From Granulosicoccus sp. (GTDB taxonomy: Bacteria > Pseudomonadota > Gammaproteobacteria > Granulosicoccales > Granulosicoccaceae), in assembly GCA_023301795.1 (NCBI GenBank), contig JALZVU010000066.1:1-43102 (forward strand): a DNA stretch of 43,102 nt, written 5' to 3'. The notes beneath the pieces were generated by a model. The model was not told the origin of the DNA. It was given only the letters and a program-made list of their open reading frames with translations, and made no database searches. The stretch's first letter is position 1, and every line of letters starts with the position of its first letter. Both the position numbers and the translations under genes were made by a program. This document shows, in pieces, positions 1 to 43,102 of the stretch.

Positions 1-1013
1 CCGGGGTGGCAGGCAATCAATGTGGCGTTGCGAGTCGGGTAGACATCAAATACGGTATCCAGCGTATTGCTAACGGGAACAAGATGAGCCATGGGTTCGG
101 CTTGCCATACGGACTCGCCTAGATAACTCAAGGGTTCGTACAACCCAGCACGTGATGCATAGACATAGTAAGAATCATCGCGTACCTCTAGGAGTCGAGT
201 GGCAGCCAGATCAATCTGATCGCTTAGCATGCTGTTGTGGCGCAGCACATTGAGACAGCCAGTGTAGGCAATGTTCAGCGTGTTTAGCGTGTAGTTCATT
301 GCGCCACCCAGTTGAACAAGTAGGTATTGCTTATTCATTGAGCGCACTGTGCCTTGCAGGCAACTGTCGGCGGCGCTTGCGGGGATGCGAAGGCTGTTAG
401 GTGCTCCAAAAGCAAACATCGTGTTTTCGCTATCGCTGCGCTGTTGTTTGTCGTTGTTGAAGGGGACAGCTGCGCTGGGAGCAAAGCGTAACCTGGATCC
501 GCCAGAGCGCAGATCAATCACCAGATCGCTTCTGGCTATGAAACGATGGGTAATTTCGTAGGCTAGGCGTTCACTAGGAGAGCCGGTGGCGCTGCCGGGG
601 AAAGCATAGTCGACATTGTGCCCGTCTAAGGGGTTGATTCGAGTTGCCTGAATGAGGCCGCCGATGTTCACGGCAGGTAATAGAATCAGGCAACCCCTGA
701 TATTGTCTGCACTCAATGTTCTTGCAAGTTTGTGCACCGTTACGCTGCCCTCACATTCATCACCGTGAAGCCCGGCCATGATAGTGATAACCGGCCCGTC
801 CAGATTACCCTTGATAATGCATACGGGAATCCGGACTACATGCGGCGCTCTGGATGGATCAGTGGCGGACAGTGTCAGGTGCCCGTGTTGCTTGCCAGGC
901 AGGTCGAGATCGACTGTTAACTGCGTATCGGCGTTACCCAGCAGGCCAGCGTCAAGCGGCGCAGGCGCGCTTGAGAGGTCGACGTCGATTTCCCCAGCGT
1001 TTATCGTTTTCAT
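1..1013 (-). CDS. Succinylglutamate desuccinylase/aspartoacylase-family protein (M14-like), C-terminus cut by window edge
   Basis: The frame is open from the ATG at 1013 to the left edge (337 residues seen, no stop). The family contains zinc hydrolases that remove an acyl group from N-acyl amino acids (AstE, aspartoacylase, DoeB/EutE). The N-terminal part carries GLHGDECEG at residues 82-90, the family's HxxE zinc motif (H83, E86). Residues 130-150 (GHNVDYAFPGSATGSPSERLA) match the DoeB-like region. The third zinc ligand normally lies in a D-L-H-S/A-G-G motif, but here it reads DLRSGG (R169), so catalysis is doubtful. The visible end (NATLIACHP) looks like the usual C-terminal beta domain. 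No clear Shine-Dalgarno sequence precedes the ATG. The SLC13 permease starts divergently 131 bases away and could supply a substrate. The family is fairly certain; the reaction is not. Confidence 0.82.
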   Translation of the reverse strand, partial: MKTINAGEIDVDLSSAPAPLDAGLLGNADTQLTVDLDLPGKQHGHLTLSATDPSRAPHVVRIPVCIIKGNLDGPVITIMAGLHGDECEGSVTVHKLARTLSADNIRGCLILLPAVNIGGLIQATRINPLDGHNVDYAFPGSATGSPSERLAYEITHRFIARSDLVIDLRSGGSRLRFAPSAAVPFNNDKQQRSDSENTMFAFGAPNSLRIPASAADSCLQGTVRSMNKQYLLVQLGGAMNYTLNTLNIAYTGCLNVLRHNSMLSDQIDLAATRLLEVRDDSYYVYASRAGLYEPLSYLGESVWQAEPMAHLVPVSNTLDTVFDVYPTRNATLIACHP

Positions 1014-1144
1014 GTTTGTTGCAGCGATGTAGTGTGTGTAAGAACGAATCGTGGGACCATACGGTGCTCAGGTGATGCAAGAGGCATGCAATTGAGCATG
1101 ATCTGACAGCACTGCATCGCTGTTGCCGAACGGATAAGCACGAC

Positions 1145-2923
1145 ATGAGCACACCCCAGCTACTGATTAGCGGAATTTTGTTCCTGGCCATGGTGTCGTT
1201 TGTATGGGGCAAGTGGCGGTACGATCTGGTTGCGATGTTCGCGCTGATGGCCTGTGTTGTCGCTGGGCTTGTGGAGGCCGATGCAGCGTTTGCAGGATTT
1301 GGTCACCCTGCCGTGGTTACGGTGGCGGCCGTATTGATCATCAGCAGTGCATTGAGGGATGCAGGCGTCGTTGACGAGGTGGCCAGCCGGATTAGCCATT
1401 TGACCACCTCCCCAATATTGCATATTGCCTCGTTAACAGCGGTTGTTACAGTAGCCTCCGCCTTTATGAATAACGTGGGGGCGCTGGCCTTGTTGCTGCC
1501 CATTGCGATGTCCACCGCACAGGAACGCAAACGCTCGCCGGGCCTTATTCTCATGCCACTGGCATTTGGCAGTCTGTTGGGCGGCATGATGACGTTAATT
1601 GGTACGCCACCCAATATCATCATTGCCAGTATCCGAGCAGATTACGCGGGTGAGCCGTTTGGCATGTTTGATTTTGCACCAGTGGGGCTGCCTATTGCAG
1701 TCGTTGGCTTTGCCTTCGTCACGCTGTTGGGGTGGCGTTTGATTCCGCGTGCCAGACTGGAATTCAAAGACGATGGCTCGGCCTTGTCGTCGGGTGTCTA
1801 TTTAACGGAAGCATCCGTGCCAGCAAGCTCTGCGCTGGTGGGAAAAACCCTTGGTGATCTTGATGGGTTTGGTGAAGATAACATTGAAGTTATTGGTGTA
1901 GCTGGCAAGCGACGCTTCGCGCGTGCAGTACGTGCTGACTATCCGATTGCTGAAGAGGACATTCTGATACTGCGTGCCAACCCAGATGACCTGAAGTCGT
2001 TTATGGACAAGCACAAGCTGGAGCTACGCAGCACCGCATCGCCAACGTTTATTCAGCCCTCTCCGGATAACGAAATCATGGCCGAAGGTGTGGTGCGAAA
2101 CGACTCTCAGCTTGTCGGCAAAGGTGTGGAGCATATTCGGCGTCAGACGGGCCGTACGTTAGCCCTGGTGGGTCTTGCCCGGCACGGAAGGCCTGTGACA
2201 CAACGCTTGCGCCAGCAGATTTTCAGAGAGGGCGATGTATTGCTTTTGCACGGAGATAGTGATTCTGTTGATGGGCAATTTGGCATTCTGGGGCTGTGGC
2301 CCTTGATGAGACGGCCGATCAATCTGAACCGAACTCGCAAGATAGCGCTAGCGAGTGGAATTTTTTTTGCTGCTATCTTATTAGGTATTTCAGGGTTTGT
2401 GAGTTTGCCCGTAGCGTTTATCCTTGCTGTTGGAGCCTACGTGCTAACGGGTATTCTGACGGCCAGAAAAATCTATGATGATATCGATTGGCCTGTCATT
2501 GTCTTATTGGCGGCGATGATTCCCGTTGGCAATGCTCTAACCACCACAGGCACCACGCAACTGGTGGCGCAAAGCCTGATCTCGGCTACCGAAGGGCTGT
2601 CCATACCAATCATATTGTCGCTGCTACTGATCGTTACGATGTTGCTGTCTGACGTTATCAACAACGCCGCAACTGCGCTTGTGATGGCGCCGCTGGGGAT
2701 CGCCATGGCTGAAGCGTTGAACGTTAACGTTGATCCGTTTCTGATGGCGGTGGCGGTAGGTGCATCGTGTGCTTTTCTGACCCCCATTGGTCATCAGTGC
2801 AATACTCTGGTCATGGGCCCGGGTGGGTATAAATTCAGTGACTACTGGAGAGTTGGCCTGCCTTTGGAGATAATCATAGTCATCATCAGTGTGCCCACCA
2901 TATTGTGGGCGTGGCCGTTGTAG
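1145..2923 (+). CDS. SLC13/DASS-family permease with two RCK_C domains
   Basis: A 592-residue inner-membrane protein. It has an N-terminal hydrophobic half (about residues 1-205), a hydrophilic middle with two RCK_C/TrkA-C-like segments (about 215-300 and 305-390), and a second hydrophobic half (about 400-592). This is the layout of bacterial SLC13-type anion/dicarboxylate or sulfate symporters. Membrane-half signatures include GTPPNIIIAS near residue 160 and a SDVINNAATALVMAPLG stretch near 505, the repeated hairpin regions of the family. RCK_C domains usually bind small ligands and gate transport. The ATG at 1145 is preceded only by a weak GGAT. The substrate cannot be read from sequence; dicarboxylate, sulfate or an N-acyl amino acid are all possible given the divergent AstE-like gene. 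Confidence 0.85.
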   Translation: MSTPQLLISGILFLAMVSFVWGKWRYDLVAMFALMACVVAGLVEADAAFAGFGHPAVVTVAAVLIISSALRDAGVVDEVASRISHLTTSPILHIASLTAVVTVASAFMNNVGALALLLPIAMSTAQERKRSPGLILMPLAFGSLLGGMMTLIGTPPNIIIASIRADYAGEPFGMFDFAPVGLPIAVVGFAFVTLLGWRLIPRARLEFKDDGSALSSGVYLTEASVPASSALVGKTLGDLDGFGEDNIEVIGVAGKRRFARAVRADYPIAEEDILILRANPDDLKSFMDKHKLELRSTASPTFIQPSPDNEIMAEGVVRNDSQLVGKGVEHIRRQTGRTLALVGLARHGRPVTQRLRQQIFREGDVLLLHGDSDSVDGQFGILGLWPLMRRPINLNRTRKIALASGIFFAAILLGISGFVSLPVAFILAVGAYVLTGILTARKIYDDIDWPVIVLLAAMIPVGNALTTTGTTQLVAQSLISATEGLSIPIILSLLLIVTMLLSDVINNAATALVMAPLGIAMAEALNVNVDPFLMAVAVGASCAFLTPIGHQCNTLVMGPGGYKFSDYWRVGLPLEIIIVIISVPTILWAWPL

Positions 2924-2962
2924 TGGATTTTTGTCTTATCGTAGAGCAGTTACAGGTGAACT

Positions 2963-3301
2963 ATGGCACTCATTGAGTGGGATGATTTTGAACGGGTGCA
3001 ACTGTGCGCCGGAACCATTGTGGCTGTGGATGAGTTCCCAGAGGCTAGAAAGCCTGCATGGAAGCTAACGATAGATTTTGGTACCGATATCGGACAGCGG
3101 CGCTCAAGCGCACAGATTTGCGATCTGTACGATGAGGCAACATTGTTGGGGCGGCAGGTAGTGGCCGTAGTCAACTTTCCTGAAAAGCAAATAGGCCCGT
3201 TCATGTCCCAATGCCTGGTGACCGGTATGGCGCGTGAAGATGGGGCTATCGTGCTTGTTGCTCCTATGGAGCCTGTGCCCAATGGTGCCCGTCTGGCGTA
3301 A
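2963..3301 (+). CDS. csaA: CsaA-type tRNA-binding domain protein
   Basis: A 112-residue single-domain protein of the Trbp111/CsaA OB-fold family, which binds tRNA (the same fold is appended to MetRS and PheRS beta) and has been linked to chaperone or secretion-related activity in Bacillus. Recognisable features are the start F-x-x-V-x-L-x-x-G-T-I, a central SSAQICDLY segment and the typical C-terminal end P-V-P-N-G-A-R-L. Length is normal for the family. An AGGTGA Shine-Dalgarno sequence lies about 7 bases before the ATG. It follows the permease by 39 bases on the same strand, so the two may be cotranscribed, but no functional link is evident. Confidence 0.9.
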   Translation: MALIEWDDFERVQLCAGTIVAVDEFPEARKPAWKLTIDFGTDIGQRRSSAQICDLYDEATLLGRQVVAVVNFPEKQIGPFMSQCLVTGMAREDGAIVLVAPMEPVPNGARLA

Positions 3302-3304
3302 CGT

Positions 3305-3340
3305 TGGAAGTAGCAGAGCACACGTGTGATGTCTCTACTG
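3305..3340. terminator. Weak hairpin in convergent gap
   Basis: Between the convergent csaA and secreted-protein genes, GTAG(c)AGA at 3310-3317 pairs with TCTCTAC at 3332-3338, around an inner CACACGTGTG palindrome. No T-tract follows on either strand, so this is only a possible terminator. Confidence 0.25.
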
Positions 3341-3365
3341 GGCTGAGGTCCTGTGTTACTAAAGC

Positions 3366-4130
3366 TTACTGATTGCCAAGGCTACCGGCCTGACAGATGA
3401 AACGATGCGGTGTGCGCGCCTTGATCACGCCACTACTGCCCATAGGTGTCAGAATTTGCGTGCCAAAACAATCAGAGTCGTCTTCGCCGGTCAATCGGGT
3501 ATGAACCTCAAGAGTGCCAGCATCGGTAATAGCGTGGACTAACGCTGACGAGATGGATGTCTCGCTTGATACCCAGGATGCCATGTCGTCGATGGTGGTC
3601 AGCACTGTCCATTCGCTGTTTTCATCATCGACAATTTCTGTGAAATCGCCACGATCTGTAAAAAACTGCAATGCCAGCTTACCTTTCTGGTTGTCCAGCG
3701 GGGTACTGGCTACTGCTTTCACCCCAGTGATAGTGAATGCAGGCGTCGATGATTGTGCCTGGGCCATCAAGGCTTTTAGCCGTTGATCAAGAATTCGACG
3801 TTGTGATTGCGAAAGCTTGTCGATACCGTCTCTGTCAGGCCAAGTGGTGCAGGTGTAGTTCCATGCTTCTTCATATTTTTTGTACAGGTCATAGACCCGT
3901 GCTGAGCAAAACAGTGTGTCGTTATTTGCGTACCACTTGACTTCACGAACGCCCGTTTGCGCGTAGGTTACGCTGACCTCGCACAGGTGTTGTTCACCCG
4001 GGATTTCCACTTTCAGATAACGTGTGTCGCCAGGGATCTCGCACTCGAATTCAATCGCAACAGCTGGTGCGGAAAAAACCGTGATTCCTAAGGCCAGGAA
4101 AATTGCGGGTAAAGCATAAAACACTTTCAT
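3366..4130 (-). CDS. Secreted protein of unknown function
   Basis: A 254-residue protein beginning MKVFYALPAIFLALGITVF, a typical Sec signal peptide with a probable cleavage site after A-V-A. I chose the ATG at 4130 because upstream only a TTG at 4148 extends the frame, and that would put charged residues ahead of the signal. The mature part is hydrophilic, with several cysteines in pairs that could form periplasmic disulfides (E-C-E-I, H-L-C-E-V, F-C-S-A, Y-T-C-T-T-W, D-C-F-G, F-I-C-Q). No domain is recognised. It is convergent with csaA and lies 99 bases after the alcohol dehydrogenase gene on the same strand. It is a real gene by signal peptide and codon pattern, but nothing indicates a function. 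Confidence 0.7.
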   Translation of the reverse strand: MKVFYALPAIFLALGITVFSAPAVAIEFECEIPGDTRYLKVEIPGEQHLCEVSVTYAQTGVREVKWYANNDTLFCSARVYDLYKKYEEAWNYTCTTWPDRDGIDKLSQSQRRILDQRLKALMAQAQSSTPAFTITGVKAVASTPLDNQKGKLALQFFTDRGDFTEIVDDENSEWTVLTTIDDMASWVSSETSISSALVHAITDAGTLEVHTRLTGEDDSDCFGTQILTPMGSSGVIKARTPHRFICQAGSLGNQ

Positions 4131-4229
4131 AGTGGTGGTATCAATCAATTATCGACCTGTGTTTGTGCTCAAGGTCTCAGTTGTGCGGTACATCGAGATT
4201 CGTAGTGCGGCAGTAGTGTATACCTCTCC

Positions 4230-5231
4230 TTAACCGTTGGCTGGTAACAATACAATTTTAGGCGCTGCGGTTCTGGCGTGATGAATATCCTCAAACGCCA
4301 CGGCCCCATCGCTCAAAGGGCGTGTCTCTACCCACGATAGATCTCCGATACTCTTATCTGCCAGAAGGTTCAATGCTGCCTGAAGATCGCTCAGGTTGTA
4401 CGTGTAGTTTCCAATAAAACTAACCTCTTGTAATGTCAGTCGGCGTGTATCCAGTCCCGCCTCATTGTCTTGCAGCCCGATGTGGGAGATAACCCCACCT
4501 GTTCGCACCAGTGCGCTGGCAGTTTTTCGGGTTATGCCACTGCCAACTGCATCAATCACCAGTTCGAAGTGATTTTGCGCAGGCAGCTCTTTACCCAAAG
4601 GATCGTAGACATTGGCGTCACACATGGCATTCAGGCTTTTGCGTCGCGGAGCGCTGGTCTCGGCAATGCTGATGTGTCGCGCGCCTTTTTGCGCTAAGAG
4701 CAGGGCGGCTAGTGCGCCAATTGCACCACCACCGATCACAAGCGTGCGGCATTCTGAAATAGGCCTGCTGAGTATTTTCTCTGCCAGATGTATGGCATGA
4801 AGAGAGACAGCGGTGGGTTCCATAAGGCTGGCGTGTATGGCTGACAGGGAATCTGGAATGGTGAACAGATTACTGTCTGGTACGCTAATGAGTTCTGCGT
4901 AACCCCCCGCACGGCCCAGGCCTAGCAAGTCGCGTTGTGCACACAGATTGGGTAATCCGGCGCGACAATCAGAACAGTTTGCACACGAAATTAATGGGTT
5001 GATGGCAACGCGGCGACCTGCGTGAGGTCCTCCTTCGACAATGCCAGCCAGTTCATGTCCCAAGATCATTGGAGGGACTCGGCGGGCATCGTGCCCATGC
5101 CAGGCGTGCATGTCTGATCCGCAGATGCCCGATGCCTCTATTCGAACCAGTGACTCGCCAATGCCAACCTCAGGTGTTGGTTCATCACGCAATTGCATTG
5201 ACTGCGTGCCGGTGTAGACGAGTGCTTTCAT
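4230..5231 (-). CDS. Zinc-dependent alcohol/polyol dehydrogenase (MDR family)
   Basis: A 333-residue medium-chain dehydrogenase of the threonine/sorbitol dehydrogenase type. The catalytic zinc motif is GICGSDMH (C37) with GHE at 58-60. The structural zinc cysteines are present at C83, C86, C89 and C97 (SCANCSDC...C). The Rossmann nucleotide-binding loop is VIGGGAIGALAA near residue 170. It should oxidise a secondary alcohol, polyol or hydroxy acid with NAD(P). It follows the TRAP permease genes on the same strand by about 120 bases, so it may act on the imported substrate or its product. A hairpin at 5306-5334 lies between them. The substrate is not predictable. Confidence 0.88.
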   Translation of the reverse strand: MKALVYTGTQSMQLRDEPTPEVGIGESLVRIEASGICGSDMHAWHGHDARRVPPMILGHELAGIVEGGPHAGRRVAINPLISCANCSDCRAGLPNLCAQRDLLGLGRAGGYAELISVPDSNLFTIPDSLSAIHASLMEPTAVSLHAIHLAEKILSRPISECRTLVIGGGAIGALAALLLAQKGARHISIAETSAPRRKSLNAMCDANVYDPLGKELPAQNHFELVIDAVGSGITRKTASALVRTGGVISHIGLQDNEAGLDTRRLTLQEVSFIGNYTYNLSDLQAALNLLADKSIGDLSWVETRPLSDGAVAFEDIHHARTAAPKIVLLPANG

Positions 5232-5305
5232 GCTTGGAAAATCCAGAGTAGCAAGCCGCTATGTGTGGCTTGATGATCGATGATCAGATACGTGAAGGGC
5301 AATGT

Positions 5306-5334
5306 GGGCACTTGGCTTTGGAGGCCAAGTGCCC
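5306..5334. terminator. Hairpin between TRAP permease and alcohol dehydrogenase
   Basis: GGGCACTTGGC (5306-5316) and GCCAAGTGCCC (5324-5334) form a perfect 11-bp stem with a 7-base loop. Neither strand has a T-run after it, so it could be a weak terminator, a processing site or an mRNA 3'-end stabiliser within a dctPQM-dehydrogenase operon. Confidence 0.5.
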
Positions 5335-5354
5335 GGCTGTCTTTTGGACAGCTT

Positions 5355-6722
5355 CTAGTTAGCCAGCAATGCTGCCGCTTGCGCGTCAAAGTAGCCAGGT
5401 AACCAAAGGGCGATCATGGGGAATGTAATGATCAGAATAAGCCCGAATAGCTGAATCACCATGAACTGCATCATGCCGAAATAGATATCCTTCAAATCCC
5501 ATTCTGGTACCACACCCTTTAGAAAGTATGCGCTGAGCGCCACGGGGGGCGATAGCCAGGCGGTTTGTAGATTCACCGCCACCAGTATTCCGAACCAGAT
5601 GAGCCGATCCTGAGGGTCAGCCAGTACCCCCGTAAATTCCAGGCTCTCTACCAATGGCAGCAGGATGGGTACGATGATAAGAACAATCGGCACCCACTCC
5701 AGCGGCCAACCCAACAGGAAGATCAACGCCATGATGATCAACAGGATCATGTACGGCGAGAACTCCAGAGTAAGCAGGTATTCGGTGAGCATTGTGGGTG
5801 TGCCCAACTTGGAGAACACCGCGCCAAAGAAGTTGGACGCAGCTACCAGGAACAGAATAAGCACTGAAATTTCCAGCGTTTTTATTAGCGCATCGCGAAA
5901 CTTGGTGAAGGTCAGTTTACGATAGGCAACCGTCAGCAAGAATGCGCCGAATGCTCCCATTGCAGCACCTTCTGTGGGTGTTGCTAGCCCGAGAAGAATA
6001 CTGCCCAGCGCAAAGCCTACCAGAGCGGCAGGAGGCACTAGACCTAGTGAAAATTCGCGCACAATGATCCACATCGATTCAGCGCGATACTCTTCGGGCA
6101 GCGCAGGCCCAAGGGACGGATTGATAGAGCAACGAACCAGCGCATAGCCAACGTAGAGCATGGCCATCATCATGCCTGGAATAATGGCAGCGGCAAACAG
6201 ATCAGTCACGGGGACCTCAAGGATCGGTCCCATAACCACCAGCATGATGCTGGGTGGTATGAGAATACCCAGAGTGCCACCGGCAGTGATTGCGCCGGCC
6301 GAAAGCTGCACATCGTAGCCGCTTCGGTTCATGGTCTTGGCGGCCATGATCCCAAGGATTGTGACCGATGCACCCACGATACCTGTGGCTGCAGCGAAGA
6401 TTGTCGACACGAACAGAACAGCGATATACAACGATCCACGTACCCGCGACAGCATAAGTTGAACTGCGGTAAACAGGCGTTCCATCAAGCCCGCCTGTTC
6501 CATGAGGATACCCATGAAAATAAACAGTGGTACGGCTGAGAGTGTTTGTTCCATCATCGCGCTGTTGAACTGCAACATTTCGAGATAGAACGTGAGCTGA
6601 CCGAAACCCCAATAACCGAATACGGTACCTAGGAAAATCAATGTGAACGAGATGGGAAAGCCGATGAAGATCGCAAACAGCATGGTCCCGATCATGAATA
6701 GGCCAATAATTTCAGGGCTCAT
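5355..6722 (-). CDS. dctM: TRAP transporter large permease (DctM)
   Basis: A 455-residue polytopic protein, the 12-helix transport subunit of a TRAP system. Family features include GLMERLF near residue 75, GIVGASVTILG near 110, GGTLGILIPPSIMLVVMG near 150 and the conserved end region LQTAWLSPPVALSAYFLKG. I place the start at the ATG at 6722. It overlaps the DctQ stop as ATGA and has GGGAG 9 bases upstream; the ATG at 6731 lies directly on that GGGAG and is less likely. It works with the receptor and small permease encoded upstream to import an organic anion using the Na+ gradient. Confidence 0.93.
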   Translation of the reverse strand: MSPEIIGLFMIGTMLFAIFIGFPISFTLIFLGTVFGYWGFGQLTFYLEMLQFNSAMMEQTLSAVPLFIFMGILMEQAGLMERLFTAVQLMLSRVRGSLYIAVLFVSTIFAAATGIVGASVTILGIMAAKTMNRSGYDVQLSAGAITAGGTLGILIPPSIMLVVMGPILEVPVTDLFAAAIIPGMMMAMLYVGYALVRCSINPSLGPALPEEYRAESMWIIVREFSLGLVPPAALVGFALGSILLGLATPTEGAAMGAFGAFLLTVAYRKLTFTKFRDALIKTLEISVLILFLVAASNFFGAVFSKLGTPTMLTEYLLTLEFSPYMILLIIMALIFLLGWPLEWVPIVLIIVPILLPLVESLEFTGVLADPQDRLIWFGILVAVNLQTAWLSPPVALSAYFLKGVVPEWDLKDIYFGMMQFMVIQLFGLILIITFPMIALWLPGYFDAQAAALLAN

Positions 6723-7405
6723 ACTGGCCATCTCCCGCGTGTTGCTGCGTACCAGCTTTTAAGTGATTCAGAAATGCCCTGCATGATCAGAAAGAAGGCG
6801 CCGATGGGTATAGCTGAACGAATAGGGCCAAGTTGTGGCATCCACGCGGTGTCCATCGCACGTTCCCCACGTGACCAGGCACTCCATGCGTATTCTGCGC
6901 CGTAATAGAATAGAAAGCCCATAGCCACGAAGTAAAGCGTGACGTATAAGATTAGGTCGATGATGCCTTGTGTGCGGTCAGACCAGTTGCGGTAGATAAA
7001 ATCTGCGCGGATGTGAACACCCTTTGACAAGGCGTAGCCGGCTCCAAGCATAAACAGCGAGCCGTACAACATCCGGCTTACATCGTAAGCCCATAGGGTA
7101 GGTGCGGGTTGTAACTGACTCTTGGCTTCCGGATTAGTGAACACTCTGACGAGCTCTTCATACCAGCCTACCGGGGAGACGCCAAATTTTCTGACTATAA
7201 CCTCGTATACCATCGCAAGGCACAAAGGCACGATAAACCAACAGACCGTCTTGCCGACATAGTCATTCATGGTATCGATAAAACCAATGATCTTGCGGTG
7301 CGCAGGATTCATGTCCTCGGGCAATTGCCCGGGCGCTGCCGAACGCCGTTCAGCGATCAGCTCATCCGCAATTTCAAGCTTTGCGGGGTCGATGTCTTCA
7401 GCCAT
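6719..7405 (-). CDS. dctQ: TRAP transporter small permease (DctQ)
   Basis: A 228-residue membrane protein with a hydrophilic N-terminus of about 40 residues, then four hydrophobic segments (about 50-75, 105-125, 135-165, 190-210). It is somewhat longer than the usual 160-200 residues because of the N-terminal tail and an insertion after the first helix. DctQ forms the permease complex with DctM. Its stop overlaps the DctM start by four bases (ATGA), which implies translational coupling. It lies 257 bases after the receptor gene, behind two hairpins that probably lower permease expression relative to the receptor. Confidence 0.88.
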   Translation of the reverse strand: MAEDIDPAKLEIADELIAERRSAAPGQLPEDMNPAHRKIIGFIDTMNDYVGKTVCWFIVPLCLAMVYEVIVRKFGVSPVGWYEELVRVFTNPEAKSQLQPAPTLWAYDVSRMLYGSLFMLGAGYALSKGVHIRADFIYRNWSDRTQGIIDLILYVTLYFVAMGFLFYYGAEYAWSAWSRGERAMDTAWMPQLGPIRSAIPIGAFFLIMQGISESLKSWYAATRGRWPV

Positions 7406-7560
7406 TTACGAAACACCTTTGTCTAAATATTGAGTGGTAGACCACCGCTGCGCAGGCGTGGCGCACGGCTTGGTCGAGAGAATATCGAGTCGGAACTAAG
7501 GGTTGGAGCTATAGTTTGCAACTATGGTTCTCTTGGCAAGTGCCAGAAACCAAACATCAC

Positions 7561-7597
7561 AAAGAAAACAGGCTCCGAGGATAATCCGCGGAGCCTG
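7561..7597 (-). terminator. Intrinsic terminator downstream of dctP
   Basis: Read on the minus strand, AGGCTCCG and CGGAGCCT form an 8-bp stem around an 11-base loop, followed by the T-rich tail TGTTTTCTTT. This is a convincing Rho-independent terminator or attenuator between dctP and dctQ. Confidence 0.7.
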
Positions 7598-7612
7598 AGG
7601 GGCGTTTCAAGT

Positions 7613-7644
7613 AAACCGTAGAGTGGTGAACCACCTACGGTTTT
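7613..7644 (-). terminator. Long hairpin directly after dctP
   Basis: AAACCGTAG and CTACGGTTT flank GTGGT-TC-ACCAC, giving a roughly 14-bp stem with one bulged base and a 2-base loop, 20 bases past the dctP stop. It probably stabilises the receptor mRNA 3' end or terminates part of transcription. Confidence 0.6.
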
Positions 7645-7662
7645 ACTGCCACTAAGCCGACT

Positions 7663-8763
7663 CTATTTCAGGGAGTTAGCGTACGCATTACCCAGAGCTG
7701 CATTGGATGTTTGCGCGCCAGCCCAAAATGGTACAGCGGTTTCGGCGAAATCTTTCATCGAAGTCCATACTTCAGCGAAGAACTCGTTCTCGGCAGCGTT
7801 CTTTTCAAGCGTAGCATTGGCCGCAGCCATGTACTCTGTGAAGTAGTCTGCTGGCGTGTCATGCAGAATAACGCCTTCGTTATCAACAAGATTTTTCAGT
7901 GCCTTACCGTTTTCGTAAATGCGGTAGCTCATGGACTTGCTCAAAGAAGCATCAGCAGCAACTTCCATTGCTTTTTGCTGCAGAGGAGTCAGCTTGTCCC
8001 AGACGTCACCGTTAAGGTACATGTCAGCGTTTACGACTACTTGATGCAGGCCTTGCAGGTAGTAATGCTTGAGTACTTTCTGAAAGCCAAAAACGCTGTC
8101 AGGTTTTGGGCAGCACCATTCAGCAGCATCGATAGTGCCTTTTTCCAGAGCAGGCAAGATATCACCACCACCCATCGCCACTGCAGCTACACCGATATCA
8201 TTGTAGGTCTGGCCAGGAATGCCGGGAGGTGCACGGAAACGTAGTTTGCGAAAATCATCCATGCTCTCGATAGGCTCCTTGAACCAACCCAAAGCTTCAG
8301 GACCCACAGGCTGTAGCATGAGACCTTTTACGTTGAGACCCATCTCGTCCCAAAGGCGGTCGTACAGTTCGCGCCCGCCGGCGTATTGAAACCATGACAG
8401 GAAGGCGATGTTATCAATGCCCACACCGGCACCCGCGACAGGCGAACCGAATAACATAGCTGCAGGGTGCTTGCCCGACCAGTAGTGAGTCCAGGCAAAT
8501 CCACCGTCTAGAAGGCCTTTGTCTACGGCATCCATGATGTCAGCGCCGGCAACGACTGAGTTGTTGGGGAGCACTTCGATGTTGATCTCACCATCAGTTA
8601 GTGCGCTAACGGTGGCCGCGAAGTCCTTGAGCATAACGATCTCATCAGCCTTGTCGCCAAGAACTGACTGGATCTTTATTGTGGTGGCCGCCTGAGCGGT
8701 AAGAGTGGTAATAGCCGTAAGTACGACCGACGCGCCGATCGTTTTGAGCAGTTTGCTGCGCAT
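7663..8763 (-). CDS. dctP: TRAP transporter substrate-binding protein (DctP/TakP-like)
   Basis: A 366-residue periplasmic receptor with a Sec signal peptide of about 25 residues ending A-Q-A-A. The mature protein has the DctP fold signatures: an FRAPPGIPG segment near residue 178, with the substrate-carboxylate arginine of the family, and D-A-A-E-W-C-C near 213. These resemble the branch that binds 2-oxo or hydroxy monocarboxylates (TakP, lactate receptors), so the ligand is probably an organic acid; this is inference. A strong GGAGGA lies 7 bases before the ATG. It is first in the operon and is followed by two hairpins, as expected for a receptor made in excess of its permease. Confidence 0.92.
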   Translation of the reverse strand: MRSKLLKTIGASVVLTAITTLTAQAATTIKIQSVLGDKADEIVMLKDFAATVSALTDGEINIEVLPNNSVVAGADIMDAVDKGLLDGGFAWTHYWSGKHPAAMLFGSPVAGAGVGIDNIAFLSWFQYAGGRELYDRLWDEMGLNVKGLMLQPVGPEALGWFKEPIESMDDFRKLRFRAPPGIPGQTYNDIGVAAVAMGGGDILPALEKGTIDAAEWCCPKPDSVFGFQKVLKHYYLQGLHQVVVNADMYLNGDVWDKLTPLQQKAMEVAADASLSKSMSYRIYENGKALKNLVDNEGVILHDTPADYFTEYMAAANATLEKNAAENEFFAEVWTSMKDFAETAVPFWAGAQTSNAALGNAYANSLK

Positions 8764-8792
8764 GCAGTTTCCTCCAGTGTGGTGACAGGGAT

Positions 8793-8812
8793 GTCGCCTT
8801 TAGTTAGGCGAC
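8793..8812 (-). promoter_or_regulatory. Leader hairpin upstream of dctP
   Basis: GTCGCC (8793-8798) pairs with GGCGAC (8807-8812), extended by one T-A pair, in the leader about 30 bases before dctP. Its role is unknown; it could be an mRNA stability element. Confidence 0.35.
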
Positions 8813-8866
8813 TATCCAATAAACACAGTTGCTCCCATCTATTTTGTGATGGTGGACACCTGTGTA

Positions 8867-8889
8867 TACCAAGTCCTAAGGGCTTGGTA
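8867..8889. promoter_or_regulatory. Dyad operator candidate upstream of dctP
   Basis: TACCAAG (8867-8873) and CTTGGTA (8883-8889) are perfect 7-bp arms, with inner CCT/AGG also symmetric, about 105 bases before the dctP start. The spacing and symmetry fit an operator for a dimeric regulator. No regulator gene lies next to it in the window. Confidence 0.45.
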
Positions 8890-8959
8890 ACGAGGCGTAG
8901 AGTCTCATTACCTGACTTTCGTGTCAATCTGGAATAGGTCTGCTGATACGCGCTAATTT

Positions 8960-10321
8960 TCAGCTCATAAAATCAAGATTTTGCGTGGTGAAATTTCGTA
9001 AATCCGGGAGTACATCCTCAACCTGATGCTGCTCGAGTCCTATCCAGTTGAGTAAAGTTGCCGCATATTGGGTGGCAGACAATGTGGGCAGGATACGGCC
9101 CCGGTTCACAGAATCTGGACCGTTGATATCAAGAGTGGGTAGGGTGCCGATGATCTTGCCACCGTCAACTGCGCCACCCATCGCCATGAGGTGGTTGCCC
9201 CAGCCATGATCAGTGCCATCGCCATTGGATAGCAGCGAGCGGCCAAAATCAGATGCGGTAAATGCCGTTACATTCTCGCTTTGACCCAGTGCGTCCATTT
9301 TCGTCTGAAAGTAGCTCATGGCATTGGCAAGCTTTGCAAACAGTTCGGGCTGGTCTTTGCTCTGGTTGTCATGAACATCAAAACCGCCCATGGTCACGTA
9401 AAAAATCTGTCGATTGATGCCAAGCGTTTCCTGTGCCCCGATCAGCTGCGCTACCATCCCAAGTTTTGCAGCCAGTGGATTGTCTTCAGGCACATCATCA
9501 AACATCGGTGCATTGCCTTCCAGAATCTGTCCCAGCTCGGCGGTGACTGACAGCGCCCGTCGTTGCAGATCAGCGTACGCTCTGGAAATTACGTGACGCC
9601 GCTGGATCTCCAGCACTCTCTCAAACGCTTCAATTCGCGGTTGTTCCCATTGTTCCTGTCTATTCATTCCGTTGTAATTGAGCACGCCCTCTTCGGTCAT
9701 GGTGAAAGGACGTTTGGTGGCGCTTGTCTGCCAGTAATTTGAGCCAGCCAGCGATATCGACGTAAGGTAGTCTTTCTGCTGATGACTTTGCAAATAGTCA
9801 GCAGCTTTTGCGCCCCAACCATCAACACCGCGACCTCGTCCCTGTAGTTGCTGCCACTGAATGCTTTGGTCGCTGTGCGAGAACAGTTGGGATGGGAGAT
9901 CTACTGCGTTGTTTTCATACTGCTCCACGCTGGTGGGTTCGATCAGTGTTCCCACGTTGGCAATCATCGCCAGCCTGCCTTCGTCGTACAAAGGCTGCAG
10001 GGCGGCGGCGCTCTTGTGTATCCCGATAGGCGCTGCACCGCCCGCTAATGATATCAGCTGATCGTAGCCCACTGCCAGCTGTCCACGTGATTCTGCGAAT
10101 ACTCTGTTTTCATAAGAGCCTGTGGGCGCCATCAGGCTAAAGCCATCGCAACCGCCTTCAAGGTAGATGCACACTAGAGCGCGGTATCCACCGCCAGCAA
10201 CGCTTGCGGTGTCCGCCCCGTAGGCAAGTGTGTTGAACGGGTTGGCGCCAAGTGCAAGTCCGGCCCCCGCAATTGTCTGGCTTCCGAGTTTGAGAAAACG
10301 ACGACGGCTGCATGTATTCAT
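8960..10321 (-). CDS. DUF1501-domain protein, Tat-exported
   Basis: A 453-residue protein with a twin-arginine signal (SRRRFLK at residues 5-11, then a hydrophobic stretch to A-L-G-A-N). DUF1501 (PF07394) is sulfatase-like in places; CIYLEGGCDGFSLMAPTG near residue 50 and GGFDVHDNQ near 313 are typical. The biochemical role of the family is not established. It is almost always paired with DUF1800, as here, where the DUF1800 gene lies 104 bases upstream on the same strand. The leader is AT-rich and holds a TGTCA-N7-TGACA dyad (10366-10382). The Tat signal predicts folding, and perhaps cofactor loading, in the cytoplasm before export by the TatABC system. Confidence 0.9.
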   Translation of the reverse strand: MNTCSRRRFLKLGSQTIAGAGLALGANPFNTLAYGADTASVAGGGYRALVCIYLEGGCDGFSLMAPTGSYENRVFAESRGQLAVGYDQLISLAGGAAPIGIHKSAAALQPLYDEGRLAMIANVGTLIEPTSVEQYENNAVDLPSQLFSHSDQSIQWQQLQGRGRGVDGWGAKAADYLQSHQQKDYLTSISLAGSNYWQTSATKRPFTMTEEGVLNYNGMNRQEQWEQPRIEAFERVLEIQRRHVISRAYADLQRRALSVTAELGQILEGNAPMFDDVPEDNPLAAKLGMVAQLIGAQETLGINRQIFYVTMGGFDVHDNQSKDQPELFAKLANAMSYFQTKMDALGQSENVTAFTASDFGRSLLSNGDGTDHGWGNHLMAMGGAVDGGKIIGTLPTLDINGPDSVNRGRILPTLSATQYAATLLNWIGLEQHQVEDVLPDLRNFTTQNLDFMS

Positions 10322-10425
10322 GTTGATGTTCGCTATGTTTTTTTATTGTTTTTAACGAGCTTTTATGTCAATTTAAGTGACACTCTTGTATTTTTTTGTG
10401 TTGATGATCTCGTGAAAAATTCAGG

Positions 10426-12105
10426 CTAGATTTGCAGTGCGGCTTCAGGTGAAGAGACGATAAGAAAAATCGCCTCTACAACGCGTGCTGATGCGCCATT
10501 GGCATGATCTCTTTCGCTCATCAGTGCCAGTGCCTCATCGCGCAATGCCGGGCTCATCCGGCCGCCTAGAAGCAACATGTCCAAATGATCAAGCAGTACA
10601 TCCGGATCTGGTTCAAGCTCCATCTCTCGGGTAATGTCAATGGCGATACGCGTGCCTGTTCCATCGTGTTTGAAGTTGTGTGACCATATGGTGCTGGCCA
10701 GTAATCTGTTGGTTATCTTGATGATCGAGGTCTCGTCCATAATCTGGAATTCAGGTGACACCATTGCGCTGTCTCTTATTTCTCCAGGCTGGCTGAACGT
10801 GGGTCTGAAGAAATTGAATACTGAGGGTGAATTCAGTGGTGCTTGGCCAAGCTCGCTCTCCACCCAGGCATAGCTGAAGTTTGGCGGGATCGCGTCGGGT
10901 GAAAATGCACGCCAGATCTGTGTCATTCTGATCAACGGTTCTTTGAGCTTGCCGAAGGTGTCGGGGTTATCCAGATGTCCGGTTCTAGCCTCACTATGCA
11001 TTAAAATGGCTTTGACAGTACTGGCTAGCGAGCCGCGTTCACCTGCGTAATTGCTGTTAAAAACAGCGGCCACATCACTGACATATCCAGGTGAGGGGTT
11101 ACTGGTAACCAGTCTCTGAATAAGCTGTCTGACAATAAACGGTCCAACGTTAGGATGGTTGAAGATGTTGTCCAGAGCGAAGTCAATGTCACTCTGGGCA
11201 CTCTGTCCTGCGGGTGTTTTCTGGTCATTGAGTAGCGTCTTGCTGTCTTTGTCGTGGTACTCCTCCCACGGCATCATGGGAGCAATATAATCACTGGTTT
11301 TGGGCCATAAAAAATGATCCGCATTGGCATAATGCCAACCTGTAAACACACGTGCAAAATTCTCAATCGTATTCTGGTTATACGCAGGCAGTGGTACGCC
11401 GCCTTCGTCGAGTTGGGCGGTGCCGTCAGGGTTTAATAGCACTTGGCCGACACTGAACAGTTGCAGTACCTCACGTGCATAGTTTTCGTCAGGCTGGATG
11501 TTCTGTTCAGGGTCAGGCTTACGATTTCCCTTCATGCTCAGGTAATGCCCCATCACAGGGTTCAGCGTTACGTTTTCAAGTAAATCACGGTAGTTGCCAA
11601 ATGAATGTCTGAGCAATATGTCGTAGTAGTTTGCCAAGCCAAACTGTTCTTCTCCCAGCCCGTTGTCTGCCGACACCACAAAGATTTGACTCAACGCAAA
11701 CGCTATGCGTTGGCGCAATTGATCATCTGCATTTATGGAGTGACGCCACCAGACATTGACGTACTCGTTCCAGGTGTTGTAATTGCCAGCCGCAAGGCCA
11801 TCAACGAGAAACGTTGCTGGTTTGAGCATCTGCTCGTCAATCCAGGCTTCATACCCTTCTGGGCGGGTCGCGGTTATGTCATCCATGGTAGGCCCGAACG
11901 TGCCTTGCTCTAGGAGTCGATAGGCCTGGGACTGGGTTAGCGGGCCATCGGAGGTGGCGTTGGCTACCTCTGTAGCCGGTAGCGCAGGGGCAACTGCAGG
12001 CTCCTGACGACTTAATGCAGTAGGGCTGTCTTGCGTACCGGCGCCGCACGCGCTGAGTAGGCAGGTGACAAGGAAAAAGCCAATGAAAGTTCGAGTTGTT
12101 GTCAT
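10426..12105 (-). CDS. DUF1800-domain lipoprotein
   Basis: A 559-residue protein with a lipoprotein signal peptide (lipobox LLSAC, Cys20), so it should be anchored in the outer or inner membrane. The rest is a full-length DUF1800 (PF08811) domain. It has LLEQGTFGPT near residue 67, the family's N-terminal R/Q-x-x-F-G-x-T signature, then WRHSINADDQLRQRIAFALSQ, NYAREVLQLFSVG and FTGWHYAN blocks. The family has no established activity. It forms a conserved pair with DUF1501, suggesting one envelope system. It is first in the two-gene unit. Confidence 0.9.
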   Translation of the reverse strand: MTTTRTFIGFFLVTCLLSACGAGTQDSPTALSRQEPAVAPALPATEVANATSDGPLTQSQAYRLLEQGTFGPTMDDITATRPEGYEAWIDEQMLKPATFLVDGLAAGNYNTWNEYVNVWWRHSINADDQLRQRIAFALSQIFVVSADNGLGEEQFGLANYYDILLRHSFGNYRDLLENVTLNPVMGHYLSMKGNRKPDPEQNIQPDENYAREVLQLFSVGQVLLNPDGTAQLDEGGVPLPAYNQNTIENFARVFTGWHYANADHFLWPKTSDYIAPMMPWEEYHDKDSKTLLNDQKTPAGQSAQSDIDFALDNIFNHPNVGPFIVRQLIQRLVTSNPSPGYVSDVAAVFNSNYAGERGSLASTVKAILMHSEARTGHLDNPDTFGKLKEPLIRMTQIWRAFSPDAIPPNFSYAWVESELGQAPLNSPSVFNFFRPTFSQPGEIRDSAMVSPEFQIMDETSIIKITNRLLASTIWSHNFKHDGTGTRIAIDITREMELEPDPDVLLDHLDMLLLGGRMSPALRDEALALMSERDHANGASARVVEAIFLIVSSPEAALQI

Positions 12106-12254
12106 GCTCGCTGTGCCAGGTGTCTACTGTGTGGCTAACGGCTACAGAGGCAACTTACAAAAGCGGGTTATTTTCGTGCTGTGACGCGGTCAGAACTGCG
12201 ATTAGAAGTCTGTGACACAGTTACTTGTCAAGAAAGTTCAGTGGCGGTGTTGAT

Positions 12255-13055
12255 TTAGTCGCTGCGGCCTTTATGAGAGCGTTGTGCGAAAGCCAACGCT
12301 TCATCGTCCATGGCTATGGTGGACTCTTCGACACCTACGCCACTCAGATCGGCGGTGTCATCGAGAAATTCATCATCATCTACAGTGCCCTGTGTGCTGA
12401 CATTGCTCATTCTGGCGCTTAGTGCGCTGGGCAGTGTCATTTGAATAGTGGCGTCCAACACATCGTTGTTGAGCTGCTCAGGCGAAATCGCGATGGTGTC
12501 AGCACTGTTCAGATCACTTTCTGTGAGCGTAAGCACGGGGGCCGATGCGCGCAGTTGTGTTGGGTGCGAGGACTTAAAGGCGTTGTGGGTAGAAGCAGAT
12601 TGAGAGCTCGATTGATGATCGATATTGAGCCGGTTGCCTAACTCCAGAATTTCGCGATCTTTATGCTGGATGATTCGTTGCAGTCGGTCGTGTGTCTCGG
12701 TGTGCTGACGGTTAAGTTCGATAGATTCAGCACGCACTTTCTGGTTGCTGGTGTCGTGCTTTTTTAGCGTGTCTGTCAATGTCCGGTTGGTTGACTGCAG
12801 TGTTTTTGTTTCATTCGCAATAGACTGAAGTTGCTCTTCCAGATTCTCAGCATCGATGCGCGAGGCGCTTTCCAATGCGTGATAACGCTGCTCCCATGAA
12901 CGCGTCATGGCGTTAAGTTTGTGTTGGCCTCTTGCGCGGCGCGTCATCCAGCCGGCTATCCAGCCCAAAACGCCTGCAGCGAGTATGCAAACAAGAATTT
13001 CGGCATAGAGGGATGCCATGCCTTGGACATAACTGATCAGTTGATTCGTATCCAT
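12255..13055 (-). CDS. Membrane-anchored coiled-coil protein, unknown function
   Basis: A 266-residue protein with one N-terminal transmembrane helix (about residues 17-37, EILVCILAAGVLGWIAGWM), followed by R-R-A-R. A long polar region of about residues 50-140 is predicted coiled coil from its Leu/Glu/Gln/Asn heptad-like pattern, and an acidic low-complexity tail follows. The positive residues after the helix suggest the bulk of the protein is cytoplasmic. The start ATG overlaps the OmpA-protein stop by one base (TGATG), so the two are translationally coupled and probably work together in the envelope. The layout recalls DUF1043/ZapG-type proteins, but I see no sequence match. Function unknown. 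Confidence 0.75.
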   Translation of the reverse strand: MDTNQLISYVQGMASLYAEILVCILAAGVLGWIAGWMTRRARGQHKLNAMTRSWEQRYHALESASRIDAENLEEQLQSIANETKTLQSTNRTLTDTLKKHDTSNQKVRAESIELNRQHTETHDRLQRIIQHKDREILELGNRLNIDHQSSSQSASTHNAFKSSHPTQLRASAPVLTLTESDLNSADTIAISPEQLNNDVLDATIQMTLPSALSARMSNVSTQGTVDDDEFLDDTADLSGVGVEESTIAMDDEALAFAQRSHKGRSD

Positions 13056-15007
13056 CAGAATTTAAACTCTATTCGACGATTGGTAGCACGGCCATTGGAC
13101 GTCTGATTGCTTTCGATAGGGACTTCCTCACCGAAGCCGCGTGCTCTGAGGTTCAAGATCGGCACGCCGCGCTCCACAAGGTAGGCACGTACTGCGATGG
13201 CACGCTCAAGGCTCAATGCAAGATTGGCTTCGGTGCTGCCGGTTGAGTCGGTGTGCCCCTCGATGCTCAGAGGTGTCTCCGGGAAACGGATAAGAACATT
13301 CGCGATCTTGTTTAATACTTCAAGGCTTTGTTCAGCGATGACATCGCTCTCAGATTCAAACAGCACAGGCTCTGTCAGTAGTTCAGACAATGCTTCGCTA
13401 AGCGTATCAGACGAGCTGCTGTCCTGCGGCTGTGGTTCAGTAGGAGGCGAAGCTTCGGTTTGTGCGGTCTGAGATTCTGATATTTCCGGGGCAGCTTGAC
13501 TGTCGGCTTGTCCGCTAGAAGCAGCATCATCTGTAGCAGTTTCTGTGATGTCGAAAGGGGCTTCAGACTCAGCTGCTGCACTGCCCGATGAGTCGGTACT
13601 ACCTGCCGTAGCTTCTGCCTCTGCCTCTGCTTCTGCCTTAGCTTTTGTTTCTGCTTTTGCCGCTGCCTCAGCCTCAGCTTTTGCCTTTGCTTCTGCCTCT
13701 GCCTCTGCTTTAGCTTCTGTCTCTGCTTCAGCGGCCGCTGCCTCAATGGTGGCATCGACTTGCGCCGCAGAGTCGGGTGCTACTGCCTCTGGTTCGACTT
13801 GTGTCTCAAGCTGATCAGGAGCGCTGTCTTGCGTTGGCACTACTGGCGGTTTAATGTCGGCTTGCGTGATAGGTGCGTTCGCGGCTGTTAAGTTTATGAG
13901 GTCTGTCGTTTCGGCCTCGACTGCCGCAAGGCTCTCAAGATCGCCCGATTCAATGGTGCTGGTTGGTGCTTGTGCAACAACTAAGGCGGTGACAGCTGGC
14001 ACACCGGCAGCAGTGGTTGCTTGTGGCAGATCTTCAGTCTGTTGCTTGGGCTGCACGGGGTCGTCTGTTGTGCGCGTTGAAGTCGCTTCAGCTATCTCTG
14101 GCGTTTGAGCAACGACGATGCGTTCAACGAGTGAGTAGGATTCCAATTGGGACAGTGCCTGCGCGATGATGGCATCGTGCACTTGTTTGTCAGCGGCTGT
14201 GCCTGAGAGTGTGATTTGTCGCTCAGACACTTCCAGTCTTGGATCTTGAAGTGGACTCATTAGAGGCACTAAGTCCTCGATGGCACTTAGCCAGTCAGAT
14301 GACGCTGTTGATGTTTTGAAGTTTATTGCATTACTGACGACATCGACGTCAAAAGCATCCATCGCCTGCTGTATCAGCGCCGTCGGGTTGTCATCAGGTG
14401 ATAACACGCCTTCGATAGCCATGATGTCCCCGGCAAGCCTGATGCTTAAAGACGGCAACTCTAGAGCACTGGCACCGGTTTCGGAGGTCGCTGGACTATC
14501 GGTGCTGATAGCTTGGGCCGGCTCGCTGTCTATGTCTGGGTCTAGATTGGCAGGTTGCGCAGTTGTCGCCTCGTCTGGAGTGTCTAACTCAAGTTCATCC
14601 ACTTGCCGGAAGGGGATGAGCGGTGATGTGTTGTCGCTAGTCACCAGCGAAGGCACTGGGGTGAAGCTGACTGAGGGTAGTTCGTCCAGCGCTGGGTCAG
14701 AGACACTGAGTCGGTCGCGCACGTGCAAGATGCCAGTGTGCAATCCCAATGAATTCAAAATGGCTAGCTTGTTGGCTTCATCGGATACTTCGCCTGACAA
14801 CGTGGCCGTGAACCCCTTGATGCCCATGCTGACAGGTGAGTTGCTGGTGTCTGTTACAGCTCTGACAACCGCGCTGCGTTGCTTTTTTTCAAAGCGCGGC
14901 ATCGCAATGGTTACGGCAGCCCAGCTAAGTGCTGTCAAACCTGCAATCCACACCAGGCTCCACACTATGGCTGACCCATTGTTAGCTTTACGCGCAGTGG
15001 GTGTCAT
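13055..15007 (-). CDS. OmpA-family protein with BON-like domains and an Ala/Glu/Lys repeat tract
   Basis: A 650-residue protein. One N-terminal membrane helix lies at about residues 13-35. Two BON-like segments follow (about 58-105 and 195-300; GFTATLSGEVSDEANKLAIL and ITLSGTAADKQVHDAI are typical). Then comes an acidic Pro/Thr-rich linker, an Ala/Glu/Lys repeat of about 45 residues (about 420-465), and a C-terminal OmpA peptidoglycan-binding domain (about 545-650; IEGHTDSTGSTEANLALS and R-A-R-G-F-G-E). BON plus OmpA on a membrane helix resembles mycobacterial ArfA/OmpATb. The protein probably spans from the inner membrane to peptidoglycan, with the repeat as a spacer. It is cotranscribed with the coiled-coil gene through a one-base overlap. 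Confidence 0.87.
   Translation of the reverse strand: MTPTARKANNGSAIVWSLVWIAGLTALSWAAVTIAMPRFEKKQRSAVVRAVTDTSNSPVSMGIKGFTATLSGEVSDEANKLAILNSLGLHTGILHVRDRLSVSDPALDELPSVSFTPVPSLVTSDNTSPLIPFRQVDELELDTPDEATTAQPANLDPDIDSEPAQAISTDSPATSETGASALELPSLSIRLAGDIMAIEGVLSPDDNPTALIQQAMDAFDVDVVSNAINFKTSTASSDWLSAIEDLVPLMSPLQDPRLEVSERQITLSGTAADKQVHDAIIAQALSQLESYSLVERIVVAQTPEIAEATSTRTTDDPVQPKQQTEDLPQATTAAGVPAVTALVVAQAPTSTIESGDLESLAAVEAETTDLINLTAANAPITQADIKPPVVPTQDSAPDQLETQVEPEAVAPDSAAQVDATIEAAAAEAETEAKAEAEAEAKAKAEAEAAAKAETKAKAEAEAEAEATAGSTDSSGSAAAESEAPFDITETATDDAASSGQADSQAAPEISESQTAQTEASPPTEPQPQDSSSSDTLSEALSELLTEPVLFESESDVIAEQSLEVLNKIANVLIRFPETPLSIEGHTDSTGSTEANLALSLERAIAVRAYLVERGVPILNLRARGFGEEVPIESNQTSNGRATNRRIEFKF
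13611..13745 (-). repeat. Degenerate hexanucleotide repeat inside the OmpA-family gene
   Basis: About 135 bases of imperfect GCC/GCT-plus-TCT/TTC-type hexamers (plus-strand reading), which encode alternating Ala-Glu and Ala-Lys dipeptides on the minus strand. The period is six, so slippage would keep the frame and only change spacer length. Confidence 0.75.
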
Positions 15008-15209
15008 TACGTTGTCGAATTCGGTTCATAGGTTATTGGGTGTCGCGCAGCCTCCCGGGCGTGCAGGACGAACAAGGCTCTACGAACGAAGTATACGCGA
15101 GTGACGAAGTCGCGATAGCGTTGAATTACTGGCGCTGTTTGCGCTTTGAGTGGATATTCATCGCGCAAATTGGGTACGATCAGGGTCTGACCACAGTATT
15201 GGTACGATT

Positions 15210-16520
15210 ATGGTAACAAGCGTCAAGATTTGCTCGTTGATTGTTCTGGCGTCGCTATTGGGCGCGAACAACGATGTAGCTGCACAACAAATTAACCCTC
15301 TGGCGCAATGCCGGGCGCAATCGCTGGACATCGACCGTATCCATAGCTGTATGGATGGCTATCTGGATATCCTCGACGATGATCTGCAGGCCATCACAGA
15401 TTTTCTCGGCAATACGCTAGCTGCCGACGCCGTGGCAGGCCTGAACTCATCGCAGCGTGCATTTGTGGAATACCGGCGACAAAATTGTCTGTGGTATCTG
15501 GAGTTTTCGTCGCCGAGAATCGACGCTGAGCAAATTGCCAAAAACTGCCTTGCCACCATGTCTGGCCAGCGTCTGGTAGAGCTTCAGGATCTGCTGAGTG
15601 CTGATTCAGGTTCAGGACAAGCCATTCAGGGTTTCTATGTATACGGTGCGCAGCGCAACTCTTTTCAACCTTGCGGCAGCGAGCAGCGTCTCTGGGTTGA
15701 GGGTGATGCGGGGTCGGTCGGACTCATGCAGCAAACCTATCTGTCGGTAGCCACTGAAGATCTGCAGTTATTGCACGCGAGTGTGACGGGCAGAATTGAC
15801 GAGCAGTTACAGGTGCCAGAAGGGCATCAAGGTGTTTTGCAGCTGAGTAGTCTGGTGGCGATGCGTGTACCAACCGAAGGTGATTGCCAACTACCTGATC
15901 CTGCTTACAACCTGGAAATAACGGCAAGTGATGTCGATGCGGCACAAGACAGGCGTGAAGTTGCTGACTTCGAGCGTGCGGAACAGGAAGAACCGGAACA
16001 ACAGCTGACAGCTTACTTTGGTGCCTGGCTGGTTGACTGTATTGAGGTGTCGTCTCGAAAATCATGCTCTTTGGAAGTGGCGTTAGGTCGTAACGCTGCT
16101 GATGTGGCTTCCGGTGTGGAAGAGGGTTTGGCCCAGTTGACCATCAATCGCATGCCTAGACGAAGCACGTCTGTCGAGCTGGAATTTGCTGAGCGAGAAA
16201 TCGATTCGCCAACGCTTATTCGTTGGCAGATCGATAGTGAAGCGCTCGGTGATATTGTTGAGTCTTCGATTCTCGTTGACCAGGATGGTACGCGGCAGCA
16301 GATCAGCGAAAGTCCGTATCTGACGGACGACTTGCTACCTAAAATGATTCGCGGTCGTGACTTGAAAGTCAGCGTTCTTGATACTGTTGACGATACGAGC
16401 ACCGATGACGTCTTTGCAACGCTTGAGGGCCTGACCAAGGCATTGGTTTTTGCTGATGATTTTGTGAGCAACAGCGATCTGGAAATCCGTGAAGATTTTG
16501 GATTCAGTGACTCTGAGTAG
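15210..16520 (+). CDS. Exported protein with LprI-like and IalB-like domains
   Basis: A 436-residue protein from the ATG at 15210. The frame extends 20 codons further upstream, but only this start puts the signal peptide (MVTSVKICSLIVLASLLGAN, cleavage near V-A-A-Q) at the N-terminus. Residues about 28-120 look like the LprI N-terminal (DUF1311) fold: a C-x(n)-C helical bundle with FVEYRRQNCLWY and N-C-L-A-T-M. Some members of that fold inhibit lysozymes. Residues about 270-430 resemble invasion-associated locus B: FGAWLVDC, a following cysteine (S-C-S-L-E-V), and an end with GRDLKVSVL and LEGLTKALVFADDF. The combination suggests a periplasmic envelope-protection factor. It is divergent from the OmpA gene, with a 202-base gap. 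Confidence 0.65.
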   Translation: MVTSVKICSLIVLASLLGANNDVAAQQINPLAQCRAQSLDIDRIHSCMDGYLDILDDDLQAITDFLGNTLAADAVAGLNSSQRAFVEYRRQNCLWYLEFSSPRIDAEQIAKNCLATMSGQRLVELQDLLSADSGSGQAIQGFYVYGAQRNSFQPCGSEQRLWVEGDAGSVGLMQQTYLSVATEDLQLLHASVTGRIDEQLQVPEGHQGVLQLSSLVAMRVPTEGDCQLPDPAYNLEITASDVDAAQDRREVADFERAEQEEPEQQLTAYFGAWLVDCIEVSSRKSCSLEVALGRNAADVASGVEEGLAQLTINRMPRRSTSVELEFAEREIDSPTLIRWQIDSEALGDIVESSILVDQDGTRQQISESPYLTDDLLPKMIRGRDLKVSVLDTVDDTSTDDVFATLEGLTKALVFADDFVSNSDLEIREDFGFSDSE

Positions 16521-16556
16521 CACTGGTCGGTTTTCCCTTAATCGCATGATGGGACT

Positions 16557-17219
16557 ATGACCAGCGCGTGGGTATTTGCAGGTGGGGAATTCAATGTTGA
16601 TGAACTATCTGCTGATGCTATAAGCGAAGCTGATACGATTATCGGTGTAGATTACGGCATAAGCCATTGTTTACGGCTTGGACTTGTGCCTGATATTCTG
16701 GTGGGTGATTTCGACAGTATTGATGCGGCTGTTCTTAATGACAAGCGGCTTGTCGGGGTTCCACGCAGGCGCTATCCGGCGCGAAAAAACAGCAGTGATC
16801 TTGAGCTTGCGCTGCATGGTTTGAGTGAGACGACGGTGCGTCGAGTCGTGTTGTTAGGGATATCCGGCGGACGTAGCGATCATCATTTGTTTAACTGGTT
16901 GTTACCACTCCAAGCGGATTGGCCGTTCGCCGTTGAACTCATTGATCACAGCGTACATGCTCACCTTGTGAGCGTCGACTATCCACTTCTTCAGGTGCCA
17001 GCCGTCATTGGTCAGACCGTCAGCATACTGCCAATGCCTGAAGCCCTTGGTGTCACCACGCAGGGGCTTGAGTACCCATTGAGTGGTGAGGCACTGGCGC
17101 ATGGTAGTACGCTTGGGTTGAGCAATGTCGCCGATGCGATACAAATTTCAGTATCAGTGAGCGCTGGAAAGTTGCTGGTATTTCGTGTGAAGGCTGACAC
17201 GGCGAAAGCTACTGAGTAG
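16557..17219 (+). CDS. Thiamine pyrophosphokinase
   Basis: A 220-residue enzyme that makes thiamine diphosphate from thiamine and ATP. Diagnostic motifs are all present: V-D-Y-G-I near residue 31, VGDFDS at 49-54 (Mg/ATP acid cluster), YPARKNSSDLELAL at 73-86 and GISGGRSDHHLFN at 101-113. The C-terminal beta domain (about 130-220) carries the thiamine-binding S-N-V-A-D-A segment. The ATG at 16557 follows GATGGGACT. The thiamine importer thiBPQ is encoded 1.6-5 kb downstream on the other strand, so uptake and activation of the vitamin lie close together. No riboswitch is visible before this gene. Confidence 0.93.
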   Translation: MTSAWVFAGGEFNVDELSADAISEADTIIGVDYGISHCLRLGLVPDILVGDFDSIDAAVLNDKRLVGVPRRRYPARKNSSDLELALHGLSETTVRRVVLLGISGGRSDHHLFNWLLPLQADWPFAVELIDHSVHAHLVSVDYPLLQVPAVIGQTVSILPMPEALGVTTQGLEYPLSGEALAHGSTLGLSNVADAIQISVSVSAGKLLVFRVKADTAKATE

Positions 17220-17266
17220 CTCGATTCACTGGTATTGAATACTCTGAACATCACGAGGATAACGAC

Positions 17267-18313
17267 ATGCAGAACATGATAGATGTACGCAGTGACACCG
17301 TCACCCGGCCTGATCAAAAAATGCGGCAAAGCATGATGGATGCGCCGGTAGGCGATGATGTCTACGGTGATGATCCCAGTGTTAACGCGTTACAGGAATA
17401 CGCTGCAAAGCTGCTCGGTCATGAAGCTGCTTTGTTTATGCCTACGGGCACCCAGTCGAATCTGGTGGCGTTGCTAACCCATTGCCAACGTGGTGATGAG
17501 TACATTGTGGGCGCTGATGCGCACACCTATAAATACGAAGGGGGTGGTGCCGCGGCGTTAGGCGGTATACAGCCCCAAACCTTAGCCTTTGACGATGATG
17601 GCGGGCTGGATTTAGCGACAGTTGCTACGTTGATAAAAGAGCGTGATGTGCACTTTGCCAGAACACGATTGCTGTGCCTGGAAAATTCTCAGCATGGCCG
17701 GGTGCAATCGTTACAGAGTATGCAAAAGGCGCAGGTATTTGCCAAAGAGCACGGATTGTTATTACATCTTGACGGCGCCCGGATGGCCAACGCGGCCGTG
17801 TATCTGGGTGTGAGTCTAGAGGACATTGGGCAGTGTTTTGACTCTGTGTCATTGTGTCTGTCAAAGGGGTTGGGTGCGCCGATTGGGTCGCTATTAATGG
17901 GGAGTCGAGAATTTATCGATGAAGCCACCCGTTGGCGAAAAGTGACCGGAGGTGGTATGCGCCAGGCTGGTATTCTTGCAGCTGCTGGTATGTTGGCATT
18001 GACTGACGGATTTGAGCGTTTGCATATTGATCATGAAAACGCTGCAATGCTTGCAAAAGCGCTTGATGATGTACCAGACACCTGCGTTCGATCGGGTTGG
18101 ACTCAAACCAATATGGTCTGGCTTGATCTTGAGCATGATGTGGGGTGTGAGTTATCAGAGCATGCGCTTAAACAGGGTATTTTGCTTTCAGCACGTGGCA
18201 AGAGTTGCCGGATTGTCTTGCATAAAGATGTATCAAGTGATGATGTTGAAAAACTGTCAACGTTCATTCATGCATACTTCAGTAGTGAAGAGTACCTTGC
18301 GCACGTTGCCTGA
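17267..18313 (+). CDS. ltaE: Low-specificity L-threonine aldolase
   Basis: A 348-residue PLP enzyme that cleaves L-threonine and allo-threonine to glycine and acetaldehyde. The N-terminus (MIDVRSDTVTRP) and PVGDDVYGDDPSVNALQ are classic for the family. The PLP lysine is K200 in the motif S-L-C-L-S-K-G-L-G-A-P, and the cofactor aspartate lies in HLDGARMANAA (167-177). Length is normal. GAGGATAACGAC gives a good ribosome binding site before the ATG at 17267. It follows the pyrophosphokinase by 47 bases and probably shares a transcript; ThrA-type glycine production has no clear link to thiamine. Confidence 0.94.
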   Translation: MQNMIDVRSDTVTRPDQKMRQSMMDAPVGDDVYGDDPSVNALQEYAAKLLGHEAALFMPTGTQSNLVALLTHCQRGDEYIVGADAHTYKYEGGGAAALGGIQPQTLAFDDDGGLDLATVATLIKERDVHFARTRLLCLENSQHGRVQSLQSMQKAQVFAKEHGLLLHLDGARMANAAVYLGVSLEDIGQCFDSVSLCLSKGLGAPIGSLLMGSREFIDEATRWRKVTGGGMRQAGILAAAGMLALTDGFERLHIDHENAAMLAKALDDVPDTCVRSGWTQTNMVWLDLEHDVGCELSEHALKQGILLSARGKSCRIVLHKDVSSDDVEKLSTFIHAYFSSEEYLAHVA

Positions 18314-18361
18314 ATTGTTTGATCAGGCTAGCCAGGTTCAACCATCATTTCATCAGACGTA

Positions 18362-18796
18362 ATGCTCATGACAACACTAAGACCTTTCCACCTTGCGTTT
18401 CCCGTCCACGATCTTGAGTCTGCCCGCACGTTTTATGGAACCGTGCTTGCGTGTCCTCAAGGACGAGAAGCAGATCATTGGATTGACTACAGCTTGTACG
18501 GTCACCAGATCGTGGCTCATCTGGATGAGTCGTGTACCGAGCGGGTTGGCATTGAAAACGCCGTGGACGGGGATGCTGTGCCGGTACCTCATTTTGGGGT
18601 TGTTCTGACGCTGGATCAATTTGCCGAGCTGCAAAGTCGACTTGAAGCCAGTGAAGCCACGCGGTGGGTTATCAAGCCGCGAGTACGTTTTGCGGGCGAG
18701 GTGGGTGAGCAACGGACTATGTTCCTGTTGGACCCTTCTGGAAATGCACTGGAATTCAAGGCGTTTGCAGATGACAGTCAGTTGTTTGCTACCTGA
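18362..18796 (+). CDS. VOC-superfamily (glyoxalase-like) protein
   Basis: A 144-residue protein built of two beta-alpha-beta-beta-beta units. It starts PFHLAFPVHDLESARTFYGTVL and ends DPSGNALEFKAF, the usual first and last metal-ligand positions of the vicinal oxygen chelate fold (His and Glu). The start could be 18362 or the second ATG at 18368. The activity of such singletons ranges from lyase to dioxygenase or antibiotic binding and cannot be told here. Its last 19 bases overlap the end of thiQ on the other strand. Confidence 0.83.
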   Translation: MLMTTLRPFHLAFPVHDLESARTFYGTVLACPQGREADHWIDYSLYGHQIVAHLDESCTERVGIENAVDGDAVPVPHFGVVLTLDQFAELQSRLEASEATRWVIKPRVRFAGEVGEQRTMFLLDPSGNALEFKAFADDSQLFAT

Positions 18797-19434
18797 TCGG
18801 AGCGTATAACGACCTGGTTGTGTTGCATGTCCAGGACAGTGGCTTCCAGAGCTTGAGCATCATCGGCGTCGTGGGTGATCATGATGACGCACGGTTTATG
18901 ATCGGTTATAAGCTGGCATAGCAGATCGATCATCTCTTTTCGTGTCGTGGCATCAAGAGCGCTGAACGGTTCGTCCAGCAGTAATATGGGCATTTTTCTT
19001 ACCATGCATCGCGCCAAGGCCACTCTTTGCTGTTCGCCGCCAGACAGTTGTCCGGGTCTTTTGTTTGCGTAGCCTGCAAGCCCCACGTCGCTTATCACGG
19101 CATCTATTCGTTCGTGGTCGTCAGCTGAAAGCTGGAGCTTGGGAGATATGCCCAGCGCGATGTTTTTTTGCACACTCAGATGATTAAACAGATTGTTCTG
19201 TTGGAATAGCGTGGTGACTGGGCGCTCTGCAGGTTGTAGTGGCAGCACAGATTGTCCATTCCACTTTATGTCCCCCTTGTCGGGTTGGAGGAAGCCGCCA
19301 ACAAGATTGAGCAAGGTGCTCTTGCCAGAACCGCTTCTACCCAGCAATGCGTGAACACCATGAGTTTGTAGTGTTATGTCAAAAATCCAGTTTCTATCAC
19401 CGAGAGTCAAGCTTGCATTAGTGAGTTGTAGCAT
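18778..19434 (-). CDS. thiQ: Thiamine ABC transporter ATPase ThiQ
   Basis: A 218-residue ATPase that powers thiamine/TPP uptake with ThiP and ThiB. Walker A is GRSGSGKST, the signature is LSGGEQQRVALARC, Walker B is ILLLDEPFSALD and the switch histidine is in MITHDADDA. I take the ATG at 19434 (MLQLTNASL), because the upstream extension needs a TTG. The start overlaps the thiP stop by 17 bases. The short length (no C-terminal regulatory domain) is typical of ThiQ. Its 3' end overlaps the convergent VOC gene. Confidence 0.92.
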   Translation of the reverse strand: MLQLTNASLTLGDRNWIFDITLQTHGVHALLGRSGSGKSTLLNLVGGFLQPDKGDIKWNGQSVLPLQPAERPVTTLFQQNNLFNHLSVQKNIALGISPKLQLSADDHERIDAVISDVGLAGYANKRPGQLSGGEQQRVALARCMVRKMPILLLDEPFSALDATTRKEMIDLLCQLITDHKPCVIMITHDADDAQALEATVLDMQHNQVVIRSDQVANN

Positions 19435-21103
19435 TATGCCGTCCGCCAAGTAGTCTTTGAAGCGCAAGGAAAAGTGCCAGGCACAGTAACAGTAGGAGGC
19501 CGGCGGTTACTGCCGCCTCATCAAGGCGATAGCTGCCCATTCGCTGGAATAATAATAGAGGCAAGGTTGTTACTTGCTCAGAACCGAACAGGGCAATAGC
19601 GCTGAGATCCCCAGCTGATAGCGTGGCTGACAATGCAAAGGCTAGTGCCAGAGGTTTTCGTAATTGTGGCCAGTCAATATTGTGCCAACGTGACAGCCCC
19701 TGAATACCTAATGATTGTAATAAGCGATCATGTTGCTCCGCTGCCCTCATTACCGGCGCGTCCAGTATGCGCACAACAAAAGGTAATGCCATAAGGCTAT
19801 TGATAACGATAACCAGCAGGAGTGCCAGTGCAAATACGTCGGCAAACGGGCGTAGTAGCAGGAACAATCCAGTGCCTAGTACAACAGGTGGAAGTATCAA
19901 TATCATGTTGCCGGCAAGCTGCAACCATTGCCCACCTTGCTCATAGCCCAGTCGAACGCGCAGATGTCTGGCGCTGAGTAGAATGCCAAGTGCAAGCGCA
20001 ACCGCTATCATGGCCGAGGAAATTGCTGCAATGCAGGTATTGGCTATCGCCAGCAAGGTGGTGGGGTCGGTGATCACCGATAAGGTGCTGCCGTTAAAGC
20101 TTGATAATATCAAGGCCAAAAGAGGGGCGATGACAAAGCCGCTTGCAATGACAATGACAACGATATTGCAGAATCGAGTAGCTGGGTTGCTCCAGAGGCC
20201 TGTTGTTGGGTTTTGTTGCGCCTGCCCTTTCCCTTGCTCTTGTTCCCGTTTGATGCCTGCAATACCCTGAAATCCGATATCGGTGTCAGCCTTGAACAAG
20301 GTTGACAGTAAGGTCAGCGCTAAGCAGATGCCAAGCTGAATGCAAGCAAGTGCGACAGCTAACGATAAGTCAAAATCGAACCGTAGCGCCTGGTAGATTG
20401 CCACCTCTATGGTTGTTGCCCGGGGGCCACCACCCAAGGTCATGACAATGGCAAAGCTTGTAAAGCAAAGTGTAAAAACAAGCAGTGCAATGCCGGGTAA
20501 CTGGCCTCTCAACGTTGGCCACTCTATATTTCGCCAAACCGATAAGGGCCCCATGCCCAGTTGCCTTGCCAGCCTCCAGTTTGTGTCAGGTACAGACTCC
20601 AGAGACATCAGGATGACTCTCACAGCCAGTGGCATGTTGAAAAAAACATGCGCGATAAGAATGCCGGGTAAACCGTAGAACGCCAGTGGGTCTTGTCCAA
20701 TGAGATCACGCAAGGTGCTTAGCCAGCCGGTGCGTCCGTAGACAGCAACAATTCCGTAGATGGCCACTAGCGTTGGTATCACCAGGGATAAGCTGAATAA
20801 TGTGATGATGAAGGTGCGCCCGCGAAAGTGTCCGACGTGGGCGATAGCCAATGCCACTGGTACTGCAAGCCCTAGCGACAAGACAGTGGACAAGGTAGCC
20901 TGGTAGAAGCTGAAACGTACTATGCGTTGCGTGTATGTGTCAGAAAAAATCGTGACCCAAGCGATGGTGCCAGCCTCGGCCAACATGCTGGCCAATGGCG
21001 CGAGCGTTAACGCGCCGATGATGGTCAGCGCGATAACACCCCCCGACCACCATGGCCAGCTTGTGGCTTGCGCTTTGGCGTGGTGGGGGCGGGGCCGGTT
21101 CAT
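19418..21103 (-). CDS. thiP: Thiamine ABC transporter permease ThiP
   Basis: A 561-residue inner-membrane protein made of two fused permease halves, about 12 helices. Each half carries an EAA-type loop that contacts ThiQ (near RLARQLGMGPLSVWRNIEWP and LLQSLGIQGLSRWHNIDWP). I place the start at the ATG at 21103, where it overlaps the thiB stop as ATGA. An in-frame ATG at 21139 would add 12 residues. The domain order and fused form match ThiP/iron-type permeases, and the flanking thiB and thiQ fix the substrate. Confidence 0.9.
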   Translation of the reverse strand: MNRPRPHHAKAQATSWPWWSGGVIALTIIGALTLAPLASMLAEAGTIAWVTIFSDTYTQRIVRFSFYQATLSTVLSLGLAVPVALAIAHVGHFRGRTFIITLFSLSLVIPTLVAIYGIVAVYGRTGWLSTLRDLIGQDPLAFYGLPGILIAHVFFNMPLAVRVILMSLESVPDTNWRLARQLGMGPLSVWRNIEWPTLRGQLPGIALLVFTLCFTSFAIVMTLGGGPRATTIEVAIYQALRFDFDLSLAVALACIQLGICLALTLLSTLFKADTDIGFQGIAGIKREQEQGKGQAQQNPTTGLWSNPATRFCNIVVIVIASGFVIAPLLALILSSFNGSTLSVITDPTTLLAIANTCIAAISSAMIAVALALGILLSARHLRVRLGYEQGGQWLQLAGNMILILPPVVLGTGLFLLLRPFADVFALALLLVIVINSLMALPFVVRILDAPVMRAAEQHDRLLQSLGIQGLSRWHNIDWPQLRKPLALAFALSATLSAGDLSAIALFGSEQVTTLPLLLFQRMGSYRLDEAAVTAGLLLLLCLALFLALQRLLGGRHNATTH

Positions 21104-22173
21104 CTGGCTGACGATGACTCCAGCCATTCGTTGACCCATTCGCTTCGATTGTCTCTGACCTCGTCCGAGGGGATGAGTAGTGTGCGCGTTGGCTCAATCA
21201 GTTTTGAGAAAGATTCTGGCAGAGCATCTTCCAGATCGATGACGGGATACATGACATTGCCCAACGGTATGCTGGCCTGAGCGTCTGAGCTAGTCAGATA
21301 TTCAAGGAACTCCCGTGCCAGTTCCTTGTTGGGTGAACGTTCCAGTATCGCTGCAACTTCAACTTGAAGGTAATGTCCCTCGTCAAAAGCGGCTGCCTGA
21401 TAACGATCGGTCTTGTCGATCTCCATATGGTAGCCCGGGGAGGTGCTATAGCTGAGGACCATCGGTGCTTCACCATTGAGGAACAACGAAAAGTACGCCT
21501 CGCTCCAGCCTTTGGTTACGGTGAGGATGCGCGGTTGCAGAGCTTCCCATTTGGCCGCAGCTTCATCGCCGTACACAGATTTCATCCACAGTAAGAGGCC
21601 AAGCCCCGGAGTACTGGTGCGAGGATCCTGAATGATGATTTTTACATCATCCGGCGCGTTGATTAGCGCCTCAAAACTGGTCGGTGGGGAAGCCAAGGCT
21701 TCGGTGTCGTAGACGAAGGCAAAATAGCCATAATCGAAGGGTACAAACGTCTGTGAACTCCACTCGATAGGCAGTTGCAAATTGTCAGTGTCAATGCCAG
21801 AAGGTGCGAGTAAACCGGTATCTTCGGCGATGGACATCAGGTTGGTGTCCAGTCCCAGAACAACATCGGCGCGGGTATTGTCGCCCTCGAGCTGCACTCG
21901 GTTGAGAATGCCAGCCGAGCTATCTAGAGCCACAAAGTTGATGGTGCAATCAGAACATTGCGCCTCGAATCCTGTCTTGATGGCAGGGCCTGGTCCCCAC
22001 TCGGCCGTAAAGGACTCGTAGGTGTAGACAGTGAGTTCTCTATCCTGCGCTACAACACTGCTGGTAAAAATTATCGAGCCGGCGCACAGCAGCACTGCGA
22101 GTAGCTGGCGAGGTCGGATTGAAGTGGCTGCGGTAAGTGGCGAGCGCACTATGCGAAACAGGGTCATGGTCAT
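21100..22173 (-). CDS. thiB: Thiamine-binding periplasmic protein ThiB
   Basis: A 357-residue receptor. The signal peptide lies within residues 1-43 (cleavage near V-V-A-Q), and the start L-T-V-Y-T-Y-E-S-F is typical of ThiB. Other family marks are VVLGLDTNL, VPFDYGYFAFVYD, DPRTSTPGLGLLLWM and LSYSTSPGYH, which line the thiamine pocket. A second ATG at 22167 is an alternative start. The TPP riboswitch ends about 42 bases upstream, so ligand binding probably blocks translation initiation or elongation of the whole thiBPQ operon. Confidence 0.94.
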   Translation of the reverse strand: MTMTLFRIVRSPLTAATSIRPRQLLAVLLCAGSIIFTSSVVAQDRELTVYTYESFTAEWGPGPAIKTGFEAQCSDCTINFVALDSSAGILNRVQLEGDNTRADVVLGLDTNLMSIAEDTGLLAPSGIDTDNLQLPIEWSSQTFVPFDYGYFAFVYDTEALASPPTSFEALINAPDDVKIIIQDPRTSTPGLGLLLWMKSVYGDEAAAKWEALQPRILTVTKGWSEAYFSLFLNGEAPMVLSYSTSPGYHMEIDKTDRYQAAAFDEGHYLQVEVAAILERSPNKELAREFLEYLTSSDAQASIPLGNVMYPVIDLEDALPESFSKLIEPTRTLLIPSDEVRDNRSEWVNEWLESSSAR

Positions 22174-22214
22174 CGTTGCCGGTTAGCGTGTGAATGATGA
22201 CCTGACGGTGTGTA

Positions 22215-22310
22215 ACTCAATCCCTACGCCGGTACTAACCGGTTCAGGTTCTACGGGTTGTCCCGACATCAGATGTGTCGGACTCTCAGCGCTTAAGCAC
22301 CCCGTTGAGT
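22215..22310 (-). promoter_or_regulatory. TPP riboswitch (THI element)
   Basis: Read on the minus strand, ACTCAA (22310-22305) opens the element and TTGAGT (22220-22215) closes it as the P1 stem. Between them are GGGGTGC, the invariant CTGAGA, a variable hairpin with GTCCGACA...TGTCGGGAC, then ACCCGTAGAACCTGAACC, GGTTAGTACCGG and the conserved GCGTAGGGA. These are the standard TPP aptamer blocks in order. It sits directly before thiB, so it should turn the operon off when thiamine diphosphate is plentiful. Confidence 0.96.
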
Positions 22311-22394
22311 CATCATGCTGGTATGGCGTATTACGCCTTGACTGGAGTTTGGGGGTTTGCGCCAATCGATGCAAGGTGCGGCTCACTATTGCGC

Positions 22395-23273
22395 TTAATA
22401 GCGCCGTCGTGTTCCGTCGGGAAGTGTGTTGAAGCGTTTGTAATCCCATAAGTACTGAGCAGGGCACAGCTTTACACACCGCTCCACGTCACCGTTGACC
22501 GCAGTAGCCGCCACCACAGGATCGTCGTCAGTGATGGCAGGGTCGGCTGCCAGATAGTTGATACGCCAACCTTGTGCGTCAGGTAGGCGCTCGCTAACGA
22601 TATAGATGACATGTGCGCCACTTCTGGCAGCCAGACGCGGTAACAGCGTCATGGTCAGAGCCGGTTGGTTGAAAAAAGGGGCAAATACGCCGTTGTCTGT
22701 GTCGGGTTCCTGATCAGGCAGAATTCCCATCATGCCGCCCTTTTTCAGAATTTTTAAGCCTTCTCTTATTCCACCTGCATCCAGCGAGGCTGGATGGCCA
22801 CCAAGATGTGCACGCCACTTCAGCAATAATGGGTCAAGCGCTGGGTTTCGAGGGCTGCGGTAAAAGTAGGTAAAGCGTGCAAGAGTGGATAGCGGTAACG
22901 CGCATAGCTCCCAGTTGCCGATGTGAGGAGAGACCACGATGACGCCTTTGGGTGAATTCACAGCATCCCTGAGAAGCTGTTCACCGCGCGTTTCACGGAT
23001 CAGCTGCTGTGTCTGGCTGGCGGGTCTGTTCCAGATCCAGGCACATTCGAGCAGTTGTCGGCCCGTATGTTTCATGCTCTGGTAGCTGAGCGTGGCCTGC
23101 TCATTGGCAGGCATGTCAGGAAAGCAGTGAGCGATGTTGAATTCGGTGATGCGGCGCGCGCGGCTATTGCCAAGCCATGCTGCGCGCCCAACCAGTGCAC
23201 CGAGTTTCTGATTAAGAGGCAACGGTAGCAGGCTGAGGATTTTGCTGGCGAAGCTGATTGTTGCTGCGTTCAT
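22395..23273 (-). CDS. LpxL/HtrB-family lipid A acyltransferase
   Basis: A 292-residue inner-membrane-associated acyltransferase of late lipid A biosynthesis (acyl-ACP to Kdo2-lipid A precursor). The catalytic HX4E motif is HIGNWE (H117, E122). GILPDQEP near residue 198 and F-A-P-F-F-N follow the family pattern. The usual N-terminal membrane anchor is weak here but present at about 1-35. Length is a little short of 300-320. Whether it transfers laurate, myristate or another chain cannot be told. It lies upstream of the TPP riboswitch on the same strand. Confidence 0.9.
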   Translation of the reverse strand: MNAATISFASKILSLLPLPLNQKLGALVGRAAWLGNSRARRITEFNIAHCFPDMPANEQATLSYQSMKHTGRQLLECAWIWNRPASQTQQLIRETRGEQLLRDAVNSPKGVIVVSPHIGNWELCALPLSTLARFTYFYRSPRNPALDPLLLKWRAHLGGHPASLDAGGIREGLKILKKGGMMGILPDQEPDTDNGVFAPFFNQPALTMTLLPRLAARSGAHVIYIVSERLPDAQGWRINYLAADPAITDDDPVVAATAVNGDVERCVKLCPAQYLWDYKRFNTLPDGTRRRY

Positions 23274-23469
23274 GCGGCAAACGTATACCGCAATTTTATC
23301 GATCTGTCAGAGTTAGTCATTGATTGGATGACGAGAGCTGGTTGGTATTGCATTCTTTTGTCCATCGTTCAGGATAGAATTCGGGCGCGCAGGGTAGGAG
23401 GCTCACTCGGACAGCCTTCAATTCGTGCTGCGCATCCTGTTCCGTTATACAACGCTGGAGTCCTTACCT

Positions 23470-23901
23470 ATGAGTGATAGTTCCGAGCATTTTTCATTGA
23501 TCGGCCCAACGGATGCCTGGGCGATGGCGCAGGCTAACCCTGGCGTGACGATGATTGATGTGCGATCAGATATGGAATTCCTGATGATCGGACATCCAAA
23601 GGGTGCAGTGAATGTTGCCTGGATAGACGCACCCAACTGGGTTGTAGATGAAGGTTTTGTGGCCAATGTGCGCAAGGCGCTGCTGGGCCGAGTGGCTAAT
23701 CGTGACAGGTCTTCGCCCCCACTTCTGCTGATATGCAGGAGTGGCAATCGTTCTACCGAGGCTGCTGTAGCGCTCTCGCAGGCGGGCATCACTGACATTT
23801 ACGTTATTGACGGTGGATTTGAAGGGCCGCTTGATAACGAACATCACCGCAACAGTGTGTCTGGATGGCGATTTGAAGGATTGCCCTGGGAGCAGTGCTG
23901 A
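23470..23901 (+). CDS. Rhodanese-like sulfurtransferase
   Basis: A 143-residue single-domain rhodanese. MIDVRSDMEFLMIGHPKGAVNV matches the CH2A region, and the active-site loop is CRSGNRS with the persulfide cysteine C89. The ATG at 23470 has GGAG 10 bases upstream; the frame extends 15 codons further, but without a good ribosome site. A six-residue loop from an R-S-G-N type is common in thiosulfate sulfurtransferases (GlpE/PspE-like). The sulfur acceptor is unknown. It is divergent from the acyltransferase. Confidence 0.9.
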   Translation: MSDSSEHFSLIGPTDAWAMAQANPGVTMIDVRSDMEFLMIGHPKGAVNVAWIDAPNWVVDEGFVANVRKALLGRVANRDRSSPPLLLICRSGNRSTEAAVALSQAGITDIYVIDGGFEGPLDNEHHRNSVSGWRFEGLPWEQC

Positions 23902-24284
23902 ATACCTGCCTGCCTATCCAATGCCACGCTACTAGGGGGTAATAGCAGGCACTGAACAGGCAGATCCATCAGGCAATTGACGCGACATCCTGTTACGCCA
24001 AACTACCCAGGCTTCTTGCCCAGGCTGAACCATCCTGGTTCCTCAGGTTGACGTGGTTATCAAACAAGCTGCTCCTCCCGAGCGGGACATCCTTGTGCGG
24101 CTGTATCGATCCGTGAAACTTCCTTGTGCTGGTAACCCTAACCACGAGAAGATTATGTCGTCCCCACGTTACATTAGATATAGGAAAGCCCCCATATTTG
24201 GGTCAGAAAATACCGAAATTCTTGTAGGAATTTTCCTACTCTCGTGCGTGCCGCCCCTAGGGTGGCGAGGAGTGTCAATAGGCA
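23902..24284. other. Hairpin-rich non-coding stretch upstream of dtd
   Basis: This 383-base gap has no convincing gene; the 92-codon frame at 24053-24331 has no recognisable content and runs into dtd. It contains related CAGGC-type repeats near 23945-24015 and an AACCA-tcc-TGGTT dyad near 24028. Three hairpins follow in the last 100 bases: CCCA-TATT-TGGG (24191-24202), GTAGGAA-tt-TTCCTAC (24224-24239) and GCCGCCC/GGGTGGC (about 24250-24266). It may be a leader or hold a small RNA. The sequence does not match any RNA family I can recognise. Confidence 0.45.
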
Positions 24285-24728
24285 ATGATCGCGTTAATTC
24301 AACGAGTTACGCAAGCTTCTGTCACCGTTGAGGGTGCTTTGATCGCACAAACAGGGCCCGGAATGCTGGCACTGATTGGTGTTGAGAAACCGGACACGCA
24401 AGTCAGTTCAGACAAATTGGCTAAGCGTTTGTTGGGGTATCGATTGTTTTCTGATGATCACGGCAAAATGAACCTGGATCTGTTGAGCTCGGGCGGGCAG
24501 CTTATGCTGGTGCCGCAGTTCACGCTGGTTGCTGATACGGCCAAAGGACGCCGCCCGGGCTTCTCCCGAGCAGCCAGTCCTGATCAGGCCACGCAACTGT
24601 TTGATTATCTGGCAGAGCAGCTGCAGCCGCAGGTATCGAAGTTGGGTCTTGGACGTTTTGGTGCGGATATGCAAGTAGCCTTGGTGAATGACGGCCCGGT
24701 TACATTCTGGCTACGGGCAGACCCCTGA
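24285..24728 (+). CDS. dtd: D-aminoacyl-tRNA deacylase
   Basis: A 147-residue proofreading enzyme that hydrolyses D-aminoacyl-tRNA. Signature segments are VPQFTLVADTAKGRRPGFSRAASPD near residue 76 and V-N-D-G-P-V-T-F-W near the end, with the Gly-cisPro motif that rejects L-amino acids. Length is standard. The start ATG follows GAGGAGTGTCAATAGGCA, with a ribosome site about 10 bases away. It is first in the plus-strand run and lies 109 bases before hisB. Confidence 0.95.
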   Translation: MIALIQRVTQASVTVEGALIAQTGPGMLALIGVEKPDTQVSSDKLAKRLLGYRLFSDDHGKMNLDLLSSGGQLMLVPQFTLVADTAKGRRPGFSRAASPDQATQLFDYLAEQLQPQVSKLGLGRFGADMQVALVNDGPVTFWLRADP

Positions 24729-24762
24729 AGGTGAGTGTTGGTATGTCTTGGTCCGTGGGGGT

Positions 24763-24785
24763 TATATAGCGTGGGGGGCTATATA
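24763..24785. promoter_or_regulatory. Inverted repeat upstream of hisB
   Basis: TATATAGC (24763-24770) and GCTATATA (24778-24785) are perfect 8-bp arms around GTGGGGG. The element lies 53 bases before hisB in the dtd-hisB gap. It may be an operator or a transcript hairpin. I see no histidine leader peptide or T-tract. Confidence 0.4.
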
Positions 24786-24837
24786 GGATGTATGGGACGG
24801 TGTATGCTTCGCCGCTTTGCTAAGGAGATTGTTTGCG

Positions 24838-25431
24838 GTGGCAGATCGAAAAGCGACGGTTGAACGCAAAACACTGGAAACCGCCATAAAAGTCGGGTTA
24901 GAGCTGGACGGCGAAGGCCATAGCCGATTTGACACTGGCGTGCCGTTTCTGGAGCACATGCTGGATCAGATATCGCGTCATGGCCTGTTCAACCTGGATA
25001 TTGCCTGTCAGGGTGACACGCATATAGATGACCACCACACGGTGGAAGACATCGGCATCACCTTGGGCGATTGTTTCTCTCAGGCGCTGGGTGATCGTAA
25101 AGGTATTGTTCGTTATGGGCACGCCTACGTGCCACTGGATGAATCTCTTTCGCGTGTTGTGATTGATTTTTCAGGGCGTCCCGGATTACATTTTCACGCT
25201 GATTTTAAGCGGCCTCGCGTCGGCAATTTTGATGTTGATCTGACGTCTGAATTTTTTCAAGGCTTTGCCAATCACGCTCGTGCCACGATTCATATGGATG
25301 TCATTCGCGGTGACAATGATCACCATAAAATCGAAACCCTGTTTAAGGCATTCGGGCGCGCGCTGAGAATGGCTTGTGCTATTGATGAGCGAGCTGGGAA
25401 CAGCATGCCATCGACTAAAGGTAGTTTGTAG
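24838..25431 (+). CDS. hisB: Imidazoleglycerol-phosphate dehydratase
   Basis: A 197-residue monofunctional HisB (no phosphatase domain), sixth step of histidine synthesis. Metal-binding motifs are D-D-H-H-T-V-E-D near residue 62 and D-N-D-H-H-K-I-E-T near 159. The start is the GTG at 24838, with AAGGAG 10 bases upstream; the frame could begin at a TTG at 24817, but that TTG precedes the ribosome site. The end P-S-T-K-G-S-L is normal. It opens the hisBHAFIE block. Confidence 0.95.
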
Positions 25432-25479
25432 ACATTCACCTGGCTGAACCCAGACGCTAACGGCTTTTAAAGAAACACG

Positions 25480-26124
25480 ATGCAACGAATTGCAGTCATA
25501 GATTACGGCATGGGGAACCTACACTCTGTCTCCAAGGCGATAGAGCATGTGGCGCCCGATGATGAGGTGATCGTCACCGATGACGAGGCGCTTATTCGAT
25601 CAGCTGATCGTATCGTGTGTCCGGGCCAGGGTGCTGCCGCGGATTGCATGGCGGCGATCTCGCAGCACGGCCTCACCTCCATGCTGGTTGATATTGTGGA
25701 TACGCGTCCTTTTCTGGGCATTTGCATGGGTTATCAGGTGCTGTTTGATCACAGCGAAGAGAACGGGGGTGTGGATTGCCTGGGTATTGTTGGTGGGCAG
25801 GTGAAACGCTTTGCTGCGCCATTACATACTCCAGAAGGCGAGCGTCTCAAGGTTCCGCACATGGGGTGGAGTCAAGTTAATCAGGCTGTCGAACATCCTG
25901 TGTGGCATGGAATCACCGATGCGTCACGTTTCTACTTTGCGCACAGTTATTTTTGCCAGCCATCTCAGGTGGAACATGTTTCAGGGTATTGCGACTACGG
26001 ACATAAGATCGCGGTATCGATTGCCCGGGGCAGTATCTTCGCCTGCCAGTTCCACCCCGAAAAAAGTGCTGATCACGGGCTGCAGTTATTGCAAAACTTT
26101 GTCGGGTGGGATGGAGTTCAGTAG
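25480..26124 (+). CDS. hisH: Imidazole glycerol phosphate synthase, glutaminase subunit
   Basis: A 214-residue class I glutamine amidotransferase that feeds ammonia to HisF. The nucleophile is C82 in GICMGYQ, and the His-Glu pair is in FHPEKS. The start V-I-D-Y-G-M-G-N-L is standard. The gap from hisB is 48 bases and no strong ribosome site is visible. Confidence 0.96.
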   Translation: MQRIAVIDYGMGNLHSVSKAIEHVAPDDEVIVTDDEALIRSADRIVCPGQGAAADCMAAISQHGLTSMLVDIVDTRPFLGICMGYQVLFDHSEENGGVDCLGIVGGQVKRFAAPLHTPEGERLKVPHMGWSQVNQAVEHPVWHGITDASRFYFAHSYFCQPSQVEHVSGYCDYGHKIAVSIARGSIFACQFHPEKSADHGLQLLQNFVGWDGVQ

Positions 26125-26185
26125 ATTCTCAAAGTCCAGAACTGCTTATATTATTTAACAAAACATACAGACCGAAAATTTCTCC

Positions 26186-26935
26186 ATGATCATCATTCCA
26201 GCCATTGATTTAAAAGACGGGAAGTGCGTTCGCCTTCGGCAGGGGCGTATGGAAGACGACACCGTGTTTGACGACGATCCTGTGGCTGTTGCCAAGCGCT
26301 GGTTAGAGCAGGGTGCGCGTCGTATCCATCTGGTGGATCTTGATGGTGCGTTTGCCGGTGTTCCCAAAAACCGCGATGTCGTCAATGCTATTTGTAAGGC
26401 AAGCGGTGATGTGCCTGTTCAGATCGGTGGAGGCATACGCTCTATCGAGACGGCCAAGGCGTATCTGGATGCTGGTATCACCTATCTTATCATCGGCACC
26501 TTAGCGGTTAAACAGCCTGAATTTGTCGATCGATTGTGTCGCGAGTTTCCCGGCCATGTCATTGTGGGCCTGGATGCCAACGACGGATTTGTGGCTACTG
26601 ATGGCTGGGCCGAAGCCTCTAGCGTGACCGCAGTGTCACTGGCACAACGATTCGAGAACGTGGGTGTCAGCGCTATTGTCTACACCGACATCAGTCGCGA
26701 CGGCATGATGCAAGGCGTGAACACGGAAGCCACAGCGGCTTTGGCCGATGCCGTGGCCATCCCCATTATTGCCTCTGGTGGGGTGGCCAGCATTGCTGAT
26801 ATCGAGTCTCTGGGGCGCGAGCGTTCCCGGGGAATACAAGGGGCTATTGTTGGGCGAGCGCTCTACGATGGGGCCATTGATCTGGCTGCTGCGCAACAGC
26901 TCGGTGATCAGTTCATGAATGAGCAGGTGTCCTAA
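26186..26935 (+). CDS. hisA: Phosphoribosylformimino-AICAR ribotide isomerase
   Basis: A 249-residue (beta/alpha)8 barrel. The general base and acid lie in I-P-A-I-D-L (Asp8-type) and Y-T-D-I-S-R-D-G (Asp near 170). Phosphate loops are G-G-G-I-R and A-S-G-G-V-A. It catalyses the Amadori step before HisHF. Its end overlaps possible upstream starts of hisF. Confidence 0.96.
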
Positions 26936-26936
26936 C

Positions 26937-27710
26937 GTGGGCGTGGCAAAGCGCGTCATACCGTGTCTGGATGTTGATGCCGGACGAGTGGTCAAGGGTG
27001 TCAAGTTTCTCGAGATCCGTGATGCAGGCGATCCTGTGAATGTGGCGCGCGGATACAACGAGGCGGGAGCGGATGAGATTACGTTTCTGGATATCACCGC
27101 AAGCTCGGATAATCGTGACACCATCCTTCACGTTGTGGAGCAAGTGGCCTCCGAGGTGTTTATTCCACTGACCGTGGGTGGTGGAATACGGCAAGTCAGT
27201 GATGTGCGACGCCTGCTTAACGCGGGCGCTGACAAGGTCGGTATCAATACCGCCGCTGTCACCCGACCGGAGCTGGTTAGAGAAGCTTCCGATAAAGTGG
27301 GTTCACAGTGCATTGTGGTGGCGCTGGATGCCAAACAAGTGTCTGCGCCGGGCGAGCCGCAGCGTTGGGAGATATTCACCCATGGTGGTCGCAAGCCAAC
27401 AGGAATAGATGCGGTGCAATGGGCAATCAAGATGGCTGACTTTGGTGCAGGCGAGATTCTGCTGACCAGTATGGATCGCGATGGCACTAAAATCGGCTTC
27501 GATCTTGCGCTGACGCGTGCGATCAGTGATGCGGTGCAAATTCCGGTGATAGCCTCAGGTGGCGTCGGAAATCTGGACCATCTGGCCGATGGCGTGTTAA
27601 AAGGCGGCGCTGATGCCGTGTTAGCGGCAAGTATTTTTCATTTTGGGGAGTATTCGATACGTGAGGCCAAACAACACATGGCAGATCGGTCGATAGAGGT
27701 CCGTCTGTAG
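26937..27710 (+). CDS. hisF: Imidazole glycerol phosphate synthase, cyclase subunit
   Basis: A 257-residue barrel partner of His[30 protein letters not shown] and I-A-S-G-G-V-G-N are diagnostic; the catalytic aspartates are in C-L-D-V and M-D-R-D. I take the GTG at 26937, one base after the hisA stop, which gives the usual length. A GTG at 26943 or an ATG inside hisA at 26919 are alternatives. GAGCAGG at 26920-26926 can serve as the ribosome site. Confidence 0.95.
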
Positions 27711-27786
27711 GCTATTCTCTGCGTGATAGACTGACAGGTCGACGCGCACGCGCTTTCAATTGCACAACATTGCACCGACGTTCCTC

Positions 27787-28173
27787 ATGATTGAATCAGT
27801 AGTCTTCAACGAATCCGGGCTTGTCCCTGCCATCGCTCAGGATGCGGCCAGTGGCACGGTGCTTATGGTCGCCTGGATGAATCGTGAGGCACTGGAGGAG
27901 ACCGTGGCAAGTGGGCGAGCGGTCTATTTTTCACGCTCCCGGCAAAAGCTGTGGCGTAAAGGCGAGGAGTCTGGCCACGTACAAAAGGTGCTCGACATCC
28001 GTTTGGACTGCGATGGTGACGTTTTATTGCTGAGCGTGGAACAGATAGGGGGTATTGCCTGTCATACGGGGCGGGTGCACTGCTTTTACCGACAGCTGGA
28101 TGAGTCCGGCCAATGGGCGGTTGTGGACGCCGTTGTCAAGGATCCGTCACTGATCTACGGGGGCGGGTCATGA
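27787..28173 (+). CDS. hisI: Phosphoribosyl-AMP cyclohydrolase
   Basis: A 128-residue enzyme for the third histidine step. It has [27 protein letters not shown], the zinc segment L-D-C-D-G-D and [11 protein letters not shown]. The start is the ATG at 27787; a TTG at 27760 could add 9 residues. Separate from HisE here, unlike the fused enterobacterial HisIE. Confidence 0.94.
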
Positions 28174-28490
28174 GTGACGTGTTAGCCAGATTATGTCGGG
28201 AGATAGATTCAAGAAAAGGCATGGATGCGAAAAGTTCCTACACGGCGAGCTTGTTTGAGCGCGGTGAAGACACCATATTGAAAAAAGTGGGCGAAGAGGC
28301 TGTCGAGTTCATTCTGGCAGCTAAAGAAGACAGGGCCGATCACCTGGTGGCAGAGGCTGCTGATGTTTGGTTTCACATGTTAGTGATGCTAAGTGCCAAA
28401 GGCTTGAACGCATCGGATATATTGACTGAACTAGAACGTCGCGAAGGGGTATCCGGCCACGCCGAAAAAGCTGCTCGCGGCAACGTTTGA
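28170..28490 (+). CDS. hisE: Phosphoribosyl-ATP pyrophosphatase
   Basis: A 106-residue MazG-like helical protein for the second histidine step. The metal/ATP motif is [10 protein letters not shown] and E-A-A-D-V-W-F-H. The start ATG at 28170 overlaps the hisI stop as ATGA, with GGGGGCGGG just ahead. Confidence 0.95.
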
Positions 28491-28512
28491 AAACGATAAC
28501 AGAGACACACTT

Positions 28513-28737
28513 ATGGGTATGCCCAGCGTTCCACAGCTACTGATCATTCTGGTCATTGTCGTGCTTATTTTTGGTGCCAAACGATTGAAGAATCTGGGTG
28601 GCGATCTGGGATCGGCAGTCAAAGGCTTCAAGCAGGCTGTTAAAGATGAAGACAAGACCCCTGCTGAACTTGAAGATGGCACTGAAAACGCCACTGATAC
28701 TGTCATGAACAAGACTGAAGATCAGAAACCATCCTGA
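28513..28737 (+). CDS. tatA: Sec-independent translocase TatA
   Basis: A 74-residue TatA/E protein. It has a short N-terminal membrane helix ([13 protein letters not shown]), the hinge [11 protein letters not shown], an amphipathic helix ([10 protein letters not shown]) and an acidic tail. It forms the pore of the twin-arginine system. It follows hisE by 22 bases. Confidence 0.95.
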
Positions 28738-28787
28738 GCAGCTCCGGGCCGGATTGTCCATGAAAGACAGAACAGAGTTGACTTGCC

Positions 28788-29369
28788 GTGTTTGATGTTG
28801 GATTCACCGAACTCCTGTTGATCGGGATTGTATCGCTTGTGGTCATTGGCCCCGAGCGTTTGCCTGTGGTTGCTAAAACTGCGGGACAGTGGATCGCAAA
28901 GCTACAACGTTTTGTGCGAGGGGTAAAAACAGATCTTGCCTCTGAGCTTGAATCGGGGGATCTGAAAAAACTCATCGGTGATCAACGCGAGCAGATCAAC
29001 GAGCTCAAAGACATGGTGTCCACCGCCAAGACCGAGTTTCAGAGCACTAGCCGCAGTGTGGTTAAAAGTGCGAAAGAAGGTTTGGCTGAACTGGAAACCA
29101 CTGTCAGTGATGCAAAATCTGTCGTCAAGAAATCAAATGACGATACGCCTGCATCTGACTCGGACGTAACACTTTCTAAGCGCTCTGGCGCAGAAGAAAG
29201 CTCGAGTGGTTCCCGTGAGGACGTCTCGACTGTCGGTGTCAGCAAATCTCAGACGGCTAACGCCAGTAGCTCAACGCCAAGTACCATTAAAGCTGCGGCC
29301 GGCAAGCCTGATGCTGCCGAGCCATCTGCCCCAAAACGTACCGGTACCGATGACTCGGACGGCCAATGA
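28788..29369 (+). CDS. tatB: Sec-independent translocase TatB
   Basis: A 193-residue TatB with GTG start. The family N-terminus M-F-D-V-G-F-T-E-L-L-L-I-G and G-P-E-R-L-P are clear. A coiled amphipathic helix extends to about residue 115, and the last 75 residues are a Ser/Thr/Ala-rich disordered tail. It forms the receptor complex with TatC for RR signal peptides, such as that of the DUF1501 protein in this window. Confidence 0.94.
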   Translation: MFDVGFTELLLIGIVSLVVIGPERLPVVAKTAGQWIAKLQRFVRGVKTDLASELESGDLKKLIGDQREQINELKDMVSTAKTEFQSTSRSVVKSAKEGLAELETTVSDAKSVVKKSNDDTPASDSDVTLSKRSGAEESSSGSREDVSTVGVSKSQTANASSSTPSTIKAAAGKPDAAEPSAPKRTGTDDSDGQ

Positions 29370-29396
29370 ACGTATCGTTTGAAATAGGCTGTAATC

Positions 29397-30497
29397 ATGG
29401 CGTCACCTGATTCCTCTGTTGACCTGGAACAGGGTTTTCTGTCGCACCTGGTAGAGCTGCGTGACCGGCTGCTAAAGATGTTGCTGGCAGTGGGCATCCT
29501 GTTTCTTAGTCTGTTCTGGTTCTCTGACAAGATCTACACCGCATTGGCCGCGCCTTTGCTCAGGCACTTGCCCGATAGTCAGATGATCGCGATCGACGTT
29601 GCGGCTCCATTCTTCATCCCTTTTAAGCTCACGTTGATGTTGTGCGTGTTTTTAGCGGTGCCGTATCTGCTGTATCAGATCTGGTCGTTTGTCGCGCCTG
29701 GTTTGTATGCTCATGAAAAAAAGCTGGTAGTGCCGTTGCTTGTCTCTAGCACAGGTCTGTTTTACGCCGGTGTCGCCTTTGCCTATTTTGTTGTGTTTCC
29801 TCTTGTGTTCGGATTCTTTACCAGCGTGGCGCCAGAGGGGGTTACGGTCAGTACCGACATTGGCCGCTATCTGGATTTTGTCATTACGTTGTTCTTCGCA
29901 TTTGGCATTGCGTTCGAGGTGCCCGTTGCAACAGTCCTTGTCGTGGCAGTTGGCATTACAACACCTGATCAGCTGGTTAAAATACGGCCCTATGTGTTCG
30001 TGGCAGCCTTCGTCATCGGAATGTTTCTGACGCCACCCGATATGATTTCTCAGACCTTGTTAGCGGTGCCGATGTGGTTATTGTACGAGGTCGGAATTGT
30101 ATTCTCACGCAAGTATCAGAAGCGGATGCAGGCTGCAGGGATGGCACGTGACAAACGCTATGATGAGGATGACGATGAGCCTGAGCCTACTGATCCTGCA
30201 CCGACAGGTTCAGGTCCCGGCGGCGCTGGTTTGGCTGCGGGTGCGGCCAAGGGCTCACCCAAAAATGAAAAGCATGAGCCGGAGTACGAACCCCCCGTTC
30301 CGTCATCGAGCACCAAGGATGATGAACAAGCAGATGAGGCTGCCAGCGCCAAGCCGGGTAGTGTTGCCCCTGCGCTGATTAAAAAGCCAGATGCCAATGG
30401 TGTGTACCGAAACAGCATGACCGACAGTGATGAGTCGAGCGATGCGCCCGACTCATCCAGTTTGACGCCTGATCAGGGCAAACCTACCAAGGACTAA
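29397..30497 (+). CDS. tatC: Sec-independent translocase TatC with long C-terminal extension
   Basis: A 366-residue protein. The TatC core of six helices fills residues about 1-245: [21 protein letters not shown] and [15 protein letters not shown] are diagnostic, including the acidic residue that contacts the RR motif. About 115 further residues (nt 30147-30494) form an Asp/Glu/Pro/Ser-rich disordered tail that ordinary TatC (about 250 residues) lacks. Confidence 0.94.
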
Positions 30498-30503
30498 TTA
30501 ACC

Positions 30504-32045
30504 ATGCCTGAGAATGTATTGCCTCCAAGGCGTCCAGTGCTACTTGTCATTATGGACGGGATTGGAGTCAATCCATCCAAGCTTGATAATGCGGTGGCGT
30601 TGGCTCGTACGCCCAACCTTGATCAGATTTACGCAAACAATCCAACCTGTCTGTTAGAGGCCTCCGGGCGTGCTGTGGGTTTGCCTGAAGGGCAGATGGG
30701 TAATTCGGAGGTCGGCCATCTAAGCATTGGGGCTGGCACCGTGTTGCGCCAGGATCTGGTGAAAATCGGTGATGCCATTGACGATGGTACCTTCAACGAT
30801 AACGAAGCCATCGCTGCAATGATTGCGCGCTGCCAGGCCAAGGGGCAGGCGTTGCAACTTGTTGGTTTGGTATCAGACGGTGGAGTTCACAGTCACACGG
30901 ATCATCTATTGGCGCTGATTGCCTTGTGCAAAGACAATGGTGTTAAACCCGTTCTACACGCCATTACCGACGGACGTGACACGCCACCTGGCAGTGCGGC
31001 CGGATTCATGGCTCGCGTGATGCCTGACTTGAGTGATGCAGGTGGCCTGGTTGCGACAGTTTCAGGGCGCTATTACGCTATGGACCGCGATAAACGTTGG
31101 GATCGGGTTGAGCTTGCCTGGCAGGCTATGGTGCGTGGACAGGGACGGCGTGCAAGCGATCTTGAGGCTGCGCTTCAAGCTGCTAATGAAAATCAGGAAA
31201 CCGATGAGTTTCTTACTCCTACCGTGCTGGATGCTCATCAGCTTTGGGATGCTGACACAGAAGTATTTTTCTTTAACTTTCGTAACGACAGACCGCGAGA
31301 GTTGAGTGAGGCCATCGGACTTGATTCTTTTGAGGGCTTTGAGCGTCCTGAGTATTCTCTGGCAACGCTGACGACGATGACGCGCTATGAATCAAGCTAC
31401 CCATTCGATTGTGCGTTTACCCGTGATGAGCCCGGTATCACTTTAGGCCAAGCGGTGTCGGATGCGGGCATCATGCAGATTCGTTCTGCGGAAACAGAAA
31501 AGTACCCACACGTTACGTTCTTCTTTAACGGCGGAAGGGATGAGCCTCTTGCCAATGAAGTGCGGCTGTTGGTGGATTCGCCCAAGGTTGCTACCTATGA
31601 TCTTCAACCTGAGATGAGTGCCGAAGGCATTACCGACGGTATAGTGAAGGCCATTGAAGAAGCTGCTGCTGGGCTTATTGTCGTGAATCTGGCCAACGGT
31701 GACATGGTGGGTCATACCGGTGTGCCAGAGGCTGTTATCGCGGCGGTTGAGACTGTTGATACCATGGTGGGACGGATGTGGACAGCAGCCCGGGAGCATG
31801 GCTATTCGGTAGTACTAACAGCTGATCACGGTAACGCTGACATGCTTGTGGATCCTGTGAGTCGCAAGCCTCATACGCAGCACACGACGTTTCCTGTGCC
31901 TTGTGTTGTCTCAGATAGCCAGAACTGGGAGTTGGGAAATGGCAATGGCTTGCCGGCTATTGCGCCGACTATTCTCCAGCTTATGGGCTTGGACAAGCCA
32001 GCTGGCATGATGGGTAATTCGTTGTTGCTAGGCGTTGTTGATTGA
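30504..32045 (+). CDS. gpmI: 2,3-bisphosphoglycerate-independent phosphoglycerate mutase
   Basis: A 513-residue dimanganese alkaline-phosphatase-fold enzyme that interconverts 3- and 2-phosphoglycerate. V-I-M-D-G-I-G-V-N holds the first metal aspartate, Q-M-G-N-S-E-V-G-H the catalytic serine (S68), and T-A-D-H-G-N-A-D the second metal site. It begins 6 bases after the tatC stop, so it is the last gene of the run and reads into the 32119-32155 terminator. Confidence 0.97.
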   Translation: MPENVLPPRRPVLLVIMDGIGVNPSKLDNAVALARTPNLDQIYANNPTCLLEASGRAVGLPEGQMGNSEVGHLSIGAGTVLRQDLVKIGDAIDDGTFNDNEAIAAMIARCQAKGQALQLVGLVSDGGVHSHTDHLLALIALCKDNGVKPVLHAITDGRDTPPGSAAGFMARVMPDLSDAGGLVATVSGRYYAMDRDKRWDRVELAWQAMVRGQGRRASDLEAALQAANENQETDEFLTPTVLDAHQLWDADTEVFFFNFRNDRPRELSEAIGLDSFEGFERPEYSLATLTTMTRYESSYPFDCAFTRDEPGITLGQAVSDAGIMQIRSAETEKYPHVTFFFNGGRDEPLANEVRLLVDSPKVATYDLQPEMSAEGITDGIVKAIEEAAAGLIVVNLANGDMVGHTGVPEAVIAAVETVDTMVGRMWTAAREHGYSVVLTADHGNADMLVDPVSRKPHTQHTTFPVPCVVSDSQNWELGNGNGLPAIAPTILQLMGLDKPAGMMGNSLLLGVVD

Positions 32046-32118
32046 TTGCAGAGGGCGATAATTTTTCTGCTGATGACTCAGCTGACAGACTTAGTCACTT
32101 GTCTTGATCAGCTGTATG

Positions 32119-32155
32119 AAACGACAAAGCGCCGAGAGTGCGCGCTTTGTCGTTT
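32119..32155. terminator. Bidirectional terminator between gpmI and the ABC receptor gene
   Basis: AAACGACAAAGCGC (32119-32132) and GCGCTTTGTCGTTT (32142-32155) form a perfect 14-bp stem with a 9-base loop, in the gap between convergent genes. The flanking A/T ends make it usable from both sides. Confidence 0.88.
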
Positions 32156-32214
32156 AGCACGACGGGTGAACTAGTCGAGCAAGAGAGAACTCTTGCTAAA
32201 CAGGCTCAGAGGTT

Positions 32215-33363
32215 TTATCGCTCCAGTGCACCAACACCTGAGAATCTGAACGCCTCTTGCTCAAGCTCGCCAATTTGCTCATCGCTCATTTCATCATGCG
32301 CTACGAGAATGCGGCCCATGAATACCAACGGTAGTTCAGCTTCACGTCCTTCCAGGTGATACTTGATGGATTCTGCCGCTGCTGCACCCACATCATCACC
32401 GATGCGCATAGGTGTCGCATTTAGCTCTTTGCGGCGAATGGCGTCCAGTTCAAGTCCGGTGCCACCCCAGCCTGTTGAGAAAATATCGTCTTCACGCTCA
32501 GCACCGATCAAGGCTTCCATTGAGCCCATAGACATAGCGGTATTAGCGTTGTGGATAACGGTGACTTCAGGGTAAGCCTGCAGTATCAGATTGGTGCCGG
32601 CAAAGCCGCCCTCGCGAGAGTAATCGCCATAGTGCTCATAGGCCATCTTCCAGCCAGCTTTCTCTTCAATACATTTTTTGAAATCACCTGAACGCTGATT
32701 GTCAGTGATACCCGGTATTCCTCGAATCAGTGCGTAGGTGACGTCATCACCCAGTCGTTCTGCCATGTAGTCGCAAATGTTCAAAGCACCCAATGTGGAT
32801 GAGAAATCAAACCATCCAGCAGGTTGCTTTTCGAATTGCTTGAGTGGGGTATGAAATGCCCAGACAAAGGTTTTGAAGTCTTCACTTTTTGACAATCGAT
32901 CAATGTTGTCTGCTTGAGTGGCAAGCTCTGATGGACCGAAGACAACAAAGTCATATAGATCGCTGTCTTGCAGCAGCTGCTCGGTATACGTGCTCTGCAG
33001 TGAGTGCTCAATCTGGCGCGAAGCGAATTCAGTGGTCTCATATTCAATGCCTAGCTGATCCATTCTTTGGGTGAACGCTAGATACGCTCGAGCCCAGAAA
33101 TCTGAAACATCTGCTGAAGGATAGACCAGTGCAATTCGTACAGGCCCGTCCTGCTCTACGGTGAGTGGAATTGCATCGGTGGCGACCACTTCCTGAAGCG
33201 TTTCAACCGTGCCAGGTACGTTAACTTCTTCTGGGAACCAGTAATCACGCTCAGCGATATCGGGCAGTTCCTTTAACGGTAGCGTGTCGGACCAGGCGGG
33301 TGTGACACTGCCAAGAGCTGCTGCCAGCACAGCTGTGCTGATAAGTGTTGTGGTGAATCTCAT
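32215..33363 (-). CDS. LuxP-like periplasmic binding protein of a ribose-type ABC transporter
   Basis: A 382-residue type I periplasmic receptor with a Sec signal peptide (cleavage near P-A-W-S). The ATG at 33363 is preferred; an earlier start would break the signal. GAGGAAAAG is upstream. The pattern resembles Vibrio LuxP, the autoinducer-2 receptor, more than RbsB. It has an extra N-terminal region (residues 25-70), V-Y-P-S-A-D-V-S-D-F-W (87-90 = SDFW), a DNQRSGDF segment (R224), STGWGGTGLELDAI (W299) and T-P-M-R-I-G-D-D (R320). From memory these align with LuxP Ser79/Trp82, Arg215, Trp289 and Arg310, while Gln77 and Asp267 are replaced. It is last in the ATPase-permease-receptor operon. 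Ligand: sugar, AI-2-like furanosyl compound or polyol. Confidence 0.82.
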   Translation of the reverse strand: MRFTTTLISTAVLAAALGSVTPAWSDTLPLKELPDIAERDYWFPEEVNVPGTVETLQEVVATDAIPLTVEQDGPVRIALVYPSADVSDFWARAYLAFTQRMDQLGIEYETTEFASRQIEHSLQSTYTEQLLQDSDLYDFVVFGPSELATQADNIDRLSKSEDFKTFVWAFHTPLKQFEKQPAGWFDFSSTLGALNICDYMAERLGDDVTYALIRGIPGITDNQRSGDFKKCIEEKAGWKMAYEHYGDYSREGGFAGTNLILQAYPEVTVIHNANTAMSMGSMEALIGAEREDDIFSTGWGGTGLELDAIRRKELNATPMRIGDDVGAAAAESIKYHLEGREAELPLVFMGRILVAHDEMSDEQIGELEQEAFRFSGVGALER

Positions 33364-33499
33364 GGGTTTTCTTTTCCTCGAAAAATGCAGACACATTGCG
33401 CTTTGCTCTATTGGTGGTGAAGATCAATGTGCCTGCTGGTGATGCGATAAAAATCGCTGTATGGGTAGGTAGGAATTTTAAATAATAACGTGATTCTTT

Positions 33500-33529
33500 A
33501 ATCTGGTTTATTCATGAATAATCCAGATT
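33500..33529. repeat. 30-bp near-perfect palindrome
   Basis: AATCTGG at 33500-33506 and CCAGATT at 33523-33529 flank TATTCATGAATA; the 30 bases are symmetric except at one mirrored pair. It lies 6 bases past the permease stop and 137 bases before the receptor start. The reverse-strand half CTGGATTATTCATGAA occurs identically at 37337-37352. Confidence 0.85.
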
Positions 33530-33535
33530 AGTGCG

Positions 33536-34666
33536 CTAACGAACGGCTGTCGTGTCGCCTGCGAACATATAGCCCAGTAAAAATAGCGATCCGATAATCA
33601 TAGCCAGAATCAGTAAGAACTTGCCAAGCCGACGATTCTCGGGAGAGGCGAGAGCTTCCATGAAGCCGCCTTGTCCATCCCGATCTTTTTGTTGCATCCA
33701 GGTATAGAACGCTACTGAAGAGATGATGACAACGCCTGAGGCTACGGACTGCCAGAAGAACTCAATGCGCAGGGTGACAAGAGCGTTGAGCATCATGGCT
33801 AGTAACAGCACGCCGGCCAATGATCCGACGATGGAGCCTCGCCCACCGAACAGCGATGTTCCGCCAACCACAACAGCTGCAATAACGTGAAGGTTGAAAA
33901 AGGGTGCCGAGGTTGCCTGAATGGCGTTGAGCTTGCCTGCCAGCATCACGCCCGCCAGTCCTGCCATGGCGCCCATCAGCACATAAACATAAACCTTGTA
34001 ACGATTAACAGGGACTCCGGTGAGTTCAGCTGCTTCTGGATTTGAGCCTATGGCGATGGCATAACGTCCAAGACGCGTGCGGGTATAAATGAAAAACCCG
34101 AGAACCAGTGTGCTCAAGCCAATGACAACCGGTATTGGCAGGAAGCCAGGAATAGCGCCACGCCCTATTGCCACTATCTCTTCAGGAAAACGTGACAGTA
34201 CAACGCCTTTGGCAAGTACTAACGCCAAACCGCGGTAGACAAGATCCATGGCAACGGTGCCGATAAGATCCGGCACACGAAGTCGTGTGATGATCAGTCC
34301 GTTGATGAGCCCGCACAGAGCTCCCAGACTGATGGCGATTGACACACCCGCCCACCACGGAAAGCCGTAGGATTTCACCATATAGCCCATGATGATAGCG
34401 GTCAGTGCCGCCACTGAACCGATTGATAGATCGATGCCGCGCGTTGTGATTACCAATGTCATGGCCATGGCCATGGGCATATAGAGTGCAGCATCCTTGA
34501 GGATGATGTCGAAGTTGGAGACGCGAAAATAACGCGCAGGCTCCAGTAGTGCCATGAAGATCAACAGAGCTGCGATCATGACCATCGGTCCCAACAAGGA
34601 CAGGTAGCGATCCAGCTTTTCCCGGCGTGACAGGCCTTTGGCCAGTTCTGCAGTTTGCTCACTCAT
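33536..34666 (-). CDS. Ribose-type ABC transporter permease (RbsC/FrcC-like)
   Basis: A 376-residue membrane protein. T-R-G-I-D-L-S-I-G-S-V-A-A-L near residue 75 and V-G-G-T-S-L-F-G-G-R-G-S near 268 are the hallmark loops of the carbohydrate-uptake-2 permeases. I take the ATG at 34666, which overlaps the ATPase stop by 8 bases; the open frame runs 37 codons upstream inside the ATPase gene. A hydrophilic C-terminal segment (about 315-345) precedes one extra helix. Confidence 0.9.
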   Translation of the reverse strand: MSEQTAELAKGLSRREKLDRYLSLLGPMVMIAALLIFMALLEPARYFRVSNFDIILKDAALYMPMAMAMTLVITTRGIDLSIGSVAALTAIIMGYMVKSYGFPWWAGVSIAISLGALCGLINGLIITRLRVPDLIGTVAMDLVYRGLALVLAKGVVLSRFPEEIVAIGRGAIPGFLPIPVVIGLSTLVLGFFIYTRTRLGRYAIAIGSNPEAAELTGVPVNRYKVYVYVLMGAMAGLAGVMLAGKLNAIQATSAPFFNLHVIAAVVVGGTSLFGGRGSIVGSLAGVLLLAMMLNALVTLRIEFFWQSVASGVVIISSVAFYTWMQQKDRDGQGGFMEALASPENRRLGKFLLILAMIIGSLFLLGYMFAGDTTAVR

Positions 34667-35453
34667 GCGCTGATGCTCCATCGGCTGACGATTGTTCAGC
34701 CGATGCGCCGACCATGATTCCCAGTACGCTGGTGGTATCACTGTCGCGCGTGTTAACCATATCGGCACGTCGTCCACGACGCATTATCTGAATGCGATCG
34801 GATATCGCAAAGACATCATCGAGGCTATGCGATATGACGATAACGCCCAGCCCTTGCTCTCGAACAGCTTCTATCAATTTGAGTGTGCGGGCCGTCTCAC
34901 GCGGGCCAAGAGCCGCAGTAGGTTCGTCCATCACCAGCACTTTCAGATCTGAATGATAGACAGCGCGAGCAATGGCTATAGCCTGGCGTTGTCCGCCCGA
35001 GAGGCTGTCAGTAGAGACGTCCATGCTGCGCAGCGTGACACCCAGACGCTCTTGGAGTGTGCGTTCAGCCTCTTCACGCATGCGCCGGTTATCGAGAACT
35101 TCAAGTCCAAGAAATTTCCGGGTCAGCTCACTACCCAGAAACATGTTGGCAGCTGGCGTTAGATGATCTGCCAGTGCCAGTGTTTGATAAACCGCATCAA
35201 TGCCGTGTTCGATTGCGTCAGAGTGGCTGTTCATGGTCAAGGGTTGACCGTTGAGTTCGATGGTACCTGTGGTGGGGCGCAGCACGCCGGTAAGAATTTT
35301 AATCAGTGTGGATTTGCCGGCGCCGTTGTCGCCAACGATGGCTAGCACTTCTCCTGCATTCAGTTCAAGGTCAACATCCTCGAGCGCGGTGACGCCGCCG
35401 AAGCGTTTGGTAATGCCCCGCATTTGTATGAGCGGTGGTGAATCTGGCGACAT
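34659..35453 (-). CDS. Ribose-type ABC transporter ATPase, single domain (FrcA-like)
   Basis: A 264-residue ATPase. Walker A is GDNGAGKST, the signature is LSGGQRQAIAIARAV, Walker B is V-L-V-M-D-E-P-T-A-A-L-G and the switch is V-I-S-H-S. One nucleotide-binding domain instead of the two fused in RbsA is typical of the FrcA branch. D-L-K-V-L-V-M is typical of sugar importers. First gene of the operon, with a palindromic operator candidate 76 bases upstream. Confidence 0.92.
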   Translation of the reverse strand: MSPDSPPLIQMRGITKRFGGVTALEDVDLELNAGEVLAIVGDNGAGKSTLIKILTGVLRPTTGTIELNGQPLTMNSHSDAIEHGIDAVYQTLALADHLTPAANMFLGSELTRKFLGLEVLDNRRMREEAERTLQERLGVTLRSMDVSTDSLSGGQRQAIAIARAVYHSDLKVLVMDEPTAALGPRETARTLKLIEAVREQGLGVIVISHSLDDVFAISDRIQIMRRGRRADMVNTRDSDTTSVLGIMVGASAEQSSADGASAHE

Positions 35454-35528
35454 AGAGCGACCTCTGTTACATCAAAGAAGTGCTCAGGCCTGTGTAAATA
35501 CTGCAGATCACAAACCTGAACTAACAAG

Positions 35529-35546
35529 AACGTTACCGGTAACGTT
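35529..35546. promoter_or_regulatory. Perfect 18-bp palindrome, LacI/GalR-type operator candidate
   Basis: AACGTTACCGGTAACGTT is exactly self-complementary, with a central CG as LacI-family operators usually have; the core GTTACCGGTAAC is like the gluconate repressor (GntR) site of enterics. It sits 76 bases before the ATPase start, so it probably controls the ABC operon. No LacI-family gene is in the window. Confidence 0.75.
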
Positions 35547-35601
35547 ACAACATTTCGTCAGGTTACAGGCAACTAGCCCAAGGCTCAAGCCCTTAACTCA
35601 A

Positions 35602-36477
35602 TCAGAGTTTATGAAAGTGTTCTTTTAGTGCCTGGATATGCGCAGGGCCGACCTCGCAACAACCGCCAATAATCGTTGCACCATCAGCCGCCCAGCTTTT
35701 AGCGAACTGGACATAGGCATCGGGGCCCAGATCGGTGCGTTTTTCTAGTAGGTCGACAGTGGCGCCCACCTTGTTGAAGGCAGCATTTATTGAGGTGAAG
35801 CCATTGGCATAGGCGCCTGTGGCTGGCGCAAGATCTTTTATGATGGCAACGGCAACAGACACAGGCTCAGGGGCAGAGCAATTGATTAACACAGCTTCTG
35901 GTGAGTATTCTTCGATAAGTGATTGAATATCGGACAATGGCTCGCCGGAGCGAAGCTTGCTGCCATCGGTATCAAGAACAGAAAAAGCTATCCAGGCAGG
36001 TTTATCTTGCGTACTCATGGCCATAAGCGCGCCGCGCGCCTGATCGATTGATGACATTGTTTCAGCCAGAAACACATCGACATATTCTTTTTGAATGTTG
36101 CAGACCTGATGGTAGATCTCTGCGGCTTGTTCTGCGGGCGGACATTCGTCCGGCTGGTAGGAGAATCCTTGTGGGCCGAGTGAGCCTGCCACCAGTCCAC
36201 TGCCGTGAGCATCACGAGCCTTCACTGCCTGAGTACAAGCCAAGCGCTGAAGCTTGTCCATCTGGCTGAGCAGCTGATGGTATTCCAGCCTGTCGGGCAA
36301 AATGGAATATGTGTTGGTCGTGGCAATCTGGGCGCCGCTGTTAAAGTAGTCAGTGTGAATTTGCCTAACAAGATCCGGATCATCAAGTAGAGACTGCACG
36401 GACCAGAGTGATGTGGTTACACCGGAGCGTGCAATGAGCTCCTGCCCCATGCCGCCATCCAGTAAAGTGATAATCAT
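35602..36477 (-). CDS. Homocysteine S-methyltransferase-family protein
   Basis: A 291-residue (beta/alpha)8 zinc enzyme of the MmuM/BHMT/MetH-N family, which transfers a methyl group from a methyl-sulfonium or betaine donor to homocysteine. It starts I-I-T-L-L-D-G-G-M-G-Q-E-L, and T-N-T-Y follows. The three zinc cysteines are present: C200 in I-N-C-S-A-P-E and C273-C274 in I-G-G-C-C-E-V. The ATG at 36477 is preferred over the extended frame from 36501. The neighbouring BCCT carrier suggests a betaine-like donor. It lies 114 bases after the chorismate-mutase-like gene. Confidence 0.9.
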   Translation of the reverse strand: MIITLLDGGMGQELIARSGVTTSLWSVQSLLDDPDLVRQIHTDYFNSGAQIATTNTYSILPDRLEYHQLLSQMDKLQRLACTQAVKARDAHGSGLVAGSLGPQGFSYQPDECPPAEQAAEIYHQVCNIQKEYVDVFLAETMSSIDQARGALMAMSTQDKPAWIAFSVLDTDGSKLRSGEPLSDIQSLIEEYSPEAVLINCSAPEPVSVAVAIIKDLAPATGAYANGFTSINAAFNKVGATVDLLEKRTDLGPDAYVQFAKSWAADGATIIGGCCEVGPAHIQALKEHFHKL

Positions 36478-36590
36478 CGCGTTTGCTCGAACTTGCCACA
36501 CAGCAAAGCTGTGCAGAATGAATGGGTGGCTCGGAAGGCGATATGACTGTGTCCCACAGAGCGGCCCCGAGTGGCCGAATGATGCCTGTA

Positions 36591-37304
36591 TCAGCGAGCT
36601 GCGTCTATACGCATGCGCAGGTAATCAATTTCGATATCAATGGTGGTGCGAATCATGAACTCAAAGGTATCGATAGCGTGTTGGTCACCTAGCTCGTAGC
36701 GTGTCGCCAGATTGACAGCCAGCTCCATGACCTGGGCTTCGCGGTCTTTTTTGACGAGCAGGCCCAGCATGGCGTCTTTGTCCCCAGCGGTATCGATAAA
36801 TGCCTGAGGTTGTTCGAGGAACTTGGCTTCGGCTACTGATTTTCCTAGATTCACGCGCTCCATGATGGCCAGTAGCGCAACGACATCGGATGTGACCGTT
36901 TCGCCAAATGTTTCGGTGTCCTCGCCTGGTTCGCAACATCGCTGCAACAGTTGTTGGTAGAAAGCGATAATCTGATCGCCGACACCACTGTCCATAGAAT
37001 GAAGCGGGCTATAGGGCAGAGGACGATCGATGGCGGGCAGCACATCACTAACGGGGGTGAATGCTTCTTGCGCTGCAAAAGTGTAACGGCCAAGCTCAGC
37101 ATGGCAGCGTTCGATATTCCCCAGCACATGATGCAGTAGTGATACATCAGGTCTGGATTGGACCAGACCTGCTTTATACACGGCAGCGTTCAGCGGAAAG
37201 CGTGTCCGCTTTTTTAACGCAATGATTATTTCGTTTGCCAGGATATCCAGCCCCGGGCGAATTTTGCCAGCTAGATCAAGGTGTGGGTGAAGCAGGTTGG
37301 GCAT
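36591..37304 (-). CDS. Chorismate-mutase-like helical protein, unknown function
   Basis: A 237-residue soluble, mostly helical protein. Residues about 10-95 (I-R-P-G-L-D-I-L-A-N-E-I-I-I-A-L-K-K-R-T-R) resemble the first helix and following region of an AroQ-type chorismate mutase: an R-x(3)-D-x(3)-N/D-E-I pattern. The usual lysine/glutamine active-site set is not clearly complete, and the remaining 140 residues have no counterpart. It has a C-C pair near residue 124. It lies between the BCCT carrier and the methyltransferase, so a role in N-methyl-compound or carboxylate metabolism is more likely than aromatic amino acid synthesis. The gene is well supported; the fold call is weak. Confidence 0.55.
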   Translation of the reverse strand: MPNLLHPHLDLAGKIRPGLDILANEIIIALKKRTRFPLNAAVYKAGLVQSRPDVSLLHHVLGNIERCHAELGRYTFAAQEAFTPVSDVLPAIDRPLPYSPLHSMDSGVGDQIIAFYQQLLQRCCEPGEDTETFGETVTSDVVALLAIMERVNLGKSVAEAKFLEQPQAFIDTAGDKDAMLGLLVKKDREAQVMELAVNLATRYELGDQHAIDTFEFMIRTTIDIEIDYLRMRIDAAR

Positions 37305-37332
37305 GTCGGATAAGCTCTACTGAGATTCAGCA

Positions 37333-37395
37333 CTAGGCTGGATTATTCATGAAATCACCCAATCCTTTTTGCATTTCATGAATAGTCCAGTCTAG
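37333..37395. repeat. Long hairpin with 23-bp arms
   Basis: CTAGGCTGGATTATTCATGA... (37333-37355) is the inverse of 37373-37395, with 21 of 23 positions matching and a 17-base loop containing TTTTT. Each arm contains the CTGGAYTATTCATGAAAT motif. It lies upstream of the chorismate-mutase-like gene and downstream of the BCCT gene, so it might also stop BCCT transcription. Confidence 0.85.
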
Positions 37396-37423
37396 GCCGT
37401 ATAAGGCGCGAATCCAGTGATAC

Positions 37424-37454
37424 AAATACGTGGATCCCCTCCTTGGCGGGAACG
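37424..37454. repeat. Degenerate GC-hairpin intergenic repeat
   Basis: The stretch TGGATCCCCTCCTTGGCGGG followed by AACGACAA resembles the widespread proteobacterial intergenic repeat with a TGGATnCCCGCCTnnGCGGGnATGAC consensus (from memory), and it can fold into CCC/GGG. Confidence 0.5.
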
Positions 37455-37547
37455 ACAACCGATAGTGTTTTCGTTCAGAGAAGTGCCTATTGAGTTTACA
37501 GGTATTTATCGCGCTGGCTCCAGCCCGAAGACGCCTGACTGATTTTA

Positions 37548-38762
37548 TCAAGCAGATTCGATCTTGGTGAAATCCAGTGTGTTTTCTGTTGGAGAGCTTT
37601 CGATGTCCATGATCTGATGGTGTCGCGTAAACACAATGTAGGCAACGCAGCTGAGATAGATTCCGACAACGATAGCGCCGATCCACTGTATTTGCAGCCA
37701 CTGGCTTTGAAACAGAAGCGTTAAGCCAAACAGCACGGCAACGTTCCCCCCGACATAGGTAAGCTTGCCAAAACGCGCTGTGGTGATTGACAGGTTGTCC
37801 GAGTAAAGTCGTATCAGGCTGTCCAGAGAATTGACAACAAATGTGATGCCGACAATCACCATCGCTATGTTGAGAACACCTTGTGTGCTGATGTCGTTGG
37901 CATGGTAGTAGTACAGCACTGAAAACCAGATGGCCAGTGGAATGGATGGAATGATAAGCAATGCCAGTAGTAGATGCTGAGTCTTCATTCCGCCCACAAA
38001 GCGTGATGTGAACTGGCCAATCATGATGGACCAGGCAAACCACCAGAACAGATAGAACTCGTGATAAGCATTGATCGGTAATACAAACTCATGCAGGTTG
38101 GAAAAATAGCCACCAATGAGCCCCAGATTACTGGCCATCTCGCCTGGGCCAATGCCTGCATAAACCCACATGCCGACAATCAATGCCATGAAAAGACAGG
38201 TGGAACCAACGCTGAGAATTTTCACGAACCGAATATCAGTACTGGAATACGCTGCAGCGAGAATGACGCAAAACACAATGACGTAAAACGTCACTACAAC
38301 GCTTTCTCCATCACCGATCTCAGGTATATATCCTGGCAAGTAGATGAGAAACAGGCTGGCAGTGAATGCACAGGTGCCGACAATAACAATATTGTTCAGT
38401 ACTTTGACAAACGGGATCTGGAAAAACTTCACACGGGGTTCAATGACGCAGAAATAGAAGCTGGTGAGAAAATAGAAGCCCCAGATAAGAAAGCCCCAGA
38501 AGCCAAATTCAATGGCCAGTGGATTCGTAAATCCGTATTCGGGTGAGGTTGCTGTATCAGCGTAAGTAGCAAATTCGCTCAACGGAAACATGATGAGTCC
38601 TACATCAAGCCCGGAGGTAAACAATATGGCGATGAACGTGAATAGTGGAACAGGTGTGACGCCAATAACTCGCAGGTTCCACCATTTGACAACACAGAAA
38701 ACAACTAGAGCCAGGGCAAGAAGCACCCCGATTGCGATGACTATCGATAATAGTGACGCCAT
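37548..38762 (-). CDS. BCCT-family transporter, short divergent member
   Basis: A 404-residue polytopic protein with roughly 10-12 helices. The BCCT motif region is W-W-F-A-W-S-I-M-I-G-Q-F-T-S-R-F-V-G-G near residue 240, followed by a P-S-I-P-L-A-I-W-F segment, which matches the conserved W-W-x-x-W-x-x-x-x-G-x-F helix-8 motif of betaine/choline/carnitine transporters. The normal length is 480-680, so this one is short and has lost much of the N-terminal and C-terminal extensions; the conserved prolines are partly changed. It probably imports a quaternary or N-methylated amine for the enzymes encoded around it. No ribosome site is obvious. Confidence 0.72.
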   Translation of the reverse strand: MASLLSIVIAIGVLLALALVVFCVVKWWNLRVIGVTPVPLFTFIAILFTSGLDVGLIMFPLSEFATYADTATSPEYGFTNPLAIEFGFWGFLIWGFYFLTSFYFCVIEPRVKFFQIPFVKVLNNIVIVGTCAFTASLFLIYLPGYIPEIGDGESVVVTFYVIVFCVILAAAYSSTDIRFVKILSVGSTCLFMALIVGMWVYAGIGPGEMASNLGLIGGYFSNLHEFVLPINAYHEFYLFWWFAWSIMIGQFTSRFVGGMKTQHLLLALLIIPSIPLAIWFSVLYYYHANDISTQGVLNIAMVIVGITFVVNSLDSLIRLYSDNLSITTARFGKLTYVGGNVAVLFGLTLLFQSQWLQIQWIGAIVVGIYLSCVAYIVFTRHHQIMDIESSPTENTLDFTKIESA

Positions 38763-38879
38763 GAATTACCTCGTTAAGCTGTTGCTCTGAAGACGCTGAA
38801 CGCTTTCAATCTTGGCGCCAGTAAAGAATCATTCCGGACCAGTATTGCATAGGTGGGTTATTGGGGTTGTGTAGCCTGA

Positions 38880-39533
38880 TTACGTTAAGGATTGCTGAGC
38901 CAATGAATTTATCCATTTAATCGATTCCTCTGTCGTGCAAAGGTCGGCATATTTAGCGTTCATATCATAGAGATTGGCATCATGCGGCCCTTGCGCGCGA
39001 TCACCCACAGCATCACTGATTACAACGGTAATGAATCCATGCGACATGCTATCGACACAACTTGCACGGACACAGCCTGAGGTGGTCACGCCTGCCAGTA
39101 AAACGGTGTCAATTTTTAACCAGTGAAGAGTTGATGCTAAAGAGGTTCCAAAGAATGCACTGGGGTATTGTTTGGATATCAGGATGTCGTCTGCCTCCAT
39201 CCTGAGGCCATCAGCCAGACGTTGGGAGTCGCGTCCCTCTTCAAAGCAGGCCAGAGCGGCACCGGCTTTATGGAAAAATGCACCACCGTTGCCACCGCCT
39301 GGTTGATAGATAACTTCGGTAAAGATAATCGGAATCCCTGCATCGCGTGCTTTGGGCACCAGACGGATTGCATTGTCTAGTGCCGTTTGGCACCCTTCAC
39401 CGCCGTACAAAGGTTGCGTCTCATCAAAGTAGGCTTGAGCAAAATCCACCAGCAACAACGCTGGGCGTTGGCCCCAGCGTTGTGGTGCGTGGTAGCCTGC
39501 ACGGGCGTAATTACTATCCAGTGATTCGCTCAT
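38880..39533 (-). CDS. Isochorismatase-family amidase, N-carbamoylsarcosine amidohydrolase-like
   Basis: A 217-residue cysteine hydrolase. The catalytic triad is complete: D30 (L-L-L-V-D-F-A), K121 (I-S-K-Q-Y-P-S-A-F-F-G-T) and C154 (T-T-S-G-C-V-R-A-S). The K-Q-Y-x-S-A-F-F-G-T and S-G-C-V-R-A motifs are those of N-carbamoylsarcosine amidohydrolase, which yields sarcosine, ammonia and CO2. The ATG at 39533 lies 6 bases after the hyuB stop, so the two are cotranscribed. Other N-carbamoyl substrates are possible. Confidence 0.85.
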   Translation of the reverse strand: MSESLDSNYARAGYHAPQRWGQRPALLLVDFAQAYFDETQPLYGGEGCQTALDNAIRLVPKARDAGIPIIFTEVIYQPGGGNGGAFFHKAGAALACFEEGRDSQRLADGLRMEADDILISKQYPSAFFGTSLASTLHWLKIDTVLLAGVTTSGCVRASCVDSMSHGFITVVISDAVGDRAQGPHDANLYDMNAKYADLCTTEESIKWINSLAQQSLT

Positions 39534-39539
39534 GAGCGT

Positions 39540-41432
39540 TTAATGGCTGGCTTGTGTGCGAGCTGTATGTGCCGCAAAGCGTGGAGCCTTTGGTGGCTCA
39601 AACCCAGTCTCGGCAAGACATCGTGACTTCAACTCTTCAATGGAGGTGAACCCTCGATTGAACAGTTGCTTTTCAGTACCTGTCTGGGCGCTTGCCATGC
39701 TGGTGCGCAGGGCTGCAGTAGCAGCTTCATCCACTTGCTCATCAACGATGACGACGCCGTAGCGTTTTGCGCCATCAACAGAGACCAAAGCCCGATTGAC
39801 GTCAGCCATGACCAATGCTGGATCACGTGCCAGAGGATCACCCCAGCCGCCGCCGCCCCATGTATCAAAAAATAGGATGTCGCCAGGTTGCACACTAATG
39901 CGATCGCATTTGGAGGGCAAGTTTTCGACGGTGCCATCAATGCGGTTAAGTGTTTTGGAAGAACGGGTGCCAGGCTCTCCGCCGTTCACGCCCCATGGTG
40001 ATGTCAGCCAGCGATCATCATGAATGGAAATTTCTCCGGGTTCCAGCATCTCATAAGCGATGCGGATACCGTTGCCACCGCGATGCAAGCCGGCACCCCC
40101 AGAATCGATAATGGTGGAGTATTCACGTATACGCAATGGAAAGTAGGCCTCGAGAAATTCATTGGGTACGTTGGTAAAGGCAGGCCATAATGAATGGCCG
40201 TCAGGTCCGTCGCCTGCGGGGCGGCCGGGGATACCACCAAAGCCAATTTGAAATAGCTGGTACCACTCTTCATTGCTATCAAAGCCTGAGTACATGAAGT
40301 GGGGGCTGTCAGAGAAGCCTGCTGCATTCAGGGCATCAGGAGCACCTTGCCCCAACAGTCCGCCCATCAAGTCGAATATGCGTCCTAACATGTGGGTGCG
40401 ACATGACAGCGCTGCAGGTTTCTTTGGCTTGAGAATACTGCCTTCTGGAATATGGACATCCACCAGATCATAGAAGCCATCATTAAACAGAATCTGCGGA
40501 TCAAACAGGTTGATGGTAAAAGCGCCAAAGAACATTTTGAACATTTCTTCGTTCAGCAGAAAGTTTATTGATGACGAAGATTGAGGGTCAGAGCCTGTGA
40601 AGTCGAAATAGGCAACCTCTCCATCACGCCATAATGTACAGGCAATCTTGTAGGGACCGTTGCCCATTCCGTCATCATCAATCCAGTCTTCAAAGTAGGC
40701 CTTGTTCTCTGGAATAATCATCTGGATTATTGCAGCCATGGCACTCTTGTTTCTGTCCAGCATGTCTTGCATGGCTGAGATATAAGTATCTGTGCCAAAG
40801 CGTGCAATGTTCTCGCGCACGCGCCTTTCGGCAAGACGAAGGGCTGCGATGATGGCAAAGAAGTCAGATTTGTTCCATTCTGGCATGCGGCAATTGGCAA
40901 GCAGCAAATTCAAGAGTTCACTGTTGAGTTCACCACCGCGATAGATTTTACTGGGCGGGATGATGATGCCTTCCTCATAAATCATCTTGGCATCAGTAGG
41001 CAGAGAGCCAGGTACTTTTCCACCCACATCGGTCATGTGTCCAAACATGGCTGCCCAGCTGACCAGACGTCCCTCGTGGAAAATGGGCATCATCAGTAGC
41101 CAGTCGTTGAGGTGACTGACTGCGCCGTTGCAGGAGTAGGGGTCGTTGGTCAGGAAGATGTCACCTTCCTCAATAGTGCCTTCGTAGCCTTGCATGAAGC
41201 CGTACAGAAAAGAGCCGAACTGACCGACAACCATCTTGCCCTCTTCATTGGCGATCAGTGGGAAGGCGTCGTGTTGTTCGCGAATACCGGGTGACATGGC
41301 TGTTCTGAACAGCACGGCATCCATTTCATTACGGGCGTTGCGTAGCGCATTCTCGACAATGTCCAGCGTGATCGGATCTACGGGAATCCGGTTAAAAGGA
41401 GCTGGGTGTGTTTCTATGATGGTAGCGACCAT
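39540..41432 (-). CDS. Hydantoinase B / 5-oxoprolinase C-terminal subunit
   Basis: A 630-residue protein of the HyuB family, which partners HyuA in ATP-dependent ring opening of hydantoins or 5-oxoproline. D-P-I-T-L-D-I-V-E-N-A-L at the start, H-D-A-F-P, L-T-N-D-P-Y (residues 90-95) and G-G-A-G-L-H-R-G-G-N-G near 470 are typical, as is F-F-D-T-W-G-G-G-G-W-G-D-P near 540. The start is the ATG at 41432, with AGGAG about 10 bases upstream, 4 bases past the hyuA stop; a longer frame to 41477 is unlikely. Length is normal. Confidence 0.94.
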   Translation of the reverse strand: MVATIIETHPAPFNRIPVDPITLDIVENALRNARNEMDAVLFRTAMSPGIREQHDAFPLIANEEGKMVVGQFGSFLYGFMQGYEGTIEEGDIFLTNDPYSCNGAVSHLNDWLLMMPIFHEGRLVSWAAMFGHMTDVGGKVPGSLPTDAKMIYEEGIIIPPSKIYRGGELNSELLNLLLANCRMPEWNKSDFFAIIAALRLAERRVRENIARFGTDTYISAMQDMLDRNKSAMAAIIQMIIPENKAYFEDWIDDDGMGNGPYKIACTLWRDGEVAYFDFTGSDPQSSSSINFLLNEEMFKMFFGAFTINLFDPQILFNDGFYDLVDVHIPEGSILKPKKPAALSCRTHMLGRIFDLMGGLLGQGAPDALNAAGFSDSPHFMYSGFDSNEEWYQLFQIGFGGIPGRPAGDGPDGHSLWPAFTNVPNEFLEAYFPLRIREYSTIIDSGGAGLHRGGNGIRIAYEMLEPGEISIHDDRWLTSPWGVNGGEPGTRSSKTLNRIDGTVENLPSKCDRISVQPGDILFFDTWGGGGWGDPLARDPALVMADVNRALVSVDGAKRYGVVIVDEQVDEAATAALRTSMASAQTGTEKQLFNRGFTSIEELKSRCLAETGFEPPKAPRFAAHTARTQASH

Positions 41433-41436
41433 GATT

Positions 41437-43102
41437 TTAAGCTCCTGTGTTGGGGGTTGTTGTGTTGACAAAATCATCAGGCGTGATGATCAGATTGCCG
41501 GCGTCATCCACGATCGCCGTATGTGCTGGCAGGATGAGTGTTGTGCTGTCCATTTCACTGACGATGGCAGGTCCGGTAATGTTGTTCTGGGGTTTGAGTT
41601 TTGCGCGCTCATAGATGGTTGCGTCGTGCCATTCACCATCGGCATAGACTTTGGTCTGTGATAATACAGCTGCTGCATCGACGGTCGAATCGCCTTGGTT
41701 GGCCTCTGTATTCAAAAACGCTCGCTCTTGTCCCTGTACAACGGCGCGCAGTGCCACCAGTTCGTGCTCTGCATCTAGCGCGAAAGTGAACAGCTGTTCG
41801 TGTTCGGCGTCGAACCTTGTAGTGATCCCTTGAAGTCCATCACTGTTCCATTGCTCGGGTGTGGTGGCAATGGTGAGTTTCATGCCCTGACCGGCGTAGC
41901 GTATATCGACCTCAAACAGGACGTCCTGCTGATCCAGCGGTACGCCCTCAGTGCTTAACGCTTCAGCTGCCTGATCGCGTAATGATTGCAGGCGCTGCGT
42001 GATATCACTATCGGATGTGGCGCTCAAGCGTGTGACAAATGTCTGGCTGGCCTCATTGCGCAAGCGTGTTGTTACATCGCCATAAGCGCACAGCACACCG
42101 GGGCCGGGTGGCACAATCACAGGCCAGCTGTTGATTAAACGAGCGATGGCATTGGCATGCAAGGGTCCTGCACCACCAAATCCCATGAGAGCGAAATCAC
42201 GAGGATCATAACCTTGCTCCACAGAGACCAGGCGCAAGGCGCCGCACATGTTTTCGTTAACAATCTGGACAATACCTTCGGCCGCTTTTTCCAGTGATAT
42301 ACCCAGAGAGTCCGCCACGGTTTGAACCGCCTTGCTGGCCAGCTCATGACTGATCTGCATGTCGCCACCCAGACGGGCATCGGCAGGCAGGTAGCCCAGA
42401 ACCACATTGGCATCGGTTACCGTCGGCGCTTCACCACCTTTGGCATACGCTGCGGGTCCTGGTACAGCGCCTGCCGACTGTGGGCCTACTCTGAGTGCTT
42501 TGGTAAGATCGGGAACATACGCAATGGAGCCTCCACCTGCGCCCACGGTGCGCACATCAATGGACGGTGCACGAACCGTGACATCCGCCACGCGAGTTTC
42601 TCGGCGCGTGCGTGCTGTGCCGTTCTGGATGAGAGCAACGTCTGTGGATGTGCCGCCCATATCAAACGTCAGCAGGTTTTGAAAGCCAGCCTGCTTTGCT
42701 ACCCATAATGCACCACTGACCCCACCGGCAGGGCCAGACATGAGCAGATTCACAGGGATATCCATGGCTGATTGTGATGAAGACAAGCCACCATCGGAGC
42801 GTAGTATCTGCAGCATGAGGTTGTCGCCCATACGTGCTTTTAGCTCGCGTTGCAGGTTATCGATGTAGCGCGACACCACGGGGCGAACATAGGAATTAAC
42901 CACCGTGGTCTCGGTGCGCTCGTATTCATACATCTCCGGCATAATGGAGCCAGAGGTTGACACAGGAATGTCAGGTGCCATCTCGCGTGCAATATCCGCT
43001 ATGCGGTGTTCATGTGCATCGTTGACGTAAGCATTAAACAAGGCAATCGTGAGTGCTTCAATGCCGCTGTCAAGCAGTTTTTGTAGATCGCGGCGCAGTG
43101 CG
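41437..43102 (-). CDS. Hydantoinase A / 5-oxoprolinase N-terminal subunit, N-terminus cut by window edge
   Basis: The frame stays open to the right edge (555 residues seen; ...A-L-R-R-D-L-Q-K-L-L-D-S-G-I-E-A-L). HyuA is usually about 680-700 residues, so roughly 130 are outside. It is an actin/ASKHA-fold ATPase: S-G-P-A-G-G-V-S-G-A, T-F-D-M-G-G-T-S-T-D-V-A-L-I and G-G-A-G-P-L-H-A are diagnostic, as is D-A-N-V-V-L-G-Y-L. It phosphorylates the amide oxygen so that the ring can be opened by HyuB. Operon with hyuB and the amidase. Confidence 0.94.
   Translation of the reverse strand, partial: ALRRDLQKLLDSGIEALTIALFNAYVNDAHEHRIADIAREMAPDIPVSTSGSIMPEMYEYERTETTVVNSYVRPVVSRYIDNLQRELKARMGDNLMLQILRSDGGLSSSQSAMDIPVNLLMSGPAGGVSGALWVAKQAGFQNLLTFDMGGTSTDVALIQNGTARTRRETRVADVTVRAPSIDVRTVGAGGGSIAYVPDLTKALRVGPQSAGAVPGPAAYAKGGEAPTVTDANVVLGYLPADARLGGDMQISHELASKAVQTVADSLGISLEKAAEGIVQIVNENMCGALRLVSVEQGYDPRDFALMGFGGAGPLHANAIARLINSWPVIVPPGPGVLCAYGDVTTRLRNEASQTFVTRLSATSDSDITQRLQSLRDQAAEALSTEGVPLDQQDVLFEVDIRYAGQGMKLTIATTPEQWNSDGLQGITTRFDAEHEQLFTFALDAEHELVALRAVVQGQERAFLNTEANQGDSTVDAAAVLSQTKVYADGEWHDATIYERAKLKPQNNITGPAIVSEMDSTTLILPAHTAIVDDAGNLIITPDDFVNTTTPNTGA

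Follow-up and report, generated by a model that had tools for sequence, protein, structure and literature searches.

A HyuAB-type ring opener and an isochorismatase-fold amidase of Granulosicoccus sp. as the candidate core of a cyclic-imide catabolic operon

Results and Discussion

Proposed pathway

On balance, three adjacent genes at the end of the DNA analysed here (the window, which is the whole of contig C66 of a Granulosicoccus sp. assembly, 43102 bases) appear to make up the central part of an operon that degrades a small cyclic imide, or a cyclic amide much like one, and not creatinine. They encode the two subunits of HyuAB and a half-amidase (AMID). In relatives, a CaiB-type CoA-transferase (CaiB), an HMG-CoA-lyase-like enzyme (HMGL) and, in some of them, a LeuCD-like hydratase (LeuCD) are found as partners. 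What we observed is the three genes with their catalytic residues intact, the partner genes conserved in relatives, and HMGL and GntR genes at a contig end in the genome to which the window belongs; from these we infer every one of the following reactions.

HyuAB would open the ring with ATP to a half-amide bearing a carboxylate, and the amidase would strip the remaining amide as ammonia to leave a dicarboxylic acid. Where present, the LeuCD-like hydratase would add water to a cis-unsaturated diacid, giving a malate-type hydroxy acid, which the CaiB-type (family III) CoA-transferase would activate and the HMG-CoA-lyase-like DRE-TIM enzyme would cleave to a 2-oxo acid and an acyl-CoA; overall, this would be leucine/citramalate-type chemistry in reverse. 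Dimethylmaleate hydratase and dimethylmalate lyase may serve as a comparison for this pathway. A cyclic imide is somewhat favoured as the substrate class, and a 2-alkylmaleimide-type substrate with citramalate-type intermediates is a tentative refinement.

The HyuAB pair

The ORFs and the Pfam scores (Isochorismatase 118.9 bits for the amidase, Hydantoinase_B 498.2 for HyuB and Hydantoinase_A 305.8 for HyuA) bear out the initial annotation in that hyuA, hyuB and an isochorismatase-family amidase gene lie side by side, all on the minus strand (Table 1). Genes were called as homology-guided ORF picks without a gene finder, and some of these include false overlaps or shadow ORFs. The longest ORF of hyuB spans 39540-41477, its start most likely being the internal ATG at 41432 (MVATI...) as judged by comparison with locus L012 (L and G numbers denote loci and genomes, respectively); once this start is used, the spacings of 4 bases between hyuA and hyuB and of 6 bases between hyuB and the amidase gene reported earlier are reproduced. 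Judged against the same locus, HyuA lacks about 150 residues, and the Pfam profile of its N-terminal domain begins to match only at position 135 of 176. Contig C66 ends at 43102, so that no sequence upstream of this position can be read on it. The numbers of predicted promoters and terminators lay in the range found for shuffled sequences.

Table 1. Genes of the module and its neighbours in the window.
Feature	Position	Strand	Remarks
hyuA	41437..43101	-	ATP-binding subunit of a hydantoinase/oxoprolinase-type enzyme (ATP-dependent lactamase); 554 aa present, 5' end lost at contig end
hyuB	39540..41432	-	metal-binding hydrolase subunit; start set from homologues
AMID	38880..39533	-	isochorismatase-fold cysteine amidase, 217 aa
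BCCT-like carrier	37548-38762	same as module	26.0 bits, just below the Pfam cut-off of 27
chorismate-mutase-like	36591-37304	same as module	
homocysteine S-methyltransferase	35602-36501	same as module	

The report on caprolactamase (PMC8453981) gives His99, Asp102 and His124 as metal ligands of CapB, and H122, D125 and H147 of HyuB (numbered from 41477) are spaced like these. Together with D70, which may be a fourth metal ligand, they are conserved in 20/20 aligned members. With HyuA and HyuB domains on adjacent genes and a CapB-type metal-ligand motif, the pair has the make-up of an ATP-dependent lactamase (HyuAB/CapAB/OplAB), sharing architecture and metal-site motif with CapAB, 5-oxoprolinase and N-methylhydantoinase. 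It differs from these enzymes in its neighbours and stays far below the equivalog cut-offs of 1000 bits for CapA and CapB: CapA is the nearest NCBIfam model of HyuA at 452 bits, a score lowered by the missing start of the window protein, and the CapB model gives 209 bits. Since imides are already activated amides, ATP need not be required to open them, a point that counts against the proposed pathway.

The amidase

D30, K121 and C154 of the amidase are present in 85 of 85 relatives and R179 in 82 of these (the 85 loci include two contigs counted twice), and all four residues occur in all four PDB references. We take D30, K121 and C154 to be catalytic and R179 to bind a carboxylate. K121 and C154 lie where the initial annotation placed them, with D30 in addition. 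As motifs of N-carbamoylsarcosine amidohydrolase (CSHase), though, they are non-discriminating, being identical in two maleamate amidases; the Asp-Lys-Cys set with its carboxylate-binding arginine fits either enzyme equally.

The predicted fold (pLDDT 91.4) ranks nearest to maleamate amidases, with Z scores of 29.9 and 29.5. The comparison with the Arthrobacter N-carbamoylsarcosine amidase proposed earlier does yield the same fold, but at a lower Z score of 26.9; these listings took in 1nba and not 26st. RutB shares the fold as well. By sequence, 26st, deposited as N-carbamoylsarcosine amidohydrolase, leads marginally with 134.9 bits versus 130.7 and 125.0 for the maleamate amidases. In a tree, the two CSHase chains and the two of maleamate amidases branch off beyond the AMID clade, all on long branches and in a fork without a fixed order, so that the tree favours neither assignment. 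By its predicted fold and its catalytic residues the enzyme has the features of a maleamate amidase of the NicF/Ami kind.

Partner genes in relatives

Fourteen loci besides the window were sampled by HyuB; two of them (L154 and L156) also supplied scoring reference proteins, and another, L149, shares its contig with L019. AMID is present in 12 of the 14 (absent from L147 and L153), CaiB together with HMGL in 10 and LeuC plus LeuD in 7. At least one of the two endings, CaiB-HMGL or LeuCD, occurs in 14/14 of these loci vs 1/19 controls. The controls, loci of other PF02538 genes in relatives, carry no AMID, CaiB or HMGL and LeuCD once; they come from nearer relatives than the sample loci, and several are short contigs. 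They were drawn from 30 listed places, the other 11 being four fragments, three case loci and four that were not fetched. The 14 loci are quoted instead of a table of 41 loci, the window among them, since many entries of the latter were found via the amidase itself; furthermore, it holds the contigs L019/L149 and L013/L110 twice, and L111 and L160 overlap.

Three loci (L152, L154 and L155) unite CaiB, HMGL, HyuA, HyuB, AMID and LeuCD. Within the stretches fetched LeuCD is absent from the other CaiB-HMGL clusters, which leaves the hydration step there unexplained and counts against the proposed pathway. All six LeuCD-carrying genomes that were checked (G108, G379, G358, G284, G488 and G483) have at least one further LeuC copy besides that of the locus, but two copies are also found in genomes whose HyuAB locus lacks LeuCD (G000, G045, G430 and G053), which again counts against it. 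HyuAB-amidase loci with parts of the set are found in Granulosicoccaceae, Roseobacteraceae/Paracoccaceae, Erythrobacteraceae and Halieaceae. A protein with HTH and coiled coil between CaiB and HyuA in L019 has no Pfam domain, and its counterpart in L014, a locus of the cultured Roseisalinus antarcticus CECT 7023 whose genes look complete, contains an HTH_17 domain.

In the window's own genome, contig C56 (3499 bases) breaks off within an HMGL homologue (71% identity over 65 residues) that adjoins a GntR/FCD regulator. No CaiB closer than 44% was found in this genome, and its CaiB is only presumed to lie in an assembly gap. In a sister genome (G008), CaiB residues 23-284 lie at one contig end together with HMGL and GntR, and CaiB residues 275-417 lie at the start of the contig that carries HyuA-HyuB-AMID.

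The genes that follow the module were earlier counted into an N-methyl-amine or creatinine utilisation island. The BCCT-like, chorismate-mutase-like and homocysteine methyltransferase genes do lie on its strand, yet among the ORFs picked in L012-L086 the latter two have no relative and the carrier only its own copy in L077, so that in this sample the flanking genes are not kept with the module. The ATPase and permease of a ribose-type ABC transporter downstream share at most 45% identity with those of other loci, and its binding protein matches only itself among the loci compared. These genes were set aside as members of an island.

Other ring openers and alternative readings

Two loci, L130 and L227, share LeuCD, an ICL-type lyase, a TcuA-like flavoprotein and an isochorismatase-family amidase, as well as ORFs that were read from the sequence as TRAP-like and GntR-like; the place of HyuAB in L227 is taken in L130 by two PuuE-like genes. 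Similarly, L109 combines GntR-HMGL-CaiB-AMID with a PuuE-like gene and lacks HyuAB, and its PuuE-like protein matches both PuuE and HpPgdA. According to PMC9304392 the fungal HxnM, which opens 3-hydroxypiperidine-2,6-dione, is related to the same two proteins. The opener seems to have been swapped for a putative cyclic imidase of the PuuE/HxnM kind in a similar gene set, in L130 as compared with L227 and in L109 as compared with the set of the window, in keeping with a cyclic-imide substrate. Against this, L130 and L227 do not have closely similar amidases, that of L130 sharing 33% identity with its nearest reference from the family of the window.

An unlikely alternative is a true ureide pathway, in which HyuAB would open a hydantoin or dihydropyrimidine and the amidase would remove the N-carbamoyl group like RutB and CSHase, both of which have its fold. 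The L227 amidase points to a ureide at that locus, its nearest solved relatives being 3kl2, triuret hydrolase and RutB, not NicF. Furthermore, 35 of the 85 AMID loci lack both HyuB and PuuE and 8 of these carry a RutA-type pyrimidine oxygenase, which suggests that the family also serves other openers, perhaps with ureido substrates; the sole RutA scanned, in the PuuE locus L028, passes the RutA cut-off (629 vs 498.3 bits). However, none of the AMID loci that carry RutA also carries HyuB, a ureide would end up as an amino acid or an enamine and leave CaiB, HMGL and LeuCD unexplained, and a dihydropyrimidinase-type D-hydantoinase is already encoded separately in the window genome, on contig C149 (604.6 vs 393.25 bits).

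We regard as improbable a special case of the cyclic-imide proposal in which a pyridine-derived, six-membered hydroxy- or methyl-glutarimide would yield 2-hydroxyglutarate or 3-hydroxy-3-methylglutarate. A parallel exists in the fungal nicotinate route of dehydrogenase, PuuE-like imidase and amidase (PMC9304392), and rhizobial AMID loci hold genes for an FAD monooxygenase, an SDR and PuuE-like proteins. The enzymes of the ending agree with such products: the best solved-structure matches of CaiB include a succinate-hydroxymethylglutarate CoA-transferase (210 bits, third sequence), and with 290 bits the lyase exceeds the cut-off of 246 for the HMG-CoA lyase subfamily. LeuCD-like hydratases, on the other hand, are known to act on C4-backbone diacids. 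A YdiJ-like (D-2-hydroxyglutarate dehydrogenase-like) protein is encoded by the regulator on C56 and would suit the glutarimide, but next to the regulator of the sister genome there is no YdiJ match, and the gene was rejected as a pathway step. A vitamin B6 or nicotinate route for the amidase family was suggested by the FAD-monooxygenase (nearest PnpA and HspB), SDR, lactonase-like and EutA-like genes of rhizobial loci; since these loci lack HyuAB or have it about 7 kb away (L035), the route was not adopted for the window.

The initial annotation had read the module as the N-methylhydantoin to sarcosine branch of creatinine breakdown, with HyuAB as N-methylhydantoinase and the amidase as CSHase. 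The order of its two steps is supported, with an ATP-dependent opener of a cyclic amide acting before a cysteine amidase; N-methylhydantoin, N-carbamoylsarcosine and sarcosine as the compounds are not supported. N-methylhydantoinase is itself an enzyme of the HyuAB family and gives HyuA its best solved-structure match (341.8 bits), the best sequence match of the amidase bears the CSHase name, and hyuB and cshA co-occur in creatinine users (PMC8864220). The genome does not lack a sarcosine pathway, which would have spoken against that reading, for the sarcosine oxidase alpha gene was found twice; the copies lie on contigs C46 and C4, unlinked to the module, although the creatinine route does not require linkage. 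A SoxA match at 1 of 91 relative loci likewise counts against this reading. No creatinine deaminase was recognised: of 10 Amidohydro_3 matches in the genome, 8 proteins were scanned with family models, six fitting PhnM, urease, guanine deaminase (two), adenine deaminase and dihydropyrimidinase, two remaining without assignment and none fitting a cytosine- or creatinine-deaminase model. Creatininase, an enzyme of the other creatinine branch, is absent from the genome. The stronger point is that the partners kept in relatives, CoA-transferase, HMGL and LeuCD, have no place in a sarcosine route; along with a fold ranking nearest to maleamate amidases and motifs common to these, this renders the creatinine branch very unlikely, and it was set aside.

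Comparison with known systems

The closest counterparts of the amidase are the maleamate amidases NicF (3ot4/3uao) and Ami (4l07/4l08) of aerobic nicotinate and nicotine breakdown (Z 29.3-29.9, rmsd 1.6, 32-37% identity), with which it shares Asp-Lys-Cys, the carboxylate-binding arginine and probably the conversion of a half-amide to a diacid. Their pathways open the ring by a dioxygenase plus a deformylase, whereas the opener in the window is HyuAB and the partners are CoA-transferase/HMGL or LeuCD. N-carbamoylsarcosine amidohydrolase (1nba; 26st as deposited) is of the same superfamily and has the same catalytic residues, but 1nba scores lower in fold and the partner genes in relatives differ. 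The module lyase is of the HMG-CoA lyase (DRE-TIM) type, whereas citramalyl-CoA lyase is CitE-like. Breakdown of itaconate and citramalate by CoA-transferase, hydratase and citramalyl-CoA lyase, the subject of PMC12290011, resembles the proposal in the CoA activation of a branched C5 diacid followed by C-C cleavage, but lacks its nitrogen-ring front end. In the fungal nicotinate route, HxnM and HxnN of Aspergillus nidulans, a cyclic imidase and an amidase, lead from a cyclic imide over a half-amide to a hydroxy diacid, and PuuE-like imidase relatives of HxnM occur in sister clusters; the HyuAB of the window is an unrelated, ATP-dependent opener, and in relatives CoA-transferase and lyase follow.

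All enzyme families of the proposed cyclic-imide pathway are known, but term searches of the open-access literature found no description of HyuAB, half-amidase, LeuCD-like hydratase, CoA-transferase and HMG-CoA-lyase-like enzyme in succession. As a speculative extension, the route might serve alkylmaleimides from oxidised chlorophyll, heme and bilins (hematinic acid, methylvinylmaleimide and similar compounds) in marine and alga-associated Proteobacteria, with leucine-type enzymes running in reverse at its end and, in some lineages, HyuA docked on an ABC importer via matching N-terminal coiled coils so that the ring would be opened on entry. If the proposed cyclic-imide pathway is right, it would correct the assignment as N-methylhydantoinase and N-carbamoylsarcosine amidase, which may have been given to similar genes elsewhere, and would give one testable substrate class for them.

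Gene cluster and assembly context

The genes hyuA and hyuB, encoding a predicted ATP-dependent ring opener (HyuAB), and that of a 217-residue isochorismatase-family amidase occupy the final 4.2 kb of the window on the minus strand, with the 5′ end of hyuA cut off by the end of contig C66. Gene calls and profile matches confirm the adjacency and the spacings of 4 (hyuA-hyuB) and 6 bases (hyuB-amidase) of the initial annotation. The closest match of the amidase (88% identical) stems from a sister genome of the same genus (G008).

Two further proteins of the window fall below their cut-offs. The BCCT-like carrier (404 residues against a 485-position Pfam model) scores 26.0 bits, slightly under the threshold of 27. 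The chorismate-mutase-like protein reaches 91.8 bits with its nearest model, TIGR01802 (cut-off 170.9), which we take to represent the plant/yeast-type enzyme, hence unusual in a bacterium. Between their genes lies an inverted repeat whose arms are 11 bases long (ATTCATGAAAT / ATTTCATGAAT).

The window's genome is available as a draft assembly with 313 contigs and a completeness of 97.0%. One contig of 3499 bases (C56) terminates within a homologue of an HMG-CoA-lyase-like enzyme (HMGL), beside a GntR/FCD gene; over 65 aligned residues this homologue is 71% identical to the HMGL of a relative's locus, L014. In the sister genome one contig begins in a CaiB-type CoA-transferase (CaiB, residues 23-284), after which come divergently oriented HMGL and GntR genes, and the contig harboring HyuA, HyuB and the amidase begins with CaiB residues 275-417. 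From these contig ends and that of C56, the same gene order is likely in the window's genome, with CaiB lying in the gap between contigs; a search of that genome gives no CaiB nearer than 44%.

Coordinates of features in the window and in the loci compared (L numbers)
Feature	Position	Remarks
Chorismate-mutase-like protein	36591-37304	
Inverted repeat	37345-37383	
BCCT-like carrier	37548-38762	
Isochorismatase-family amidase	38880-39533	minus strand
Helix-turn-helix/coiled-coil-like protein	L014:5010-5873, L019:5085-5762, L024:5106-5783	between CaiB and HyuA
Second HyuAB plus isochorismatase-family amidase module	L107:144-6819, L221:7162-9179, L227:3-13047	with ICL-type lyase, TcuA-like flavoprotein, LeuCD, TRAP-like transporter

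Partner genes in relatives

The comparison comprised 65 loci and further loci from other genomes of relatives. Among 14 loci found by HyuB (window excluded), the amidase is present in 12, CaiB and HMGL in 10 and a LeuCD-like hydratase (LeuCD) in 7; CaiB with HMGL and/or LeuCD accompany all 14. Nineteen other HyuB loci of relatives contain neither the amidase family nor CaiB or HMGL, and LeuCD once, the sets being unmatched in that these controls come from near relatives (3.2 to 18 kb) and the 14 loci from the whole phylum (12-18 kb). All six functions occur together in L152 (LeuCD on the opposite strand), L154 (LeuC at 720 bits vs a cut-off of 560) and L155. In all six genomes checked for it, the module-type LeuC is accompanied by at least one further copy; four of six other genomes (G000, G045, G430 and G053, not G341 and G064) likewise carry two.

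A regulator of the GntR/FCD type is a further neighbor. TonB receptors accompany the set in Erythrobacter and in part of the gammaproteobacterial loci, and an ABC importer of the ribose type does so in roseobacter-type and Granulosicoccaceae loci. Alphaproteobacterial loci and, among Granulosicoccaceae, L111 and L259 also encode a protein of some 225-290 residues that starts with an excisionase-like helix-turn-helix and continues as a long, coiled-coil-like stretch.

An N-terminal coiled-coil heptad pattern (for example YEARLAEIEARLARVE) appears within the first 140 residues of 16 of 1413 picked ORFs, every one HyuA or an importer permease; two of the loci counted repeat others, and the pattern was devised after viewing these sequences, the count thus being descriptive and no test. 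HyuA and the ABC permease are both tagged in six loci (L014, L019, L020, L024, L146, L111) and neither in L038. The shared tag suggests that the ring opener may dock on the importer.

The amidase and the creatinine branch

The initial annotation had read K121 and C154 as marks of N-carbamoylsarcosine amidohydrolase (CSHase). Together with D30 they are present in 85/85 relatives, as well as in each of the four solved reference chains (two of CSHase, two of maleamate amidases), and are thus common to a wider group; R179, the counterpart of CSHase R202, is found in 82/85 relatives. The sequence scores of the amidase differ little between a chain deposited as CSHase (26st, 134.9 bits) and the maleamate amidases NicF (130.7) and Ami (125.0), whereas Arthrobacter CSHase scores lower (89.4). 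The predicted structure (pLDDT 91.4) ranks nearer to Ami (Z 29.9) and NicF (29.5) than to the cysteine hydrolase 3irv (27.4) and Arthrobacter CSHase (26.9), and Foldseek likewise places Ami and NicF at the top and Arthrobacter CSHase (1nba) after them; 26st, the nearest by sequence, is in neither of the two fold rankings. In the tree all four references lie outside the amidase family, sharing a fork that favors neither group.

Of the creatinine pathway genes, sarcosine oxidase alpha is present in the window's genome in two copies (contigs C46 and C4), for which no tie to hyuA-hyuB-amidase was found. Creatinine deaminase is not among the six assigned proteins of eight scanned (from 10 Amidohydro_3 matches), which are PhnM, a urease alpha fragment, two guanine deaminases, an adenine deaminase and a dihydropyrimidinase-type D-hydantoinase. 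The genome also lacks creatininase, a result relevant to the other branch of creatinine breakdown and not to the deaminase branch. Linkage to sarcosine genes is not obligatory, because crnA/creT are described as lying apart from cshA/hyuB in C. glutamicum (PMC8864220). Altogether, the proposed assignment of the three genes to the creatinine branch is not supported.

A proposed cyclic-imide catabolic module

In two comparisons the putative ring opener differs between gene sets that otherwise agree. L227 (HyuAB) and L130 (two PuuE-like genes) have in common LeuCD, an ICL-type lyase, a flavoprotein resembling TcuA, ORFs of TRAP-like and GntR-like type, and an isochorismatase-family amidase. L109, compared with the set of the window, combines GntR, HMGL, CaiB and the amidase with a PuuE-like gene whose product matches PuuE and 3qbu; it also includes a protein with the amidase signature, besides an incomplete ORF reading like an FAD monooxygenase. 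The fungal cyclic imidase HxnM, a member of the PuuE/HpPgdA group, is described as converting 3-hydroxypiperidine-2,6-dione to a half-amide subsequently hydrolysed by an amidase (PMC9304392).

In 91 loci searched, 85 with the amidase, the latter is accompanied by HyuB only in 35, PuuE only in 12, both in 3 (L035, L057 and L058, the two openers lying apart) and neither in 35. Eight of these last 35 carry RutA, which yields a ureide, and the amidase of L227 has its closest matches in 3kl2, triuret hydrolase and RutB and not in NicF; both points speak against a cyclic imide, and part of the amidase family may act on ureides.

For the gene set as a whole, a cyclic-imide catabolic module is the best reading, standing just on the probable side of the balance. 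HyuAB with ATP would open a cyclic imide to the half-amide, from which the amidase would release the diacid and ammonia; LeuCD, known to act on isopropylmaleate and citraconate, would add water to a cis-unsaturated diacid, CaiB would form the CoA ester and the HMGL-like enzyme would cleave it. The lyase motifs HxH and GGCP[YF] are found in 18/18 members and PRDG.Q in 14/18; the sequence-unrelated Rv2498c is described as one lyase handling both HMG-CoA and citramalyl-CoA (PMC6689899).

The window's genome contains a second, divergent set, with HyuB (29% identical to that of the window), HyuA, an isochorismatase-family match, an ICL-type lyase and a flavoprotein on contig C180, and LeuCD with TRAP-like ORFs on C187; in G010 these genes stand together at one locus (L227). 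Another LeuCD lies on C310, near an ORF reading like LeuB. The presence of distantly related HyuAB and amidase genes alongside LeuCD and a C-C lyase in a single genome strengthens the overall scheme.

The proposed module unites known families in a combination not met in the open-access literature searched. Hematinic acid and methylvinylmaleimide are described as end products of heme oxidation, the former also as arising from chlorophyll in senescent leaves (PMC10343206); as such natural products these maleimides are attractive but unproven candidate substrates.
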